A stretch of DNA of 64,000 bases, from the NCBI RefSeq assembly GCF_902832845.1, contig NZ_CADFDB010000002.1, positions 496,001 to 560,000 on the forward strand. The letters run 5' to 3'. The stretch comes from Burkholderia metallica. Its GTDB lineage: Bacteria > Pseudomonadota > Gammaproteobacteria > Burkholderiales > Burkholderiaceae. A model generated the notes under the pieces. The model worked only from the letters and a program-made list of their open reading frames with translations, was not told the origin of the DNA and did no database searches. A program made the translations under genes and the position numbers. Positions 1 to 64,000 of the stretch are shown here, piece after piece. Position 1 is the first letter of the stretch. Every line of letters starts with the position of its first letter.

Positions 1-66
1 AAGGACGGGCGCCCGGCGAATGCGGGCGCCGCTTGAAGCGGAGGAGCGGGACTGACTGAGGACGCG

Positions 67-1254
67 TCAGCGCGGCAACGTCCGCAACGACGAAGGCCCG
101 CCCGTCAGCGCGATCCGCTTGCCCGTATCGCGCAGCTTGCCGCCGTCCACCGCATAGAGCGCGAGCTGTCGCTCGACGTTGAACTGCACGATCACGTGCC
201 GGCTGTCGGCGGTAAACACGATGCCCTGCGCGGCTTCGCCTCCGGGCACCTCGCTCACCTTCACGGCCTGCCCGTTGCGGATCTCGAACAGCAGCACCTT
301 GCCGAGCTTGCGGCGGCCCGGGTTGTCGGCCGTCAGGTTCGAACCGTCCATCGCCTGCACGGCGATCCACTTCCCGTCGGGCGAGATCGCGACGCCTTCC
401 GGCAGCGACGGGACCGTCAGGTACTGGACCGTGCGGAACGGCACGCGCGACACGTCGATCAGCGCGACCGAATCGGCATCGCCCGCGAGCGTGCCCGTAT
501 AGCCCGGCAACCCCGCGAGCCCGACGTTGCTGACGACGGCCCAGCGGTTGTCGCTCGACACGTCGATCGTGTAAGGCGCGACGCCCGTGCTCAGGCGCGC
601 GCCGCTGTCGGTCACCTTGCCGTCGTCGACGTTCAGCACCGCGACGCCCTGCTCGTCGCGCAGCGACACGAGCGCGTGCTTGCCGTCATGCGTGAAGCTG
701 ATCCCGGCCAGCCGCTTCTTGCCGATCTTCAGGCTGCCGCCGAGCGTCACGTGCGTGCCGTCGATGCGCAGGATCGACACGCTGCCGTCGACGTTCGCGA
801 CCAGCGCGAGCGTGCCTGAGCGGTCGATCGCAATGCCCTGCGGATGCGTGCCGAGCTCGACGCGCGTGATCGCGAGCGGCGTCGTGTCGAGGCTCACGAC
901 CTGCAGGAACGTGTCGAACACGAGCTGCTTCGCGGCCGTGTCGTAGCGCGTCGGCGCGCCGACGAGCGCGAGCTTCGCGTCGGGCGTGATCGCGACGGCC
1001 TGCGGCGGCCCCTGGATTCCGTTCTCGACGTCGACCTGCAGCGCGACCTTCGGCGGGAACGTGCTGGCGTCGAGCAGCGTCAGCGTGTCGGCCGGCGGCG
1101 ATGCCGGAAAAGTGTCGCGGCCCTCGACGCGCTGGTATTTGCCGTCGTTGCCGGACACGATCCAGTCGGCGGCGTGCGCGGCAACGGCGGTCGTGGCGAG
1201 GGTCAGCGCGGCGAGCAGGCGCGCGCTGCGCGCACGGAAAGGGTTCGAATGCAT
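67..1254 (-). CDS. secreted YncE/YVTN-type beta-propeller protein
   Basis: Predicted periplasmic seven-bladed beta-propeller of 395 residues. Residues 1-28 form a Sec signal peptide (Arg-rich start, hydrophobic core, AHA before the mature ADW), which fixes the start at 1254. The body carries repeated blade motifs such as AITPDAKLALVG, AISPDGKWIAVQ and IVFTADSRHVIVQF, typical of the YncE/lactonase-like WD-type fold. It lies 128 bases downstream of the M81 peptidase gene on the same strand and may be the last gene of the permease-transaminase run. No catalytic residue is recognisable, so a sugar-lactonase activity is not claimed; a scaffold or binding role is equally possible. Confidence 0.8.
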   Translation of the reverse strand: MHSNPFRARSARLLAALTLATTAVAAHAADWIVSGNDGKYQRVEGRDTFPASPPADTLTLLDASTFPPKVALQVDVENGIQGPPQAVAITPDAKLALVGAPTRYDTAAKQLVFDTFLQVVSLDTTPLAITRVELGTHPQGIAIDRSGTLALVANVDGSVSILRIDGTHVTLGGSLKIGKKRLAGISFTHDGKHALVSLRDEQGVAVLNVDDGKVTDSGARLSTGVAPYTIDVSSDNRWAVVSNVGLAGLPGYTGTLAGDADSVALIDVSRVPFRTVQYLTVPSLPEGVAISPDGKWIAVQAMDGSNLTADNPGRRKLGKVLLFEIRNGQAVKVSEVPGGEAAQGIVFTADSRHVIVQFNVERQLALYAVDGGKLRDTGKRIALTGGPSSLRTLPR

Positions 1255-1382
1255 GGCGGTCGTTTTCTCCGGATTGGTTGCGGACGCAATGGATGGCTCG
1301 ACCCTGCTGCCCGACGGGTCGATGCCATCGCATGATGCCCGAAAGCCGGCGAATCCGGCATCCTTCTCCCGGTTCCTTTCCG

Positions 1383-2885
1383 TCAATCGTTCCGGTGCGC
1401 GCCGCACGGCCACTCGCCGACGTCGTCGAGCGGATAGACGGGCCGCGCGAGCCGCTCGTAGCGGAACAGCCCGTAGTCCGACCCCGTCACGCCGCGGCTG
1501 TCGCATTCGACCAGCGCGGCCGCGATCGGCACGAACACCGGCCGACAATACATCCGCGACTTCAGCAGCAGGAAGCGCGCGCGGCGCGGATCGACGCCGA
1601 CGCTCTCGAACACGCCGAGATCCCACGGCTCCTGCGTGCGCTCGGTGACGACCAGCGTGGCCGCGCCGATATCGAGCACGGCCGTGCGGCCCATGTATGC
1701 GCGCTGGCCAGTGTAGGTCGGCCCCGTGATCACGTATTCGCCGTCGGTGAGCGCACGCACGATGCCGGTCGCGCGAAACGGCTCGCGCCGCACGCCGCCG
1801 TGCGACGGCATGCGGTTGCCGACCGGTAGCGTGACGCTCGCGCCGACGCCCGCGTCGATCAGCGCCGCGACCGCTTGCGGGTCGCACAGCGGCCCGCTGA
1901 CGATCCCGTCGAGCCCGTGCGCAAGCGCCGCCTCGAGCAGATCCATCGTGTCGCACGGGCCGCCCGACATGCAGTTGTCGCCGTGATCGAGCATCAGCAC
2001 GGGACGATCCGCGCCGCGCGCGAGCGTCGCGGCCTGCGCGACCGATTCGCCGAGCGGCGCGCTGCGATAGACGAATGCGTCACGTTCGTCCCAGATCTGC
2101 CGCGCGATGCGCTCGGCCACCGCGTCGGCCGCGGCGCGGTCGCCATCGGCCACCACGACCACGCTGATGCACGGCGCCGGAATGTCCGCGAGCGAGAAGC
2201 CGGGCAGCACCGATACTGCGAGCATCCCGTCGGCCTCGGCCGCGCGCGCGGCCTCCACCGCGCGCCGCATCGCGCCTTCCGCGCTCGCGCTGCGCAGCGT
2301 CGACGTCATCAACGGCGGCTGCCTCCACGCGAGCACCGGCCGCGCGCGGCCGTGCAGCCGGTCGAGCAGCACGCGCGCCGCGTGCTCGCCCGTTTCGTAC
2401 ATGTCGACGTGCGGATAGGTCTTGAAACTGACGATCACGTCCGCGTGATCGATCATCTTCTGCGTGACGTTCGCGTGCAGGTCGAGTGCGACCGCGATCG
2501 GCGCATCGGGCAGCGCCGCGCGCACGCGCTCAAGCAGGTCGCCCTCGCCGTCCGCGCTCGCCTCGGCGACCATCGCGCCGTGCAGGTCGAGCATCACCGC
2601 GTCGCAGCCGGGCGCGGCCGCGACGATCGCATCGCAGATCGCCGCATACGCGTCCGCCGCGACGGGCCCGCTCGGATTCGCGGCCGCCGACACGGGCGTC
2701 ACGATCGCGGCGCCTTCGCGCGCGGCCGCGTCGAGAAACGCGGCCATCGCGGTGCGCATCCCGCGATTCGCGCGATACGCGTCGTCGCCCCAGTCGGGGC
2801 CGTTGCGGCCGAACGCGGCAAGCGGTGTCGGCACCGGCGAGAACGTGTTGGTCTCGTGGTTCATCCGCGCGATCAGGATCTTCAT
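1383..2885 (-). CDS. M81 family metallopeptidase (MlrC-like)
   Basis: Zinc metallopeptidase of the M81 family (DUF1485 plus MlrC C-terminal domain), 500 residues, the usual length. Visible motifs are HETNTFS at residues 10-16, DLHGAM near 100, DLHANV near 137 and DHGDN near 300, which supply the likely metal ligands. The family takes its name from microcystinase MlrC, which cleaves short linear peptides, but most relatives in proteobacteria act on unknown small amides or peptides. It sits between the aldehyde dehydrogenase (169 bases upstream) and the beta-propeller gene. The context with an amine permease and a transaminase suggests release or trimming of an amide-linked amine; that substrate is inference. 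Confidence 0.88.
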   Translation of the reverse strand: MKILIARMNHETNTFSPVPTPLAAFGRNGPDWGDDAYRANRGMRTAMAAFLDAAAREGAAIVTPVSAAANPSGPVAADAYAAICDAIVAAAPGCDAVMLDLHGAMVAEASADGEGDLLERVRAALPDAPIAVALDLHANVTQKMIDHADVIVSFKTYPHVDMYETGEHAARVLLDRLHGRARPVLAWRQPPLMTSTLRSASAEGAMRRAVEAARAAEADGMLAVSVLPGFSLADIPAPCISVVVVADGDRAAADAVAERIARQIWDERDAFVYRSAPLGESVAQAATLARGADRPVLMLDHGDNCMSGGPCDTMDLLEAALAHGLDGIVSGPLCDPQAVAALIDAGVGASVTLPVGNRMPSHGGVRREPFRATGIVRALTDGEYVITGPTYTGQRAYMGRTAVLDIGAATLVVTERTQEPWDLGVFESVGVDPRRARFLLLKSRMYCRPVFVPIAAALVECDSRGVTGSDYGLFRYERLARPVYPLDDVGEWPCGAHRND

Positions 2886-3054
2886 CGCGCACGCCCCTTC
2901 GCGAGCGCCGCCGCATCGTGCATGCCCTCGGTCGTCTCCGTCATCCGCATCGTCGCATTCCTCTCAATCGTTCAGGCGATCCATCGATCCATCGGTGAAA
3001 GGCGCGCGGCGCGCCGCAGCACGCCGTCGCCGGGTAGGCGCATCCGCGCGTCGC

Positions 3055-4479
3055 TCAAGCGTACCCCGTCGTGCCCTTCGTCTCCAGATATTCGACGAGG
3101 CCGAACTCCGCGTACTCGCGGCCGTTGCCCGAGCGCTTGTAGCCGCCGAACGGCGCGGCCGGATTCCACGGCGGGTAGTTGATGTGGACGTTACCGACCC
3201 GCAGCCGCGCCGCCACCCTGCGCGCACGCTCGACATCCTTCGACTGCACGTACGCCGCGAGCCCGTAGACCGAATCGTTCGCGAGCGCGACGGCTTCGTC
3301 CTCGGTGCGGTACGTCATGATCGCGAGCACCGGCCCGAAGATCTCCTCGCGCGCGATCGTCATGTCCGGCGTGACGTTCGAGAAGACCGTCGGCCGCACG
3401 TAAAAGCCGTCGCCGAGCCCGTCCGGCCGCCCGGCGCCGCCGGCGACGAGTGTCGCGCCCTCTTCGATCCCGAGCCGGATGAAGTGCTGGATGCGATCGA
3501 ACTGCGTGCGGCTGACCACCGGCCCGATACCGGTTTCCGTCGAACGCGGATCGCCGACGACCGTGCGTTCCGCCTCCCGCCGCGCGGCCCGCTCCGCCTG
3601 CGCGAGATGGTCGACGTGCACGAGCATGCGCGTCGGCGCGTTGCACGACTGGCCGCTGTTGCTGAAACAGCTGCGCACGCCGCGCGTGACCGCATCGTCG
3701 ATGTCGGCATCGGGCAGGATCAGGTTCGGGCTCTTGCTGCCGAGTTCCTGGTGGACGCGCTTCACCGTATCGGCGGCCGCCTTCGCGACTTCGACACCCG
3801 CGCGTGTCGACCCGGTGAACGACACCATGTCGACGTCCGGATGCCGCGACAGCGCGTCGCCCACTTCATGCCCGTAGCCGTGCACGAGGTTGAACACGCC
3901 GGGCGGCACGCCGGCTTCGTGCAGGATCTCCGCGAACAGGATCGCGCTGAACGGCGCGATCTCGCTCGGCTTGAGCACCATCGTGCAGCCGGCCGCGAGC
4001 GCCGGCGCGACCTTGCACACGATCTGGTTGATCGGCCAGTTCCACGGCGTGATCAGCGCACACACGCCGATCGGTTCGTGCGACACCAGCAGCGAATCGG
4101 TCTGCGTACTGAAGCGGAACGACTGCAGCGCGCGGATCGTCTGTTCGAGATGCGCGGTGCCGACCGCGGCCTGCATCGCGCGCGCGAACGCGATCGGCGC
4201 GCCCATCTCCTGGCTGATAGTCTGCGCGACCTCCTCGTAGCGGCGCTGGTAGATTTCGAGCACGCGCCGCAGCAGCGCGACGCGCTCGGCCACCGGCCAG
4301 CGCGCATACGTGTCGAAGGCCCGCTTCGCCGCGCCGACCGCCTGGTCGGCATCGGCCGCACCGCCGATCCTGAGCTGCGCATACGGCCGCGCGGTGGCCG
4401 GGTCGATCACGTCGATCGCCCGCGCATCGGCCGGATCGAGCCACTGGCCGTCGATATAGGATTGTTGCGAGGTTCGCAT
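3055..4479 (-). CDS. NAD(P)-dependent aldehyde dehydrogenase
   Basis: Aldehyde dehydrogenase superfamily enzyme of 474 residues that oxidises an aldehyde to the acid. The general-base Glu is in QELGSKSPNLI and the nucleophilic Cys in NSGQSCNAPTRM; the C-terminal PFGGYKRSGNGRE motif is intact. It is 36 bases from the upstream aminotransferase and transcribed with it, so its natural substrate is probably the semialdehyde made by that transaminase. Best compared with gamma-aminobutyraldehyde and betaine aldehyde dehydrogenases, but the exact aldehyde cannot be read from sequence. Confidence 0.92.
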   Translation of the reverse strand: MRTSQQSYIDGQWLDPADARAIDVIDPATARPYAQLRIGGAADADQAVGAAKRAFDTYARWPVAERVALLRRVLEIYQRRYEEVAQTISQEMGAPIAFARAMQAAVGTAHLEQTIRALQSFRFSTQTDSLLVSHEPIGVCALITPWNWPINQIVCKVAPALAAGCTMVLKPSEIAPFSAILFAEILHEAGVPPGVFNLVHGYGHEVGDALSRHPDVDMVSFTGSTRAGVEVAKAAADTVKRVHQELGSKSPNLILPDADIDDAVTRGVRSCFSNSGQSCNAPTRMLVHVDHLAQAERAARREAERTVVGDPRSTETGIGPVVSRTQFDRIQHFIRLGIEEGATLVAGGAGRPDGLGDGFYVRPTVFSNVTPDMTIAREEIFGPVLAIMTYRTEDEAVALANDSVYGLAAYVQSKDVERARRVAARLRVGNVHINYPPWNPAAPFGGYKRSGNGREYAEFGLVEYLETKGTTGYA

Positions 4480-4515
4480 CGAATGCTCCTGGGGTGTTGG
4501 ATGCCGGTGTCGCGC

Positions 4516-5913
4516 TCAGCGCGTCGCGCGTGCGAAGGTGTCGACGAGGATGTCGCGGATCTGCGCGACGAACCAGACGATCTCGTCGCGCGACATCACG
4601 AGCGGCGGCGAGAACTGCACGATCGGCGTGCCTTCGTGATCGACGCCTGCGCGGCACAGCAGCCCCGCGTCGAAGATCGCGGGCGCAAGCAGCGTCGACA
4701 CGAACGTCTGCGCGCTGATGTTTGCCGCCCAGCGCCGCGCGGCCTTGTCGGTCACGAGTTCGAGCGAGTAGTGGTAGCCGTCGCCGCGCACGTCGCCCAC
4801 GCACGGCAGTTCGAGCAGCCCGTCGAGCGCCTGGCGGAATACCGCTTCGTTATTGCGCACGTTCTCCAGCACCCCTTCGCGCGCCATGATCGCGAGGTTC
4901 GCGAGCGCGGCCGTGCACGCGACCGGGTGGCCGCCGTACGTCGCGCCGTGCAGGAACATCTGCTGCGGGCCGTCGAGCACCGTGTCGACGACCGCATCGC
5001 TCGCGATCACGCCGCCGAGCGGCACGTAGCCCGACGCGATGCCCTTTGCGAACGTGATGATGTCCGGCTTCAGCCCGTAGCGCGCCGACCCGAAGTATTC
5101 GCCGAGCCGGCCGAACCCGCAGATCACTTCGTCCGCAACGAGCAGCACGCCGTGCCGGTCGCAGATGTCGCGCAGCCCGGCCGCATACCCTGCCGGCGGC
5201 GTCAGGCTGCCGCCCGCGTTCTGCAGCGGCTCGACGACGATCGCGGCGACGGTGTCCGGCCCTTCCTGAACGATCAGCGACTCGATCTCGTCGAGCAGGT
5301 GGCGCGTGAACTGCGCTTCCGTCTCGCCTGCGGGGCGCCCGTAACGCTTCGTGTTGCCCACATGCCGCACGCCCGACATCAGCGGCTCGAAGTGCTTGCG
5401 GAAGTTCGTCATCCCGTTCAGCGCGAGTGCGCCGAACGACGTGCCGTGATACGCGACGCGCCGCGCGATGAACTTGCGCCGCTGCGGCTCGCCGCGCGAC
5501 TGGTGATACTGGCGCACCAGCTTGATCGCCGCTTCGTTCGACTCCGAGCCGCTCGACGTGAAGAACACGCGGTTCAGGCCGTCCGGCGCGAGCGCCGCGA
5601 GCTGCTGCGCGAGCCGGATCGCCGGCTCGTGGCCGTAACCCCAGTTGGTCGCGAACGGCAGCCGCACCATCTGCTCGCGGATCGCGTCGCCGATTTCCGC
5701 ACCGTGGCTGTAGCCGACCTGCACGCAATACAAGCCGGCCAGCCCGTCGAAGTAGCGCTTGCCGTTGCGATCGACGAGCCAGCAGCCTTCGCCGCGGTCG
5801 AACACCGTCAGCGCGTGGTCGCGATACGCATCGGCGTGCGTGAAGTGCATCAGCAGGTGGCGTTTGCCGATGGCCTGCAGGTCCGCATCGAGATTGACGT
5901 CGAGAGCGTTCAT
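4516..5913 (-). CDS. class III (omega) aminotransferase
   Basis: PLP-dependent class III aminotransferase, 465 residues. The family signature with the PLP-lysine is present as FAKGIASGYVPLG, and the cofactor-binding Asp in DEVICGFGRLG; SSGSESNEAAIK binds phosphate. The start at 5913 (MNALDVNL) has a strong Shine-Dalgarno GGAGGAA at 6-12 bases upstream; the longer frame back to 5970 lacks one. Relatives move the terminal amino group of putrescine, beta-alanine or similar omega-amines to pyruvate. It is 57 bases from the permease gene upstream and 36 from the aldehyde dehydrogenase downstream, giving an uptake, deamination, oxidation order. Confidence 0.92.
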   Translation of the reverse strand: MNALDVNLDADLQAIGKRHLLMHFTHADAYRDHALTVFDRGEGCWLVDRNGKRYFDGLAGLYCVQVGYSHGAEIGDAIREQMVRLPFATNWGYGHEPAIRLAQQLAALAPDGLNRVFFTSSGSESNEAAIKLVRQYHQSRGEPQRRKFIARRVAYHGTSFGALALNGMTNFRKHFEPLMSGVRHVGNTKRYGRPAGETEAQFTRHLLDEIESLIVQEGPDTVAAIVVEPLQNAGGSLTPPAGYAAGLRDICDRHGVLLVADEVICGFGRLGEYFGSARYGLKPDIITFAKGIASGYVPLGGVIASDAVVDTVLDGPQQMFLHGATYGGHPVACTAALANLAIMAREGVLENVRNNEAVFRQALDGLLELPCVGDVRGDGYHYSLELVTDKAARRWAANISAQTFVSTLLAPAIFDAGLLCRAGVDHEGTPIVQFSPPLVMSRDEIVWFVAQIRDILVDTFARATR

Positions 5914-5970
5914 GGATGATTCCTCCTTCAGGGTTTCAGAGCCGGCGGCCGGCGGCCGGCCACCGGTCAT

Positions 5971-7344
5971 TCAATTCATCGACAGCGTCGGCGCCGGACG
6001 CGTGAAGCCACGCGTCAGCCACACGAGCTGGCAGAGGCCGAGCACGAGCCAGCCGATGCCGACGTAGAACGTCTGGCGCGACAACCCCGACCACAGCCAC
6101 ACGTTCATTGCAAAGCCGATCGCCGGCATCGCGCCGAACGTGATCCAGCCCGCGAAACGGCGATGCTCGGGCCGGCCCAGATAGCTGCGCATCACGCACA
6201 GGTTCACGATCGCGAACGCGACGAGCGCGCCGAAGCTGATCATCGTCGACGCGAGATCGAGCGTGATGAACAGTGCGGACAGCGACACGACGCCGACCGC
6301 GAGCGTCGCGCGCACCGGCGTGCGCAGCCGCGCATGCAGATGGCCGAACACGCATTCGGGCAGCACGCGGTCGCGGCCCATCGCGAACAGCACGCGCGTC
6401 ACGCTCGCCTGCCCGGCCATCGCGCTCGCGAAGCAGCCGGCCACGTACACCGCGACGAAAAACGCCGCCAGCGTGCCGCCGCCGACGCGCCGCATCAGGT
6501 CGAGGCTGGCCGAATCGAGATCCTTGAACGCGTGCCAGTCGGGAAACACCACTTGCCCGACGTACGCGATCAGCATGAACAGCGCGCCGCTCGCGAGCGT
6601 GCAGAGCAGGATCGCGCGCGGCACCGTGCGCTTCGGCTCGCGCGTTTCCTCCGACAACGTGGTGACCGCATCGAAGCCGAGGAACGACAGGCACAGGATC
6701 GCGGAGCCGGCGAAGATCGCGCGCGCATCGCCCGACGACGGCAGCGCAACGGCCATCGACAGCCCTTCGCCGGCCGCGACCCGCGCCGATGCGACGACGA
6801 AGATCGCGATGAACACGAGCTGGCTCGCGATCAGGATCAGGTTCACGCGATTGACGAGCCGGATGCCGACGATGTTCAGCCCGGTGATCAGCGCGATGCT
6901 GCCGACGATCCACACGCTGGCCGGCACCATCGGGAAAATCTGTTTCATGTAGATGCCGATCGCGAGGTAGCTGATCATCGGGATGAACAGGTAGTCCATC
7001 AGCAAGGCCCAGCCGACCATGAAGCCGGCCGACGTACCGAAGTTGCGGCTCGCGAACGTGTAGGCGGAGCCGGCGCTCGGCATCAGCCGCGCCATGTGGC
7101 CGTAGCTGCGTGCGGTAAACAGCATCGCGACCAGCGTGACCGCGTACGCGGCCGTCAGGTGCCCGTTCGTCTCGCTCGTGACGATGCCGTAGGTCGTGAA
7201 TACCGTCATCGGCAGCATGTACGCGAGGCCGAAGATCACCAGCGTCGCGAGGCCGAGCAGGTGCGGCTTGCGGCGGTCGTGCGTCCCGCCGAGGTCGTTC
7301 GTCGCGGTGGCCGATGCGGATCGACCCGGGCTGTCGTTGTCCAT
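5971..7344 (-). CDS. APC family amino acid/amine permease
   Basis: Inner-membrane permease of the amino acid-polyamine-organocation superfamily, 457 residues with about twelve hydrophobic segments and a short polar N-terminus (about 30 residues). The first membrane segments (GLATLVIFGLAYMLPMTVF) and the SAGSAYTFASRNFG loop resemble PuuP-like putrescine/amino acid importers. GAGGA lies 5-10 bases before the start. It is the first gene of the minus-strand run and faces the AraC-type regulator across 251 bases, so it most likely brings in the amine used by the following transaminase. Substrate not determined by sequence. Confidence 0.88.
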   Translation of the reverse strand: MDNDSPGRSASATATNDLGGTHDRRKPHLLGLATLVIFGLAYMLPMTVFTTYGIVTSETNGHLTAAYAVTLVAMLFTARSYGHMARLMPSAGSAYTFASRNFGTSAGFMVGWALLMDYLFIPMISYLAIGIYMKQIFPMVPASVWIVGSIALITGLNIVGIRLVNRVNLILIASQLVFIAIFVVASARVAAGEGLSMAVALPSSGDARAIFAGSAILCLSFLGFDAVTTLSEETREPKRTVPRAILLCTLASGALFMLIAYVGQVVFPDWHAFKDLDSASLDLMRRVGGGTLAAFFVAVYVAGCFASAMAGQASVTRVLFAMGRDRVLPECVFGHLHARLRTPVRATLAVGVVSLSALFITLDLASTMISFGALVAFAIVNLCVMRSYLGRPEHRRFAGWITFGAMPAIGFAMNVWLWSGLSRQTFYVGIGWLVLGLCQLVWLTRGFTRPAPTLSMN

Positions 7345-7595
7345 GCTGTCCTCACGTGGGTGGCGTTCACGGCGTCAACACTCGTTTGCCCGGCGCGGCC
7401 GGCGGCGCACGAGTGGAACAAAGTGTGGTGCGCCAAAAAATCGGCCACGAATGAGAAAAGCGGACGTAATGGAGGGATATTTCCGGACATGTTGCCGCGC
7501 GTCGCGCCGGCGAGTCATGCATGGTGCTGTGCGGCACTGGCGTTTTCCGGACATTCCGGCTATGTTCTACGCGACCCCATCGCCCCGCCAGCACC
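7345..7595. promoter_or_regulatory. divergent promoter region, permease operon / AraC-type gene
   Basis: The 251 bases between the divergent permease and AraC-type genes must hold both promoters. The stretch 7420-7480 is AT-richer than its surroundings, with runs such as gccaaaaaatcggcc, and is the likeliest place for regulator binding. I could not pick a convincing -35/-10 pair or repeated activator site by eye. Confidence 0.4.
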
Positions 7596-8690
7596 ATGAA
7601 CCGCCGCGCCCATCCAGACCAGAGCCGCGCCGAACGCCGCCTGCGTTCGTCGCTCGGCCTCGCGCGTCCGGCCGGGCGCCAGGAGGACATTCCCGCCACC
7701 GTCCACGCGATCGCGGTCGCGCTCGACGAGTGCCGCGTGCGGCATATCGACGGCGCCGCGCTGCTCGAAGGCACGGGGCTCGGCGCGGACGAAGTCGCGT
7801 CGCCGAACCTGCACGTGAATCGCGGCCAGGAGCAGCGTTGCTTTCGCAACCTGCTGCGGTGCAGCGGCGTGCCGTCGATCGGGCTGTCGATCGGCGCGCG
7901 GCTGCACGTGTCGACGCTCGGCCTCGCCGGCTACGCGATGCTGATCAGCGGCTCCGTGCTGCAGGCATTCCGGTGCATGAGCCAGTTTCCGCTGTTCATG
8001 GGGCTGTATTTCGACGTGCGCGTCGACGCGCACGAAGGCGGCATGAGCGTGACCATCAGCCGCTACAACGGCGAGCCCGACCTCGAGGTATTCCAGGTCG
8101 ACATGTGCCTGTCGAGCCTGCGGCTGATCGTATCCGACCTCGTCGGCAAGCCGGTGTGGCCCGCGCAGTTGCAGCTCGCCCGCCGCACGCCGCGCAACGC
8201 GGCCGACTACGCCAGCCACTTCGGCTGCCCGGTCGTGTTCAACGCGGGCGACAACCGTCTCGTGTTCACGTCCGTGAACGGCACGGAAGCGCCGCGCCTC
8301 GCGAACGAAGTCAGCTTCAACGCGCTGCACGGCCAGTGCGAGGTGCTCGAACGGCAGTGGGCCGCGTCGGTCGGCACGCGCTTCGCCGACCGCGCGAAGG
8401 AACTGATGGCGCGCGACCTCACACGTTTCAAGTCGATGACGTCGCTCGCGCGCGCACTGCATCTGACGGAACGCACGCTGCGCAGGCGGCTCGACAAGGA
8501 CGGCATCACGTTTCAGTCGCTGCTCGACGACGTGCGCCGCGACGAAGCCGTGCGCCTGCTCGACGACCCCACGCTGACGGTCGCCGCGATCGCCGAACGG
8601 CTCGGCTACAGCGAGCCGCGCAGCTTCCGTCACGCGTACCGGCGCTGGACCGGCAGGACGCCGCGCGCGGACGCGGCGGGCGACGCATGA
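7596..8690 (+). CDS. AraC family transcriptional regulator (OruR-like architecture)
   Basis: 364-residue regulator. The N-terminal two thirds match the arabinose-binding-like ligand domain found in OruR/GliR-type regulators (FRNLLRCSGVPSIGLSIG, then GLAGYAMLISG). The C-terminal 100 residues hold two helix-turn-helix motifs, LARALHLTERTLRRRL and VAAIAERLGYSEPRSFRHAY. The start at 7596 (MNRRAHPDQ) is preferred over an in-frame ATG at 7521, whose extension is low-complexity and unlike the family. Divergent to the permease-transaminase run, it is the likely activator of that run in response to its amine substrate. Confidence 0.88.
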   Translation: MNRRAHPDQSRAERRLRSSLGLARPAGRQEDIPATVHAIAVALDECRVRHIDGAALLEGTGLGADEVASPNLHVNRGQEQRCFRNLLRCSGVPSIGLSIGARLHVSTLGLAGYAMLISGSVLQAFRCMSQFPLFMGLYFDVRVDAHEGGMSVTISRYNGEPDLEVFQVDMCLSSLRLIVSDLVGKPVWPAQLQLARRTPRNAADYASHFGCPVVFNAGDNRLVFTSVNGTEAPRLANEVSFNALHGQCEVLERQWAASVGTRFADRAKELMARDLTRFKSMTSLARALHLTERTLRRRLDKDGITFQSLLDDVRRDEAVRLLDDPTLTVAAIAERLGYSEPRSFRHAYRRWTGRTPRADAAGDA

Positions 8691-9289
8691 ACCGGACGCG
8701 CTAGCGCTTCGACGACGCATGCGGCCAGACCGGCCGGATCATCGGTATCCAGACCACATCGTTACCTCATGATTCGCATATCGAATCATTTTCCTCGGCA
8801 CGCGGCGCGATCCTCATCGCGATCACCGCTTGACCGGCTACGCATCGCCGCGATCGCTCCCCCCGGTAGACGCGATCCATCGATTGTTCTATACTCGCCC
8901 CAACTTCATCACAAAACGCATGATCTCGTGCGCAACGTGATGCCATTTCGCACTTCGTTGCGCATGCATCCGTTTCGCCACGTCAAAGGGGCCTCCGGCC
9001 CCAGCGGTCGGTTTCGAGCCGCCCGCATCCATGCCGTCTTCACAGGACGGTGCCCTGCTCGAACGCGCCTCGCCGTTACGGCGCCGCCGGGCTGAACATG
9101 ACAATCAGACGAACGCAGCATTGCGTTCACTCGACCGCCAGTCGCACCTCGTTGCGGCCGGCAGGACTGTTTCCGTCAGTTCAAATCGCGGCCATGCCGG
9201 GATCACGAACTTCCATCGCGGCGCCATCCGGCGTCCACGCGGCGCGCGCCTGCGCGTGTGCCGCACCGAGATCGAGGAGGCGTATCTAC
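8691..9289. other. gene-free stretch before the osmoprotectant operon
   Basis: About 600 bases without a gene I can support. It is AT-richer than the flanks between 8740 and 8960 and contains a perfect palindrome (8769-8789). A TATACT hexamer near 8890 could be a -10 box but lacks a good -35. It most likely contains the promoter and long leader of the operon starting at 9290. Confidence 0.5.
8769..8789. promoter_or_regulatory. perfect inverted repeat, candidate operator
   Basis: ATGATTCG (8769-8776), five bases CATAT, then CGAATCAT (8782-8789): two perfect 8-base arms in an AT-rich stretch upstream of the osmoprotectant operon. The size and spacing suit a dimeric regulator. The binding protein is unknown. 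Confidence 0.45.
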
Positions 9290-10006
9290 ATGACTCGACG
9301 CACTGTCCAGCTGGTGGGCAGCCTGATGGCCATCATCCTGGTCGGATGGGCTTTGGTGCGCGGTATCGGCGCCGACACGTTCCGCCAGCGCGCGGACGAT
9401 CTCGCGTACTACGCGGGCCAGCACATGCTGCTGGTCTTCTATTCGATGGCGCTGGCCATCGTCGTGGGCGTGCCGGCCGGCGTGCTGCTGAGCCGCCCGC
9501 GGTTTCAGCATCAGGCCGAGCGCTTCATGCAGGTGTTCAACATCGGCAACACGATCCCTTCTCTCGCGGTGCTGGCCATCGCGCTCGGCATCTTCGGGAT
9601 CGGCAACGTGCCCGCGATCGTCGCGCTGTTCCTCGCGTCGCTGCTGCCCGTCACGCGCAATGCGTACGAAGGCATGAAGAACGTGCCGGCCGCGCTGCGC
9701 GAAGCGGCCAAAGGCATCGGCATGACGGGCTGGCAGTCGCTCGTGCGCGTGGAATTGCCCAATGCGCTGCCGATCATCGTCGGCGGCGTGCGCACCGCGC
9801 TCGCGATCAACGTCGGCACCGCGCCGCTCGCGTACCTGATCGGCGCGGACAGCCTCGGCTCGCTGATCTTCCCCGGCATCTACCTCGACAACCAGCCGCT
9901 GCTGCTGCTCGGCGCGTCGCTCACCGCGATCCTCGCGCTCGTGCTGGACGGCATCGTCGCGGCCGGCAGCCGCCACTGGCTCGCACGCCACGGAGGAACG
10001 GCATGA
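9290..10006 (+). CDS. osmoprotectant ABC transporter permease (OpuCB/YehY type)
   Basis: Inner-membrane permease subunit of a glycine betaine/choline-type importer, 238 residues. Several hydrophobic helices and the EAA loop (AAKGIGMTGWQSLVRVELP), which docks to the ATPase, are present. The start at 9290 follows GAGGAGG with good spacing; an earlier in-frame ATG at 9050 would add an Arg-rich, non-membrane extension. The stop overlaps the next start in ATGA (10003-10006), so translation is coupled to the binding protein. First of four genes. Confidence 0.9.
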   Translation: MTRRTVQLVGSLMAIILVGWALVRGIGADTFRQRADDLAYYAGQHMLLVFYSMALAIVVGVPAGVLLSRPRFQHQAERFMQVFNIGNTIPSLAVLAIALGIFGIGNVPAIVALFLASLLPVTRNAYEGMKNVPAALREAAKGIGMTGWQSLVRVELPNALPIIVGGVRTALAINVGTAPLAYLIGADSLGSLIFPGIYLDNQPLLLLGASLTAILALVLDGIVAAGSRHWLARHGGTA

Positions 10007-10914
10007 TGCTTCACCGCACCCTTCGATATCTCGCACGCCTGTGCGCCGCCGGCGCGCTGTGCGTCGCGGCCGGCACGCCCGCATTCGCCGCGAAGCTCGT
10101 GCTCGGTGCAAAGAACTTCACCGAGCAATACGTGCTCGCGGAGCTCACGTCGCAGTACCTGCGCTCGCGCGGCTACGACGTGGAAGTCCGCTCGGGCCTC
10201 GGCAGCACGCTCGCGCGCAGTGCGCTGGAAAACGGCCAGTTCGACCTGATGTGGGATTACACGGGCACGGCCGCGCTGGTCTACAACAAGATCCAGGACA
10301 AGCTGTCGCCCGAAGACATGTACCGGCGCGTCAAGGCGCTCGACGTGCCGCGCGGGCTCGTGTGGCTCGACGCGTCGCCGCTCAACGACACCTACGCGAT
10401 CGGCCTGCCGAGCCAGCTCGCGCAGGCGACCGGCATCCGCACCGTATCGCAGCTCGCCGAGCACCTGAAGACCGATCCGGCCGCGAAGCATTACGTATTC
10501 GGCATGGACGCGGAATTCGCGAACCGCCCCGACGGCCTGAAGCCGCTGCTCGCCGCCTACGGGATGCAGTTCAGCCGCGCGCAGTTGAAGCAGATGGACC
10601 CTGGGCTCGTCTACACGGCGCTGCACAACAACCAGCTGAAGATCGGCCTCGTCTACACGACCGACGGGCGCGTGAAGGGCTTCGGCATCGTGCCGCTCGA
10701 GGACGACAAGCACTTCTTCCCGCCGTACAACGCGACGCCCGTGGTGCGCAAGGGCACGCTCGAGCGCAACCCGAAGCTCGCGGCGCAGCTCAACGCGCTG
10801 TCGGCCGCGCTCGACAACGACGCGATGCAGGCGATGGCGAAGGCGGTCGACCTCGACGGCAAGTCGCCGCGCGACGTCGCCGACGCGTTCCTGCGCACCC
10901 ATTCGCTACCGTGA
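10003..10914 (+). CDS. osmoprotectant ABC transporter substrate-binding protein (OsmF/YehZ type)
   Basis: Periplasmic binding protein of the OpuAC family, 303 residues. A signal peptide covers about residues 1-30 (ending PAFAA) and the mature protein begins KLVLGAKNFTEQYVLAE, the hallmark of YehZ/OpuCC-type proteins. The typical WDYTGTAALVYNK ligand-loop segment is present. A second Met codon directly follows at 10006, so the start could be one codon later. Translationally coupled to the upstream permease. Ligand (glycine betaine, choline or a related quaternary amine) is inferred from family. Confidence 0.9.
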   Translation: MMLHRTLRYLARLCAAGALCVAAGTPAFAAKLVLGAKNFTEQYVLAELTSQYLRSRGYDVEVRSGLGSTLARSALENGQFDLMWDYTGTAALVYNKIQDKLSPEDMYRRVKALDVPRGLVWLDASPLNDTYAIGLPSQLAQATGIRTVSQLAEHLKTDPAAKHYVFGMDAEFANRPDGLKPLLAAYGMQFSRAQLKQMDPGLVYTALHNNQLKIGLVYTTDGRVKGFGIVPLEDDKHFFPPYNATPVVRKGTLERNPKLAAQLNALSAALDNDAMQAMAKAVDLDGKSPRDVADAFLRTHSLP

Positions 10915-10924
10915 AGGAGACCCG

Positions 10925-11578
10925 ATGAGCGTATTCGACTATCTCGCATCGAGCTGGCCCGAGCTGCTGCAGCTCACGCTGCAGCACGTGTGGCTCGTCG
11001 CGATCGCCGTGGGCTGCGCGATCGTCGCGGGCGTACCGCTCGGCATCCTGATCAATCGCCACGACTGGCTCGCCGGCCCGCTGCTCGGCGTCGCGACCCT
11101 CGTGCTCACGCTGCCGTCCATCGCGCTGTTCGGCCTGATGATCCCGATCTTCTCGCGCTTCGGCCAGGGTATCGGCGCCGCGCCCGCGATCACGGCCGTG
11201 TTCCTGTACTCGCTGCTGCCGATCATGCGCAACACCTACCTGGCGCTGCACAACGTCGATGCGGGCATCAAGGAAGCGGGCACCGGCATCGGCATGACCG
11301 CGTGGCAGCGCCTGCGCCTCGTCGAACTGCCGCTGGCGGTGCCGGTGATTCTTGCGGGCGTGCGCACCGCGGTCGTGATGAACATCGGCGTGATGACGAT
11401 CGCCGCCGTGGTCGGCGCGGGCGGGCTCGGCACGCTGATCCTGCGCGCGATCGGCCAGAGCAGCATGATGAAACTGCTGGTGGGCGCGGTGCTCGTGAGC
11501 CTGCTCGCGATCGTCGCCGACCGGCTGCTGCAGATCCTGCAGCGTGCATTGACACCGAAGGGAGTGCAGAAGACATGA
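10925..11578 (+). CDS. osmoprotectant ABC transporter permease (OpuCD/YehW type)
   Basis: Second inner-membrane permease, 217 residues, with the EAA loop EAGTGIGMTAWQRLRLVELP. AAGGAGA stands 6 bases before the ATG. It starts 10 bases after the binding protein gene and ends in an ATGA overlap with the ATPase gene (11575-11578). Together with the permease at 9290 it forms the heterodimeric channel. The two permeases share the GTGIGMTxWQ-type core, consistent with an old duplication. Confidence 0.92.
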   Translation: MSVFDYLASSWPELLQLTLQHVWLVAIAVGCAIVAGVPLGILINRHDWLAGPLLGVATLVLTLPSIALFGLMIPIFSRFGQGIGAAPAITAVFLYSLLPIMRNTYLALHNVDAGIKEAGTGIGMTAWQRLRLVELPLAVPVILAGVRTAVVMNIGVMTIAAVVGAGGLGTLILRAIGQSSMMKLLVGAVLVSLLAIVADRLLQILQRALTPKGVQKT

Positions 11579-12750
11579 TCGAACTCGACCAACTGACCAA
11601 GACCTTCACGCGCAAGGACGGCCAGGCCGTACGCGCGGTCGACTCGGTGAGCCTGTCGGTGCCCGAGGGAGAAATCTGCGTGTTTCTCGGCCCGTCGGGC
11701 TGCGGCAAGACCACCACGCTGAAGATGATCAACCGGCTCATCGCCGCCACTTCGGGCCGCGTGCTCATCAACGGCGAGGACACGGCGGGGCTCGACGAAG
11801 TCGACCTGCGGCGCCACATCGGCTACGTGATCCAGCAGATCGGCCTGTTCCCGAACATGACGATCGAGGAAAACATCACCGTCGTGCCGCGCCTGCTCGG
11901 CTGGGACAAGAAGCGCTGCGCCGAACGCGCGCGCGACCTGATGTCGATGGTCGCGCTCGATCCGAAGCTGTACCTGAAACGCTATCCGCGCGAGCTGTCG
12001 GGCGGGCAGCAGCAGCGCATCGGCGTGATTCGCGCGCTGGCCGCCGACCCGCCCGTGCTGCTGATGGACGAGCCGTTCGGCGCGGTCGACCCGATCAATC
12101 GCGAATCGATCCAGAACGAGTTCTTCCAGATGCAGCGGCAACTGAACAAGACCGTGATCATGGTCAGCCACGATATCGACGAAGCGATCAAGCTCGGCGA
12201 TCGCATCGCCGTGTTCCGGCGCGGCCGGCTCGTGCAATACGATCATCCCGACACGTTGCTCGCACGCCCGCGCGACGAATTCGTCGCGCAGTTCGTGGGC
12301 CAGGACAGCACGCTCAAGCGCCTGCTGCTCGTGAAGGCCGGCGACGCCGCCACGCAGCCCGAAACGGCCCGGGTCGAGACGCCGCTCGCGCATGCGCTGG
12401 CGGTGATGGACGAAACCGACTGCCGCTACCTGACCGTGCTCGACGACGCGGGCCGCGCGCTCGGCTACGTGACGCGCCGCGCGGCACGCACCGACGGCGG
12501 CGTGTGCGGCGAACGCGTGACGCCGTTCCCGGCGGGCGTCGCGGCGGACGACAACCTGCGCATCGTGCTGTCGAAGATGTACCAGTACAGCGCGTCGTGG
12601 ATGCCGGTGCTCGACCCGGACGGCGTGTGGCTCGGCGAGATCACGCAGGACTCGATCGCCGCGTACCTGAGCTCGGGCCGCTCGCGCCGGCAAACGGGCC
12701 AGCCGCCCGGCAGTCCTGTCGAAGCGGTCGCGGCAACCGCCCCGCACTGA
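11575..12750 (+). CDS. osmoprotectant ABC transporter ATP-binding protein (OpuCA/ProV type)
   Basis: 391-residue ATPase. Walker A GPSGCGKTT is at residues 39-47, the signature LSGGQQQR near 140-147 and Walker B VLLMDEPFGAVD near 160. After the ATPase domain (about 1-250) the C-terminal part contains two CBS-type repeats (CRYLTVLDDAGRALGYV and SASWMPVLDPDGVWLGEI), which in OpuA/OpuC proteins sense ionic strength or cyclic nucleotides. Coupled to the upstream permease by ATGA. Last gene of the operon, followed by a hairpin at 12762. Confidence 0.93.
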   Translation: MIELDQLTKTFTRKDGQAVRAVDSVSLSVPEGEICVFLGPSGCGKTTTLKMINRLIAATSGRVLINGEDTAGLDEVDLRRHIGYVIQQIGLFPNMTIEENITVVPRLLGWDKKRCAERARDLMSMVALDPKLYLKRYPRELSGGQQQRIGVIRALAADPPVLLMDEPFGAVDPINRESIQNEFFQMQRQLNKTVIMVSHDIDEAIKLGDRIAVFRRGRLVQYDHPDTLLARPRDEFVAQFVGQDSTLKRLLLVKAGDAATQPETARVETPLAHALAVMDETDCRYLTVLDDAGRALGYVTRRAARTDGGVCGERVTPFPAGVAADDNLRIVLSKMYQYSASWMPVLDPDGVWLGEITQDSIAAYLSSGRSRRQTGQPPGSPVEAVAATAPH

Positions 12751-12761
12751 GCCGTTTGCGG

Positions 12762-12783
12762 GCCGGTGCGTCGGTGCACCGGC
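12762..12783. terminator. hairpin between convergent genes
   Basis: GCCGGTGC (12762-12769) pairs with GCACCGGC (12776-12783) across a six-base loop, between the ends of the osmoprotectant operon and the convergent small gene at 12804. There is no T-run, so it may be a weak or Rho-assisted terminator. Confidence 0.45.
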
Positions 12784-12803
12784 TGCGGGACTCGAACCGG
12801 GAC

Positions 12804-13178
12804 TCAGCGCACCGGCGTGCGGACTTTCCCGTCGACCTTCAGCGTGCGGCGGTCGTGCGCGGCTTCGTATTCGACCGTCTGCGCGGGCGTGACGGCACCG
12901 TACGATCGGCCGTTCACGTAGACGGTGCCGCCGCGCAGCTCGACCCGGTCGCCGTCGACCGTCGCGGTGGCCCGTTCGCCCTGCAGCACCGCGCCCGAAC
13001 AACCGGCGGTCGAAAAGCTGCGCACCGACGTGCCCGGCATCGCGGCGATCCCGCCTTGCTCCGTCACCTGCGCCGCGCTGCAAGGCGGCGCATCCAGACT
13101 GCCGGCAGCGTAGACCGCGCCGGCGCTGATCCCGCATCCGGCAAGCAACGCAATCGTCATCGGCTTCAGATTGTTCAT
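12804..13178 (-). CDS. small secreted protein, function unknown
   Basis: 124 residues. The N-terminus (hydrophobic residues about 8-24, then AAGS) is a signal peptide. Mature part has two Cys, in PPCSAAQ and STAGCSG, that could form a disulfide, and repeated short strands such as VDGDRVELRGGTVYVNGRSY. GGAG lies about 8 bases before the ATG at 13178. I do not recognise the family. It converges with the osmoprotectant ATPase and is divergent from the MarR-GNAT gene. Confidence 0.7.
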   Translation of the reverse strand: MNNLKPMTIALLAGCGISAGAVYAAGSLDAPPCSAAQVTEQGGIAAMPGTSVRSFSTAGCSGAVLQGERATATVDGDRVELRGGTVYVNGRSYGAVTPAQTVEYEAAHDRRTLKVDGKVRTPVR

Positions 13179-13375
13179 GGTGCGCTCCGTTGTCCGCGGC
13201 CGCGGATCGATGACCGGCCGACGCCCTCGCTCGAATTGCATGGCAGGCCGGCCGGATACACCCAGTATGCGTCCGATTCGCGGCGCGCCGCCATTGGCGC
13301 CAGTACCACTCCGGCCCTCGCGATACGCCGCCGCCGGCCTTCGGAAGCAGCGCCCCGATCCCATGAAAATCCACC

Positions 13376-13404
13376 TTGCTCAAGTTGCGACCCGCAACTA
13401 TTAT
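13376..13404 (+). promoter_or_regulatory. promoter of the MarR-GNAT gene
   Basis: TTGCTC at 13376-13381 and TATTAT at 13399-13404 are 17 bases apart, a good sigma-70 arrangement. The spacer is filled by the first operator copy (13384-13398), so a bound dimer would exclude RNA polymerase. Confidence 0.65.
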
Positions 13405-13421
13405 TGATTGCGATCCGCAAC
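13384..13421. promoter_or_regulatory. two tandem MarR-type operators
   Basis: GTTGCGACCCGCAAC (13384-13398) and ATTGCGATCCGCAAC (13407-13421) are two near-identical palindromes built on TTGCG and CGCAA half sites. Their centres are 23 bases apart, about two helical turns. The first sits between -35 and -10, the second just after the predicted start of transcription. They most likely bind the MarR-type product of the gene at 13436. Confidence 0.7.
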
Positions 13422-13435
13422 CTTTCGGGCCCACC

Positions 13436-14416
13436 ATGGACCTCATCGACGCTCCCGCGAAGCCTCGCGACGCCACCATCCTCGAGCTGCGCGACTTCTC
13501 CCGCAAACTGGTTCGCGAGCTCGGCTTCATGCGCGCGACGCTGGCCGACAGCGACTGGGCGCCTTCGGCCGTGCACGCGATCCTCGAGATCGGGACGTCG
13601 CCCGGCATCAACGCCCGCGATCTGGCCAACATCCTGCGGCTGGACAAATCGAACACGAGCCGGCAACTCGCGCGGCTCGAGGCGGCCGGTATCGTCGAAC
13701 GGCGCGTGTCGAGCGACGATGCGCGCGCGACCGAGCTGTACCTGACCGCCGACGGCAAAAAGCTCCAGAAAAGAATCGACACGTTCGCGACGGATCAGGT
13801 GTCGAATGCATTGCGCCGCATGATGCCGGCCGATCAGCAGGCGCTGCTGCGCTCGCTCGCGCTGTATGCCGATGCCCTCGCACGGGACAACGCCGCGAAG
13901 GCGCCCGCCGCGGCGCCCGATGCGCCGTCGATTCGCGAAGGCTACCAGCCGGGCTGCATCGGCGATATCGCGAGCCTTCACGCGCGCTTTTATTCGGAGC
14001 ACTGGGGATTCGGCGCCTTTTTCGAAAAGCAGGTGGCGACCGGACTGGCCGAATTCGCCGGCAGGCTGCCGGCCGACGGCAAGACACTCTGGCTGTGCCA
14101 GGAAGAAGGGCGGACACTCGCGTCGCTCGCCATCGACGGCGATCCGGCAACGGGCGTCGCGCACCTGCGCTGGTTCATCGTGAACGGTGCGTTGCGCGGG
14201 TCAGGCGTCGGCCGCCGGCTCATGACGGAAGCCATGCGCTTCGTCGACGCGCACCGGTTTCGCGAGACCTACCTGTGGACGTTCAAGGGGCTGGATGCGG
14301 CGCGCCATCTGTACGAGTCGTTCGGCTTCACGCTGACGAGCGAAGCCGCGGGCACGCAATGGGGAACCGAGGTGATCGAGCAGCGTTTCAGCCGGCCGGG
14401 GCCGTCGGGCGGTTAA
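13436..14416 (+). CDS. MarR-type regulator fused to GNAT acetyltransferase
   Basis: 326 residues in two domains. Residues about 10-150 form a MarR winged helix (INARDLANILRLDKSNTSRQLARLEAAGIV recognition region, then SSDDARATELYLTADGK wing). Residues about 165-320 form a GNAT fold with the acetyl-CoA loop seen as LRGSGVGRRLM. The start at 13436 is the first Met after the promoter. MarR-GNAT fusions are known in bacteria but their acceptors are mostly undefined. Two operators on its own promoter argue for autoregulation, and the acetyltransferase domain may itself sense or modify the inducer. Confidence 0.88.
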   Translation: MDLIDAPAKPRDATILELRDFSRKLVRELGFMRATLADSDWAPSAVHAILEIGTSPGINARDLANILRLDKSNTSRQLARLEAAGIVERRVSSDDARATELYLTADGKKLQKRIDTFATDQVSNALRRMMPADQQALLRSLALYADALARDNAAKAPAAAPDAPSIREGYQPGCIGDIASLHARFYSEHWGFGAFFEKQVATGLAEFAGRLPADGKTLWLCQEEGRTLASLAIDGDPATGVAHLRWFIVNGALRGSGVGRRLMTEAMRFVDAHRFRETYLWTFKGLDAARHLYESFGFTLTSEAAGTQWGTEVIEQRFSRPGPSGG

Positions 14417-14546
14417 CCGGTCCCGAGCCGGATGTCATCGAGTGTGCGCTGCCCATCCCGCTCCCCGGCAAGCAACTGAAAGAACGTATTCCACGAGCGC
14501 CACCGATACCGGGATCACCCCGGCGGCGCTCGCCAGTCCCGAACCC

Positions 14547-15737
14547 CTACCGCCCCAACACCCGCTCCACCAGCCTCACGAAATAACTCGCCCCCACCGG
14601 CAGCAACGCATCGTTGAAGTCGTAACTGGCGTTATGCAGCAGGCAAGGCCCGCCGCCATGCCCATGCACTCGATGGTCGCCTACCCCGTTCCCGAGGAAT
14701 GCATAACAACCCGGCTTCTCGCGCAGCATGAACGAGAAGTCCTCCGCCGCCATGGTCGGATCGACGGCGGCATTCACATGCGCGTCGCCCACCAGCTCGC
14801 GCATCACCGCCACCGCCACGGCCGTCTGCTCGGCGTCGTTCACGGTAGCCGGATACTGGCGCTCGAAATCCACGTCGCTCTCGCAATCGAAAGCCGCGGC
14901 CGTCGCGGCCACCACGGCGCGCATGCGCGTCTCGATCAGGTCGAGCGTCGCATCGGAGAAAGTCCGCACCGTGCCGCCGAGCCACGCATCGGTCGGCACC
15001 ACGTTCATCGCCTCGCCCGCATGCACCTGCGTGACCGACAGCACCGCGCCGTCGATCGGATTCCGGTTGCGCGTGACGATCCCCTGCAGGGCGTTCAGCA
15101 CCTGCCCCGCCGCGAATACCGGATCGCGGCCCAGATGCGGCATGGCCGCGTGGCAGCCGGCACCGCGCAAGTTGATCCGGAACAGGCTGGTCGACGCCAT
15201 CAGCGGCCCCGGCCGCACCGCGAAATCGCCGGCCGCGATGCCGGGCCAGTTGTGCAGCCCGAACACGGCATCCACCGGGAAGCGCTCGAACAGGCCGTCC
15301 TCGATCATCGCGCGCGCGCCGCCGCCCGACTCCTCGGCCGGCTGGAAGAACAGCTGCACGGTGCCGTCGAACTCGCCGTGGCGCGCCAGATGGCGCGCAG
15401 CCCCCAGCAGCATGGCGGTATGCCCGTCGTGGCCGCACGCATGCATCGCGCCGGGCACCGTCGAACGATGCGCGAACGTGTTGGCCTCCTGCACGGGCAG
15501 CGCATCCATGTCGGCGCGCAGGCCGATCGCGCGCGCGCTGCCGCCGCGCTTCAACGTGCCGACCACGCCGGTGCGGCCGACGCCGCGCGTGACGGCATAA
15601 CCCCATTGCTCGAGCCGCTCGGCAACGAGTTCGGCGGTGCGGAACACGTCGTAGCCCACCTCGGGATGGGCATGGATATCGCGGCGTATCGCCGTCAGTT
15701 CGTCGGCGTGCGCGACGATGGAATCGATCAGTTTCAT
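14547..15737 (-). CDS. M20D family amidohydrolase (hippurate hydrolase-like)
   Basis: 396-residue metal-dependent amidohydrolase that splits an N-acyl amino acid into acid and amino acid. The metal motif HACGHDGH is at residues 99-106 and FFQPAEESGGGA supplies the catalytic Glu; GLHNWP and the dimerisation lid region are also present. The start at 15737 (MKLIDSIV) matches family N-termini, although no strong ribosome site precedes it. Last gene of the four-gene minus-strand run; 79 bases from the DUF3100 gene. The pairing with DUF3100 suggests an imported N-acyl amino acid or indole/aromatic conjugate as substrate; this is inference. Confidence 0.9.
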   Translation of the reverse strand: MKLIDSIVAHADELTAIRRDIHAHPEVGYDVFRTAELVAERLEQWGYAVTRGVGRTGVVGTLKRGGSARAIGLRADMDALPVQEANTFAHRSTVPGAMHACGHDGHTAMLLGAARHLARHGEFDGTVQLFFQPAEESGGGARAMIEDGLFERFPVDAVFGLHNWPGIAAGDFAVRPGPLMASTSLFRINLRGAGCHAAMPHLGRDPVFAAGQVLNALQGIVTRNRNPIDGAVLSVTQVHAGEAMNVVPTDAWLGGTVRTFSDATLDLIETRMRAVVAATAAAFDCESDVDFERQYPATVNDAEQTAVAVAVMRELVGDAHVNAAVDPTMAAEDFSFMLREKPGCYAFLGNGVGDHRVHGHGGGPCLLHNASYDFNDALLPVGASYFVRLVERVLGR

Positions 15738-15816
15738 GCGGATAGAAGCGCTTTTGTCGGTCGTCACGACGCGGCGGCGTGCCGGTCCATGCCGGCCGCC
15801 GCCGCGCCGCGAGGCA

Positions 15817-17151
15817 TCAGATATGGAACAGCTGCGCCACCAGGGTCGCGCCGATGAAGGTGCCGGCATTGGCCACGAAGGACACCAGCACGATGCGCCA
15901 GCCGAGCCGGCGAAAGGCCGGGATGTCCTTGGCGATCGACAGCCCCGCGAACACCAGCATCGGCGTGGTGACCCCGAGGAAATCGTTGTGCGAGCTGAGC
16001 GCGGCGATCTGCGACGCCCACGGGCACCACGGCGAGGTCAGGAACATCGCCACCACCGACACCCAGCAGACCGCCGGAATCCGCCGCCCCGTCACGCGCG
16101 CCAGCGCATCGCCGACGATCGTCGCGCACACCATGATCGCGATTCCCGGCAGTCCCGCCAGCGGTGTCGTGCCGTGCGCGATCCAGTCGCACACCAGCGC
16201 CATCGCGGCCGTCACGATCCAGGCCAGCAGCTTGCCGCCGTAGCCGAGCGCGGGCGCCTCGGTCCGCACGTCGCCCAGCGACGGGCTCGCCGCTTCGGGC
16301 TGCGCCGATGCCTTGGTGGTGCGGCCGATCAGCGGCTCCAGCACGCGATAGCCCCAGACCGCGAGCGGCAGCGAGATGAACAGCGTGAAGTAGGTACCGA
16401 TGGTGGTGGTGATCAGGTTGCTGGCCGCGGCGAAGGCGAGTACCGATTTCGCCGTCTCCGGGTCCTGCTGCGCGGCGATCGCGCCCGAGGCGGCCGCCAT
16501 CATGCTGCCCGAGCCGACACCCGAGCCCATCGCCAGCGCGAGCGGATCGAAGATGCCGAGGCTGCTCACGAAACCCGCGAACACGGCGATGAACACCGCG
16601 CCGAACACGGTGCCGGTCAGGTACTCGGCCAGCACGCCGCGGCCCTCGGCCGAATCCATGCCGTACTTCTCGCCGATGATCGCCAGGCTCGGCTCGCGGC
16701 CCACCGAGAAGGTCGCGCCGATCGCCTCGCGCTTGATGCCGAGCAGCAACGCGAGCGGCAGGCCGAGAAGGATGGTCCCGACGAAGTGGCCGAATTCCTG
16801 AAAGGCCAGCGCCCAGCCCGCCGACGCCAGCTTGGGCAGCGCGCTGCCCACCATCAGCCCGAGCTTCGAGACGAACAGCAGCAGCGCCGGCTGCAGGATC
16901 GCGGCCGCGAAGAACTGGTCGGGCACGCTCAGGCGCGCGCTGCTGTTCCAGCGCGCGCTGGCCAGCCCCACCGCGGCGCCGAGCAGCAGCGCCCAGATCA
17001 TCGGCAGCAGCACGACCTTGCCCGGTCCGAGCTTGAACGTGAACGAGCCGATCCATTCGGCAACCAGCAGGATGCCGGCCGCGTAAAGCAACACCTTGGC
17101 GGTGGCCGCGCCGCCCAGCTCGCGGCGTTCGATACCCAGTGCGTGTTCCAT
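15817..17151 (-). CDS. DUF3100 family membrane protein, putative transporter
   Basis: 444 residues, strongly hydrophobic with about ten to twelve membrane segments. The segment MGSGVGSGSMMAAASGAIAA and the conserved YGMDSAEGRG loop are characteristic of DUF3100 proteins, which commonly stand next to M20 amidohydrolases. No ATP-binding motif or known transporter signature is seen. It is 48 bases from the upstream aldehyde dehydrogenase gene. Most likely the uptake system for the amide that the downstream amidohydrolase cuts. Confidence 0.85.
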   Translation of the reverse strand: MEHALGIERRELGGAATAKVLLYAAGILLVAEWIGSFTFKLGPGKVVLLPMIWALLLGAAVGLASARWNSSARLSVPDQFFAAAILQPALLLFVSKLGLMVGSALPKLASAGWALAFQEFGHFVGTILLGLPLALLLGIKREAIGATFSVGREPSLAIIGEKYGMDSAEGRGVLAEYLTGTVFGAVFIAVFAGFVSSLGIFDPLALAMGSGVGSGSMMAAASGAIAAQQDPETAKSVLAFAAASNLITTTIGTYFTLFISLPLAVWGYRVLEPLIGRTTKASAQPEAASPSLGDVRTEAPALGYGGKLLAWIVTAAMALVCDWIAHGTTPLAGLPGIAIMVCATIVGDALARVTGRRIPAVCWVSVVAMFLTSPWCPWASQIAALSSHNDFLGVTTPMLVFAGLSIAKDIPAFRRLGWRIVLVSFVANAGTFIGATLVAQLFHI

Positions 17152-17199
17152 GACGAGTCTCCCCTTGAAGCCCGGCTGCCGTCGAATGCGGGCCGGTGA

Positions 17200-18717
17200 T
17201 TACAGATAACCGAACGCGGTGGGCGGCGCTTCGGCCGTCTCGACCCACACGCTCTTGGTCTGCGTGTATTCGTACAGCGCCTCGACCCCGCTCGAACGGC
17301 CGTAGCCGCTCATGCCGTAGCCGCCGAACGGCGAAGCCACGTTGATGGTCTTGTAGCCGTTGACCCAGAAGGTGCCGGCATTCACCTGCGCGGCCACGCG
17401 ATGCGCGCGCGCCACGTCGGTGGTCCACGCCGCGCCGGCCAGGCCGAAATCGGTGTCGTTGGCGATCGCGATCGCCTCCTCCTCGGTGTCGAACGGGATC
17501 GCGGCCACCACCGGCCCGAAGATCTCGGTGCGCGCCACCTCCATCGCGTTCGACACGCCGGCCAGCACGGTGGGCGCCACGAAGTAGCCGCCGCGGCCCT
17601 CCCCGACGCGCTCGGCGGAGCCGCTGGCCAGCGTGGCGCCGGCCGCCACGCCGCGTTCGATCATCGACATCACGTGGTCGTACTGCTTGCGATTGTTGAT
17701 CGGGCCCACCTCGGTCGCATCGTCGAGCGGCGCGCCGACGCGGATCTTCTTCGCGCCGGCCGCCACCATCGCGACGAAGTCGTCGTACACCGCGCGCTGC
17801 ACCAGCAGACGCGAGCCGGCCACGCAGCTCTGGCCCGCGCCGGCGAAGATCGCCGCCTGCGCGGTCAACGCCGCGCGCTTGAGGTCGGCATCGGCAAACA
17901 CGATATTGGCCGACTTGCCGCCCAGCTCCAGCACGCAGGGCAGCACGCGGCGCGCGGCGGCCTCGGCGATGCGCGCGCCGGTGGCCGGCGAGCCGACGAA
18001 CACCACCTTGCTCACCACGCGATGCGCGATCGCGGCCTGCCCGGCCGTGTGACCGAAGCCGGCCAGCACGTTGACCAGGCCGCGCGGCAGCCCGGCCCCT
18101 TCGCCGAGCCTCGCGACCGCCAGCGACGTGAAGGGCGTCAGCTCCGACGGCTTGAGCAGCACGCCGTTGCCCATCGCCACCGCGGGCGCCACCTGCCAGC
18201 CGCAGGTGAACACCGGCGCGTTCCAGGGCGTGATCTGCAGCACCACGCCGGCCGGCTCGCGCCGCGTGTAGTTCAGGTGCGAGGTCGGCACCGGGATCAC
18301 GCTGCCGTAGAACTTGTCGGTCCAGCCCGCGTAATATTCGAACATCTCGGCGACCTTGGCCGCCTCGCCCCGGCAGTCGCGGATCGGCTTGCCCGAGCCC
18401 AGCGCTTCCAGCCGCGCGATCGCCTCGGCCTCGGCGCGGATCGCGCGCGCCACCTCCTGCATCACGCGGCCGCGCGCGGCATGCGTGAGTGCCCACCATT
18501 CGCGCTGTGCGCGGTGCGCGCTTTCGGCGGCATGGTCGATCACGGCTGCGCCGGCGTCGCGATACGCGAGCGTGGCCTCGCCCGTCGCCGCATCGTAAAG
18601 CTGGATCGTGTCGCCCTGGCCGGCGACGAGTTCGCCGTCGATATACGAGCCGATCGTGGCGGCACCGGGGAAGAAATGCGCGAAAGCGGCGAGCAACTGG
18701 TCTGCGTGCTGAGTCAT
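17200..18717 (-). CDS. NAD-dependent aldehyde dehydrogenase
   Basis: 505-residue aldehyde dehydrogenase. Catalytic Glu in LELGGKSANIVF and nucleophilic Cys in FAGAGQSCVAGSRL; the nucleotide-binding FVGSPATGARI and C-terminal PFGGYGMSGYGRSSG motifs are intact. It follows the short-chain acid dehydrogenase gene by 54 bases and precedes the DUF3100 gene by 48. It uses GAG far more than GAA, like its operon partners and unlike the genes left of 14500. Likely oxidises an aldehyde released from the substrate of the operon. Confidence 0.92.
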   Translation of the reverse strand: MTQHADQLLAAFAHFFPGAATIGSYIDGELVAGQGDTIQLYDAATGEATLAYRDAGAAVIDHAAESAHRAQREWWALTHAARGRVMQEVARAIRAEAEAIARLEALGSGKPIRDCRGEAAKVAEMFEYYAGWTDKFYGSVIPVPTSHLNYTRREPAGVVLQITPWNAPVFTCGWQVAPAVAMGNGVLLKPSELTPFTSLAVARLGEGAGLPRGLVNVLAGFGHTAGQAAIAHRVVSKVVFVGSPATGARIAEAAARRVLPCVLELGGKSANIVFADADLKRAALTAQAAIFAGAGQSCVAGSRLLVQRAVYDDFVAMVAAGAKKIRVGAPLDDATEVGPINNRKQYDHVMSMIERGVAAGATLASGSAERVGEGRGGYFVAPTVLAGVSNAMEVARTEIFGPVVAAIPFDTEEEAIAIANDTDFGLAGAAWTTDVARAHRVAAQVNAGTFWVNGYKTINVASPFGGYGMSGYGRSSGVEALYEYTQTKSVWVETAEAPPTAFGYL

Positions 18718-18771
18718 GTCAGGTTTCCGTATCTGTGGGTCGAGCGGGATCGTGGCGCGGGCTGCCCGGTC

Positions 18772-19644
18772 TCAGGCGGGGTCGAGAAAGTCGACGATGC
18801 GGTTGAAGTCCTCGCCGTCGGCGACGGCCCCCTCGCTGGCGGCCCATACGCGCGCGGCCTCGCGCGCCACCGGTGCAATGCTGTCGAATTGATCCAGCAG
18901 GCCCAGTGCGAGCCGCACGTCCTTGCGCATCAACTTCATCGTGAAACCGGAATCGAACTTGCCGTTGAAGATCCAGGTCGGGTAGTTGGTCAGCGTCGCG
19001 CTGTTGCGGCCGGAGCCGCCGTTGAGCGCCTCGACCAGCTTTTCCGGATCGACGCCGGCCGCGCGCGCGGTGCGCACCGCCTCGCTGGCGACCAGCAGGT
19101 GCACGCCGGTCAGCAGATTGTTGAGCAGCTTGGTGACGTGGCCGGCGCCCACCGGGCCCACGTGCACGCGCTTGGCGCTGATCGCCGCGAGAATCGGCTC
19201 GATGGCCGCGATATCGCTGTCCGAGCCGCCCAGCACCATGGTCATGGTGGCGGTGGCCGCGCCCTTCGGGCCGCCGCTCACCGGGCCGTCGACGAAGCCG
19301 ATGCCGCGCTCGGCCAGCGCCGCGGCCACGCGTCGCGTGCTGTCCGGATCCGCCGTGGTGGTGTCGATCACGATCGTGCCCGGTCTTGCGTTCTCGAGCA
19401 CGCCGCCTGCGCCCAGCACCACCGCCTCGACCACCGCCGACGTCGGCAGCGACAGCAGCAGCACGTCGGCGTCGCGCGCAATCTCGGCCACCGAATCGCG
19501 CGCCGACAGTCCCACCTGTTCGGCCAACGCGAGCGCCACACCGGGCGCCGCGTCGTAGCCGAGCACCGTGTAGTCGCCGCGTCGCAGCGACCCCGCCATG
19601 CCGCGCCCCATGTTACCCAGACCGATCACGCCCACCGTTTTCAT
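18772..19644 (-). CDS. 3-hydroxyisobutyrate dehydrogenase family oxidoreductase
   Basis: NAD(P)-dependent beta-hydroxyacid dehydrogenase, 290 residues, standard length. The N-terminal Rossmann motif GLGNMGRGMAGSL, the substrate motif VDGPVSGGPKGA and the catalytic Lys in TKLLNNLL are all present. First gene of the minus-strand run; divergent from the LysR gene with 142 bases between. Together with the aldehyde dehydrogenase it could process a hydroxyacid such as tartronate semialdehyde/3-hydroxyisobutyrate type compounds. Confidence 0.92.
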   Translation of the reverse strand: MKTVGVIGLGNMGRGMAGSLRRGDYTVLGYDAAPGVALALAEQVGLSARDSVAEIARDADVLLLSLPTSAVVEAVVLGAGGVLENARPGTIVIDTTTADPDSTRRVAAALAERGIGFVDGPVSGGPKGAATATMTMVLGGSDSDIAAIEPILAAISAKRVHVGPVGAGHVTKLLNNLLTGVHLLVASEAVRTARAAGVDPEKLVEALNGGSGRNSATLTNYPTWIFNGKFDSGFTMKLMRKDVRLALGLLDQFDSIAPVAREAARVWAASEGAVADGEDFNRIVDFLDPA

Positions 19645-19786
19645 CCGACGACTCCGTTAGCTGTTGGTTCGAGGCCGGCGCGCCAGCTTGCGCACGCCTT
19701 GCATGGTCACGATGTTCGGTCGGGCAATCCGTATAATCAATCAACGCCAATATTGAGTTTGTTCTCTTTTTTAGAACACCAGGATC
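19645..19786. promoter_or_regulatory. divergent promoter region, dehydrogenase operon / LysR
   Basis: 142 bases that become AT-rich at 19727-19775. The stretch around 19730-19757 contains TATAATCAATC and CAATATTGAG; CAATATTG is a perfect palindrome with the interrupted-dyad flavour of LysR sites. It probably serves both promoters. Confidence 0.45.
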
Positions 19787-20695
19787 ATGAGCGATACCCT
19801 GACCGACAGCCGGATCGTCTATTTCTACGAGGCCGTGCGCTGCGGCACGATCCGCGCCGCGGCCGACTGGCTCGACGTGGCGCCCTCGGCCGTGAGCCGC
19901 CAGATCGGGTTGCTGGAGAAGGAGCTCGACGCCACCCTGATGGAGCGCCACGCGCGCGGCGTGACGCCCACCGAGGCGGGCCGCTGCGTGATCGAGTATT
20001 TCCGCGAGCAGCTCGCGCACCGCGACGACCTGATCTCGCGCCTGCAGGAACTGCGCGGCCTCAAGACCGGCGAGGTCAGCCTGGTGCTCGGCGAGGGCTT
20101 CGTCTCGGACCTGCTGGCCGGGCCGATGCAGCAGTTCTGCCGGCAGTTCCCCGGGATCCGCGTCAACCTCGACGTGGGCAGCACCAATGACGTGATCCGC
20201 AAGATCTCGAACGACGAGGGCGAGATCGGCCTGGTGTACAACCCGCCCGCCGAGCCCAAGCTGGTGTCGCGTGCGTCGAAGCGGCAGCCGATGATGGCGA
20301 TCGTCGGCCCCGACTTTCCGCGCCGCAGCCACAAGGTGCTGACCGTGCAGCAGCTCGCCACCTACCCGCTGGCGGCCACTCACCCGTCCTACGGCACGCG
20401 GCAGATGATGGAGGCGGTGGAATACGCCGAGCGCGTGCGGCTCACGCCGGTTGTCACCACCAATTCCTTTGCAATCCTGAAGGAGTTCGTGAAATCGGGA
20501 CTCGGCATCTCGGTCATGCCGGCCTTCGCGGTGACGGCCGAACTGCAGGCCAGGGAGCTGTTCGCGATCGAGATCGCGCATCCGATTCTCGAGAACGCCG
20601 AAGCGCACATGGTCACGCGCGTGGGCCGCAAGCTCTCGGTGGCCGCCAACAAGATGCTGCAGATGATGACGGGGCAGATGCGGGCGTTTCGGTAG
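19787..20695 (+). CDS. LysR family transcriptional regulator
   Basis: 302-residue LysR regulator. The N-terminal helix-turn-helix (GTIRAAADWLDVAPSAVSRQ, about residues 21-40) is followed by a periplasmic-binding-like effector domain. By eye I counted roughly 18 GAG to 4 GAA codons, against 7 to 10 in the AraC-type gene at 7596, so it has different codon use from that part of the window. Divergent to the 19644-14547 operon, which it probably controls. Confidence 0.9.
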   Translation: MSDTLTDSRIVYFYEAVRCGTIRAAADWLDVAPSAVSRQIGLLEKELDATLMERHARGVTPTEAGRCVIEYFREQLAHRDDLISRLQELRGLKTGEVSLVLGEGFVSDLLAGPMQQFCRQFPGIRVNLDVGSTNDVIRKISNDEGEIGLVYNPPAEPKLVSRASKRQPMMAIVGPDFPRRSHKVLTVQQLATYPLAATHPSYGTRQMMEAVEYAERVRLTPVVTTNSFAILKEFVKSGLGISVMPAFAVTAELQARELFAIEIAHPILENAEAHMVTRVGRKLSVAANKMLQMMTGQMRAFR

Positions 20696-20767
20696 CGGGG
20701 CCTGCCGGGGCTTCCGTAGCGGTCTACTCGATACCGACTGGCCCGGTTTGCTGGGGGCAGGTCAGTG

Positions 20768-21664
20768 TCAGCCGGGCCCATCACTCGCGGCCGCCAGAAG
20801 CGGCACGACCAGATCGCTGATCGGCGTAGGGATGCGATGCAGTCGACCACGTCGTTGCACGATTCCATTTCGGCAATCCCATTCGAGCGGGCGGCCTGCC
20901 TGCCGGTCAGCGAGGATCGACGTGCCGAGGTCGGCCGGATAACGCTGGAATGCATCGACGATCTCTTGCGGAACCTCGTCGCCCAGCGTCGCGCCGTCGG
21001 CCCGGGCAACCTCAAGACACTCCCGGAGATAAGCAAGGGCCAGCGCGGCGATGTCGGCGCGGGAATACATGCCGGCGCGACGGCCCGCAAGAACCATTAA
21101 ACCGGCGACCGCGTTCTGTAGCAGCTTGCGCCACGCGACGGACGTGAAATCGGCCGATACGTCGACCGAACACCGGGTGCCGCTCAATGCCGAAACGACA
21201 ACGTTGCTCTCCGGCGTGTCCGGCAACGTAACGCGCGCGTTGCCACGAAGCCAGACCGAGGCGTCGGATTCGCGTTGGGCAGGAAACCATACCACCGAAG
21301 GCAGGACTGCGCTGGCGGGCACGTAAGGCGCGAAGAGCGCTTTCTGTTCAACGCCGTTCTGCAACACGCAGACCACAGTCCCGTTGCCGCACAACGCAGA
21401 CAGCCACGGCGCCGCCGCCTCCACCTGCGTGGATTTCACGGCGACAAAGACCAGGTCGAACGTGCTTTCGACCTCAGCGGGATCGGTTCGCACGGGTCCC
21501 GGCACCGCGATGCGACCGCCGTCGAAGCGCAGTTCCAGGTGTTCGTGCGCCGAGCGGCCAAAAATGGCCGGTGTGCGGCCGACCTCATGGAGAGCCGCTG
21601 CCACGGTCGTGCCGATTGCCCCCGGCCCAACGAGGGCGATCGTTGGATTGTCTGTCATCGTCAT
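20768..21664 (-). CDS. ketopantoate reductase family oxidoreductase (PanE-like)
   Basis: 298 residues. N-terminal NADP-binding motif VGPGAIGTTVAAALHEVG, then CVLQNGVEQ and WRKLLQNAVAGLMVL, the substrate segment of the 2-dehydropantoate reductase family. The start is taken at 21664 (MTMTDNP); MTDNP at 21658 is equally possible, and the frame continues to a Met at 21709. As a paralogue outside pantothenate genes it may reduce another 2-keto acid. It is 98 bases downstream of the NIPSNAP gene on the same strand. Confidence 0.85.
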   Translation of the reverse strand: MTMTDNPTIALVGPGAIGTTVAAALHEVGRTPAIFGRSAHEHLELRFDGGRIAVPGPVRTDPAEVESTFDLVFVAVKSTQVEAAAPWLSALCGNGTVVCVLQNGVEQKALFAPYVPASAVLPSVVWFPAQRESDASVWLRGNARVTLPDTPESNVVVSALSGTRCSVDVSADFTSVAWRKLLQNAVAGLMVLAGRRAGMYSRADIAALALAYLRECLEVARADGATLGDEVPQEIVDAFQRYPADLGTSILADRQAGRPLEWDCRNGIVQRRGRLHRIPTPISDLVVPLLAAASDGPG

Positions 21665-21762
21665 TGTCGTCCCGGTAGTCTGTACGGGTTTGGAAGCTTG
21701 CAGGTGCATCCATCGATATTCGCCGGTGACGTGCGCTGGATCTGCACGTCACGCGCATGACT

Positions 21763-22377
21763 TCAGCACATGGGCGACCACGTTTCAGGCAGGCAAATCG
21801 TCGAGGTCGCCTGCTCGATCTGCTGCGGGCCGCCGTCAGGCGGCCATAACCCCTCGGCATAGTGACGTGCGCGTAACGCCATACGCTCCTCGAGGCTGGA
21901 GAATCCCCAGATGTGGGTGATGCGAGGCGGGCCGTCGAGTGCGTACATGTTCGCGACCAGATGCGATGTGTACGCTTTGGCCGGGCCGACGGCCTTCTCC
22001 CAGGCCGCGATGGTTGGCGCAATTCCACCGGCCTTCAACGCGTAGCGGCGAAACTCGTAGAATCTGCCCAATGTCGCGGGTTCGACTTCCGGCAAAAAAG
22101 GAAACAGCGCATAGCTTTCCATGTCTATCCGGATCCGCGGGTTCTCGGCATGAAACGGCCGCTGGTCCAGATAAGCCCGCTCACGTTCATGCTGGAGTTC
22201 GGACAGGGTCTCGAACTTGCGCAGGACGATGATTCGACCGAGCTCGCCAATCTCCGTGCGCCACGACCCAAGAACGATGCCCGTCGCGCTGGTATCGGAC
22301 ACCCAGCGGCGCGCACCGTCGGATACGGCGTCCTGTTCCAGAAGGGAGCACGAAAGCGTCGTGAGTTCGTACAGCAT
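21763..22377 (-). CDS. NIPSNAP family protein
   Basis: 204 residues with two alpha/beta ferredoxin-like NIPSNAP units: MLYELTTL at the start and FYEFRRYALKAGG near the middle, each followed by a W/F-rich strand (GSWRTEIGELGRIIVL and ITHIWGFSSLEERM). AAGGAGA is 6-12 bases before the ATG at 22377, which decides this start over 22413. Function of bacterial NIPSNAP proteins is not settled. Precedes the PanE-like gene and may be cotranscribed with it. Confidence 0.85.
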   Translation of the reverse strand: MLYELTTLSCSLLEQDAVSDGARRWVSDTSATGIVLGSWRTEIGELGRIIVLRKFETLSELQHERERAYLDQRPFHAENPRIRIDMESYALFPFLPEVEPATLGRFYEFRRYALKAGGIAPTIAAWEKAVGPAKAYTSHLVANMYALDGPPRITHIWGFSSLEERMALRARHYAEGLWPPDGGPQQIEQATSTICLPETWSPMC

Positions 22378-22488
22378 CTGAATCTCCTTTACGGTCCTGA
22401 AAGGTACATTCAAGTGTTGTCAGCACGCCCCGCCATCGCAGTTTGCCCGCTCGCGTGCTTCGCAGAGCGCGGCGGTGGTCGCTCGAGT

Positions 22489-23040
22489 TCAGTCCACTGA
22501 CGTCGGCGCCGTGACAAGCTTTATGGCGCGGCGTGTGAGTGGGCATTTCGCCACCGCCCAGTCCATCGCGTCGGCGCCCGCAGGAATCCGCAGCGGACTC
22601 GCTGCATTGGTCGCCGCACGCCGCCCCGCTTCGGCGCCATCGTGCGAAGGCGTGATCGGGCCCGGCCCGCTCAATCCCGGCATGACGCTTTGCACCGGCG
22701 CGGTTCAGGCCTCATGCCCCTGCAAATGCGGCCGTCCATTTTCTGCGAAGCGGGTTTCGGGCACGCGCCCCGGCATCACAAGGTGCGCGTGCACGCCGAA
22801 CTGCCCGGGTTCGAGCGCCATCGACTCGGTGAACGCGTTCACCGCCGCCTTGCTCGCCAGTATACGCAGAGACCGGAGGGCGTGCCCGCAGCGTGACGGC
22901 TTGTGTCATGTTGACGACGACGCCGGCCGGGCGCTCGCTGAACTGCGGTAGCACCGCCTGTGTTACCGCTATCAAGCCGCCAGGCCGCTCAGCCGCACGC
23001 CACGGCTTGAGCTTGCCGTCCGCTACGTCCTGAATCACCT
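22489..23040 (-). pseudogene. broken short-chain dehydrogenase (SDR) gene
   Basis: Remains of an SDR gene. From 22979 downwards one frame reads GGLIAVTQAVLPQFSERPAG and VVVNM, then in the catalytic segment the frame changes: VSAYTG ends in one frame and SKAAVNAFTESMALE continues in another (near 22860), splitting the Tyr-x3-Lys motif. A stop follows at GHEA near 22711, and a third piece ending SPLRIPAGADAMDWA (near 22560) matches the usual SDR C-terminus. The N-terminal NAD-binding part is not found upstream. Not functional as read. Confidence 0.75.
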
Positions 23041-23390
23041 AAATCGGGCCGGTTCTCGCCTTGGCGAGCGGTGGAATTCCTGGACTGGTTTACGTCGTCA
23101 GCCCGAGGGTCGTCCGGCATTCAATCGGACTGAGTGCACCAAGCGAGATCTTGATGACAGCCGAAGCGATTCATGCCGCGCCGCTGGCACCCAGCAGGGC
23201 GCTGATAACGTTGACGGTGCTGCAAAGTGCAACGGACATTCGCGCCGTAGCCGTGGGCCGGGATTCCTGTCGATGCAGATTCATGCCTCGAGAGGTTTGT
23301 CTCTCGTTTCGCCAGTGGGTGCAATAAGGCACGGGCGGGATGGTCCGATGACGGAGACGATATCTATCGCGGAAGATTTCGCTGTCCTGA
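23041..23390. other. gene-free stretch
   Basis: About 350 bases between the broken SDR gene and the HxlR gene. It should correspond to the lost N-terminal part of the SDR, but no Rossmann motif is readable in any frame. Nothing else recognised. Confidence 0.4.
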
Positions 23391-23897
23391 TCATGCTTTC
23401 TGGTGGCGGCGCTCGCGTTGCGACAAGCGCCAGCGGAGCAGATCGTCCGCCCCGGGGCCTTCCTTGATGACCACATCCGGGGCGCTGACCGGCTCACCTG
23501 TCTCTTGATCGACAAAGCTCCACCGTACCTCGGCCCCAGTCTTTCGATTCACGAACTTCATCGGCGGCGCCGATGCGCCGGAAACACCAAGGCTATCCCC
23601 TATCTCGGCGAGCACCGGCATCACTGGAGCGATCTGCCAGCCCTTTCGGGTCAACAGATATTCATATCGATCCGGATTGACCTGATAGCGTCGGCGCTCG
23701 ACGAGACCATTGGCCTCCAGATGCTTGAGTCGATCGCTGAGCGTCGCATTGGTTATGCCCGAAGACTGGCGAAACTCGTCATATCGGCTGAGGCCGAGGA
23801 CGAGATCGCGCAGGATCAGCAAACCCCACCGGTCGCCGATCACCGCCATGGCTCCAGCGATCGAGCACACCATTCCGTCAAAACCTTTCGAGCGCAT
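23391..23897 (-). CDS. HxlR family transcriptional regulator
   Basis: 168 residues. The HxlR signature begins at once (MVCSIAGAMAVIGDRWGLLILRDL in part), followed by the winged helix with ITNATLSDRLKHLEANGLV and wing RRRYQVNPDRYEYLLT. Start at 23897 (MRSKGFDG) matches family N-termini and has AGGGAC upstream; the frame stays open to 24107 but the extension crosses the promoter region. Divergent to the NmrA-type gene at 24128, which it probably represses. The unusual palindrome between the two genes is a candidate operator. Confidence 0.88.
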   Translation of the reverse strand: MRSKGFDGMVCSIAGAMAVIGDRWGLLILRDLVLGLSRYDEFRQSSGITNATLSDRLKHLEANGLVERRRYQVNPDRYEYLLTRKGWQIAPVMPVLAEIGDSLGVSGASAPPMKFVNRKTGAEVRWSFVDQETGEPVSAPDVVIKEGPGADDLLRWRLSQRERRHQKA

Positions 23898-23942
23898 GCG
23901 CTGTGTCCCTAGTAGTCCGACGATCTTCGCCGGGTGAATCTC

Positions 23943-23954
23943 ATTATAAGAGTG
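23943..23954. promoter_or_regulatory. repeat of the HxlR-type operator half
   Basis: ATTATAAGAGTG at 23943-23954 recurs exactly at 24049-24060 inside the large palindrome. This copy is followed by GC as in the palindrome arm GTGGC. It lies just upstream of the HxlR gene start, suggesting that the same protein controls both divergent promoters. Confidence 0.55.
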
Positions 23955-24028
23955 GCGATGGCCACGCAGAACGATTCCGCCAGGCGCCGCCGGCTCCTCC
24001 TTATTCCGGGGAACTGGAAAGTACTTGC

Positions 24029-24073
24029 CGGGGCGGCCACTCACTCTTATTATAAGAGTGAGTGGCCGCCCCG
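24029..24073. promoter_or_regulatory. perfect 22-base inverted repeat, candidate operator or hairpin
   Basis: The left arm 24029-24050 and right arm 24052-24073 are exact reverse complements, with a single base (24051) between them. The inner part is CACTCTTAT/ATAAGAGTG, the outer part GGCGGCC-type and GC-rich. As DNA it is an ideal dimer site; as RNA it would form a very stable stem in the leader of the NmrA-type gene 54 bases before its ATG. Confidence 0.7.
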
Positions 24074-24127
24074 ATGCCCGGTGTTGCCGGTGCCGATGCC
24101 CGTTCAATCAAACTTGAGGAATTGACC

Positions 24128-25222
24128 ATGACCTCCTACGCCACTTCCCGGATTTTCGTCGTTGGCGGCACGGGCGCGCAGGGCCTGCCCGTCGTCAGCG
24201 CGCTCGTCGCCGATGGCAAATATTCTGTTCGGGCTTTGAGCCGGAATCCGGATTCCCGGCGGGCCAAGGCGTTGCTCGCACTCGGCAACGTATCCATCCT
24301 GAAAGGCACCTTCGCCGACGAAGCCGTCCTGCGAGAAGGCTTCCGCGGCTGCGACGGCGCATACATCAATCTCGACGGGTTCAACACCGGAGAGAAAACG
24401 GAGATCTACTGGGCGATCCGATGCTACGAAATCGCGCTGGAAGAAGGCATCAAGTTCTTCGTGTACGGCAACCTCGACTACGCACTCAAGAAAGCCGGCT
24501 ACGACTCCCGTTTCCGCGCCGGCCACTATGACGGCAAAGGCCGCATCGGCGAATGGATCCTGTTCCAGAACCAGACGAACGGGGACCGCATGGGCGCGGC
24601 CGTGTTCACCACGGGGCCGTACATGGAGATGGCGATTTCGGGCATGACGCCAATGATGCCGCTCGTGGAGGACGGCGTGCTGACCTGGCGCGTGCCGCTC
24701 GGCAACGGCTCGGTGCCCCACGTCGCATTGGACGATTGCGGCTATTACGCCCGCTGGCTGTTCGACCATCCCGAGCGCTCGAACGGCATGGATCTCGAAG
24801 TTGCGATCGAGCAGGTCGAGTACCACAAACTAGCCGAGGCGTTCGAGCAGGTGACCGGGCACCCGGCCCGCTATATCGACACGGATCTGGAGACGTACTG
24901 GAACGGCCCGCTCAAGATGGCCGCGAGCCTGCCTGCCGGATACAACGCGGATCCGAACGACAAGAGCACGATGAGCTTTCGAGAAAATTTCACCGGGTTC
25001 TGGAACATCTGGAAGCACGGTGTGATCCAGCGTGACTACGCACTGCTCGACGAAATCCATCCGAACCGTATCCGGACCGTCGAACAGTGGCTCCGTCGCG
25101 AAGACGAGCGCGGCCGGCAGCAAGGCAAGGGAAGCCTATGGGAACGTGTGCAGCCGGAAAACCTGTTCAACTCGACGCCGCTTCTGAAGCTCTCCGAAGA
25201 CGGTAGAAAGGGCGAACTGTAA
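24128..25222 (+). CDS. NmrA family NAD(P)-binding protein
   Basis: 364-residue atypical SDR of the NmrA/HSCARG type. The Rossmann motif VVGGTGAQGLPVVSALVADG is at the N-terminus, followed by RALSRNPDSRRAKALL, the NADP-specific loop. The catalytic Tyr/Lys of classical SDRs is not evident, so it may be a redox sensor or a reductase. GAGGAA precedes the ATG at 24128. Divergent to the HxlR gene; 61 bases before the membrane protein gene, likely one transcript. Confidence 0.87.
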   Translation: MTSYATSRIFVVGGTGAQGLPVVSALVADGKYSVRALSRNPDSRRAKALLALGNVSILKGTFADEAVLREGFRGCDGAYINLDGFNTGEKTEIYWAIRCYEIALEEGIKFFVYGNLDYALKKAGYDSRFRAGHYDGKGRIGEWILFQNQTNGDRMGAAVFTTGPYMEMAISGMTPMMPLVEDGVLTWRVPLGNGSVPHVALDDCGYYARWLFDHPERSNGMDLEVAIEQVEYHKLAEAFEQVTGHPARYIDTDLETYWNGPLKMAASLPAGYNADPNDKSTMSFRENFTGFWNIWKHGVIQRDYALLDEIHPNRIRTVEQWLRREDERGRQQGKGSLWERVQPENLFNSTPLLKLSEDGRKGEL

Positions 25223-25283
25223 CGCTCCGGCATCGCTTCTGTAAGGTGCTTGAAGCGAATCTACCATTTAGTTTTACTAACGG

Positions 25284-25925
25284 ATGTTTACGATGAATCA
25301 GATAGCTGAAGGCGGAAAAGGCGGCGGGCCGCGCGTTTTGCTGGCGGTACTGATCGTCTGGGGATTGGCTGTTGCCGCCGCTGCCGAAGCGGGCGTCTAT
25401 CGTGCTGTCTACCCGCTGTCGCTCGCGGGCCTCATCGCTTTGGGAATCGTGGCGCCGGTCGTTGTATACGCACTGTCCAGCGCGTTTCGCGCATACATCG
25501 AGACCATCGGGTTGCGGACGCTGACCGCATTCCACATCTGGCGCATCGGGGCCGCGCTGGTCTTCTTCTGGTACGGGGCGCATGACCTCCTGCCGGAGGC
25601 CTTCGTGCGGAACGCGGGATGGGGCGACCTCATCGCAGGATTGCTGGCCCTCGGCGTCACGCTGCTGCCGAAGACGCGCAACCGGTATCTGGTCTTCCAC
25701 CTGTTCGGGTTTGCCGATTTCGTCGTGGCAGTGGGTACCGGGTTGACCTACTTCCTGCTCAACGATCCCCGCATGTCCGGCATCCAGACGCTGCCGATGG
25801 CCTTGATCCCGTTCTATGGCGTCGGAATTTCGGGGGCGAGCCACATCATGACGTTCGACCTGCTGCGTCGCCGTTCAGGCCTGTCTAACGCCCCCAGGTA
25901 CGCGTGCGATCGGCGATGTCCGTGA
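25284..25925 (+). CDS. hypothetical membrane protein
   Basis: 213 residues (or 210 from the ATG at 25293) with about six hydrophobic helices, e.g. VLLAVLIVWGLAVAAAAEAG, IALGIVAPVVVYALS, LLALGVTLLPK and YLVFHLFGFADFVVAVG. The family is not recognised. The last 20 residues (SGLSNAPRYACDRRCP) look unlike a membrane protein end and could be read-through after a lost stop. Follows the NmrA-type gene by 61 bases. Confidence 0.7.
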   Translation: MFTMNQIAEGGKGGGPRVLLAVLIVWGLAVAAAAEAGVYRAVYPLSLAGLIALGIVAPVVVYALSSAFRAYIETIGLRTLTAFHIWRIGAALVFFWYGAHDLLPEAFVRNAGWGDLIAGLLALGVTLLPKTRNRYLVFHLFGFADFVVAVGTGLTYFLLNDPRMSGIQTLPMALIPFYGVGISGASHIMTFDLLRRRSGLSNAPRYACDRRCP

Positions 25926-26408
25926 TCGTAGACCACACTAAAGTCGTCACCGTTTGCGAAGTAAAAGTGTCGCTTCGCCGGCCGGCATCGATCGTGAAAC
26001 GGAAAGCTGTCGCAAACTCGTGGGCTTGAGTGTCGCGCGACAAACTCGTCACCTGGTCCCGGCGCTGCGAAGACAGGTGGCAACCTGCCGGGGACGCCGT
26101 CGCACCGTCGGTAATCACCGTCATCCTTTCCGCGGAACCCGCGTTTGAACGGGCAATCGGAACAAAGTGATAGGGCTCCTTCCTTCCCTATGCAGGGATT
26201 CGAACAGGCTTAGTCCAAATTTGCATGCTATTTGTGAGCGGAATAACGGCTGAATACTGTCGTCTCCGACCGTGCCTCTCGCCGCCATCGGCGAGCTGCG
26301 ACCAGGAAGCCCGACGCGCGCTCGTGCGCCGTGGTTGCAGGTGCCGGTGGGTCCCGATCGCCACCCGATCGGGATGAACGCGATCCCGCAATGCAAGAGG
26401 GTGCAGCC
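25926..26408. other. gene-free stretch
   Basis: About 480 bases before the permease gene. Short open frames exist on the minus strand (e.g. 25885-26124) but none has a recognisable family or ribosome site. It should contain the permease promoter; AT-rich sequence at 26205-26260 is the likeliest place. Confidence 0.4.
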
Positions 26409-27899
26409 ATGGCATCGATCCCCGAACCGTCGCCGACCGGCGATACCAACAAACGCAGCTGGCTCGAATCCCACGAGGCCGGCTATCACAAGACGCTCGG
26501 CAATCGACAGGTCCAGATGATCGCGATTGGCGGGGCGATCGGCACGGGGCTCTTTCTCGGAGCCGGCGCGCGACTGCAGATGGCCGGGCCGTCGCTCGCT
26601 ATCGTCTACCTGGTGTGCGGCGTGTTTTCGTTCCTGATCCTGCGTGCGCTCGGCGAGCTGGTGATGCACCGGCCGAGCAGCGGCAGCTTCGTGTCGTACG
26701 CGCGCGAATTCCTCGGCGAGAAAGCGTCGTTCGTCGCGGGCTGGATGTATTTCCTGAACTGGGCGATGACCGGCATCGTCGACATCACCGCTGTCGCGCT
26801 CTACATGCATTACTGGACGCCGTTTGCGGGGATTCCGCAATGGATCTTCGCGTTGATCGCGCTGTGCATCGTCGCCACGATGAATCTGATCGGCGTGAAG
26901 TGGTTCGCCGAAATGGAGTTCTGGTTTGCGCTGATCAAGGTCGCTGCGATCGTGCTGTTTCTCGGCATCGGCTCCGTGATCCTGGGCACCGGCGGACACG
27001 TCGCGGGCCATGACACGGGCATGCACCTGATCACCGACAACGGCGGCTTTTTCCCGCATGGACTGATGCCCGCACTCGTGCTGGTGCAGGGCGTGGTGTT
27101 CGCGTTCGCGGGCGTCGAACTGGTCGGCACGGCCGCCGGCGAATGCAAGGATGCACGCAAGGTGCTGCCGCGAGCGATCAACAGCGTGATTTGGCGCATC
27201 GCGATCTTCTACGTCGCATCGGTCGTCCTGCTCGTCTGCCTGCTGCCCTGGAGCGCGTACAAGGCGGGGCAAAGCCCGTTCGTCACGTTCTTCGGCGCGC
27301 TCGGCGTTCCCGGTATTGGTTCGATGATGAACCTGGTGGTATTGACGGCGGCGCTGTCGAGTCTCAACTCGGGGCTGTATTCAACCGGGCGCGTACTGCG
27401 TTCGCTGTCGATGGGCGGCTCTGCGCCCGCGTTCCTCGGGCGGATGAGCGCGCAATCCGTGCCGTACGCGGGCATTCTCGTGACGGTCGCAATCTACGTG
27501 ATCGGGGTTCTGCTCAACTATCTCGTACCGTCGAGCGTGTTCGAAATCGTGCTGAATATCGCATCGCTCGGCATCATCAGCACGTGGGGGTTCATCGTCG
27601 TCTGCCAGATGAAATTCCGTGCGGCCGTCAAGCGCGGCGACGTGGACGACGTGTCGTTCAGGATGCCCGGCGCGCCGCTGACGTCGTGGCTGACCCTGCT
27701 GTTCCTGCTCGGCGTGCTGATCCTGATGGCATTCGACTACCCGAACGGCACGTGGACGATTGCGTCGATTCCGCTGGTCGCGCTGTTGCTCGTCGCCGGC
27801 TGGACCTGGCTGAGCGGCCGCGCGCGCCGCGCGTTGCTCAAGCCGACGATTCCGTCGGTCACGCTCACGCAGAACGTCCTCGAAAAGGGCGACAGCTAA
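26409..27899 (+). CDS. ansP: amino acid permease, L-asparagine permease-like (AnsP)
   Basis: 496-residue APC-family proton-coupled amino acid permease with twelve predicted membrane helices. The AAT-subfamily signature is clear: LGNRQVQMIAIGGAIGTG, LFLGAG, then ALGELVMHRPSSGSFVSYA. The closest pattern I know is AnsP/GabP; the soluble N-terminus TNKRSWLESHEAGYHKTL favours AnsP. Start at 26409 is preceded by AAGAGG. It stands alone: no asparaginase gene nearby. Substrate assignment to asparagine is moderately sure. Confidence 0.85.
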   Translation: MASIPEPSPTGDTNKRSWLESHEAGYHKTLGNRQVQMIAIGGAIGTGLFLGAGARLQMAGPSLAIVYLVCGVFSFLILRALGELVMHRPSSGSFVSYAREFLGEKASFVAGWMYFLNWAMTGIVDITAVALYMHYWTPFAGIPQWIFALIALCIVATMNLIGVKWFAEMEFWFALIKVAAIVLFLGIGSVILGTGGHVAGHDTGMHLITDNGGFFPHGLMPALVLVQGVVFAFAGVELVGTAAGECKDARKVLPRAINSVIWRIAIFYVASVVLLVCLLPWSAYKAGQSPFVTFFGALGVPGIGSMMNLVVLTAALSSLNSGLYSTGRVLRSLSMGGSAPAFLGRMSAQSVPYAGILVTVAIYVIGVLLNYLVPSSVFEIVLNIASLGIISTWGFIVVCQMKFRAAVKRGDVDDVSFRMPGAPLTSWLTLLFLLGVLILMAFDYPNGTWTIASIPLVALLLVAGWTWLSGRARRALLKPTIPSVTLTQNVLEKGDS

Positions 27900-28250
27900 G
27901 CCATGCGACGCCCGACAAGCGGGTGGCGGCCGACGCAGCGGTGGCGGCCACCCGCCCCGTTCGGGGAAATCCCGTCACGCCGACCGACCGTATGACGGCG
28001 GTCGACGCCGCTCGGCCCATAGCTGCGCGAACGCATGGATCTGGAACTGACGCCCCCGAGCTGCCGTCGCAGCGCACAGCCGCGGTCACGCGCTGTACGA
28101 CATCCGGGTTTGAGCGAGCAATCAGGCTATAGCGGCAAGGTTCACTATCTCGCTGTCGCGTCGACCCCGACGCTAGGAACGGCGCACGACAGCGAATGGC
28201 GGTTCAGCGGCGACGAGAATGACTCTTAGCGACCCAGAACGGCCCTTCAG
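27900..28250. other. gene-free stretch
   Basis: About 350 bases after the permease with no supported gene; it borders an IS3-family scrap and is probably eroded accessory DNA. Confidence 0.4.
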
Positions 28251-28405
28251 ATTTATCCAAAGCGGCCAATCGTTGCGACCTGCGGCGGGATTTTATAGCC
28301 ACGCTCGATGAGTATCTTGGCCTCGGCGCGACTGCGGAATCATTCCCGATTAAATCGCTTCTCCCGCAGCGTGCCGTTGGAACCTTCAACGGAGTCGTTC
28401 TGCCA
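28251..28405 (-). pseudogene. IS3-family transposase OrfB fragment
   Basis: On the minus strand from 28405 the frame reads WQNDSVEGSNGTLREKRF, which fits the segment around the catalytic Glu of IS3-type DDE transposases (WQNGFVESFNG in intact copies). It is followed by an internal stop, then FRSRAEAKILIERGYKIPP, where intact copies have FxSxxEAxxxIxxWRxxYN, and another stop near 28253. No terminal inverted repeats or OrfA are found. A decayed insertion-sequence remnant. Confidence 0.75.
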
Positions 28406-28471
28406 AGGGCGGCAAGAACGGACACAGCGTGTACGATCTGGTCTTCAAGAAAACCATCCAAGGAGAGAGGA

Positions 28472-28705
28472 ATGAATCCGGAACAGGCCCGAGCCGAAGA
28501 AACCGAGGCGATGGAGCGCATGGTGGCCGCCACGCTGCGCGTGCAGAGTACGTTCGCCTCGATGCAGAAGCAATTTCCGCCGCAAGGCAGCGGCGAGCCT
28601 TCGCCGTTCGCGCTGCAAACCTTTGATGCCGCCCTGCAGGAACTTGAAGACGCACAGGCCGCGTTCGATGCGCTGCTGAACGATCTGATCGACGGTAACC
28701 GCTAA
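28472..28705 (+). CDS. small hypothetical protein
   Basis: 77 residues, acidic, mostly helical and rich in Ala, Glu and Gln (AMERMVAATLRVQSTFASMQ, then ALQELEDAQAAFDALLNDL), likely a short coiled coil. A very good ribosome site AAGGAGAGAGG stands directly before the ATG, which is why I accept it despite its size. No family recognised. It follows the IS3 remnant. Confidence 0.6.
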   Translation: MNPEQARAEETEAMERMVAATLRVQSTFASMQKQFPPQGSGEPSPFALQTFDAALQELEDAQAAFDALLNDLIDGNR

Positions 28706-28799
28706 AGGCTACGCCCTTATCCGCACCGATTGTCGACGATCTAAAAAGCTGTTCGAACGGCCGTTCGTAGCCGAATCGAGCCCGATGAACTCGCTTCGG

Positions 28800-29255
28800 C
28801 TAGGACCTGTGCTGCATATCACAGAGAAGCGCCGACGCCTCCAGCTCGCGACGAACTTTCCGCAGAAAGCGAATGTTCCGAATGCTCCACCCGAATACAG
28901 CTATCATCACTACCGCGATTATCGACAGAGTTAGTGACTGGTCCCAAAAGCCGCGCACTGTCGCGCAAAAAACCAGGATGCTCCACACGCAAAAGAAAAT
29001 TGCCCCACCTTCGGGCTCGCACACGATCTCACCGTTCTTATGATCACGCCACCCGATCAAAGTCTGCCAGTTTCCGGTCTCTTTGAGATAGGCGGTAATC
29101 GTCATTCCGGATTCGATACGGGGTGCGCCGGGTGCGGCTACGGAGTACTCCTTACGGCCTGCATTTTCGAAACCGAATAGAGTGACCTGCTTGCGGTTCT
29201 GCGACGTCTGTACGACACCAAAAACGCGATCCAGTCGCACCGTTTCAAGAGGCAT
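28800..29255 (-). CDS. hypothetical protein with two membrane segments
   Basis: 151 residues. An N-terminal soluble part of about 80 residues (GVVQTSQNRKQVTLFGFENA, ITAYLKETGNWQTLIGWRD) with small beta strands is followed by two hydrophobic helices (AIFFCVWSILVFCATV and LTLSIIAVVMIAVFGW) and a basic tail. Start at 29255 (MPLETVRL) has AGGGAA before it. Its base composition is clearly lower in GC than the neighbours. Family unknown. Confidence 0.65.
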   Translation of the reverse strand: MPLETVRLDRVFGVVQTSQNRKQVTLFGFENAGRKEYSVAAPGAPRIESGMTITAYLKETGNWQTLIGWRDHKNGEIVCEPEGGAIFFCVWSILVFCATVRGFWDQSLTLSIIAVVMIAVFGWSIRNIRFLRKVRRELEASALLCDMQHRS

Positions 29256-29482
29256 GGCAGTGTTCCCTGTCTTCAGTCTTTTTGCACTCCGCAAGCTGCT
29301 TTGGCACGAGAAAGAAGATCATTCACCGCGGTAATTGTGTACTCCTATTGCAGCCGAGATAGCACGGAGCCCCTCGTGCCCGGCCGAGAAATCGGTCAAT
29401 GCGGTCCTACCGACTATCCGACGACTCGATTCCTCGTGAATCGCACGTGTAGTGCAAACGCACGGTGCCGCCGCCGCGTGAT

Positions 29483-30040
29483 CTATCGCAGCGCCTGCGC
29501 CGGCTCCACTACAAACGCATCCTCGACGAACCGGATCACGTCGTCGAGCGACGACGTGCACGCGGCCCCCGCCGCCAGCTCGCGAAACGCGCCGTCCGGC
29601 CCGAAGCAGACGAGCGGCTTGCGGCAGCGCTGCGCGAGCGCAATTTCCTCGGCCGTGCCGTGGCCGCCCGGCAGCGCGACGATCAGGTCGCTGCTCAGCA
29701 CGTTCACGTAGTTGCGGTTGAGCGTGTCCGGCGCGGCGTCCGGCTCGCGGCGCGGCAGCGGCGTGAGGATCGGGATGTCGACGAACGGATGCGGATAGCC
29801 GTCGAGCGGCACGAAACCCGCGACCGGATCGGCCTGCGTCGGCAGGATGCCGATCGACCGGCCCGCGCGCCCCGGCACGCCCGCGAACGCGCGCGCGACC
29901 GCCAGCATCACGCCCTGCCCGCCGCCCGTGAGCAGGTTGAAACCGGCCTGCGCGAGCCACGCGCCGAGCGGCTCCGAAAACGCGGGCCACGGCTCCTTGC
30001 CGGAGCCCATCACACCGATCGTCCTGTTCCTGTGTTGCAT
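29483..30040 (-). CDS. LOG family / TIGR00725-like nucleotide-binding protein
   Basis: 185 residues with a Rossmann-like fold. GGGQGVMLAVARAF and the LOG signature PGGHGTAEEI (lysine decarboxylase-like fold) are present. LOG proteins release bases from nucleoside 5'-monophosphates; TIGR00725-type relatives are described as possible molybdenum cofactor carriers. It begins 44 bases after the MFS transporter gene and is probably translated from the same mRNA. Which activity it has cannot be decided from sequence. Confidence 0.8.
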   Translation of the reverse strand: MQHRNRTIGVMGSGKEPWPAFSEPLGAWLAQAGFNLLTGGGQGVMLAVARAFAGVPGRAGRSIGILPTQADPVAGFVPLDGYPHPFVDIPILTPLPRREPDAAPDTLNRNYVNVLSSDLIVALPGGHGTAEEIALAQRCRKPLVCFGPDGAFRELAAGAACTSSLDDVIRFVEDAFVVEPAQALR

Positions 30041-30084
30041 CGTGGTTTCCGGTGAAGTCGTCGGGTTGCGCGCGAGCGCCGCGC

Positions 30085-31332
30085 TCATTCGAGCTCGACG
30101 CCCTTGAGCTCGGGAATCAGGAACAGCGTCGCGACCATGTCGAGCACGTAGAGGCCGGCGAGCAGCGCAATGGCCGCCTGGAATGAGTAGTGCGCGGCCA
30201 GCGCGCCGACCGCGACCGGGCCGAAGCCGCCGACCGCGCGGCCGATATTCCACAGCACGTTCTGCGCGGTGGCGCGCGCGGCCGTCGGATAGCCTTCCGA
30301 CATCAGCGTGCCGTAGCCGCCGACCATCCCGTTGACGAACATGCCCATCAGCGCGCCGGCCCACAGCATCGCGGTCGGGTCCGACAGCCGCGCATACGCG
30401 ATGACCGTCACGACAGCGCCGAACTGGTACAGCAGGAACGTCGGCTTGCGCCCGATGCGGTCGGCCAGTTGCCCGAACACCCAGACGCCGATCATCATCC
30501 CGACGACGGTTGCCGCCGTCCACAACCCCGACTTCGTCAACGAGAAGCCCATCTGTTTCGACAGGAAGGTCGGCAGCCAGATCATGATCCCGTAGTAGCC
30601 GAAATTCTGGACCGAGCACAGGATCGCGATGCCGAGGCTCGTGCGTGCGGTGCGGCCGTCCGCGACGAGCAGGCGGAAGGCATTGGCTGTCGGCTGCGCC
30701 GCCCGCTGCACGAACGCTTCCGGCTCGTGCAGCTTGTTGCGCATCGCCCATGCGAGCAGCGCGGGCAGCACGCCGACCACGAACATCCCGCGCCAGCCGA
30801 TGTGCAGCAGCAGGAACGGCGTCGACAGTGCGGCCAGCAGCACGCCGGCCTGCCAGCCGAGCGCGACGTAGCACGACACGCGGGCGCGCTTGCTCGCCGG
30901 CCACGCTTCCGCCGCGAGCGCCATGCCGATCCCGAACTCGCCGCCCAGCCCGATGCCCGCGATGGTGCGGTACACGAGCAGATCCGCGAAGCCCTGCGCG
31001 AACGCGCACAGCCCGGTGAAGATCGCGAACAGCAGGATCGTCCAGGTCAGCACGCGCACGCGCCCGTAACGGTCGCTCAGCGCACCGAACACGATGCCGC
31101 CCGCGACGGCGCCGATCAGCGTCCACGTGACCAGCGCGCCGCCCTGCCCGGGCGTCAGGTGCAGCGCCGCCGTGATTGCCGGCAGCATGAAGCCGAGGAT
31201 CAGCAGGTCGAAGCCGTCCATCGCATAGCCGATCGCCGATCCGGCCAGCGCTTTCCACGCATACGCGCCGACCTGCTCCACGCACGGGGCCGACGGGCCG
31301 CCGAGCGCCGAAGATTTCATGTTTGCTGCCAT
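30085..31332 (-). CDS. MFS transporter (metabolite:H+ symporter type)
   Basis: 415 residues, twelve predicted helices. GYAMDGFDLLILGFMLPAI and the loop GALSDRYGRVRVL are the conserved marks of the sugar/aromatic-acid symporter branch; RTIAGIGLGGEFGIGM is the helix-4 motif. AGGA lies 6-9 bases before the ATG at 31332; a second Met occurs at residue 5. First gene of a two-gene unit with the LOG-like protein. Substrate unknown, an organic acid is likely. Confidence 0.88.
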   Translation of the reverse strand: MAANMKSSALGGPSAPCVEQVGAYAWKALAGSAIGYAMDGFDLLILGFMLPAITAALHLTPGQGGALVTWTLIGAVAGGIVFGALSDRYGRVRVLTWTILLFAIFTGLCAFAQGFADLLVYRTIAGIGLGGEFGIGMALAAEAWPASKRARVSCYVALGWQAGVLLAALSTPFLLLHIGWRGMFVVGVLPALLAWAMRNKLHEPEAFVQRAAQPTANAFRLLVADGRTARTSLGIAILCSVQNFGYYGIMIWLPTFLSKQMGFSLTKSGLWTAATVVGMMIGVWVFGQLADRIGRKPTFLLYQFGAVVTVIAYARLSDPTAMLWAGALMGMFVNGMVGGYGTLMSEGYPTAARATAQNVLWNIGRAVGGFGPVAVGALAAHYSFQAAIALLAGLYVLDMVATLFLIPELKGVELE

Positions 31333-31631
31333 GGTGTCCTGCCACGATTGTCCGGCGACATTTTAAGGCCTGTGCCGGTGCGCGAAAGGCCGGCCGGCCA
31401 GCCGCCGGCGCGGGTGCGCGTGCGTGCCGGCATCCGCTTGCGGGACGGCAACGCGGGAACCAGCGGGCAATGAACGGGAGGGGAAAGCGGTGAACCGGTG
31501 TCGGCGGCAAGGCCGATGATGTCGCGCTTAGGCCGGACACCGGATGAAACGCGACGGACTGGCGGGGTGTTGCAGCCCGGTCCGCTTGCGCGAACCGGAC
31601 GGCGCCGGGCGGCCCGGCGGCCCGGCCGGCA
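31333..31631. other. gene-free stretch
   Basis: About 300 bases of very GC-rich sequence between the H-NS-like gene end and the MFS gene start, both on the minus strand. It should hold the MFS promoter; no clear boxes or hairpin terminator found. Confidence 0.35.
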
Positions 31632-31961
31632 TCAGCCCTGGTCGTCTCCGGGCCACCAGGTCTTGGCCTCGCGGTCGACGACGAGCGTGTCGAGATCCTT
31701 GCCTTCGAGCCATTTCGGCCGCGGGCCGCGGCCCGACCAGGAACGGCCGGTCGTCGGATCGTAATACTTGGCCGGCGCCTTGCGTTTTCGCTGAACGATA
31801 TAGCCCAGCGCGCTCAGCACTTCCTGCTGCGAAATTCCCAAAAGCTCGACCTGTTCCTTGAATGCCGCGAGCGCGGCCTGCTTCTCCTTCTGCTTCGCAT
31901 CCGACAGCTTGATATTCAGGTCCCGAAGTTGTGCTTCGAGTTCCTGCAGGGCCTGGGTCAT
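31632..31961 (-). CDS. H-NS family nucleoid-associated protein
   Basis: 109 residues. The N-terminal half is a coiled coil (LEAQLRDLNIKLSDAKQKEK) for oligomerisation; the C-terminal part carries the H-NS DNA-binding core YYDPTTGRSWSGRGPRPKWL with the minor-groove loop in SGRGPRP, close to the canonical Q/R-GR. AGAGGAT before the ATG at 31961 decides the start over an ATG seven codons upstream. Burkholderia carry several such paralogues, often near accessory DNA they silence. It lies downstream of the reverse transcriptase gene. Confidence 0.9.
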   Translation of the reverse strand: MTQALQELEAQLRDLNIKLSDAKQKEKQAALAAFKEQVELLGISQQEVLSALGYIVQRKRKAPAKYYDPTTGRSWSGRGPRPKWLEGKDLDTLVVDREAKTWWPGDDQG

Positions 31962-32288
31962 GTATTCATCCTCTTTGGGCATGTTTTCGCAAAAAGCTCC
32001 GATGGCGGAACCTACCACGAAGTTCCGCCGATAGGGGCTGGCAAATATATGAATCGTTTGCCCGAGCCGGCATGGCTTGCGCAATACGCACTAAACGACG
32101 TCGCGCGTCAATCAATGACGGACAGGAGCGGGCCGGCAACGCGCAGCCCGCCCGGTGCGAAGGCGCGGCGAACGGCTGCGGCAAACAAGCGCCGCCCCTG
32201 GCACGGGCGCGGCATGGCGCGAATGATAGCAGTGCTCGGCGTCGTATTGCAGAAGTCGACGGCCCGCGTCGATGCGACCCCGGAACGC
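31962..32288. other. gene-free stretch upstream of the H-NS-like gene
   Basis: About 330 bases between the reverse transcriptase stop and the H-NS-like start. Sequence at 31980-32060 is AT-richer and probably carries the H-NS promoter. No gene supported. Confidence 0.4.
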
Positions 32289-33638
32289 TTACCGGCCGGT
32301 GTCGGACGCGTCCCACGCGATCCGGTCGAACAGCGCGCGCAGCCTCGCGCCGCGCGCCGCGTTCAGCGCGGCCGCATGCGCGACGCGTCCGGCGAGATGC
32401 GCACGGAAGTCCGGATGCGCATCGCGATTCTGCGACGCCGGGCCGCACCGGATGCAGTTGGTCAGGATGGCCTTCAGGAGATCGAACTCATCGCGCGCCA
32501 GGTTCGGGTGACGATTGACGACCACGCCGGCCAGTTGCTGGCGCACGCCGCGCCGCATCACGCGCGTCTTGCGCAGTTGCAGCGCGAAGCCTTCCTCGAG
32601 CGCGATCGCGGCAACCCGCACCTGCAGCCGCTCGACGTCGCGCGTCAGCGCACCGTCGCCGGAAAACGCGAGATCGTCGGCATAGCGCGTGTAGGTTGCC
32701 CCGAGCGAACGCGCGAGCGCGGCGAGCCGCAGGTCGAACCGGAACGCGCTCAGGTTCGCCAGCGCCGGCGACGTCGGCGCGCCCTGCGGCAGATGCCGCT
32801 CGCGATACCGCTGGCGGCCGATCCAGTCGAACCGGTCGCGCAGGTCCGGCGCGAGCAGCCGCGCGGACGGCACGCGGTTGGTACACAGGCCGGTGAGCGT
32901 GCGCGCGACTTCGGCCGGATACCCGAGCGTGACGAACAGCGCATGCACGCGTGCAGCGCGTATCGATACGAAGAAATCCGCGAGATCGAAACGGACGACG
33001 ACGTCGCGATCCGCATGCGGCGCCGCGAACGACACGATGCCATGCCCCTTGCGAAAGCCGTGTACCGCACCGTGCGGCGCGATGCGATCGAGCAGCCCGT
33101 GCAGGATGCGGCGCTGCGCTTCGCGCAGCCGGCCTTTCGGAATTTCGACGAGGCGGCTGCCGCCGCTGCGCTTGTCGTGCGCGACGTACGTGTAGTGATG
33201 CAGCGGCGTGGCGCTGCTGCGCGCGCCGACGCGCCAGTGGTCGGACAGCCAGTCGAGTTCGGGCGCGCTCACGCCGAGCCAGCCGGCAAGGTCGCCGGGC
33301 GTCGCCCACTGCGGCACGTCGCAGCCGGCGAGCGGCGCCGGTAGCGGCCGCTGGACGGGCGGGCGCCGCACGACGCGGATCACGGTCGGCCGATCCTCGC
33401 GATACCAGGCGCGCACGAACGCGGCCGCGTCGGCCAGAACCGCCGCAAGCGCGTCGATGTCGACGTCGTCCCAGTTTGCGCCGAAGCGGGCGAGCGCGGC
33501 GTCCGCACATTCGTGCGCCCACGGCTTCGCGTCGCCGAGTACAGCGGCCATACGCGCGATGACGCCGCCGCGCTCGGGCGGCCCGGCGAGCATCGCCTCG
33601 GCAATCGTGCGGGTGGTATCGCGCAGGGATGAATGCAT
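32289..33638 (-). CDS. retron-type reverse transcriptase
   Basis: 449 residues. Residues 1-130 are an N-terminal domain of unknown fold. The RT domain follows: KRSGGSRLVEIPKGRLREAQ, the first catalytic Asp at 218 in FDLADFFVSI, LPQGAPTSPALANL, and the YADD box at residues 319-322 inside YTRYADDLAFSG. The region where retron RTs have VTG-hhVN reads LAGVVVN, a variant. The start at 33638 (MHSSLRD) is chosen because the longer frame to 33749 would overlap the structured leader; no strong ribosome site is seen. No integrase or maturase domain is present, so it is not a group II intron. Probably an antiphage retron RT. Confidence 0.85.
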   Translation of the reverse strand: MHSSLRDTTRTIAEAMLAGPPERGGVIARMAAVLGDAKPWAHECADAALARFGANWDDVDIDALAAVLADAAAFVRAWYREDRPTVIRVVRRPPVQRPLPAPLAGCDVPQWATPGDLAGWLGVSAPELDWLSDHWRVGARSSATPLHHYTYVAHDKRSGGSRLVEIPKGRLREAQRRILHGLLDRIAPHGAVHGFRKGHGIVSFAAPHADRDVVVRFDLADFFVSIRAARVHALFVTLGYPAEVARTLTGLCTNRVPSARLLAPDLRDRFDWIGRQRYRERHLPQGAPTSPALANLSAFRFDLRLAALARSLGATYTRYADDLAFSGDGALTRDVERLQVRVAAIALEEGFALQLRKTRVMRRGVRQQLAGVVVNRHPNLARDEFDLLKAILTNCIRCGPASQNRDAHPDFRAHLAGRVAHAAALNAARGARLRALFDRIAWDASDTGR

Positions 33639-33649
33639 GGAGAAAGATG

Positions 33650-33822
33650 GGCGGGACGATGAGCCAACGTGACCGGTACTGCGAGGGGTGGCGTTACGCA
33701 ACGCGCAACCCGGCCCCTTGCGACGCATCGGGGTGTCGATCTGACCCACGGGGTAGCCCCGTAGTCCCGGAACATCGGCTGCCTGTTCCGGGCGTGTGCT
33801 TGACCCACCGGCCCGCGATGCG
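33650..33822 (-). ncRNA. structured leader, candidate retron msr-msd RNA
   Basis: Read on the minus strand towards the RT gene, this leader has a possible flanking pair CGCATCG (33822-33816) with CGATGCG (33730-33724). Between them are two perfect hairpins: CCCGGAACA/TGTTCCGGG (33792-33784 with 33774-33766, nine-base loop) and ACGGGG/CCCCGT (33762-33757 with 33753-33748, three-base loop). A third stem, GTTGCGC/GCGTAAC (33709-33693), follows. GTGGGTCA occurs twice. Retron ncRNAs have this place and style, but msr and msd boundaries and the branching G cannot be assigned by eye. Confidence 0.45.
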
Positions 33823-33824
33823 AC

Positions 33825-33852
33825 TTTAATGGGCGCGAATGCGGCGTGTCAA
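33825..33852 (-). promoter_or_regulatory. candidate promoter of the RT leader
   Basis: On the minus strand TTGACA (33852-33847), a consensus -35 box, is followed after 16 bases by ATTAAA (33830-33825), a weak -10. The predicted transcript would begin close to the first structured element of the leader. Confidence 0.45.
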
Positions 33853-33996
33853 ACTGGGCGGCGATCCGGCGCCGGCGCGGCGCGCCGGCCTGATGGTCCG
33901 CGAAGCGCGATCGCGCGTGCCGGCCACACAGGCCGCACAGGCCACGCGGGCGACACGAGTAGCACGGTCAACACAGGCCGCGATTTGCGCCCGGTC

Positions 33997-34959
33997 CTAA
34001 AGCCCCTGCGGCGCATCGCGCAGCACGGCACGCAGCGCGCTGTCGAACGGCGTCGCGTGATCGATCCCGGCCGCACGCAAGCGCGATGCATCCAGATGGC
34101 AATCGTACGGACGCGGCGTCGCGTCGGTCGGCTGGTCGATCCGCGTGAGCTTGGCTTCGATGCCGAGCGCGACCGCGATCCGCTGCGCGATGTCGTACTT
34201 CGTCATCGGTTCTTCACCCGACCAGTGGCGAAGGCCCGTGATCGACGCGCCCTCGAGATGCCGCAGCGTCAGGTCGCGGATGACCTCCGCGACGTCCGGC
34301 GTATACGTCGGGTAGCGGATCGCCCATGCGTCCATGCCGACCGCGTCGGCGCCCGGCTGCGCGGACGCGACGATCGCCGGCACGAGGCTCGTGACGGCCG
34401 ATTCGCTCCAGTCGACGATCGGGCCGTAGAGCAGCGGCAGGCGCAGCACGCACGACAGCGGCGACGCGGCGAGGAGCGCCGCCTCGCCCTCCAGCTTCGT
34501 GCGACCGTAGATGTTCAGCGGAATCGGCGCGTCGTCCTCGCGGTACGGGGCCACGTTGCCGTCGAAGACGTAGTCGGTGGAGATGCCGAGCGTCCACGCG
34601 CCGTGGCGCGCGGCGAGCGCGCCGATGCGGGCCGGCGCGGTGACGTTGATCGCGCGTGCGCCGGCAGGATCGCGTTCGCAGACGTCCGGGCGGCGCTCGG
34701 CCGCACAGACGATCACGGCGGCCGGGCGGCGGGTGGCGAACAAGTGGTCGAGGGCCGGCTCGTCGAGGACGTCGAGTTCGGCGATGTTCTCCGGGGGCAG
34801 CGCGATGCGTTTTGCGCCTGCGCGTTGCGGGTTGCGGATCGTCGCGACGAGATTCAACGATTCGCGGGCCAGCGACGCGGCAACCGCGCGGCCGAGGAGG
34901 CCGGCGGCGCCGATGAGGAGAACGGTCGGGTGATCGGTGGACGTGGTCGGGTTCGGCAT
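33997..34959 (-). CDS. RmlD-like SDR family sugar nucleotide/NAD(P) reductase
   Basis: 320 residues, extended SDR of the dTDP-4-dehydrorhamnose reductase (RmlD) type. N-terminal Rossmann motif LLIGAAGLLGRAVAASLA; STDYVFDGNVAPYREDD and the catalytic Tyr/Lys in PLNIYGRTKLEGE are intact, and PYDCHLDASRLRAAG closes it. It stands alone without rhamnose genes, as do many family members similar to the eukaryotic MAT2B subunit. Substrate unknown. No clear ribosome site before the ATG at 34959. Confidence 0.85.
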   Translation of the reverse strand: MPNPTTSTDHPTVLLIGAAGLLGRAVAASLARESLNLVATIRNPQRAGAKRIALPPENIAELDVLDEPALDHLFATRRPAAVIVCAAERRPDVCERDPAGARAINVTAPARIGALAARHGAWTLGISTDYVFDGNVAPYREDDAPIPLNIYGRTKLEGEAALLAASPLSCVLRLPLLYGPIVDWSESAVTSLVPAIVASAQPGADAVGMDAWAIRYPTYTPDVAEVIRDLTLRHLEGASITGLRHWSGEEPMTKYDIAQRIAVALGIEAKLTRIDQPTDATPRPYDCHLDASRLRAAGIDHATPFDSALRAVLRDAPQGL

Positions 34960-35292
34960 GGGGGGCAATTCGGGTGACTGAGGGGCGCGCGAAGTCGCAA
35001 GCGACGTTCGGGCGACGGTCGTGCGGAGCATAGCCGAGTATGACAGCCGGCAGACCGTCCTGGCAGATCGAGGCTCCCCCACGCGACAAACGTTCGTCAC
35101 GTTCGCCGGCCTGCGAACGGTGCCCGACACGGCGCACGCCGTCCGTCGGGCTGCCGGCGTCGGTACAACTCGTGGCCACGCCGGTACACGCGATGCCCAG
35201 CGCCGCCCCACCTTGGCCCTCGCCAGAAAAGCAAAACCCGGTGCACTTTCGCGCACCGGGCCCGTTACATCGGCAAGAAACGCCGCCCCCTG
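34960..35292. other. gene-free stretch with a terminator
   Basis: About 330 bases between the RmlD-like start and the DoxX stop. Contains the DoxX terminator (35227-35260) and presumably the RmlD-like gene's promoter. Nothing else recognised. Confidence 0.4.
35227..35260 (-). terminator. Rho-independent terminator of the DoxX gene
   Basis: On the minus strand CCCGGTGC (35260-35253), an eight-base loop and GCACCGGG (35244-35237) form a stem, followed at once by TTTTGCTTTT. It lies about 30 bases after the DoxX stop codon. Confidence 0.8.
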
Positions 35293-35706
35293 TTACTTCC
35301 GGTCGAGCGAGTAGCGGCCCGGCCCGGTCAGCGCGAGCAACAGCAGCCCGCCGATGATGCTCACGTTCTTGTAGAAGTTGATCATCGCCATGTACTGGTC
35401 CATCCCCTGCAGCGCCCAGTAGCGATGGCCGATCAACGCGGTCGCGAGCGTATAGGCGGCGAACACCAGTGCGAGCGGACGCGTATAGAAGCCGATCGCG
35501 ATCAGCAGGCCGCCGGCCAGCTCGACCGCCACCGCGATCGCGGCCGCCAGCTCGGGCGCCGGGTTGCCCGTCGACGCCATGTACGCGACCGTGCCCGAAA
35601 AGCCGTTCAGCTTCTGCCAGCCGAACAGCACGAACAGGATCATCATCAGCACGCGAGCCGCCAGCAGCAGCTCGTTTTTCTTCGATTCCAGCGAAACGTA
35701 ACGCAT
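35293..35706 (-). CDS. DoxX family membrane protein
   Basis: 137 residues, four hydrophobic helices. ARVLMMILFVLFGWQKLNGF and the later VELAGGLLIAIGFYTRPLAL are typical of the DoxX/YphA family. AAGGGTGAG ahead of the ATG at 35706 fixes the start; the longer frame is not membrane-like. Family members take part in redox or sulfur compound handling but individual roles are mostly unknown. Single-gene unit with its own terminator. Confidence 0.88.
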   Translation of the reverse strand: MRYVSLESKKNELLLAARVLMMILFVLFGWQKLNGFSGTVAYMASTGNPAPELAAAIAVAVELAGGLLIAIGFYTRPLALVFAAYTLATALIGHRYWALQGMDQYMAMINFYKNVSIIGGLLLLALTGPGRYSLDRK

Positions 35707-36275
35707 GACACTCACCCTTGAATTGACGGTTTGATGCATCCGGTGCCGATACGCGCCGCATCGGCGCGCCAGGTCGGCAACGAACCACTCCTCGCGCAAT
35801 CGGATGGCAGGCCGGCTGGCCCACCGCCGAAGAATCCGTCCGGTCGCGCCTTTCGTGGCGCGCTTCGGTTCGGTTCTGGCGAAGCACGGATGCAAGTCTA
35901 CTGTCTCCCGCAGGATCATCAATCAGTCAGAACATGATTCGCTGTCTCGATTAAGTTGACAATCGGAGCCGGCTGGTCAGTGCAGCGGCCTGGCTGCGAC
36001 AGGCGGCTTAGCCGCCTTCGACAGCATTGAAAACCCCGATGGATTCGCCGCATCGCACGTTCGGCCCGAACGCCGCGCCGGGTTCACATCATCCGGGGCA
36101 TGGCCGATACACTCCTGGCGCCGCTTGTCGCAACGCATCGCGACGAGCAGACCGTGCTTGCAGCCGCCGCGCGCCGCCACTACGCGGTCCCGACGAACCC
36201 GCGCGAAAGCGGTCATTCGTCCAGCACGCCCCCCACCCCGCGCGGCAAACCTCGAACGGCGCACCGCATCCCCCG
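35707..36275. other. gene-free stretch
   Basis: About 570 bases. AT-rich at 35915-35965, including TTGACAATC at 35955, which may be part of a promoter, with no good -10 partner. No gene supported on either strand. Confidence 0.4.
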
Positions 36276-37220
36276 TTACGCAGCGATCCGTCGACGGAAA
36301 TGTTCGGTCCCGGCCACGATCTTGTCGAGCACCGCATCGAGCGCCCAGAACCGTTCACGCACGTCGTAGTCGATCGCGCGGCAACGAATCGACGCGAAGG
36401 TGCCGATTCGCTGGTGATAGAGCTTCGCGAGCGCCGGATACCCGAGCGCCTCCGACACCGCCGAAACGACGAGGAACGTCGAGAGCTCGTCGGCCAGCGC
36501 CGGATTCTTATCCCCTTGCGTGCGCAACCACTGGTACAGGTCCGGATGAAAGTTGGTGAACACGCCGTTGAAGCCGGCGGAACCCGCCTTCATCGCTTCC
36601 CGGGCAATCGCGGCGTTCGCGTTGAGGATCTTCAGCGGGGAGCCCTCGGCGAGCGCGACCCGCCGCTTCACCGTCTCCAGGTCGCAGCTCACGTCCTTGA
36701 GCATCACGAAGCGACCCGTGTCGATGCACGCACGCAGTTCGTCATCCGAAAGAAGCCGCCGGTAAGGCGCCGGACACTCGTACAGCCCGAGCGGCAGATC
36801 CGACGGCAATCGCGCGAGCAGCCGGTGAAGATGGTCGAGCAACGCGGCGCTGCCCTTGCGCTGCGGATCGAGCCGGTTGGTCACGAGCACGACGCCCTGC
36901 GCGCCCGATTCGGCCGCCGCGCACAGCTCGTCGACCTGCGCGTCGAGATCGTCGCTGATGTGCCCGGACGCGACGACGGGCACGCGCCCGGCCACCCGTT
37001 CGACCACGAAACGCGCAAGTTCCGCGCGTTCGGCCAGATTCAGGAACTGCATCTCGCTCGACTGCGCGACCGCGAACAACGCGTCGGCGCCGTGTGCCAG
37101 ATACCATTCGATGAGCCGCTCGAGCCCGGCGTAGTCGATCGCGCCGGCGTCGTCGAACGGCGTCAGCATCACCGGGACGATGCCCTCGATGGTCACGTTC
37201 GATTGCTGCGGGTGTTGCAT
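36276..37220 (-). CDS. DapA family lyase/aldolase
   Basis: 314-residue (beta/alpha)8 enzyme of the dihydrodipicolinate synthase / N-acetylneuraminate lyase family. The N-terminal VPVMLTPFDDAGAIDYAGLE is typical; LGLYECPAPYRR carries the catalytic Tyr and GRFVMLKDVSCDLE the Schiff-base Lys. AVAQSSEMQFLN replaces the GTTGE phosphate/carboxyl loop of true DapA, so lysine synthesis is unlikely. Third gene of a run with an MFS transporter and ribokinase, 44 bases from the MFS stop. Probably cleaves a 2-keto-3-deoxy sugar acid. Confidence 0.88.
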   Translation of the reverse strand: MQHPQQSNVTIEGIVPVMLTPFDDAGAIDYAGLERLIEWYLAHGADALFAVAQSSEMQFLNLAERAELARFVVERVAGRVPVVASGHISDDLDAQVDELCAAAESGAQGVVLVTNRLDPQRKGSAALLDHLHRLLARLPSDLPLGLYECPAPYRRLLSDDELRACIDTGRFVMLKDVSCDLETVKRRVALAEGSPLKILNANAAIAREAMKAGSAGFNGVFTNFHPDLYQWLRTQGDKNPALADELSTFLVVSAVSEALGYPALAKLYHQRIGTFASIRCRAIDYDVRERFWALDAVLDKIVAGTEHFRRRIAA

Positions 37221-37264
37221 CTGTTTCTCCTTGCTTCAGTGAATGCGGCGCGCATACTGCGTGC

Positions 37265-38584
37265 TCAGGCCGGCAACGGCCCGGGCGCGGCGTTCGCGGC
37301 CTGCTCGGGAATCGGCTTGCGCACCAGCAGCAGGTACGCGATCGCGCCCGCGAACGCGATCGCCGCGGCCGTCAGCAGCGCCGGCACGAACGACCACTTC
37401 TGCGCAATGATGCCCGTCAGGATCGGCGCGAGCGCGCCGCCGATGAAACCGCCGAAATTCTGGATCGCGCCGAGCGACGCGATGCGGCTCGGCGGCGCGG
37501 CCGCCGTCGCGAGCGCCCACGAGCAGGCCGACGCCGCGTTGGCGAGAAAGATCACGACCGAAATGCAGGCGAGCGCGACCGTGTTGCTCTGCACGAGCGC
37601 GGCGGGAATCGTGAACGCGACCATCCCGAGCATCGCGACCACCACCGCATTGCGCCGGCTCACGACCGGCGAACGGCTGCGGCGCGTGACCAGATCCGAC
37701 AACCAGCCGGCCAGCAGCGACCCGACGAATCCGCACAGGAACGGCACCGACGCGGCGAAGCCGGTGCGGATCAGGCTCATGTGCCGCTCCATCGTCAGGT
37801 AGCCCGGCAGCCAGGTCAGGTACACCCAGTTCAGGTAGACGGAACCGAAATAGCCGATCAGCATCCCCCAGGTCGTGCCGTGCGAGAACAGGCCGCGCCA
37901 TTCGGCGAACGTCAGCTTCGGCGCCGCGACCGTGCTTTGCGCATCGGCGTCGAGATAATCGCGCTCGGCGGCAGTCAGTTGCGCGCGCACCGGATCGCGG
38001 TACAGCGCGAACCAGACGACGGCGACGACGAGACCGGCTGCGCCCGTCGCGATGAACGCCCAGCGCCAGTCGAACGACGCGACGAGGACCGACAGCAGCA
38101 ACGGCGCGAGCGCGGTGCCGAGCGGCGACGCCGCGTTGAAGATCCCGGTCGGCGTGCCGCGCGCGCGCAGCGGAAACCAGTTGCTCACCACCCGCGCGGC
38201 CGACGGGAACTGCGGTGCCTCGCCGATGCCGAGCACGATGCGCGCGACGATGAACCAGCCGAACGTCGACACGATGCCGCCCGCCGCCTGCGCGAACGAC
38301 CACACGATCAAGCCGATCCCGAGCAGCCGGCGCGGCCCGATGCGGTCGACCAGCCCGCCGACCGGAAACTGGCACAACGCATAGCTCCACGAAAAGGCCG
38401 ACAACAGCAGCCCCATCTGGGCGAGCGACAGGCCGAGATCGCCGCGGATCGCCGAGCTTGCGACGGCCAGCGTGCCGCGATCGAGGTAGTTGACGATCCC
38501 GCTCACCATCAACAGCGCGAGCGCGATACGTTGTCCGCGCCGGATACGTGGCGGTGCGGGCGGAACGGTCGGGGTTTCGTTCAT
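37265..38584 (-). CDS. MFS transporter, anion:cation symporter (sugar acid) type
   Basis: 439 residues with twelve predicted helices. NYLDRGTLAVASSAIRGDLG and GGLVDRIGPRRLLGIG are the ACS-subfamily signature seen in glucarate, galactonate and phthalate transporters. The start at 38584 (MNETPTV) follows GGAG by 8 bases; an in-frame ATG at 38599 lacks one. Middle gene of the ribokinase-MFS-DapA run. Likely imports the sugar acid or sugar the two enzymes use. Confidence 0.9.
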   Translation of the reverse strand: MNETPTVPPAPPRIRRGQRIALALLMVSGIVNYLDRGTLAVASSAIRGDLGLSLAQMGLLLSAFSWSYALCQFPVGGLVDRIGPRRLLGIGLIVWSFAQAAGGIVSTFGWFIVARIVLGIGEAPQFPSAARVVSNWFPLRARGTPTGIFNAASPLGTALAPLLLSVLVASFDWRWAFIATGAAGLVVAVVWFALYRDPVRAQLTAAERDYLDADAQSTVAAPKLTFAEWRGLFSHGTTWGMLIGYFGSVYLNWVYLTWLPGYLTMERHMSLIRTGFAASVPFLCGFVGSLLAGWLSDLVTRRSRSPVVSRRNAVVVAMLGMVAFTIPAALVQSNTVALACISVVIFLANAASACSWALATAAAPPSRIASLGAIQNFGGFIGGALAPILTGIIAQKWSFVPALLTAAAIAFAGAIAYLLLVRKPIPEQAANAAPGPLPA

Positions 38585-38644
38585 TGCGGTTGTCTCCATG
38601 TCACTGGTGTCGGCCGGTTCCGGCCTGTCCGTCTGATGCGGAAT

Positions 38645-39571
38645 TCAGGATTCCACGCGCGCCACTTCGTCGCGCGTCGGGATCGAGGTCTGCGCGCCGT
38701 AGCGCGTCACGCTGATCGCGGCGGCGCGCTGGCCGAAGTCGATCGCGTCGTTCATCGATGCGCCGCCCGCGCGGGCGGCCGCGAACCCGCCGACGAACGT
38801 GTCGCCGGCCGCGGTCGTATCGACTGCGACCACCGGCATCGCCCGCAGACGGCCGTTGCCCGCACCGCCGCGCCAGCACACGCCGCGCGCGCCGAGTGTG
38901 ACCAGCACGTTGCCCACGCCCTTCGCGCGCAGCGCCTCGGCGGCACGCACGGCGGACGCGTCGTCGCCGACGGCGATGCCGGTCAGCGACTCGGCTTCGG
39001 TTTCGTTGACGACGAGGTAGTCGACCCGTGCCAGCAGCGCGTCGAACAGCGGCTGCGCGGGCGCGGGATTGAGCAGCACCGGCGTGTGGTGCGCGGATGC
39101 ACAGGCAATGGCGCGCGCGACCGTCGTCACCGGCACTTCGAGCTGGCACACCAGCATCGTGGCCCCGGCGATCGCTTCGCGCGCCACGTCGATCCGGTCG
39201 GCATCGAGCCGCGCATTCGCACCGGGCACGACAACGATGCTATTCGCGCCGCCTTCGTCGACCGTGATCGTGGCCACCCCGGTCGCCGCACCGCCGATTC
39301 GGTCGAGATGCGTCAGGTCGATGCCCTCTGCCGCCAGCGCGTCGTGCAGGCGCGCGCCGAACGCGTCGTCGCCGACACAGCCGATCATCGCGACCGACGC
39401 GCCCAGGCGCGCGGCCGCGACCGCCTGGTTCGCCCCCTTGCCGCCGTGAACGGTCTGGAAATCCGTGCCGAGCAGCGTCTCGCCCGGCACCGGCAGGCGC
39501 GGCGCGCGCGTGACGAGGTCGATGTTCACGCTGCCGACGACGGCGATACGAGGTGGGTAGGCGTTGCTCAT
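38645..39571 (-). CDS. rbsK: ribokinase (PfkB family carbohydrate kinase)
   Basis: 308-residue PfkB-family sugar kinase. GGKGANQAVAAARLG near residues 43-57 binds sugar; DTTAAGDTFVGGF near 250 holds the catalytic Asp and anion hole. Length and the N-terminal VVGSVNIDLVTRAPRLPVPG match ribokinases. It is the first gene after the LacI-bound region, 60 bases before the MFS gene. Without an Rbs ABC importer, the true sugar may differ from ribose. Confidence 0.88.
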   Translation of the reverse strand: MSNAYPPRIAVVGSVNIDLVTRAPRLPVPGETLLGTDFQTVHGGKGANQAVAAARLGASVAMIGCVGDDAFGARLHDALAAEGIDLTHLDRIGGAATGVATITVDEGGANSIVVVPGANARLDADRIDVAREAIAGATMLVCQLEVPVTTVARAIACASAHHTPVLLNPAPAQPLFDALLARVDYLVVNETEAESLTGIAVGDDASAVRAAEALRAKGVGNVLVTLGARGVCWRGGAGNGRLRAMPVVAVDTTAAGDTFVGGFAAARAGGASMNDAIDFGQRAAAISVTRYGAQTSIPTRDEVARVES

Positions 39572-39577
39572 TTCCGA

Positions 39578-39593
39578 ATGTAACCGCTTACAT
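39578..39593. promoter_or_regulatory. LacI-type palindromic operator
   Basis: ATGTAACCGCTTACAT, arms ATGTAA and TTACAT around CCGC, placed 7 bases before the ribokinase start. The form TGTAA-CG-like-TTACA is typical for LacI/GalR family dimers, and the divergent gene encodes one. Confidence 0.75.
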
Positions 39594-39689
39594 TTTCGAT
39601 CGACAAAACGGCCGGAGCGACCGTCGTCGATACAAATTTCACGATATGGATAGAATGCAGGACTGACATAATATGGACGCACGTCAAGA

Positions 39690-39731
39690 TAGCGCTTACA
39701 TTCTCACAGGGTCTCGCGAGAATGCAAGCGG
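39690..39731. promoter_or_regulatory. additional LacI-type half sites
   Basis: AGCGCTTACATT at 39691-39702 and, on the other strand orientation, AATGCAAGCGG at 39721-39731 resemble arms of the operator at 39578. Both lie before the LacI gene, so looping or autoregulation is possible. Confidence 0.4.
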
Positions 39732-39812
39732 TGCCACCATGAATCGAGGGTAAACAATGACGCATTTGACCACGCGTGGCGCCGCCACCGCCGCCACGCC
39801 GGGAGCCGGCCG

Positions 39813-40901
39813 ATGAGCAGCACGCCTCCGTCACGCGGCGGCGCGCCCCGCGCGCGCCGCGGCAGCGGCCGCTCGGTGCTCGGCGATGTCGCGAAACTGG
39901 CCGGCGTGTCGACCGCGACCGTCTCGCGCGTGTACAACGATCCCGGCAAGGTGTCGGCCGACGTGCAGCAGCGCGTGCACGACGCGGCGCGCACGCTGAA
40001 CTGGATTCCGAACGCGGCCGGGCGTGCGCTCGCGTCCACGCGCACCCACATCACCGGCGCGATCATTCCGACGCTCGACGACCAGGTGTTCGCATCGCAG
40101 GTCGCGGGCATGCAGACGGTCATGGCCGAGCACGGCATCACGCTGTTCCTCGGCTGCTCGAACTACGATCCCGCGCAGGCGCTGGCCCAGGTGCGCGCGA
40201 TGCTGTCGCGCGGCGTGGAAGCCGTGTCGCTGGTCGGCGAAGCGTATCCGCCGGAACTGTTCGAACTGCTTGCGATGCACCGCGTGCCGTACGTCGTCAC
40301 GTATGCATATCGCGACGACAGCCCGCACTGCTGCATCGGCTTCGACAACCGCGCGGCGTTCGCGCGGCTCACCACTCACCTGCTCGACCTCGGCCATCGC
40401 GATTTCGCGATCATCATGCAGCCGTCGGCGGACAACGACCGCGTGCAGGCCCGCCTGCGCGGCATTCACGACACGCTGGCCGCGCACGGGCTCGCGGTAC
40501 GCCCTGTCCATCAGCACGAAGGCGCGGGCACGATCGCGTTCGGGCGGGCGAGCCTGCGCGCGATCGTCGGCAGCGACGCAGCAACGCGACCGACGGCCGT
40601 GATCTGCGGCAACGATGCGCTCGCGCTGGGCGCGTTGCTCGAGGCGCAGGCGCTCGGCATCGACGTGCCCGCACAATTGTCGATCACGGGGTTCGACGAT
40701 ATCGCACTCGCACGCGAGATCCAGCCGCCGTTGACGACGATGTGGGTCGACACCGACGCGATCGGGCGCCAGGCCGCTCAGACCTTGCTCGACGCACTCG
40801 AAAACGGCGCAACGGGGCCCGGTCATGCGGTGCAGCCGGAGTTGCGCACGCGGGAATCGGTTGCGGCGCCGGCGCAGGCGCGCGCAGCGCGAAAGAAATG
40901 A
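39813..40901 (+). CDS. LacI family transcriptional regulator
   Basis: 362 residues. The LacI helix-turn-helix and hinge are plain (DVAKLAGVSTATVSRVYNDP, then RTLNWIPNAAGRALAS), followed by a periplasmic-binding-like sugar domain (AIIPTLDDQVFASQVAGMQ, SITGFDDIALAREIQPPLTT). GGGAG lies before the ATG. A basic 20-residue N-terminal extension precedes the HTH. Divergent to the ribokinase run, with a matching operator between, so it very likely represses that run. Ends in a hairpin shared with the convergent gene. Confidence 0.92.
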   Translation: MSSTPPSRGGAPRARRGSGRSVLGDVAKLAGVSTATVSRVYNDPGKVSADVQQRVHDAARTLNWIPNAAGRALASTRTHITGAIIPTLDDQVFASQVAGMQTVMAEHGITLFLGCSNYDPAQALAQVRAMLSRGVEAVSLVGEAYPPELFELLAMHRVPYVVTYAYRDDSPHCCIGFDNRAAFARLTTHLLDLGHRDFAIIMQPSADNDRVQARLRGIHDTLAAHGLAVRPVHQHEGAGTIAFGRASLRAIVGSDAATRPTAVICGNDALALGALLEAQALGIDVPAQLSITGFDDIALAREIQPPLTTMWVDTDAIGRQAAQTLLDALENGATGPGHAVQPELRTRESVAAPAQARAARKK

Positions 40902-40907
40902 AGGTGC

Positions 40908-40931
40908 GCCGGGCGGCTTCAGCCGCCCGGC
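40908..40931. terminator. bidirectional hairpin between convergent genes
   Basis: GCCGGGCGGC and GCCGCCCGGC, a perfect 10-base stem with a TTCA loop, lies between the LacI stop and the convergent LprI-like stop. There is no strong T-run. Confidence 0.6.
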
Positions 40932-40938
40932 CCGCCCG

Positions 40939-41943
40939 TCACTGCATCACGTCGACCGGCAGCGTCTTGTCGAGATTGTCATGCCACGCCAGGATGGTCT
41001 TCGGCACGCGCTTCTTCCACGCCGGCACGTTCGTGTAATAGCGCATCCGGACGTTGCTCTGCGCGTCGAACACGAGCACACCGATCCACAGATCGCTACC
41101 GCGGTGCATCACGATCGCGGCATTCGTCGTCGCGATACCGCGCACCCAGTACGAATTCACACGCGCGTTGAGCCCGTCGAGATCCTTCTCGTCGGCGCTG
41201 TAATTGACGATGTCGACGAGCGTCTGATAATCCGCGCCGAGCAGCTTGTGCGCGGCCGCATTCTGCGTCGCGTCATCAACGACCTTGAGGCTCAGCAGGT
41301 CGGCCGCCGGCTTCGCCTGGAACTGCGCCGCGGTCACATACTCGCCGCCGTAGAACACGCCCGAGCCGGCACCGCAATCGACATCCGCGCCGTGCTGCGT
41401 GACGCGGATGCGCGCGCCCTTCCGTTCGAAATCGAGCCGGCACGTGTCCTTGCGATAGGTGCCGCTTTCGCCGTGCAGCACGATGTCGCCGTCGAGCCCG
41501 CCGGTGTTCGCGCCGTTGTTGCCGCTGAGTTCGAAATGCAGGCGCGGCGGCGAGCCCGTGAAGGTCAGCGCGCCGCCGAACGACGGGTTGTCGTTCGTCA
41601 AGTACCACGTCTGCTGCCAGCGATCGGCAGCCAGCGGCTTGCCGTTCAGGCTCGCGAGGCGTTCGCGGTAGCGGTCGCCCAGGCACGATGCGTCGGCGTC
41701 GCACCGGTCGCGCTGCTTGAGCCACTTCAACTGCGCGGCCTTCAGCGCGGCCGTATCGCCGCCTTTTGCGAGCGCCTGCTTCCACGCCGCCGTGAGGTCG
41801 CCGTCGAGCTTCGACAGCGCGGCATCTGCGCAAATGGCCTTCTCGGTTGGTGAAGCGGCTTTCGTGCAGTCGAAGCCGGCCGCATGCGTGGCGAGCGGCA
41901 GCAGTGCCAGCCACGCGGCGGACGCGATGGATCGCAGATGCAT
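40939..41943 (-). CDS. secreted protein with LprI/DUF1311-like N-terminal domain
   Basis: 334 residues. A signal peptide covers about residues 1-19 (AWLALLPLATHAAG), followed by a DUF1311/LprI-type module FDCTKAASPTEKAICADAAL with Cys pairs that also includes RDRCDADASCLGDRY. The C-terminal 200 residues form a beta-rich region of unknown type. DUF1311 occurs in the lysozyme inhibitor LprI. The start at 41943 suits the signal peptide; in-frame Met codons at 42009 and 42099 would bury it. Function unproven. Confidence 0.78.
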   Translation of the reverse strand: MHLRSIASAAWLALLPLATHAAGFDCTKAASPTEKAICADAALSKLDGDLTAAWKQALAKGGDTAALKAAQLKWLKQRDRCDADASCLGDRYRERLASLNGKPLAADRWQQTWYLTNDNPSFGGALTFTGSPPRLHFELSGNNGANTGGLDGDIVLHGESGTYRKDTCRLDFERKGARIRVTQHGADVDCGAGSGVFYGGEYVTAAQFQAKPAADLLSLKVVDDATQNAAAHKLLGADYQTLVDIVNYSADEKDLDGLNARVNSYWVRGIATTNAAIVMHRGSDLWIGVLVFDAQSNVRMRYYTNVPAWKKRVPKTILAWHDNLDKTLPVDVMQ

Positions 41944-42140
41944 GTGTGATGCATCACGTGCGGGAGTCGCGGCTTGCCCGCGCGCATTCGATCGATTCGG
42001 GATGGTCATCGGCTTGGATCGTCGCTGGATCGCGCGCCTGTAGAAGCTACCTGCACGCGGCATTCGAGGTAAAAACGCCCGGCCCGGCACGTGGCGCATG
42101 CCGTTGCTCGCCGAAGCCTAACCTGAATGCGCGACGTCGA

Positions 42141-42470
42141 TCAATCGACGTTCGATGCAGGCGCAACCGTCGAGGTTGCCACGCTGCATCGCACGATGCC
42201 GTCACGCAATGCGGCTTCCACGGCGGCACCGATGAACCCCATCCCGCCGTCTCCTTCGTGCGCGGCCCGCCCTTCGTCTTCCATCGACGAGAACCGGATG
42301 CGCCGCGCGGCGACCTGACAGACGCGCGTAGCGACCGTGCCGTGCGCATCGGCCACGCGCACGATGCCCTTCGCACGCAGAATCGTGCGCGGCAACGCCT
42401 TCAGCCGCGCCTTGTCGAGCACGTCCGGCGTGGCAACGGTGACGCTCGCGAACGCCGGCATCGCGTCGTG
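42141..42470 (-). pseudogene. CobW-type C-terminal domain remnant
   Basis: The frame starting near 42461 (MPAFASVTVATPDVLD) continues KARLKALPRTILRAKGIVRV and ends SVATSTVAPASNVD. PRTILRAKGIVRVADAHG matches the C-terminal domain of CobW/P47K metal-chaperone GTPases, which follows a GTPase domain in intact proteins. Here that domain is missing, and the preceding DNA codes the Fic gene. I read it as a truncated scrap, possibly left by the insertion of the Fic gene region. Confidence 0.55.
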
Positions 42471-42510
42471 TCCGATCGCCCGCGGTACGAACGCGCAAAC
42501 TCGGCCGGCA

Positions 42511-43632
42511 TCAGCCGTCGATCGCCATCAACTCGTAACTCGTGCTCCGCCCGCCGGACGACGAGCGACGCAGCACGCCGTGCTCGACGAGTTCGGTGAT
42601 GTCCCGCAGCGCGGTATCTTGCGAGCACTTCGCCAGCGCTGCCCACTTGGTGGTCGTCAGCCTCCCCTCGAAGCCGTCGAGCAGGCGATTCATGACCTTG
42701 ACCTGGCGTTCGTTCATCGCGAAGCCCGCACAGCGCTGCCAGAAGCGCGCCTTGACCAGCACCGCGTCGAGTGTCACGTGCGCGTGATCGATGGCCCTGC
42801 CGAGCGCGGTCAGGAACCATGCGAGCCATTCCGTGACGTCGAGCGAACCGCGCTGCGTACGCTCCAGCACGTCGTAGTACGCGTTGCGCTCGCGCTGGAT
42901 TTGCGCCGACAGGCTATAGAAGCGCTGCGGACTGCGGTCGGCGCGCGCGAGGACCAGATCCCCGAGCGCGCGCGCAATCCGGCCGTTGCCATCGTCGAAT
43001 GGATGAAGCGTGACGAACCACAGGTGCGCCAGGCCGGCGCGGATCAGCAAGGGCTCGGCCGGTGGGCCATTGAGCCACGTGAGAAAACGCGCGATCTCGC
43101 TGGCGACGCGCACGGCGGGCGGCGCCTCGAAATGCACGCGCTGCCGGCCGATCGGACCGGACACGACCTGCATCGGCCCGGTGGCATCCGTGCGCCAGCC
43201 GCCGACCGTGATCCGCGACATCCCCGAGTAGCCGGTCGGAAACAGCGCCGCATGCCATCCGAACAGCCGGGCGTCCGTGACCGGCGCCGCCGCATGGGCC
43301 GTCGCGTCCAGCACCATGTCGACCACGCCCTCGACGTGACGATCGACCGGCGCCAGCGCACCGATATCGACCCCGAGCCGGCGAGCGATCGACGACCGGA
43401 CCGATGCCACGTTCAGGTTTTCGCCCTCGATCGCGCTGGTCTTGACGACGTCCTCCGTCAGCGCGGCCAGGCTGGCCTCGTCGCGCAACGCCAGGCCGAC
43501 ATCCGCCAGCCGCCCGGCCAGCATGCCTTGCGCACGGCTGACGTCGGCGAGTGGCGTCGCCAGTGCAGCGACGTCGAAGCGCCAGGCAGGCCAGTCGGCC
43601 GACTCCCAGATGTAGGTGTAATCTCCGCTCAT
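42511..43632 (-). CDS. Fic family protein with DUF4172 and C-terminal winged helix
   Basis: 373 residues. The N-terminal DUF4172 region (YIWESADWPAWRFD) is followed by the inhibitory helix motif TSAIEGEN (about residues 65-72), the class II self-blocking [S/T]xxxE[G/N]. The Fic active site HPFDDGNGRIAR starts at His 210. Residues about 313-350 (TTTKWAALAKCSQDTALRDI, then TELVEHGVLRR) form a winged helix. It would transfer AMP from ATP to a target protein, and the winged helix could bind its own promoter, where a perfect palindrome is found. Start at 43632 (MSGDYTY). Confidence 0.88.
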   Translation of the reverse strand: MSGDYTYIWESADWPAWRFDVAALATPLADVSRAQGMLAGRLADVGLALRDEASLAALTEDVVKTSAIEGENLNVASVRSSIARRLGVDIGALAPVDRHVEGVVDMVLDATAHAAAPVTDARLFGWHAALFPTGYSGMSRITVGGWRTDATGPMQVVSGPIGRQRVHFEAPPAVRVASEIARFLTWLNGPPAEPLLIRAGLAHLWFVTLHPFDDGNGRIARALGDLVLARADRSPQRFYSLSAQIQRERNAYYDVLERTQRGSLDVTEWLAWFLTALGRAIDHAHVTLDAVLVKARFWQRCAGFAMNERQVKVMNRLLDGFEGRLTTTKWAALAKCSQDTALRDITELVEHGVLRRSSSGGRSTSYELMAIDG

Positions 43633-43634
43633 GA

Positions 43635-43645
43635 TGCGGAGATTA
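43635..43645. promoter_or_regulatory. repeat of the Fic-gene operator half
   Basis: TGCGGAGATTA, one base different from the arm TGCGGAGAATA of the palindrome at 43672-43698, directly upstream of the Fic start. Confidence 0.5.
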
Positions 43646-43671
43646 TCCCACCGATTCCCCGCATGACTCAA

Positions 43672-43698
43672 TATTCTCCGCAAATTATGCGGAGAATA
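43672..43698. promoter_or_regulatory. perfect inverted repeat upstream of the Fic gene
   Basis: TATTCTCCGCA (43672-43682), AATTA, TGCGGAGAATA (43688-43698): perfect 11-base arms 40 bases before the Fic ATG. Likely the binding site of the Fic protein's own winged helix. Confidence 0.65.
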
Positions 43699-43725
43699 GC
43701 ACCGTCATTCGCCGCACACCGCCCG

Positions 43726-44652
43726 CTACCGCCGGCTGCCTGCCCCGCCTTGCTCCGCCGGCCCCCCCTCCCCCAACCGTTCCGCAAGAAACCCGATGAA
43801 CGTGCGCAGCGTGACGAACCCTTCCCGATGCTGCGGGAACACCGCATTGAGCGTGATCGGCGACGGCGCGTACGCGTCGAGCACCGGCACGAGCGCGCCG
43901 CTGTCGAGCGCCGCGCCGACGATGAAGTGCGGCAGCAGCGCGATGCCGAGCCCCGCGATCGCCGCGTCGCGCACCACTTCGCCGTTGTTCGCGACGAGCG
44001 GCCCCTGCACGTCGAACGTGCGCGCCGCGCCGTCGACGCGGAATTCCCAGCCCACGCGCCGCTCGCGCCCGTACAGCACGCACGTATGGCCGGCGAGGTC
44101 GGCCGGCGTCGCGGGCGTGCCGTGCCGCTTCAGATAGGCGGGGCTCGCGCACGCGATCATCCGCCATGCGCCGAGCGGGCGCGCGATCAACGTCGAATCC
44201 TCGAGCGAGCCGATCCGCAGCACCAGATCGAAACCCTCGCCGATCACGTCGACACGCCGGTCGGTCAGGTCGAGGTTCAGCCGCACGGCCGGATGCGCGG
44301 ACAGGAATTCGGCGACCAGCGGCGACACGTGCGTGATCCCGAACGACAGCGGCGCGCTGATCTTCAGCGACCCGTGCAGCTCGGTGCTGCGCACCGACAT
44401 CGCCTGCTCGGCGTCGGCGATCTCGGCCAGGATCCGCTGCGCGCGCACATAAAACTCCTGCCCCGATTCGGTCACCGCGAGGTTGCGCGTGTTCCGGTGC
44501 AACAGCCGCACGCCGAGCGACGCCTCCAGCGCCATCGTGCGCCGGCTGACGAACTGCTTGGACAGCATCAATTGATCGGCCGCCGCCGTGAAGCTGCCCG
44601 CATCGACCGTCGCGACGAAGATCCTCAGATCGTTGAGTTCCATATTGTCCAC
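43726..44652 (-). CDS. LysR family transcriptional regulator
   Basis: 308 residues (305 from the ATG at 44643). HTH at about residues 20-40 (GSFTAAADQLMLSKQFVSRR), then a LysR effector domain with IGEGFDLVLRIGSLEDSTL typical of the CrgA/quinone-responsive branch. Divergent to the pirin and WrbA genes with 117 bases between; likely controls this quinone/redox unit. Confidence 0.9.
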   Translation of the reverse strand: MDNMELNDLRIFVATVDAGSFTAAADQLMLSKQFVSRRTMALEASLGVRLLHRNTRNLAVTESGQEFYVRAQRILAEIADAEQAMSVRSTELHGSLKISAPLSFGITHVSPLVAEFLSAHPAVRLNLDLTDRRVDVIGEGFDLVLRIGSLEDSTLIARPLGAWRMIACASPAYLKRHGTPATPADLAGHTCVLYGRERRVGWEFRVDGAARTFDVQGPLVANNGEVVRDAAIAGLGIALLPHFIVGAALDSGALVPVLDAYAPSPITLNAVFPQHREGFVTLRTFIGFLAERLGEGGPAEQGGAGSRR

Positions 44653-44769
44653 TCCATAGCGACAGTCATTATCTCTACAGCCATTTATTTGTCAAATCGA
44701 TTGACCTAAGATTCATCTCAACGAACGGCCGGGCCCACTTCCGAGGTCCGGCGTCTTGAGGAAAAAATC
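44653..44769. promoter_or_regulatory. divergent promoter region, LysR / pirin
   Basis: 117 bases, AT-rich at 44665-44720. GTCAAATCGATTGACC (44692-44707) is an imperfect dyad with GTCAA/TTGAC arms that suits a LysR site. Confidence 0.5.
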
Positions 44770-45495
44770 ATGATCGAAGTCCGTGCAGCAAACCAACGTG
44801 GCCGTGCGGAGCATGGCTGGCTCAGTTCCCGTCATACGTTTTCGTTCGCGAATTACTACGATCCGAAGCAAGTCGGCTTCTCCGACCTGCTGGTGATCAA
44901 CGACGACCGCGTCGCACCGGGCCGCGGCTTCGGCACGCACCCGCACCGCGACATGGAGATCCTGTCGTACGTGCTCGACGGCGCGCTGGAACACAAGGAT
45001 TCGATGGGCACCGGTTCGGTGATCGTGCCGGGCGACGTGCAGTTGATGAGCGCGGGCACCGGCGTACGCCACAGCGAGTTCAACCACTCGCCGGAAACGC
45101 CGGTCCACTTCCTGCAGATCTGGGTCGGGCCGGCCGAGAAAGGTGCCGAGCCGCGCTATCAGCAGACGAATGTCGCGGCCGACGACAAGCGCGGCAAGCT
45201 CGCACTCGTCGTATCGCCGAACGGCGACGCCGGTTCGCTGAAGATCCGGCAGGACACCCGGATTTACGCGGGCCTGTTCGACGGGGCCGAAAGCGCGACA
45301 CTGGCACTTGATCCGGGCCGCTTCGCTTACGTGCATGTGGCGCGCGGCAGCGTGACGGTCAACGGCGTGACGCTCGGCGAAGGCGACGGCGCGCGCATCC
45401 GGGGCGAACAGGCGCTGACGTTCGCCGACGGGAAGGATGCCGAAGTGCTGGTGTTCGACCTGCGTCCGGTCGAAGTAACGGCCGAGTGGGCATAA
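44770..45495 (+). CDS. pirin family protein
   Basis: 241-residue bicupin. GRGFGTHPHRDMEILSYVLD supplies the metal-binding His pair and Glu, and GTGVRHSEFNHS the remaining ligand; the WVGPAEKGAEPRYQQ segment is conserved in YhhW-like quercetinase pirins. TTGAGGA stands before the ATG. Divergent to LysR and followed by WrbA, so a quinone or flavonoid response is plausible. Confidence 0.93.
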   Translation: MIEVRAANQRGRAEHGWLSSRHTFSFANYYDPKQVGFSDLLVINDDRVAPGRGFGTHPHRDMEILSYVLDGALEHKDSMGTGSVIVPGDVQLMSAGTGVRHSEFNHSPETPVHFLQIWVGPAEKGAEPRYQQTNVAADDKRGKLALVVSPNGDAGSLKIRQDTRIYAGLFDGAESATLALDPGRFAYVHVARGSVTVNGVTLGEGDGARIRGEQALTFADGKDAEVLVFDLRPVEVTAEWA

Positions 45496-45512
45496 AACCC
45501 GTTCGGGAAACC

Positions 45513-45539
45513 GGGCTCCGCTGAACGCGGGGCCCTTTT
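45513..45539 (+). terminator. Rho-independent terminator after pirin gene
   Basis: GGGCTCCGC and GCGGGGCCC form a nine-pair stem (one G-U) with a five-base loop, followed by TTTT at 45536-45539. It lies before the WrbA gene, so read-through must be partial if the two genes share a promoter. Confidence 0.75.
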
Positions 45540-45556
45540 AATCGGAGATTCGCAAC

Positions 45557-46159
45557 ATGGCCAAGGTACTCGTGCTGTATTACTCGTCCTACGGGCACGT
45601 CGAAACGATGGCGCAGCACATCGCGGAAGGCGCGCGATCGGTGCAGGGCGTCGAGGTCACGCTCAAGCGCGTGCCGGAGACGATTCCCGTCGACCAGGCC
45701 CGCGCGATCGGCGTGAAGGTCAACCAGGCCGCACCGGTCGCGACCGTGGACGAACTCGCCGACTACGATGCGATCATCTTCGGCACGCCGACCCGCTTCG
45801 GCAACATGGCCGGCCAGATGCGCACGTTTCTCGACCAGACCGGCGGCCTGTGGATGAAGGGCGCGCTTGTCGGCAAGATCGGCAGCGTGTTCGCGTCCAC
45901 CGGCACGCAACACGGCGGCCAGGAAACGACGATCACGTCGTTCCACACGACGCTGCTGCACCACGGGATGGTGATCGTGGGCGTGCCGTATGCGTGCAGC
46001 GGGCTCGTCAACATGAACGAAATCACCGGCGGCACGCCGTACGGCGCGACGACGCTCGCGGGCGCGGACGGCAGCCGCCAGCCGAGCGCGAACGAGCTCG
46101 ACATCGCGCGCTACCAGGGCAAGCACGTCGCGGAACTCGCGAGCAAGCTCGCGTCGTAA
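45557..46159 (+). CDS. wrbA: NAD(P)H:quinone oxidoreductase, WrbA type
   Basis: 200-residue flavodoxin-like FMN enzyme that reduces quinones to hydroquinones by two electrons. The N-terminal [14 protein letters not shown] binds the FMN phosphate; [13 protein letters not shown] and [10 protein letters not shown] are the WrbA-specific loops. Length is standard. The ribosome site GGAGA precedes ATG at 45557. It follows the pirin gene across a terminator. Confidence 0.95.
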
Positions 46160-46194
46160 CGCGCCGGCCCGGCAGTTCGGGCAGCCCCGCACAA

Positions 46195-46231
46195 GCGCAA
46201 ACGGCGCCGGATCGACCGGCGCCGTTTGCGC
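46195..46231. terminator. strong bidirectional hairpin
   Basis: GCGCAAACGGCGCCGG and its perfect complement form a 16-base stem around ATCGA between the convergent WrbA gene and the small gene at 46251. In either direction the end includes TTTGCG. Likely terminates both. Confidence 0.7.
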
Positions 46232-46250
46232 TGTGTACCGGGTCCGGCCG

Positions 46251-46556
46251 TTACTGGCCCGACGCCGGGGCGGCCGGCGCCGCCTTCGTCGCGGGCGCCT
46301 TCGCTGCGGCGTTCTGCGGATAGTTGCTCTGGTCGTTGGTCAGCCGGTAGCCGCTACCCGTGCCGATCGCCTTCAGATCCGACGCGTGTCGCGCCCGGGC
46401 CGCCTTGCGGGCCGCCTTCTTCTGCGCCTTGTCGAGCTGCTTCTGCGTCGGCGCGGACGCCGGATCCTGCGCGTATGCCGCCGGCGCGGCGGTCAACAGC
46501 AGACCGAACGACGCCGTTACTGCTACTGCCACCGAAACCACGCGAGACTGCTTCAT
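46251..46556 (-). CDS. small secreted lysine/alanine-rich protein
   Basis: 101 residues. Signal peptide about 1-29 (VAVTASFGLLLTAAPAAYAQ), then a basic helix KQLDKAQKKAARKAARARH and an Ala/Pro-rich tail (AAKAPATKAAPAAPASGQ). AAGGAGA precedes the ATG. Small secreted basic proteins of this kind are common in Burkholderia and their role is unknown. Confidence 0.75.
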   Translation of the reverse strand: MKQSRVVSVAVAVTASFGLLLTAAPAAYAQDPASAPTQKQLDKAQKKAARKAARARHASDLKAIGTGSGYRLTNDQSNYPQNAAAKAPATKAAPAAPASGQ

Positions 46557-46788
46557 GGCGGGATCTCCTTGTCGATTGTCGAATGTTGGTTATGGGTCGG
46601 ACACCGGCGCGCACGCGAACGCTTGCGACACTGGCGCCGATGCAACGTTAGCCGAACAGTATTCGGTTGTCCGTGTGCGTTCCTGAATTCTCCCGATAAC
46701 GGCCACGATACATGCACATCGAGCACGCCGTCATTCCGGCGTCGCGCCCGCGCCATCAGGGAAACCGATAAGCCGCCGTGGCCGGCGC
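46557..46788. other. intergenic region
   Basis: 230 bases without a supported gene; it should hold the promoter of the small secreted protein. Confidence 0.3.
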
Positions 46789-47523
46789 TCAGATCCAGCG
46801 CGACAGCACCGGCAGCAGGATCGGTACGACGAACGCCGTCAGCACGCCGTTCAGCCCCATCCCGAGCCCGGCAAACGCGCCGGCCTCCTCGCCGACCTGG
46901 AACGCGCGCGCGGTGCCGATCCCGTGCGATGCGACGCCGAGCGCGAATCCGCGCACGGCCGGCTCCTCGATACGCAGCGCGTTGAGAATGCCGCGCGCGC
47001 ATACCGCCCCGAAGATCCCGGTCGAGATCACGAGCACCGCGGTGAGCGACGGAATCCCGCCGATTTCCGCGGCGACGGCCATCGCGATCGGCGTCGTCGC
47101 CGATTTCGGCGCGAGCGACGCGATGGTCTGGTGCGAGGCGCCGAACAGCGCCGCGATGCCGACCGCCGACACGATCGCGGTCAGCGAGCCCGCGAGCAGG
47201 CCCACCAGCAGCGGCACCGCCGCGCGGCGCAGCTTCGACCACTGGCGGTACAGCGGCAGCGCGAGCGCGACGGTCGCGGGGCCGAGCAGGAAGTGGACGA
47301 ACTGCGCGCCTTCGAAATACGTCGGATACGGCGTATGCGTGACCGTCAGCACCACGACGATCAGCGCGACCGCGATCAGCACCGGATTCGCGAGCGGGTT
47401 GAAGCGCGCCCGCGCATAGACGGCCTGCGCGACCAGATACGCAACCAGCGTGATCGTCAGGCCCAGCAATGGGGTCGCGGCGAGATAGACCCAGATCGCG
47501 CCGAGGGTGGGGAAGGCCGTCAT
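46789..47523 (-). CDS. lrgB: LrgB family protein
   Basis: 244-residue membrane protein of the LrgB/CidB family (holin-like partner), about seven helices. LGPATVALALPLYRQW, LAPKSATTPIAMAVAAEIGG and VASHGIGTARAF are hallmark segments. Its start overlaps the LrgA stop in ATGA (47520-47523). LrgAB is linked to murein hydrolase control and, in other bacteria, to pyruvate or glycolate transport. Confidence 0.92.
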   Translation of the reverse strand: MTAFPTLGAIWVYLAATPLLGLTITLVAYLVAQAVYARARFNPLANPVLIAVALIVVVLTVTHTPYPTYFEGAQFVHFLLGPATVALALPLYRQWSKLRRAAVPLLVGLLAGSLTAIVSAVGIAALFGASHQTIASLAPKSATTPIAMAVAAEIGGIPSLTAVLVISTGIFGAVCARGILNALRIEEPAVRGFALGVASHGIGTARAFQVGEEAGAFAGLGMGLNGVLTAFVVPILLPVLSRWI

Positions 47524-47891
47524 TGCGCGCCCTCCGCGGTGCCGCCCGCGCGCCGCTGGCGGCGCAGCAGCGCACGCGTGACGAGCGCCGTCACCGCGAT
47601 CGCGAGCGTGGTGCTGACGGCCAGCGCGACGACGACCGCGAGCGCATCGCCGCGCACGCGGTCGGCCGACACCATGATGCCGACGCCGGCCGGCACGAAC
47701 AGCAGCGACAGGTGGCGCAGCAGCTCGAGCGCGGTCGGCTCGATCGCGTCGGCCGCCTGCGGGCGCAGCATCACGAAGCCGAACAGCAGCAGCATGCCGA
47801 TCACCGGGCCCGGCACCGGCAAACCGAACAGATGGGACACGCCTTCCCCGAGACACTGAAAGACCAGCAATACCGCGAACGCCTGCAACAT
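47520..47891 (-). CDS. lrgA: LrgA/CidA family holin-like protein
   Basis: 123 residues with four helices. LFGLPVPGPVIGMLLLFGF and LLFVPAGVGIMV are the CidA/LrgA family motif. Start at 47891 matches the family; the frame continues upstream into unlike sequence. Translationally coupled to lrgB. Confidence 0.9.
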   Translation of the reverse strand: MLQAFAVLLVFQCLGEGVSHLFGLPVPGPVIGMLLLFGFVMLRPQAADAIEPTALELLRHLSLLFVPAGVGIMVSADRVRGDALAVVVALAVSTTLAIAVTALVTRALLRRQRRAGGTAEGAQ

Positions 47892-48285
47892 GGACCGCTT
47901 CTCCCGAACGTGGCCGCGCTGCCGGGCGGCCGCGCGACCGATGGCCGGCTGATTGAGGCGCCGGCGTGGACGATAGGGGCGATCGTACCAACAATGCCCG
48001 CGGCACGGGGTTCGGCGACGACGCCAAGCCGGGTCGGGCCGCGACGTGAAGCTCAGCGCAAAGCCTGCGATGTGGCGCCGTTCCTGAAAGAGATCGTGCT
48101 GCCGAACCGGGACCGAAAATCGCGGACGGTCCGGACGTACGGTGTGCGATGTGCGGTGTGCAGACCCGCGCATTCGCCCCGCTCGCACGCCGCACGCAAC
48201 AAAGGCGGGCACGCGCCCGCCTCCTCGTCATTCGCACCCGCGCCGCCCGCAGCTTCGCGAACAGCACGAGTGCAAACCTGCGACG
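47892..48285. other. gene-free stretch
   Basis: About 390 GC-rich bases between the lrgA start and the stop of the alpha/beta hydrolase. Must contain the lrgAB promoter. No gene or clear promoter seen. Confidence 0.4.
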
Positions 48286-49320
48286 TTACTTCAACCGCGT
48301 CGCGATTTCATTCGCCATCGCCTTCGTCGCGGCCTTCGTCGGCGCATCCGCGGCCAGTGCGTTCAGGAGCCCGAAATCATGGATCGTGCCGTCGTAGCGC
48401 GTGGTCGTCGCGTCCACCCCCGCCGCGTCGAGCTTGCGGCCGTATGCTTCGCCTTCGTCGCGCAGCACGTCGAACTGCGCGACCTGGATCAGCGCGGGCG
48501 GCAGGCCCTTCAACTGCGCGGTGCTCGCACGCAGCGGCGACGCGTAGATCTCGTTGCGTTGCGCTTCGTTCTTCGTATAGGCGTCCCAGAACCACCGCAT
48601 CATCGGCCGCGTCAGGAAGTGCCCTTGCTGATACGCGTTGTACGAACCCGTGTTGAAGTTGTGGTCCGTCACCGGCCACATCAGCCCCTGGAAGCGGATC
48701 GCGGGGCCACCCTTGTCCTTCGCCATCAGCGCCACCACGGCCGCCATGTTCCCGCCGACGCTGTTGCCGACCACCGCGAGGCGGCTGCCGTCGACGCCGA
48801 TCTGGTCGCCGTGCGCGGCCACCCATTTCGTCGCCGCATACGCCTGGTTGATCGCGACCGGGTAATGCGCTTCCGGCGACGGCGTGTAATTCACGAACAC
48901 CGCGACGGCGCCCGACTGCACGACGAGGTCGCGCACGAGGCGTTCATGCGTCGGGAAATCGCCGAGCACCCAGCCGCCGCCGTGAATGAACATGAACACC
49001 GGCAGCACGCCCGTCGCGCCTTGCGGGCGGACGATCGTGACCGGCACGGACACGCCGTCCTGCTCGATCGTGCGGTTCGACACGTCGACGCCCGACAGAT
49101 CGACCTTCGTGCCGTTCTGCGCATCGACCAGCACCTGGCGCGCCTTCGCGGGGCTCAGCGTTTCGAGGCCCGGGCCCTTCTGGCCGTTCAGCGCGGCGAG
49201 GAACGCGCTCGTCGTCGTATCGGGCCGGGCGGCTTCGGTGCCGGCGGCAAACGCGGTGGGCACGGCGGACAGCGCGGCAGCAACGGCGGCGGCGATCAGC
49301 AGCGGCTTGACGATCTTCAT
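48286..49320 (-). CDS. secreted alpha/beta hydrolase (HSL family)
   Basis: 344 residues with a signal peptide (about 1-25, ending AFAAG). The hormone-sensitive lipase motif HGGGWVLGDF forms the oxyanion hole; the nucleophile elbow is GNSVGGN, in place of the usual GDSAGG; the late Asp and TIHDFGLL His complete the triad. AAGGAG precedes the ATG at 49320. A carboxylesterase or lipase acting in the periplasm or outside. It is 64 bases downstream of ohr and may be read from the same promoter. Confidence 0.88.
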   Translation of the reverse strand: MKIVKPLLIAAAVAAALSAVPTAFAAGTEAARPDTTTSAFLAALNGQKGPGLETLSPAKARQVLVDAQNGTKVDLSGVDVSNRTIEQDGVSVPVTIVRPQGATGVLPVFMFIHGGGWVLGDFPTHERLVRDLVVQSGAVAVFVNYTPSPEAHYPVAINQAYAATKWVAAHGDQIGVDGSRLAVVGNSVGGNMAAVVALMAKDKGGPAIRFQGLMWPVTDHNFNTGSYNAYQQGHFLTRPMMRWFWDAYTKNEAQRNEIYASPLRASTAQLKGLPPALIQVAQFDVLRDEGEAYGRKLDAAGVDATTTRYDGTIHDFGLLNALAADAPTKAATKAMANEIATRLK

Positions 49321-49384
49321 GATGTAACTCCTTGGCTCAACCTGTGAATGACGATGGGACGGGAATGATTCGGAATGCGTACGA

Positions 49385-49810
49385 TCAGACGAGCGTGAGC
49401 GTAACGTCGATGTTGCCGCGCGTCGCGTTCGAGTACGGGCAGACGCGATGCGCACGGTCGATCAGCGTCTGGGCGACATCGCGGTCAACGCCCGGCAGCG
49501 AGATCTTCAGCTCGACTTCGATGCCGAAGCCGTCGGGAATCGCGCCGATGCCGACGCTGCCTTCAATCGCGGCGTCTGCGGGCATCGCGATCTTGTCGCG
49601 GGCCGCGACGAACTTCATCGCGCCGATGAAGCACGCGCTGTAGCCGGCGGCGAACAGTTGCTCCGGGTTCGCGCCTGCGCCGCCCGCGCCGCCAAGCTCG
49701 CGCGGCGTGGTCAGCTTCAGGTCGAGGCCGCTTTCGGGCACCGTGGCGCGGCCGTCACGGCCGCCGGTGGCTTTTGCATGAGCGCGGTACAGCACTTTTT
49801 CGATCGACAT
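49385..49810 (-). CDS. ohr: organic hydroperoxide resistance protein (Ohr/OsmC)
   Basis: 141-residue thiol peroxidase that reduces organic hydroperoxides. The two active cysteines are in [12 protein letters not shown] and [18 protein letters not shown] precedes ATG at 49810. Normally ohr is paired with the MarR regulator OhrR; here the neighbour upstream encodes a TetR protein and the promoter has two copies of the TATCTA operator also found before that gene. Confidence 0.94.
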
Positions 49811-49896
49811 GACAGACTCCTTTTTCAATCAGTGAGTGAAACAGCCTTCCAACCGGGGACCGCTCGCCGGCTGCCCGGCAGCCGGTATCGCGTCAA

Positions 49897-49920
49897 TTTA
49901 TCTACTCATAGATAGATAAA
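49897..49920. promoter_or_regulatory. TetR operator copy 1 (ohr promoter)
   Basis: TTTATCTA (49897-49904) and TAGATAAA (49913-49920), with the inner palindrome TATCTA-CTCA-TAGATA. The same sequence recurs before the TetR gene. Confidence 0.7.
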
Positions 49921-49963
49921 CATCCCCAAAAAATGCAGGGGGTCGAGCCACCTGCCCATTCAA

Positions 49964-49983
49964 TCTATCTACTAACAGATAGA
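49964..49983. promoter_or_regulatory. TetR operator copy 2 (ohr promoter)
   Basis: TCTATCT-ACTAAC-AGATAGA, a perfect seven-base inverted repeat of the same GATA/TATC type, 60 bases upstream of copy 1. Confidence 0.65.
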
Positions 49984-50034
49984 CAATAAAACCCAACAAA
50001 AGGCGGCGAACCGCCTGACCGCTTGCGCCGCCCG

Positions 50035-50601
50035 TCAGGGCCGCGTTTTCCAGACCGCCTCGACATCCTCGAGACGCGCCCGCGTGTTGAACAGCCGGCT
50101 GGCCAGCACGCTGCCCTGGAACGCCGCGTACAACGTGCGGGCGGCCGTTTCGGGCTTGCCGCTGAACTGCAGCGTGCCGTCCTTCGCGCCCTGCGCCAGT
50201 AATGCCGCGAGCCAGGTTTCGTTGGCCTTGAAGAACGCCTGCACGGCCTGCCGCACGTTCTCCGGCAACGATTCGATATCGGCCGCCAGCATCCCGCACA
50301 GGCAGATCATGTTGCCGTCGCCGAGCGTGCGGCCGAACAGCTTCGTGTACAGGCTCAGTTGCACGTCGGCCGGCAGCGCCGGATCGATCGCCCGCGTGGC
50401 CGCGAGGACGTCGTCGCTATACACCGACACCGCTTCCAGCACGAGGTCGTCCTTCGACGGGAAGTAGTAGTGAATGCTCGACGTCTTCACGCCCACCAGA
50501 TCGGACAGGTCTCGATAGCTGAAGCCGTTGTAACCGCGCAGCATCATCAGCGTGATCGCGTGGTCGAGAATCTGTTCGCGGACGGTCGGTTTCGTTTCCA
50601 T
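50035..50601 (-). CDS. TetR family transcriptional regulator
   Basis: 188 residues. HTH of TetR type (GYNGFSYRDLSDLVGVKTSS, IHYYFPSKDDLV). The C-terminal effector domain includes CLCGMLAADIESLP with two cysteines separated by one residue, which could sense peroxides or electrophiles. One operator copy lies 10 bases before the ATG and two before ohr, so it probably represses itself, ohr and perhaps the hydrolase. Confidence 0.92.
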   Translation of the reverse strand: METKPTVREQILDHAITLMMLRGYNGFSYRDLSDLVGVKTSSIHYYFPSKDDLVLEAVSVYSDDVLAATRAIDPALPADVQLSLYTKLFGRTLGDGNMICLCGMLAADIESLPENVRQAVQAFFKANETWLAALLAQGAKDGTLQFSGKPETAARTLYAAFQGSVLASRLFNTRARLEDVEAVWKTRP

Positions 50602-50610
50602 GGGTTGAAC

Positions 50611-50632
50611 TTTATCTACTCATAGATAGATA
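50611..50632. promoter_or_regulatory. TetR operator copy 3 (tetR promoter)
   Basis: Same 22 bases as 49898-49919 (TATCTA-CTCA-TAGATA core at 50613-50628), directly upstream of the TetR start codon. Confidence 0.7.
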
Positions 50633-50634
50633 GT

Positions 50635-51196
50635 CAAGGACTTTTTTGAGAGCGCGATGCGCGGCCTGTCGAACGGGCCGGGCACGCGCTTTCGGACGGG
50701 GAGATGCTGCCGAGCGTCAATAGCCCGCTCGCCCCCTGCATCGGCATATTCGCGCGGGACAAGCAGGTACCGGCCGCAGCAGCGGCGACCGGCTCGCGCC
50801 ATCGATGCAGGACCGCGCGAACGAAACGATCGTCGCGATGGCGCACGTGCGCGCCGCCGTCGGTCCCGCGCACGAGATTGGCCTGCCCGGCTTCTCGCAG
50901 CCCGGCCGGGTCGTACCGCGCGTGGCGAACGCGGTACGGCCCGCGCCCTCTGTGGTCGTCGGCGACGCCGGCAACGCAAAGACCCGACGCGGCGGCAGCA
51001 CCACCCAACCGCCCTGCAACCGGACTGAATCGATGCGACACTGGCCGCCGAGCGATGCGGCGACGACGCAATCTTCGCCCGCGCGGACGTGCCGGCCGAT
51101 CCGCGCGCAGTGAACACGTGTGCAATACGATGCCGTGCATGAAACGGGCCATACCGGCCGCGCCGGCCGGCGTGGCCGCATCAAGGAGAGGTTTCA
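50635..51196. other. gene-free stretch
   Basis: About 560 bases. Several short open frames exist on both strands but none shows a family motif or ribosome site. It carries the promoter of the ABC exporter (ribosome site AAGGAGAGG at 51183) and possibly an eroded gene. Confidence 0.4.
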
Positions 51197-53050
51197 ATGT
51201 TTTCGTGGTTTGAACGGCGCCTGCCGACCTTCCCGCTCGAAGATCCTGCTACACCGCCGCGGGGATTCTTCTCGTTCGTCTGGGCGTGCACGCAAGGCGC
51301 GCGCAGCTGGGTCCTGCTGATCGCGCTGACGTCGGCCGCGCTGGCCGCTTACGAAGCCGCGCTGTTCGCGATGATGGGCCGCGTGGTCGACTGGCTGTCG
51401 TCGTCGACACCGGCGGATTTCGGCGGCCGTCACGTCGGCACGCTCGCCGGTTTCGCGGCGATCCTCGCCGGCAGCGCGCTGCTGATCGCGCTGCATACGA
51501 TGGTCAAGCACCAGGTGCTCGCGATCAACTTCCCGATGCGGCTGCGCTGGCTGTTTCACCGGCTGATGCTCGACCAGAGCCTGTCGTTCTATGCGAACGA
51601 GTTCGCGGGCCGCGTGACGACCAAGATCATGCAGACCGCGCTCGCGGTGCGCGACGCGCTGTTCATGTCGGTCGACGTCGTGATCGGCGTCGCCGCGTAC
51701 CTGGTCGGCATCCTCGCGCTCGCCGCCAGCTTCGACTGGCGGCTGATGATCCCGCTCGCGCTGTGGGCGCTCGGCTACGGTGTGGCGTGCGCGTACTTCG
51801 TGCCGCGCCTGGGCGCCGTCGGCAGCCGCCAGGCCGATGCGCGCGCGCTGATGACGGGCCGCATCACCGATGCGTACTCGAACATCACGACCGTGAAGCT
51901 GTTCTCGCACACGCGGCGGGAAGCCGACCACGCGCGCCGCGCGATGGAAGCGTTCAAGGCGACCGGCGACGCGCAGATGCGGCTCGTCAGCGCGTTCGAG
52001 ATCGTCAACCACCTGCTGTCGACGCTGCTGCTGGTCGGCTCGAGCGGCCTCGCGCTGTATCTGTGGATGCACGGCGAGGCGAGCGCGGGCGTGGTCGCGG
52101 CGGTGATCGCGATGGCGCTGCGCCTGTCGAGCTATTCGCACTGGATCATGTGGGAGATGACCGAGCTGTTCGAGAACGTCGGCACGATCCAGGACGGCAT
52201 CAACACGCTCACGAAAGTGCGCAGCGTGGTCGACGCGCCCGACGCGACACCGCTCGCGGTGCAGCGCGGCGAAATCGTGTTCGACAACGTGCAGTTCGCG
52301 CACGAGGACAACGACCGCGCGGTGTTCGACGGGCTGAACCTGACGATCCGGCCGGGCGAGCGGATCGGCCTGATCGGCCGCTCGGGCGCCGGCAAGTCGA
52401 CGCTCGTGAACCTGCTGCTGCGCTTCTACGACGTGGGCGGCGGCACGATCCGGATCGACGGTCAGGACATCGCGCACGTGACGCAGGACAGCCTGCGCAG
52501 CGCGATCGGCATGGTCACGCAGGATACGTCGCTGCTGCACCGGACGATGCGCGAGAACCTGCTGTACGGCCGCCCCGACGCCACCGAGCGCGAGATGCAC
52601 GCCGCCGCGGTGCGCGCGGAAGCGTCCGAGTTCATCGCGCGGCTGCGCGACCGCCACGGGCGCAGCGGCTACGACGTCGAGGTGGGCGAGCGCGGCGTGA
52701 AGCTGTCGGGCGGCCAGCGGCAGCGCGTCGCGATCGCGCGCGTGATGCTCAAGGACGCGCCGATTCTCGTGCTCGACGAAGCGACCAGCGCGCTCGATTC
52801 CGAGGTTGAAGTCGCGATCCAGCGCAGCCTCGACGATCTGATGAGCGGCAAGACGGTGATCGCGATCGCGCACCGGCTGTCGACCATCGCGGCGATGGAC
52901 CGGCTGATCGTGCTCGACGAAGGGCGCATCGTCGAGGAAGGCACGCATCAGCAGCTGCTGCAGGCGGGCGGCATCTATGCGGCGCTGTGGGCGCACCAGA
53001 GCGGCGGGTTCCTCGGTGAAACCGCGGAGGCGGAGAACGCGGAGCAGTAA
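51197..53050 (+). CDS. ABC transporter, fused permease and ATPase (MsbA-like)
   Basis: 617 residues. The N-terminal ABC_membrane domain (about 30-330) has six hydrophobic helices; the ATPase has Walker A GRSGAGKST, the signature LSGGQRQRVAIARV and Walker B ILVLDEATSALDSE. Half-size exporter that acts as a homodimer. AAGGAGAGG precedes the ATG. Relatives export lipids or hydrophobic drugs; substrate unknown. No neighbouring gene hints at the cargo. Confidence 0.92.
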   Translation: MFSWFERRLPTFPLEDPATPPRGFFSFVWACTQGARSWVLLIALTSAALAAYEAALFAMMGRVVDWLSSSTPADFGGRHVGTLAGFAAILAGSALLIALHTMVKHQVLAINFPMRLRWLFHRLMLDQSLSFYANEFAGRVTTKIMQTALAVRDALFMSVDVVIGVAAYLVGILALAASFDWRLMIPLALWALGYGVACAYFVPRLGAVGSRQADARALMTGRITDAYSNITTVKLFSHTRREADHARRAMEAFKATGDAQMRLVSAFEIVNHLLSTLLLVGSSGLALYLWMHGEASAGVVAAVIAMALRLSSYSHWIMWEMTELFENVGTIQDGINTLTKVRSVVDAPDATPLAVQRGEIVFDNVQFAHEDNDRAVFDGLNLTIRPGERIGLIGRSGAGKSTLVNLLLRFYDVGGGTIRIDGQDIAHVTQDSLRSAIGMVTQDTSLLHRTMRENLLYGRPDATEREMHAAAVRAEASEFIARLRDRHGRSGYDVEVGERGVKLSGGQRQRVAIARVMLKDAPILVLDEATSALDSEVEVAIQRSLDDLMSGKTVIAIAHRLSTIAAMDRLIVLDEGRIVEEGTHQQLLQAGGIYAALWAHQSGGFLGETAEAENAEQ

Positions 53051-53250
53051 GCGGGAACGCTGCGGCAACAGGGCGGCACGTCCGTCGCGCTCCGCTGCTA
53101 CTCTGCGCACCCACCGCCGATCCGTTGCGCGCGCACCCATCTCCACCCTCGCCTCATAACGATCCGACAAATTATTGGTTCCCTCGACGACGCGCTGTCC
53201 GTATCGTTCACCGACTCGTCAGACCAATCGACCAACGGGGGAATCCAACA

Positions 53251-54423
53251 ATGAAACAGATCCGTTCACTCGCACTGCTCGCGCTGCCGGCCGCGCTCCA
53301 TGCCGCCGGCGCTCACGCGCAAAGCAGCGTCACGCTGTACGGCATCGTCGATGCGGGCATCGCGTACGTGCACAACGCGCAGAACGCGAACGGCAGCAAC
53401 GCGTCGAACCTCGTCAAGTTCAGCAGCGGCAACCTGTCGGGCAGCCGCTGGGGGCTGCGCGGCACCGAGGATCTCGGCGGCGGTCTGGCCGCGCTGTTCC
53501 AGCTCGAAAACGGCTTCAACGTCGGCACGGGCGCGCTCGGCCAGGGCTCGCGCGAGTTCGGCCGCAAGGCAGTCGTCGGCCTGTCGAGCAGCACGTACGG
53601 TACCGTCACGCTCGGCCGCCAGTACGACCCGGTCGTCGATCTCGTGCAGGGTCTCACGCAGGACAACTACTTCGGCGGCGTGTTCGCGACGCCGGGCGAC
53701 CTCGACAACTACGACAACAGCCTGCGCGTCAGCAACTCGGTGAAGTACACGAGCCCGCTGATCTCGGGCTTCCAGTTCGAGGGGCTGTACGGCTTCGGCG
53801 GCGTCGCGGGCGCCACCGGCAGCGGCCGCACGTACAGCTTCGGCGCCAGCTACGCGAACGGCCCGCTGTCGCTCGGCGCCGGCTTCTTCTATGCAAACGG
53901 CGGCTCCACCGTCGCGAACGGCGTACGCACGTGGTCGAGCAGCTCGGACACGCTGTTCAACACCGTGATCAACCAGGGCTTCTCGAGCGCGAAGTCGATC
54001 CAGATCGTGCGCGTGGCCGGCCAGTACGTGGCCGGGGCCGCCACCTTCGGCCTCGCGTATTCGAATACGCAGTACGGCGCGGACACGCTGTCGACCTTCC
54101 GCCAGAACGCGAAATTCAACAACGGTTCGGCGTTCTTCAACTGGCAGTTCTCGCCGGCACTGCGCGCGGGCGTCGGCTACAACTACACGTCGCTCACGGG
54201 CCCGGCTTCCGCGCACTACAACCAGGTCAACCTCGGCGCCGACTACGCGCTGTCGAAACGCACCGACCTGTATGCGCTGTTCGGCTACCAGAAGGCGAGC
54301 GGCAACACGCTCAATGCGAACGGCGCGGTCGTGAAGGCCGCCGCGTCGGTCGGCTCGTACGGTGTGAACTCCGGCACCGATACGCAGGAACTCGCGATCG
54401 TCGGGATTCGCCACAAGTTCTGA
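53251..54423 (+). CDS. outer-membrane porin (Porin_4 family)
   Basis: 390-residue Burkholderia-type general porin, 16-stranded beta barrel. Signal peptide 1-23 (ending AHA) and mature QSSVTLYGIVDAGIAYV; C-terminal VGIRHKF ends in the Phe needed for outer-membrane assembly. GSRWGLRGTEDLGGGLAALF is the typical second strand pair. Start at 53251 fits the signal peptide; the frame is open to 53125 but without signal character. Confidence 0.95.
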   Translation: MKQIRSLALLALPAALHAAGAHAQSSVTLYGIVDAGIAYVHNAQNANGSNASNLVKFSSGNLSGSRWGLRGTEDLGGGLAALFQLENGFNVGTGALGQGSREFGRKAVVGLSSSTYGTVTLGRQYDPVVDLVQGLTQDNYFGGVFATPGDLDNYDNSLRVSNSVKYTSPLISGFQFEGLYGFGGVAGATGSGRTYSFGASYANGPLSLGAGFFYANGGSTVANGVRTWSSSSDTLFNTVINQGFSSAKSIQIVRVAGQYVAGAATFGLAYSNTQYGADTLSTFRQNAKFNNGSAFFNWQFSPALRAGVGYNYTSLTGPASAHYNQVNLGADYALSKRTDLYALFGYQKASGNTLNANGAVVKAAASVGSYGVNSGTDTQELAIVGIRHKF

Positions 54424-54541
54424 TCGCGTCGCCGCACGACTGCGGCAACGACGACGACAGCCGGCAGGCGCGCACCGTGGTGCGCGCCTGCGGCGCATAC
54501 ACTGTCCGCGTATCCGTTGCGCACGACACGAGGAGGCCGGC

Positions 54542-55186
54542 ATGCTGACCATATGGGGGCGCCGCAATGCATTCAACGTCCAGAAGGTGATGTGGCTCGT
54601 CGACGAGCTCGCGCTCGCGCATCGGCACGTGCCGGCCGGCGGGCGGTTCGGCGTGCTCGACACGCCCGGTTTTCTCGCGATGAACCCGCACGGGCGCGTC
54701 CCCGTAATCGACGACGGCGGCACGGTCGTCTGGGAATCGCACAGCATCCTGCGCTACCTCGCCGCGCGTTACGGACGCCCCGGCTTCTGGCACGACGATC
54801 CGGCCGAACAGTCGCGCGCCGATCGCTGGATGGACTGGTCGCAGACTGCGCTGCAGCCGGCGTTCCTGAACGGCGTGTTCCGCGGCTACTACCGCACGCC
54901 GCCCGAGCAGCGCGACATGGCGCGCGTCGCGCAGAGCATCGCGCAGTGCGCGCAGTATTTCCGGCAGCTCGATGCGGTGCTGGCCGCGCAGCCGTTTCTC
55001 GCGGGCAATGCGCTCACGCTCGCCGACATCGCGGCCGGCACGCACCTGTACCGCTATTTCGAACTCGACATCGCACGGCCGGACCTCCCGCACGTGCAAG
55101 CGTGGTACGAACGGCTGAAAGCACGCCCCGCGTATCGCACGCACGTGATGATTCCATTCGACGACTTGCGCGGGCGGCTCGACTAA
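54542..55186 (+). CDS. glutathione S-transferase family protein
   Basis: 214 residues. The N-terminal thioredoxin-like domain (LTIWGRRNAFNVQKVMWLVD) and the glutathione-binding GRVPVIDDGGTVVWESHSIL are clear, followed by the all-helical domain ending in AWYERLKARPAYRTHVM. GAGGAGG precedes the ATG. The usual Ser/Cys at the catalytic position reads Asn or Arg (RRNAFN), common in the beta/theta-like class. Substrate unknown. Confidence 0.92.
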   Translation: MLTIWGRRNAFNVQKVMWLVDELALAHRHVPAGGRFGVLDTPGFLAMNPHGRVPVIDDGGTVVWESHSILRYLAARYGRPGFWHDDPAEQSRADRWMDWSQTALQPAFLNGVFRGYYRTPPEQRDMARVAQSIAQCAQYFRQLDAVLAAQPFLAGNALTLADIAAGTHLYRYFELDIARPDLPHVQAWYERLKARPAYRTHVMIPFDDLRGRLD

Positions 55187-55231
55187 CCGCCGCTCCCGCG
55201 ACGATGGATCGGCCCGAAACCACCCCACCGC

Positions 55232-55744
55232 CTAACGTCGCCGCATGCCGCCGAATCCGCTCCCGCCGCCGAACGAATGCATGCCGCCGAATCCGCGGCC
55301 GGCGGTGCCGGCAGGGAACGCGCCACGGTGAAAGCCCGCGCCGATCGGCATGCCGAAGCGGCGATGCTCGATCCCGTTGAACGGGCCAACGTGATCGACG
55401 TGGTGGAAATGGTGGAAGTGGCGCAAGCGATCGACGAAGACGAAGCCCACGCCTGCACCGATGAATAGCGGCGGCCCCCAGTACCACAGGTCGGCATACG
55501 GATAGTCCGCCACCGGATACCATGGAATGCTACCGTCGGGACGCTGCACGAACTGCCACGTGCCGTCGTCCTGCAGGCACGCACGCCCGACGATCTGCTG
55601 CTCCGTGCCGTCGATGTTCGCTTGCGCGACGACCGCACGACAGTTCGCCGTGTTGTCCGCCAGATCGTCGTACGTTTGCGCAAAGACCGCCGCGGAACAG
55701 CCGAGACAGACGATTCCCATCCCGGATCGAAACCAGTTGCACAT
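55232..55744 (-). CDS. secreted His/Gly-rich protein
   Basis: 170 residues, signal peptide about 1-22 (GIVCLGCSAAVFAQ). The mature part has a Cys pair (TANCRAV, RACLQDDG), a Tyr-rich loop, then HFHHFHHVDHV and a Gly-rich tail GFGGMHSFGGGSGFGGMRRR, which may bind metal ions. GGAG precedes ATG at 55744. Similar YXWQ/His-rich proteins occur in Burkholderia without known function. Confidence 0.75.
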   Translation of the reverse strand: MCNWFRSGMGIVCLGCSAAVFAQTYDDLADNTANCRAVVAQANIDGTEQQIVGRACLQDDGTWQFVQRPDGSIPWYPVADYPYADLWYWGPPLFIGAGVGFVFVDRLRHFHHFHHVDHVGPFNGIEHRRFGMPIGAGFHRGAFPAGTAGRGFGGMHSFGGGSGFGGMRRR

Positions 55745-55966
55745 GATCGGCTCCTGCCTGATTGCCCCCGACGATTCGGTCGCCGGCGCGGCTCGACCCG
55801 CACGCCAGACCGGATCGTTCGCGCACGATTCACCACGCGGCCGCAACGCGCCGCCGCATCGAATACGGTCTCCTGACGGCTAAACGATGCGGCGCATCCG
55901 GTTATTCCAGGGGTCCGGTGCAAATGATCGATGCGGGGAACCGCTAGCCGGCGTGCGGCGTGCGGC

Positions 55967-56440
55967 CTAACGCGTCGCGAAACGGTAAGCAGCCGCAGCC
56001 GCGATCCCGAAAACCAGATGGGCCACGAGCGTGACCGCGCCGCGAACCGGGATGAACCACGGAAAAATCGTGGTGAACGCGTACAGGTTGACGCCGTACA
56101 GAATGAGGCCGAACGCGCCGCCTGCGAGCAGCGCCGCCGTAAGCGACAGGGTGCGGATCACCGTCGCCAGCACCGCCGCATAGGCCAGCGACAGCGCCAG
56201 ATGCACGACGCTCGCCACCGCCATGACCCACGGATCGAAGCCGGCGGACGCGCCGAGCACGCCGGGCCCCATCACGATGGCCGCGGTGAGCCGGGTGTCG
56301 CGCAACAGGTTCCCGATGGCGTCCTCGCCGACGATCGGCCAGAGCAGCAGCTCGACGACGGTCGAGCCGACCGCCGCGCCGAACGCGGCCCAAAACACCG
56401 GGACGACACCGGCCCGTTTCAATCGACGCTCCCATCGCAA
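55967..56440 (-). CDS. hypothetical membrane protein
   Basis: 157 residues with four to five hydrophobic segments, e.g. VVPVFWAAFGAAVGSTVVEL, VMAVASVVHLALSLAYAAVL and FGLILYGVNLYAFTTIF. The first Met at 56440 gives a membrane-like start. Not a family I can name; neighbours give no hint. Confidence 0.65.
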   Translation of the reverse strand: MRWERRLKRAGVVPVFWAAFGAAVGSTVVELLLWPIVGEDAIGNLLRDTRLTAAIVMGPGVLGASAGFDPWVMAVASVVHLALSLAYAAVLATVIRTLSLTAALLAGGAFGLILYGVNLYAFTTIFPWFIPVRGAVTLVAHLVFGIAAAAAYRFATR

Positions 56441-56534
56441 CCGGCCGATGCGTCGCAGCGGCAGGCGCGCCGTTCGCTGCGGCGCCGGTCGCGTAACGCG
56501 TGCCCGCGATACCGGGTGGAGCAGCCGCGCATCG

Positions 56535-57197
56535 TCACGATGCCTGTTCGCAATCCGTCCAGTATGCGAACGGATCGCGATGTTTCGGATAGTTCTCGTC
56601 GAGCCACTTCAGCAGCGTCGCGCGCGCATTGTCCATGTCGGCTTTCAGCGACGAGGTCGTCAGTTCGTGCACTTCGCCGGACTTTTCGCGATCGACCACG
56701 AAGCAGTTCCAGTCGGGGCCGTCGAGATCCGGATCGTCGGACGCCTTCGACGACTTGCCCCAGCCGAACCCTTTACGCGCATCGATGTAATACCGCGGAT
56801 GCACTTTCAGGTACGACATCTCGCCGCCCTGCAGGCTGCTCTCCGCGCGCAGCACATCGCGTCCGTCGACGATCTGCGTGACGTCCGGAAGCCGGCGCGC
56901 GCGCCATCCGGCCGGCAGTGTCGCGATCGCCTTGACGCTGTCGTACATCCCCCATTCCAGCCCCCAGGCTTCGGCCATGCGCTTCATGAATGCGTTCGCA
57001 TTCGGATAGCCGCGCAACTGGATCCGGGTCGACAGCGTGACTTCGATCCCGCCACGCCCGTCGGCGGAGGCATCGCCCGCGCTCGCCTCGAACGGATTGC
57101 CCGGACGCGACGTGCGCGTCTCGTCCGTGGGCGCCATGCCCGAAAACAGCTGGTCGAGCGCGGCACGCGCTTTCGACGATTTGTCCGGCCTGTTCAT
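56535..57197 (-). CDS. hypothetical protein
   Basis: 220 residues, soluble. TLPAGWRARRLPDVTQIVDG and YLKVHPRYYIDARKGFGWG, then DWNCFVVDREKSGEVHELTT in the second half. AGGAGGA before the ATG at 57197 is a strong ribosome site and rules out the longer frame to 57341. Family unknown. Confidence 0.75.
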   Translation of the reverse strand: MNRPDKSSKARAALDQLFSGMAPTDETRTSRPGNPFEASAGDASADGRGGIEVTLSTRIQLRGYPNANAFMKRMAEAWGLEWGMYDSVKAIATLPAGWRARRLPDVTQIVDGRDVLRAESSLQGGEMSYLKVHPRYYIDARKGFGWGKSSKASDDPDLDGPDWNCFVVDREKSGEVHELTTSSLKADMDNARATLLKWLDENYPKHRDPFAYWTDCEQAS

Positions 57198-57382
57198 CGT
57201 TGTCCTCCTGGACATCCCCACGACTGCATACATGTTCGATTCACGTTCATCTCTTCCTCTCATCGCTTTCGCGGTCGCATTGTCGTCGATCCGGCACCCG
57301 CGGCCTAGTGCCGCGTAGCGCGAACCGCTTCCATCGTCCAAACGGGCCGCCGCGGCGGGCCGTCATCGCATACCGTCCCGGG

Positions 57383-58369
57383 CTAGCCGCCCTCTTCCAC
57401 CGCCGCCCGCATTCGCTCCATCAACGCCAGCACTTCCGGCCGATTCTCCCCCTTCGCGTGGACGAAGTAATAGCGAAGCACCGAATCGACCTCATGCCGG
57501 CTCACGCGCACGAGTTCGCTGCGCTTCAGATAGGCATCGGCGAGCGGCACGCGCGCGAGCGCGACGCCGAGCCCCGCCTCGGCCGCGGCCAACACGAGGT
57601 TGTAATCCTCGAAACGGCGATCCTGCACGCGCGGCTTGAACGGCACGCCCAATGCGTCGAACCACGTGCGCCAGCCGGTCACGTCGGAATCGTGCAGCAG
57701 CGGCAGGTCGAGCAGCGCGGCATCGCCGCGCCGGCGGCGCGCCGTCGCCAATTGCGCGGCGAGCCGCGGATGCGCAACCGGATAGAGCCGTTCGGGCATG
57801 AACGTGCGGGTCTCGAGTTGACGCCAGTTGCCGCGCCCGTACCGGATCGACAGGTCCGCTTCCCCGCCGGCGATATCCACGTTGCGCAGATCGATGCCGA
57901 GCTCGATCCGCAACGCGGGCGCCGCGCTCTCCAGCGCATGCTGGCGCTCGAGCAGCCAGAGCTGCGCGAATGCCGGCACCACGCTCATTCTGACCAGCCG
58001 CGGCGTACGCGGCGAGCGCCACTGATCGGCCGCACTGTCGATGATCGCGAATGCCTGTTCGATCCGGCCGACGAAGCGCTGGCCGTCCGGCGTCAGCCGC
58101 ACGCCGCGCGCATGACGTTCGAACAATCTCAGGCCGAGCCAGTTCTCGACGGCGGCCACGCGCCGGCTGATCGCGCCGTGCGTGACGCCGGAGACGTCGG
58201 CCGCGGCCAGGAACGAACCCTCGCGCGCGACCGTGCAGACCGTCTCGAGGCTCGCGAGCGGCGGCCGCGCACCCGGCGTCGGTACGGCGGCGGGCAATGC
58301 CGCCGTGCCCTGCTTCGCGCGGACTGAAGCACCGGTCGGCCGCCGGTTCGAGCTGTGAATCATGTTCAT
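57383..58369 (-). CDS. LysR family transcriptional regulator
   Basis: 328 residues with an N-terminal extension of about 35 residues before the HTH (GSFLAAADVSGVTHGAISRR). The effector domain carries VDIAGGEADLSIRYGRGNWR and GLGVALARVPLADAYL of the GcvA-like branch. Starts at 58369 or 58363. It is divergent from the EamA transporter and probably controls it. Confidence 0.9.
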   Translation of the reverse strand: MNMIHSSNRRPTGASVRAKQGTAALPAAVPTPGARPPLASLETVCTVAREGSFLAAADVSGVTHGAISRRVAAVENWLGLRLFERHARGVRLTPDGQRFVGRIEQAFAIIDSAADQWRSPRTPRLVRMSVVPAFAQLWLLERQHALESAAPALRIELGIDLRNVDIAGGEADLSIRYGRGNWRQLETRTFMPERLYPVAHPRLAAQLATARRRRGDAALLDLPLLHDSDVTGWRTWFDALGVPFKPRVQDRRFEDYNLVLAAAEAGLGVALARVPLADAYLKRSELVRVSRHEVDSVLRYYFVHAKGENRPEVLALMERMRAAVEEGG

Positions 58370-58426
58370 ATCCGGATGCTGATCTGTGCGCTAGCTTAGC
58401 ATCTCGCCACGCCGCATCATCGGCGC
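58370..58426. promoter_or_regulatory. short divergent promoter region, LysR / EamA
   Basis: Only 57 bases, so both promoters must overlap the genes or each other. Confidence 0.35.
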
Positions 58427-59326
58427 ATGAACACATTCTCCATCCCGTCGTCGCGCCGTGCGCGGCAGCCGCTGATCGCGGCCGGTGCGGTCGCCTTCAC
58501 GATCGTTTCGTGGGCGTCCGCGTTCCCGTTCATCCGGATCGGCCTGCACGGCCTGACCCCGCTGCAGCTCGCGGCCGCGCGCTTCACCACCGCGGCCGTG
58601 CTCATCGTCGTGTGGCTGGCCGTGCGGCGGCCGCGCGTGCCGACCCGCGGCGACGCGCTGCGCTTCGGGCTGTGCGGCTTTCTCGGCATCGCGCTCTACA
58701 ACGCGCTGCTCAATACCGGCGAGCAGACGGTATCGGCCGGCGCCGCGAGCTTCATTGTGAACACGCTGCCGATCTTCACGGCGCTGCTGGCCGCCGTGTT
58801 CCTGGGCGAGCGCTTCAATCGCTGGGGCTGGCTCGGCTCGCTGGTCAGCCTCGCCGGCATCGCGGTGATCGCACGCGGGCAGCCGGGCGGCCTCGTGCTC
58901 GGTGCGGGCAGCACGCTGATTCTCGGCGCGGCACTGTGTTCGGCCAGCTATTTCGTGCTGCAGCGTCGGCTGATTCCGGTATACGGCGCGCTGGCGTGCA
59001 CCGCGTACACGCTGCTGGCCGGCGCGTTGCTGCTCGCCCCGTGGCTGCCAGGTGCGCTCGTGGCGCTGGACTACGGGTCGCGCGACACGACGCTGGCTGT
59101 CCTGACGCTCGGCATCTTCCCCGCCGCGCTCGGCTACGCGACCTGGACCTTCGCGCTCGGCTACTTCGGCGCGGCGCGCGCCGCCAACTTCCTCTATCTG
59201 ACGCCGGCGGTCGCAACGCTGCTGTCGATGGCGCTGACGGGCGAGCAGCCCGGCATCGAGACGGTGTGCGGCGGCCTGCTGGCGATCGTCGGCGTGATCT
59301 TCGTCGCGTGGCGCGGACGTTCGTAG
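58427..59326 (+). CDS. EamA/DMT family transporter
   Basis: 299 residues, ten helices in two EamA repeats. IVSWASAFPFIRIGLHGLTP and NTGEQTVSAGAASFIVNTLP are characteristic, with GYFGAARAANFLYLTPAVAT as the repeat 2 equivalent. Inner-membrane exporter of amino acids or other metabolites; substrate unknown. Divergent to LysR. Confidence 0.9.
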   Translation: MNTFSIPSSRRARQPLIAAGAVAFTIVSWASAFPFIRIGLHGLTPLQLAAARFTTAAVLIVVWLAVRRPRVPTRGDALRFGLCGFLGIALYNALLNTGEQTVSAGAASFIVNTLPIFTALLAAVFLGERFNRWGWLGSLVSLAGIAVIARGQPGGLVLGAGSTLILGAALCSASYFVLQRRLIPVYGALACTAYTLLAGALLLAPWLPGALVALDYGSRDTTLAVLTLGIFPAALGYATWTFALGYFGAARAANFLYLTPAVATLLSMALTGEQPGIETVCGGLLAIVGVIFVAWRGRS

Positions 59327-59970
59327 GCTCGGCGCCGTGTCGTGACGGCGCCGTCGCGCCCGGCGCTCCGCCGGCGAGCCGGCCGGGATGAACCCCGGCC
59401 TCTGCAAAGCTGAATGCGTGGCGCGGGCGGTCGCGTCTGCGCGTCAACTCGCAGACGTGCGCGGACTTGACCGTTAGTTGCATTAATGCACAGACATCGA
59501 CTGCGAAGAAACACGGCACGTAACCCGATGCCTACGCACAGTCGTCCAAACTGTGCAGACGAATCGACCGAACAGTTCCGGATTGACCGTACATCAGTGT
59601 CCATGGCTTCGTCCCGGCCGCCCGCCGAATAATGGATGCAGCCATCGGGGCATCGACAGCGAGTCGCAGCCGGTGGCCTGCCGCGACGCACGATTTCCGG
59701 GATCCGGCGCCTTCGAATGTCGGCCGCCGGCCACGCCGTCACTGCTCCGCTACGCGATGCGCCGCAGCGCGCCAAATCGGGTTCATATATATTCATATGA
59801 ATTGCACCGTATCCGGCCCCGTTTCGTCCGCCCGTTCGGGTCGCACGTCGAAAGGCAGGAGGCGATGCAAGTGAAACCCGTGATGGGTATGGAGACTCGC
59901 CCGATCGCCCCGACCTCGCCGTCGGCCGGTCGAGACGTCAATAGAAAGACATTCAATTCGGAGATGGCAG
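59327..59970. other. gene-free stretch with AT-rich palindromes
   Basis: About 640 bases. Includes TGCATTAATGCA (59479-59490) and ATTCATATGAAT (59791-59802), both perfect 12-base palindromes, and an AT-rich patch at 59780-59805 that may be the promoter of the binding protein gene. No gene supported. Confidence 0.5.
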
Positions 59971-61125
59971 ATGGAACGAAGCATTGTCGGCATGCGCTGC
60001 AAACCCCTGATCACCGTTGCACTGGCTGCCGCCGCGTTCGCGGCCGCATCGACCGCGATGGCCGACCAGGTCGTCAAGATCGGCAGCGTCGAACCGACGA
60101 CGGGGGGCATCTCGCACCTCGGCAAGGACAACGAGAACGGCGCGCGCCTCGCGGTCGAGGAGATCAACGCGAAGGGGCTCGTGATCGGCGGCAAGAAGAT
60201 CACGCTGCAACTCGATGCGCAGGATGACGCGGCCGACCCGCGGCAGGCCACGCAGGTCGCGCAGAAGCTCGTCGACGACAAGGTCGTCGCCGTCATCGGC
60301 CACCTGAACTCGGGCACGTCGATCCCGGCGTCGAAGATCTACAGCGACGCGGGCATCGTGCAGATTTCTCCGTCGGCCACGAACCCGACCTACACGCAGC
60401 AAGGCTTCAAGACCACCTACCGCGTGGTCGCGACCGACGCGCAGCAAGGCCCGGCGCTCGCGAGCTACGCGCAGGCGAAGGGCGTGAAGAGCGTCGCGGT
60501 GGTCGACGATTCGACCGCGTACGGCCAGGGCCTCGCGAACGAGTTCGAGAAGAAGGCGAAGGCGCTCGGCCTGAAGGTGCTGTCGCACGACGCGACCAAC
60601 GACAAGGCGGTCGACTTCCGCGCGATTCTGACGAAGATCAAGGGCGAGAACCCGGACGCGATCATGTACGGCGGCATGGACGCAACCGGCGGCCCGCTCG
60701 CGAAGCAGGCGAAGCAGCTCGGCCTGCGCGCGAAGATCCTGTCCGGCGACGGCGTGTGCACCGACTCGCTGGCCGACCTGGCCGGCCCGGCGGCCGACAA
60801 CGTGCTGTGCTCGCAGGCGGGCGCCGCGCTCGAGAAGATGCCGGGCGGCGCGGACTTCCTCGCGAAGTACCAGAAGCGCTTCAACCAGGGCATCAAGTTC
60901 GATGCGCCGTTCGCGTATGACGCGGTCTACATCGCGGTCGACGCAATGAAGCGCGCGAACTCGACCGATCCCGCGAAGATCCTGGCGGCGATGCCGGCGA
61001 CGAAGTACGACGGCGTGATCGGCACGACGACGTTCGATTCGAAGGGCGACCTGACGCACGGGATCATCTCGATCTACGGCTACAAGAGCGGCAAGAAGAC
61101 CTTCCTCGACCAGGTGAAGATGTAA
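59971..61125 (+). CDS. branched-chain amino acid ABC transporter substrate-binding protein (Liv type)
   Basis: 384-residue periplasmic binding protein. Signal peptide to about residue 32 (STAMADQ), mature VVKIGSVEPTTGGISHLGKD, with GHLNSGTSIPASKIYSDAG and SPSATNPTYTQQGFKTTYRV that form the amino acid pocket of LivJ/LivK. GGAG is 7 bases before the ATG at 59971. There are no permease or ATPase genes alongside it, so it either shares a distant Liv transporter or is an orphan. Confidence 0.92.
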   Translation: MERSIVGMRCKPLITVALAAAAFAAASTAMADQVVKIGSVEPTTGGISHLGKDNENGARLAVEEINAKGLVIGGKKITLQLDAQDDAADPRQATQVAQKLVDDKVVAVIGHLNSGTSIPASKIYSDAGIVQISPSATNPTYTQQGFKTTYRVVATDAQQGPALASYAQAKGVKSVAVVDDSTAYGQGLANEFEKKAKALGLKVLSHDATNDKAVDFRAILTKIKGENPDAIMYGGMDATGGPLAKQAKQLGLRAKILSGDGVCTDSLADLAGPAADNVLCSQAGAALEKMPGGADFLAKYQKRFNQGIKFDAPFAYDAVYIAVDAMKRANSTDPAKILAAMPATKYDGVIGTTTFDSKGDLTHGIISIYGYKSGKKTFLDQVKM

Positions 61126-61212
61126 CCCGCCGCCGCGCCGGCACGACGGGAACGCCACCCGTCGGCGCTGGCGCCGCGCAGGCCGATTTCTGATTGACGG
61201 AGACGAAGCATC

Positions 61213-61515
61213 ATGTGCGCAATGGCGTATGCGGAATTCCAACAGGAGTTGAAGAAGGCGCAGTTGACGGCGCGCGAGTTCGCCGGCCTGATCCGGATGA
61301 ACGAAAGTTCGATCACGAACTATTCGAGCAAGGGCACCGTCCCGTCCCACCTCGCGGTCATCGCGAAACTGATCGGCACGCTGGCCGCGCACGAGATCGA
61401 TTTCCGGCGCGTGATCCGGCAGATGCGGATCGATCCGAAACGGCCGCGCGGCGGCGGCGTGTTTTCCGCGGCGGACAAGCCGCGCGCCCGGAAAACGGCC
61501 AAGGCCGACGCCTGA
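61213..61515 (+). CDS. small DUF6471-like protein
   Basis: 100 residues (97 from Met 4). YAEFQQELKKAQLTAREFAG, LIRMNESSITNYSSKGTVPS and HLAVIAKLIGTLA outline a helical HTH-like fold, resembling DUF6471/XRE-type proteins; the tail is basic (RARKTAKADA). GGAGA lies upstream. Probably a small DNA-binding protein; function unproven. It follows the Liv binding protein by 87 bases. Confidence 0.72.
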   Translation: MCAMAYAEFQQELKKAQLTAREFAGLIRMNESSITNYSSKGTVPSHLAVIAKLIGTLAAHEIDFRRVIRQMRIDPKRPRGGGVFSAADKPRARKTAKADA

Positions 61516-61620
61516 GCCCGGATGCGCGTCGACCGCGGCGCGGCGTTTGCCGCCAGCCGCGCGACGCTAACGGGAAGTCCTCTCACGGGCCACGGGCCGC
61601 GCGCCGCCCGATCGTCACCG

Positions 61621-64000
61621 TTACCCCACCGCCCGCACGTGATCGAGCAGCGCCTGCAACGGATGGCGCATCGGCTTCGACGACATCCGTTTCACCTGGC
61701 TGCGACACGAATACCCGGTCGCCAGCGCCTCGCCTTGCGTGTCCGGCCCGTCGACGTGCGCGGCCCACGACTGCGCGTAGATCGTCTTCGACGTCGCGAG
61801 ATTGCGCGCCTCGTGCCCGTAAGTGCCCGACATGCCGCAGCACCCGGCCGCCTGAACCTGCAAGCGCAACCCGCGTCGCGCGAACACCTGCGCCCATTGC
61901 TTGCCGCTGTCGGGCGCATTGGTTTTCTCGGTGCAGTGCGGCAGCAGCCGGTACGACACGGGCAGGTCGCCGCCGGCGGCTTCCGGCAGCGCCTGTAGCA
62001 GCCATTCCTGCGGCAGCGCCACCGTCGGCACGTCGGCGAGCCCCGTCACCTTCAGGTATTCCTGCCGGTACGTGAGCGTCATCGCCGGATCGAGGCCGAC
62101 CAGCGCGACGCCCGAGCGCGCCAGCGCGGCCAGGTGCGTCGCATTGCGGATCGCCGCCTGTTCGAACGCGCGCAGAAAGCCCTGCACGTGCAGCGCCTTG
62201 CCGTTCGGCGCGAGCGGCGCGAGCCACACCTGAAAGCCCGTGCGCGCCGCCAGCTCGATCAGCGTCGCGAGTTGCTCGGGTTCGAAATAGCGCGTGAACA
62301 TGTCCTGCACGATGACGACGCTACGCGCGCGCTGCGCGTCGCTCAGCGCGGCGAGCGCCTGCGGGTCGGCCGGCTTCACCTGCCATTCGCGGATCACGGC
62401 CGCGAGATCGAAGCGGCTCAGCAGCGGGCTGTCGACCATGCCGACGTGCCGCTCCAGCACCGTGCGCACCCATCCCGCCCGCATCAGCCCGTTGTACAGC
62501 GCGGGCACCCGCGCCATCCACGGCATCGTGTATTCGAGCGAACCGATCAGGTAGTCGCGCAACGGCCGCAGGTAGCGCTGGTGATACAGCTCGAGAAAAC
62601 GCGAGCGGAACTCCGGCACGTTCACCTTCACCGGGCACTGCCCCGCGCACGACTTGCACGCGAGGCACCCGGCCATCGCGTCGTACACCTCGTGCGAGAA
62701 GTCCGCTTCACCGTTGCGCGCCGCGCGGCTGTTGCGCCAGCGCGTGGCCAGGCTCCGCAGGAACGGCTGCCGCGCACGCGCGGCCGCGACGACGTCGACG
62801 CCGGCCTGCCCTTGCAGGCGCAACCATTCGCGCATCAGCGACGCGCGCCCCTTCGGCGACTGCACGCGCTCGCGCGTCGCCTTCCACGACGGGCACATCG
62901 CGTCGTCCGGATCGAAGTTGTAGCACGCGCCGTTGCCGTTGCAGTGCATCGCGGTGCCGTAGCTTTGCCACACGCGCTCGTCGATCTGCCGGTCGTGGTC
63001 GCCGCGCGTCGGCACTTCGTCGATCTTCAGCAGCCGCATCGCGGGCTCCGGCGGCGTCGCGATCTTGCCCGGGTTGAACTGGTTGTGCGGGTCGAACGCG
63101 GCCTTCAACTGCTGCAGCGACGGATACAGTTCGCCGAAGAACGCGGGCGCGTATTCGGAGCGCACGCCCTTGCCGTGCTCGCCCCACAGCAGCCCGCCAT
63201 GGCGCTGCGTGAGCTCGGCCACCGCATCCGACACGGGCCGCACCAGCGCCGCCTGCTTCGGGTCCTTCATGTCGAGCGCCGGACGCACGTGCAGCACGCC
63301 GGCATCGACGTGCCCGAACATCCCGTACTGCAGCCCGTGGCCGTCGAGCAGCGCGCGGAATTCGGCGATGTACGCGGCGAGGTTCTCGGGCGGCACCGCG
63401 GTGTCCTCGACGAACGGCTGCGGGCGCGCCTCGCCCTGCACGTTGCCGAGCAGGCCGACCGCGCGCTTGCGCATCGCATACACGCGCTTCACCGCGTCGT
63501 CGCCGGCCGCGAGCGTGTGGCCCAGGCGCTCCACGCCCGTGTCGGTGCGCAGATGGTCGACGAATGCACGCACGCGCGCGTCGACGTCGTGTTCGTCGTC
63601 GCCGCTGAATTCGATCAGATTGATGCCGAGCGTCAGCCGAGCGTCGTCCTGCGGGAAATACTCGGCCACGCTGCTCCACACGAAGTCCTGCATCGCGAGC
63701 ATCAGCACCTTCGAGTCGACCGTCTCGATCGACAGCGGCCGGTGCGCGAGCAGCGCGCGCGCGTCGCGCAGCGCGTCCATGAAGCCCGCGTAGCGCACGT
63801 TGACCAGCACCGAATACTTCGGGATCGGCAGCACGTTGAGCTTCGCCTCGACGACGAAGCCGAGCGAGCCTTCGGCGCCGCACAGCACGCTGTTCAGGTT
63901 GAAGCGGCCGTCGGGTTCGCGCAGGTGCGCGAGGTCGTAGCCGGTCAGGCAGCGGTTGAGCTTCGGAAACTTCGCTTCGATCAGCGCCGCCTTGTCGTCG
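61621..64000 (-). CDS. FAD/Fe-S dehydrogenase (YdiJ-like), partial
   Basis: The C-terminal 792 residues of a larger protein that continues beyond the right edge. First comes the FAD-linked oxidase C-terminal domain (CGAEGSLGFVVEAKL, later GEHGKGVRSEY), then a ferredoxin-like cluster site (GCLACKSCAGQCPVKVN) and a CCG-type C-terminal domain (GCCGMSGTYGHEARN). This order is that of YdiJ/D-2-hydroxyglutarate dehydrogenases of about 1000 residues, which oxidise D-2-hydroxy acids. The start is outside the window. Confidence 0.93.
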   Translation of the reverse strand, partial: DDKAALIEAKFPKLNRCLTGYDLAHLREPDGRFNLNSVLCGAEGSLGFVVEAKLNVLPIPKYSVLVNVRYAGFMDALRDARALLAHRPLSIETVDSKVLMLAMQDFVWSSVAEYFPQDDARLTLGINLIEFSGDDEHDVDARVRAFVDHLRTDTGVERLGHTLAAGDDAVKRVYAMRKRAVGLLGNVQGEARPQPFVEDTAVPPENLAAYIAEFRALLDGHGLQYGMFGHVDAGVLHVRPALDMKDPKQAALVRPVSDAVAELTQRHGGLLWGEHGKGVRSEYAPAFFGELYPSLQQLKAAFDPHNQFNPGKIATPPEPAMRLLKIDEVPTRGDHDRQIDERVWQSYGTAMHCNGNGACYNFDPDDAMCPSWKATRERVQSPKGRASLMREWLRLQGQAGVDVVAAARARQPFLRSLATRWRNSRAARNGEADFSHEVYDAMAGCLACKSCAGQCPVKVNVPEFRSRFLELYHQRYLRPLRDYLIGSLEYTMPWMARVPALYNGLMRAGWVRTVLERHVGMVDSPLLSRFDLAAVIREWQVKPADPQALAALSDAQRARSVVIVQDMFTRYFEPEQLATLIELAARTGFQVWLAPLAPNGKALHVQGFLRAFEQAAIRNATHLAALARSGVALVGLDPAMTLTYRQEYLKVTGLADVPTVALPQEWLLQALPEAAGGDLPVSYRLLPHCTEKTNAPDSGKQWAQVFARRGLRLQVQAAGCCGMSGTYGHEARNLATSKTIYAQSWAAHVDGPDTQGEALATGYSCRSQVKRMSSKPMRHPLQALLDHVRAVG

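Follow-up and report, generated by a model that had tools for sequence, protein, structure and literature searches.

The locus described here raises the question of whether a reverse transcriptase (RT) gene and the structured leader in front of it make up a retron, and of how such a retron would act with no recognised effector gene alongside. Retrons are typically made of an RT, an ncRNA and a toxic effector, according to excerpts of PMC12548924, and some have no effector gene clearly associated with them, according to excerpts of PMC8867640. We have analyzed a stretch of 64,000 nucleotides (hereafter, the window) corresponding to positions 496001-560000 of contig C2 in the 7.55 Mb genome of Burkholderia metallica (G000). 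The initial annotation had read the locus as a candidate undescribed retron with a YADD-box RT, and the gene is indeed present as an open reading frame of 449 amino acids (32289-33638, minus strand, ATG start) in which both the YADD box and LPQGAPTSPALAN were found. Our analysis covers the architecture of the RNA and how it is inherited together with the RT, as well as the family to which the RT belongs, the fold predicted for it and the selection acting on it. The features needed to follow the analysis are these:

33847-33852, minus strand: TTGACA, presumed -35 box of a putative promoter, present in 49 of the 50 homologous leaders compared
33824-33829, minus strand: TTAAAG of the presumed promoter, at a spacing of 17 nt from TTGACA; transcription would be expected to start at about a1
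33651-33818, minus strand: msr-msd ncRNA as modelled (covariance model R1, 167 positions; RNA of 168 nt), from fold, covariation and homologues
33800-33816, minus strand: a1, 5' arm of the closing stem, pairing with a2
33651-33667, minus strand: a2, 3' arm of the closing stem, placed by covariation
33799, minus strand: predicted priming (branching) G, immediately following a1 and contained in CAAGC, which is invariant in 50 of 50 leaders
33766-33792, minus strand: msr hairpin A, 9 bp in the window (33792-33784 with 33774-33766)
33746-33764, minus strand: msr hairpin B, with the core ACGGGGCTACCCCGT, 8 bp (33764-33757 with 33753-33746)
33681-33721, minus strand: msd stem-loop, outer stem 33721-33714/33688-33681, inner stem 33708-33703/33699-33694
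33321-33638, minus strand: N-terminal extension of the RT, residues 1-106, with five helices within residues 5-78
31632-31961, minus strand: H-NS-family gene (Histone_HNS, 2.7e-9), not part of the retron, persisting without it
33997-34956, minus strand: RmlD-family reductase gene (RmlD_sub_bind, 4.4e-57), not part of the retron, persisting without it

The two best PADLOC profiles for the RT, matched over nearly the full length, were retron RT_other (2e-144) and RT_outgroup (2e-136), names that carry neither a retron type nor an effector. The same two profiles came out on top in all six distant relatives scanned. The third one, retron RT_XIII (1.8e-89), lies about 180 bits under RT_other. When the predicted fold was used in Foldseek, the 18 best structures were retron RTs, and the best sequence match among solved structures was the RT of the Ec86 retron. 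By profile and by fold, then, the nearest proteins are retron RTs, as the initial annotation had supposed. Pfam recognised RVT_1 alone, and the scores with the NCBIfam models for retrons and for group II introns were under their cut-offs. The gene is under purifying selection. Regions X and Y of retron RTs carry the residues NAxxH and VTG; at the presumed places of these regions we found FAAPH and LAG, the family consensus being AxPH and LAG. Among the best 80 of 530 relatives, the closest RT from a named species was that of B. aenigmatica, with 90% identity. A second retron-type RT was detected in the same genome (contig C4, 281054-281869; L003 and L002), in two pieces within a frame of 396 amino acids, with RT_V and RT_VI as the best PADLOC profiles of the pieces.

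Folded as a single sequence, the leader already looks like that of a retron, with a 16-bp closing stem (a1/a2) around two hairpins and a long stem-loop. The free energy was -87.1 kcal/mol (z -2.53) and 2 of 200 shuffled sequences were as stable; the evidence from covariation, given below, is far stronger than that from fold stability. Several of these elements had been noticed before. The hairpin described as having a 9-base stem stands (hairpin A), while the one given as 6-base has six Watson-Crick pairs and two more, that is, 8 bp (hairpin B). A third stem with one wobble pair corresponds to the inner msd stem, and the TTGACA box is present at 33852-33847. The branching G and the msd, which had not been seen clearly, can now be placed at 33799 and in the stem 33721-33681. 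The flanking pair CGCATCG/CGATGCG that had been suggested can be read in the sequence, but it does not correspond to a1/a2: one base (33816) is shared with the true a1, 83.4% of its cells were paired, one of its pairs is broken in 22 of 50 sequences, and the number of its pairs changed on both sides (two) was matched by 177 of 500 shuffles. In favour of this rejected pairing were the cells paired and the cells changed on both sides, each reached by 1 of 500 shuffles, together with the covariation score, reached by 5 of 500.

Covariation was evaluated in 50 leaders, belonging to the loci with an RT match that reaches the N-terminus. L046, L047 and L050, in which the match begins after residue 20, and the fragment L056 were left out of the alignment; L053, L054 and L055 (RT in pieces or shortened) and L038 (stop codon in the RT) were used as leaders only. 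Over the 50 leaders, 96.3% of the cells of the 46-pair structure were paired, a value that fell to 40-44% when the partners were slid. Changes on both sides were found in 16 of the 46 pairs, against 6.2 ± 1.4 in the shuffles, none of which (0/500) was as high. In the a1/a2 stem 4 of the 16 pairs had changed in this way. Hairpin B had 100% of its cells paired, and the lowest pairing was that of hairpin A (85.5%), with one pair mismatched in 44 of the 50 leaders. RNAalifold, applied to the same leaders, recovered the closing stem, hairpin B and the msd stem (37 pairs, 11 of them changed on both sides) and did not recover hairpin A. The mean column identity of the leaders was 85%, although the RTs of the most distant rows are only 40-57% identical to that of the window; 5' of the promoter the DNA soon becomes unalignable, as judged by eye. 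The same structured leader is thus kept in front of homologous RT genes, a point on which the initial annotation had made its retron reading hang. We also observed that a well-conserved msr-msd leader persists before the broken or shortened RT genes of L053, L054 and L055.

A subset of 32 leaders out of the 50 served to build the covariance model R1, which was searched in the loci of the best 80 of 530 relatives, picked by protein similarity alone. A match 5' of the RT and on the same strand was found in 78 of these 80; in the other two (L085 and L102) the contigs begin inside the RT. The positive relatives among these best 80 span six phyla, and the weakest scores were 24.1 bits (L125) and 24.2 bits (L084, from Myxococcus). 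The sole other match at E 0.01 or lower in the same loci was on the opposite strand of the leader of L063 (27.0 bits), and the best one away from the leaders had 16.4 bits (E 0.46). The short gaps between RNA and RT in the distant loci arise partly by construction, since the RT was made to begin at whichever start codon came first after the RNA match.

Because four of the 11 Burkholderia and Paraburkholderia loci (L059, L060, L061 and L107) share contigs with members of the model, a more independent set was obtained by taking these 11 from the 78, the two leaderless loci having been excluded beforehand. In the resulting 67 distant leaders, still from the best 80 of 530 relatives, 94.4% of the cells were paired and 43 of the 46 pairs had changed on both sides, figures that lean towards the structure because the leaders were aligned by fitting them to R1. 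Under the same model-fitted alignment, all 16 pairs of a1/a2 had changed on both sides, hairpin B had 98.7% of its cells paired, and the cells changed on both sides were 785, against 220 in the shuffles and 82-123 when slid. The base after a1 was G in 64 of these 67 leaders, the other three having gaps; the G was preceded by A in 60/67 and followed by C in 40/67. As a control, R1 was run on 80 viral-contig loci with more distant RTs (at most 36% identity), which are RT homologues and not confirmed retron RTs (one of them, L232, with only 138 bases before the RT), and gave no matches, even at E 10.

R1 occurs once in its own genome and, under stricter filters, in one other genome among 185 drawn from the class. 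By DNA similarity the leader was also found in three Burkholderia records of a plasmid collection (84-86%). Neither the RNA nor the window matched any Rfam family at its gathering score, and three weak matches at the leader or next to it (CRISPR-DR20, RsmW and radC) were far below the cut-offs and were taken as chance. In the literature on Burkholderia retrons, at the level of titles and abstract openings and outside the catalogues of Mestre 2020 and Khan 2024, we found no description of the element. The word "undescribed" in the initial annotation holds only in part, since the RT family is present in PADLOC-DB as retron; the element is a new member within an already listed retron RT family (PADLOC outgroup/other).

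At E 1e-60 or better, the RT was detected in 44 of 65 Burkholderia genomes, counting its own; across the family, at E 1e-40, it is present in 39 of 299 genomes, distributed over 4 of 25 genera and with a few fragments among them. At the first threshold 21 of the 65 Burkholderia genomes do not have it, which indicates that the RT is dispensable. In 11 of these 21 rmlD could be detected, and in 7 of the 11 it is adjacent to hns, at 308-615 bp (the retron-empty sites L145 and L147-L152). Two of these sites, L147 and L148, show a relic that resembles the last RT codons (in L148 non-significant as protein, E 3.0, and 2e-6 as DNA), and in G058 (L056) the middle of the RT has been lost. The retron seems to be old in the genus and to have been lost more than once.

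Set A4 comprised the window and 71 of the 78 loci, leaving out three near-copies (L058, L059 and L107) and four loci with short or doubtful frames (L101, L104, L114 and L133); A6 comprised 52 of the 72 in A4. On the RT tree the six phyla require 14 label changes, compared with 40.1 after shuffling and a possible minimum of 5, which suggests that descent prevails and that exchange, duplication or mis-binning accounts for the rest; metagenome bins make up many of the distant loci. A phage origin was rejected: no close relative was found, no phage record covered 80% of the RT and the viral contigs reached at most 36% identity. A plasmid origin was rejected too, the six matches in the plasmid collection being three Burkholderia replicons of 0.9-1.3 Mb (89-90% identity) and three from Tsukamurella, Methylobacterium and Dietzia (40-47%). 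The Myxococcus genome G323 has four places matching the RT (L140, L141, L143 and L144), and R1 at E 0.001 or lower recognises one of the four leaders.

Seven neighbours were read in the window (the H-NS-family and RmlD-family genes, DoxX, DHDPS, two MFS and one ORF without a Pfam match), and none of them had a PADLOC match. Among 54 RT-bearing loci, many of them with flanks of 1.5 kb only, hns was found in 36, rmlD in 15 and neither in 16. We rejected hns and rmlD as effectors because they adjoin each other in the retron-free sites mentioned above (7/11), and are therefore neighbours independent of the retron. Five of the seven retron-free sites keep a stretch of 30-51 bp (88-97% conserved) corresponding to 32190-32240 of the window, 5' of the H-NS-like gene, and the remaining two have it within a more extended match of 69%; this stretch is perhaps a control region of hns.

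Within 1.5 kb, no neighbour (ORFs of at least 70 aa) is shared by more than five of the 69 distant loci taken from the best 80 of 530 relatives. The largest cluster (5/69) was all from Planctomycetota, and extending the flanks to 4.5 kb the largest one covered six distant loci. Seven of the eight largest clusters in these relatives are found only in Planctomycetota, and the eighth (3 loci) in Planctomycetota and Verrucomicrobiota. In the related planctomycetes L103, L109, L110 and L134 a membrane-like ORF of 191-277 aa lies 3' of the RT on the same strand, and could possibly be a lineage-specific partner. Overall, neither an effector gene nor a fused effector domain was found at the locus using Pfam and PADLOC for the neighbours and sequence searches for the N-terminus. 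By sequence, the N-terminal extension had no convincing known domain in Pfam or among PDB sequences: the best E value of the profile search was 0.11, and the search against Pfam gave nine families with one member each (best E 0.0023). R29 is the sole charged residue of this part conserved at 60% or more. A built-in enzyme was rejected given the lack of a convincing profile match and of conserved catalytic-looking residues, which speaks against it. The N-terminal part evolves fast (dN/dS 0.35), as would suit a role in conflict.

We consider that the element is almost certainly a retron, since homologues have structured leaders and the RT is closest to retron RTs, in agreement with the initial reading, and that it probably makes msDNA (we would put this at roughly 0.85). 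For transcription, priming and the DNA product the argument comes from known retrons. A promoter at 33852-33824 would drive a single transcript, with the msr-msd RNA first and the RT message behind it. The a1 and a2 ends would pair, the RT would bind the RNA, and the 2'-OH of G33799 would prime synthesis. Copying of the msd would run from 33668 to an end between about 33721 and 33745, with a predicted product of 54-78 nt of DNA joined 2'-5' to the msr RNA. Against a retron with a DNA product count the weak R1 scores of some relatives, the AAGC tetramer, the presence of C after the priming G in only 40 of 67 distant leaders, the FAAPH/LAG residues, the absence of an effector at the locus and the dispensability of the RT in Burkholderia. 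Could the leader instead act as the structured 5' UTR, or as an attenuator, of an RT gene that does something else, with no DNA made? GC-rich DNA folds well and the z value was only -2.53, but a closing stem, the G following it and a covarying msd stem are what a retron needs and not what an attenuator does, and the RT is closest to those of retrons; we regard this as very improbable. Still less credible is a remnant of a group II intron or of a DGR. YADD RTs also occur in both families, yet model TIGR04416 gave 32.8 bits against a cut-off of 300, RVT_1 is the only Pfam domain, and Rfam recognised no family in the window at gathering score.

The function of the retron is far less certain than its nature as a retron with a DNA product. 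An antiphage role, which the initial annotation had taken as likely, is no more than a possibility, with no effector gene common to the family and no PADLOC match among the seven neighbours. Most likely an RT-msDNA particle would guard the cell, with the N-terminal helical domain of the RT, or a partner elsewhere, replacing the effector. We would extend this only tentatively to an effector-less, two-part class of retrons across six phyla, kept mostly by descent, in which msDNA and RT would be both sensor and actor through the fast-evolving N-terminal helical domain; equally tentative is that such a class is defined by its own msr-msd family, with a GGGG-short loop-CCCC hairpin and the priming G directly after a1. 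About as doubtful is that the same retron works with an ordinary effector gene located elsewhere in the genome. A toxic effector is typical of retrons in the excerpts of PMC12548924 and none was recognised next door or shared, but a partner separated in all six phyla would be unusual, and the distant loci have no widely recurring neighbour. Somewhat less probable again is that msDNA and RT are kept by descent for a task unrelated to defence, such as gene regulation or DNA repair. This would agree with the frequency of hns alongside (36/54), with the lack of close relatives in viral contigs or phage records, with a tree that mostly tracks the phyla (14 changes against 40.1) and with seven neighbours devoid of PADLOC matches. 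However, several Burkholderia have lost the retron from the same place, its surroundings vary (rmlD in only 15/54), three plasmid records of other genera have RTs of 40-47% identity, and the fast evolution of the N-terminus would suit a role in conflict.

Retrons of the oldest-known sort, which have an extended N-terminus and are not known to have an effector, have no assigned function. For a group built in this way, this analysis provides a full predicted RNA and a covariance model with a clean control. The relatives in six phyla offer a choice of tractable hosts, the natural deletion sites can serve as controls, and the N-terminal domain is a specific candidate for the missing effector part. 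Our results suggest that inspection of neighbour genes alone will not reveal the mode of action of this group of retrons.

Among the known systems, Ec86 (Eco1) is a retron of type II-A. Its RT is 25% identical to the one described here, with the match starting at residue 92 of the model; the differences are some 90 additional N-terminal residues in our RT and no recognised effector gene alongside. Mx162-like retrons are not known to have an effector. The relative L084, from Myxococcus, has an RT 48% identical to that of the window. The excerpts of PMC6868368 describe an extended RT N-terminus, as found here, in the myxobacterial Mxa1 (Mx162), Sau1 (Sa163), Mxa2 (Mx65) and Nex2 (Ne144), and, in the cases of Mx162 and Sa163, inheritance by descent inside the host group, also as here. 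According to the same excerpts, the closing stem of retrons includes the priming G or stops just 5' of it, and this G lies within a conserved AGC (mostly TAGC, sometimes CAGA, CAGC, GAGC or ACGC). In Mx162-type retrons the G is within AGC, as it is here, although our tetramer, AAGC, is not among the five given in those excerpts. Mx162 makes a DNA of 162 nt from a transcript of 241 nt (excerpts of PMC6868368), whereas here an RNA of 168 nt is modelled and a DNA of 54-78 nt is predicted. Set beside them by their published descriptions, this retron resembles the myxobacterial retrons with extended N-termini.
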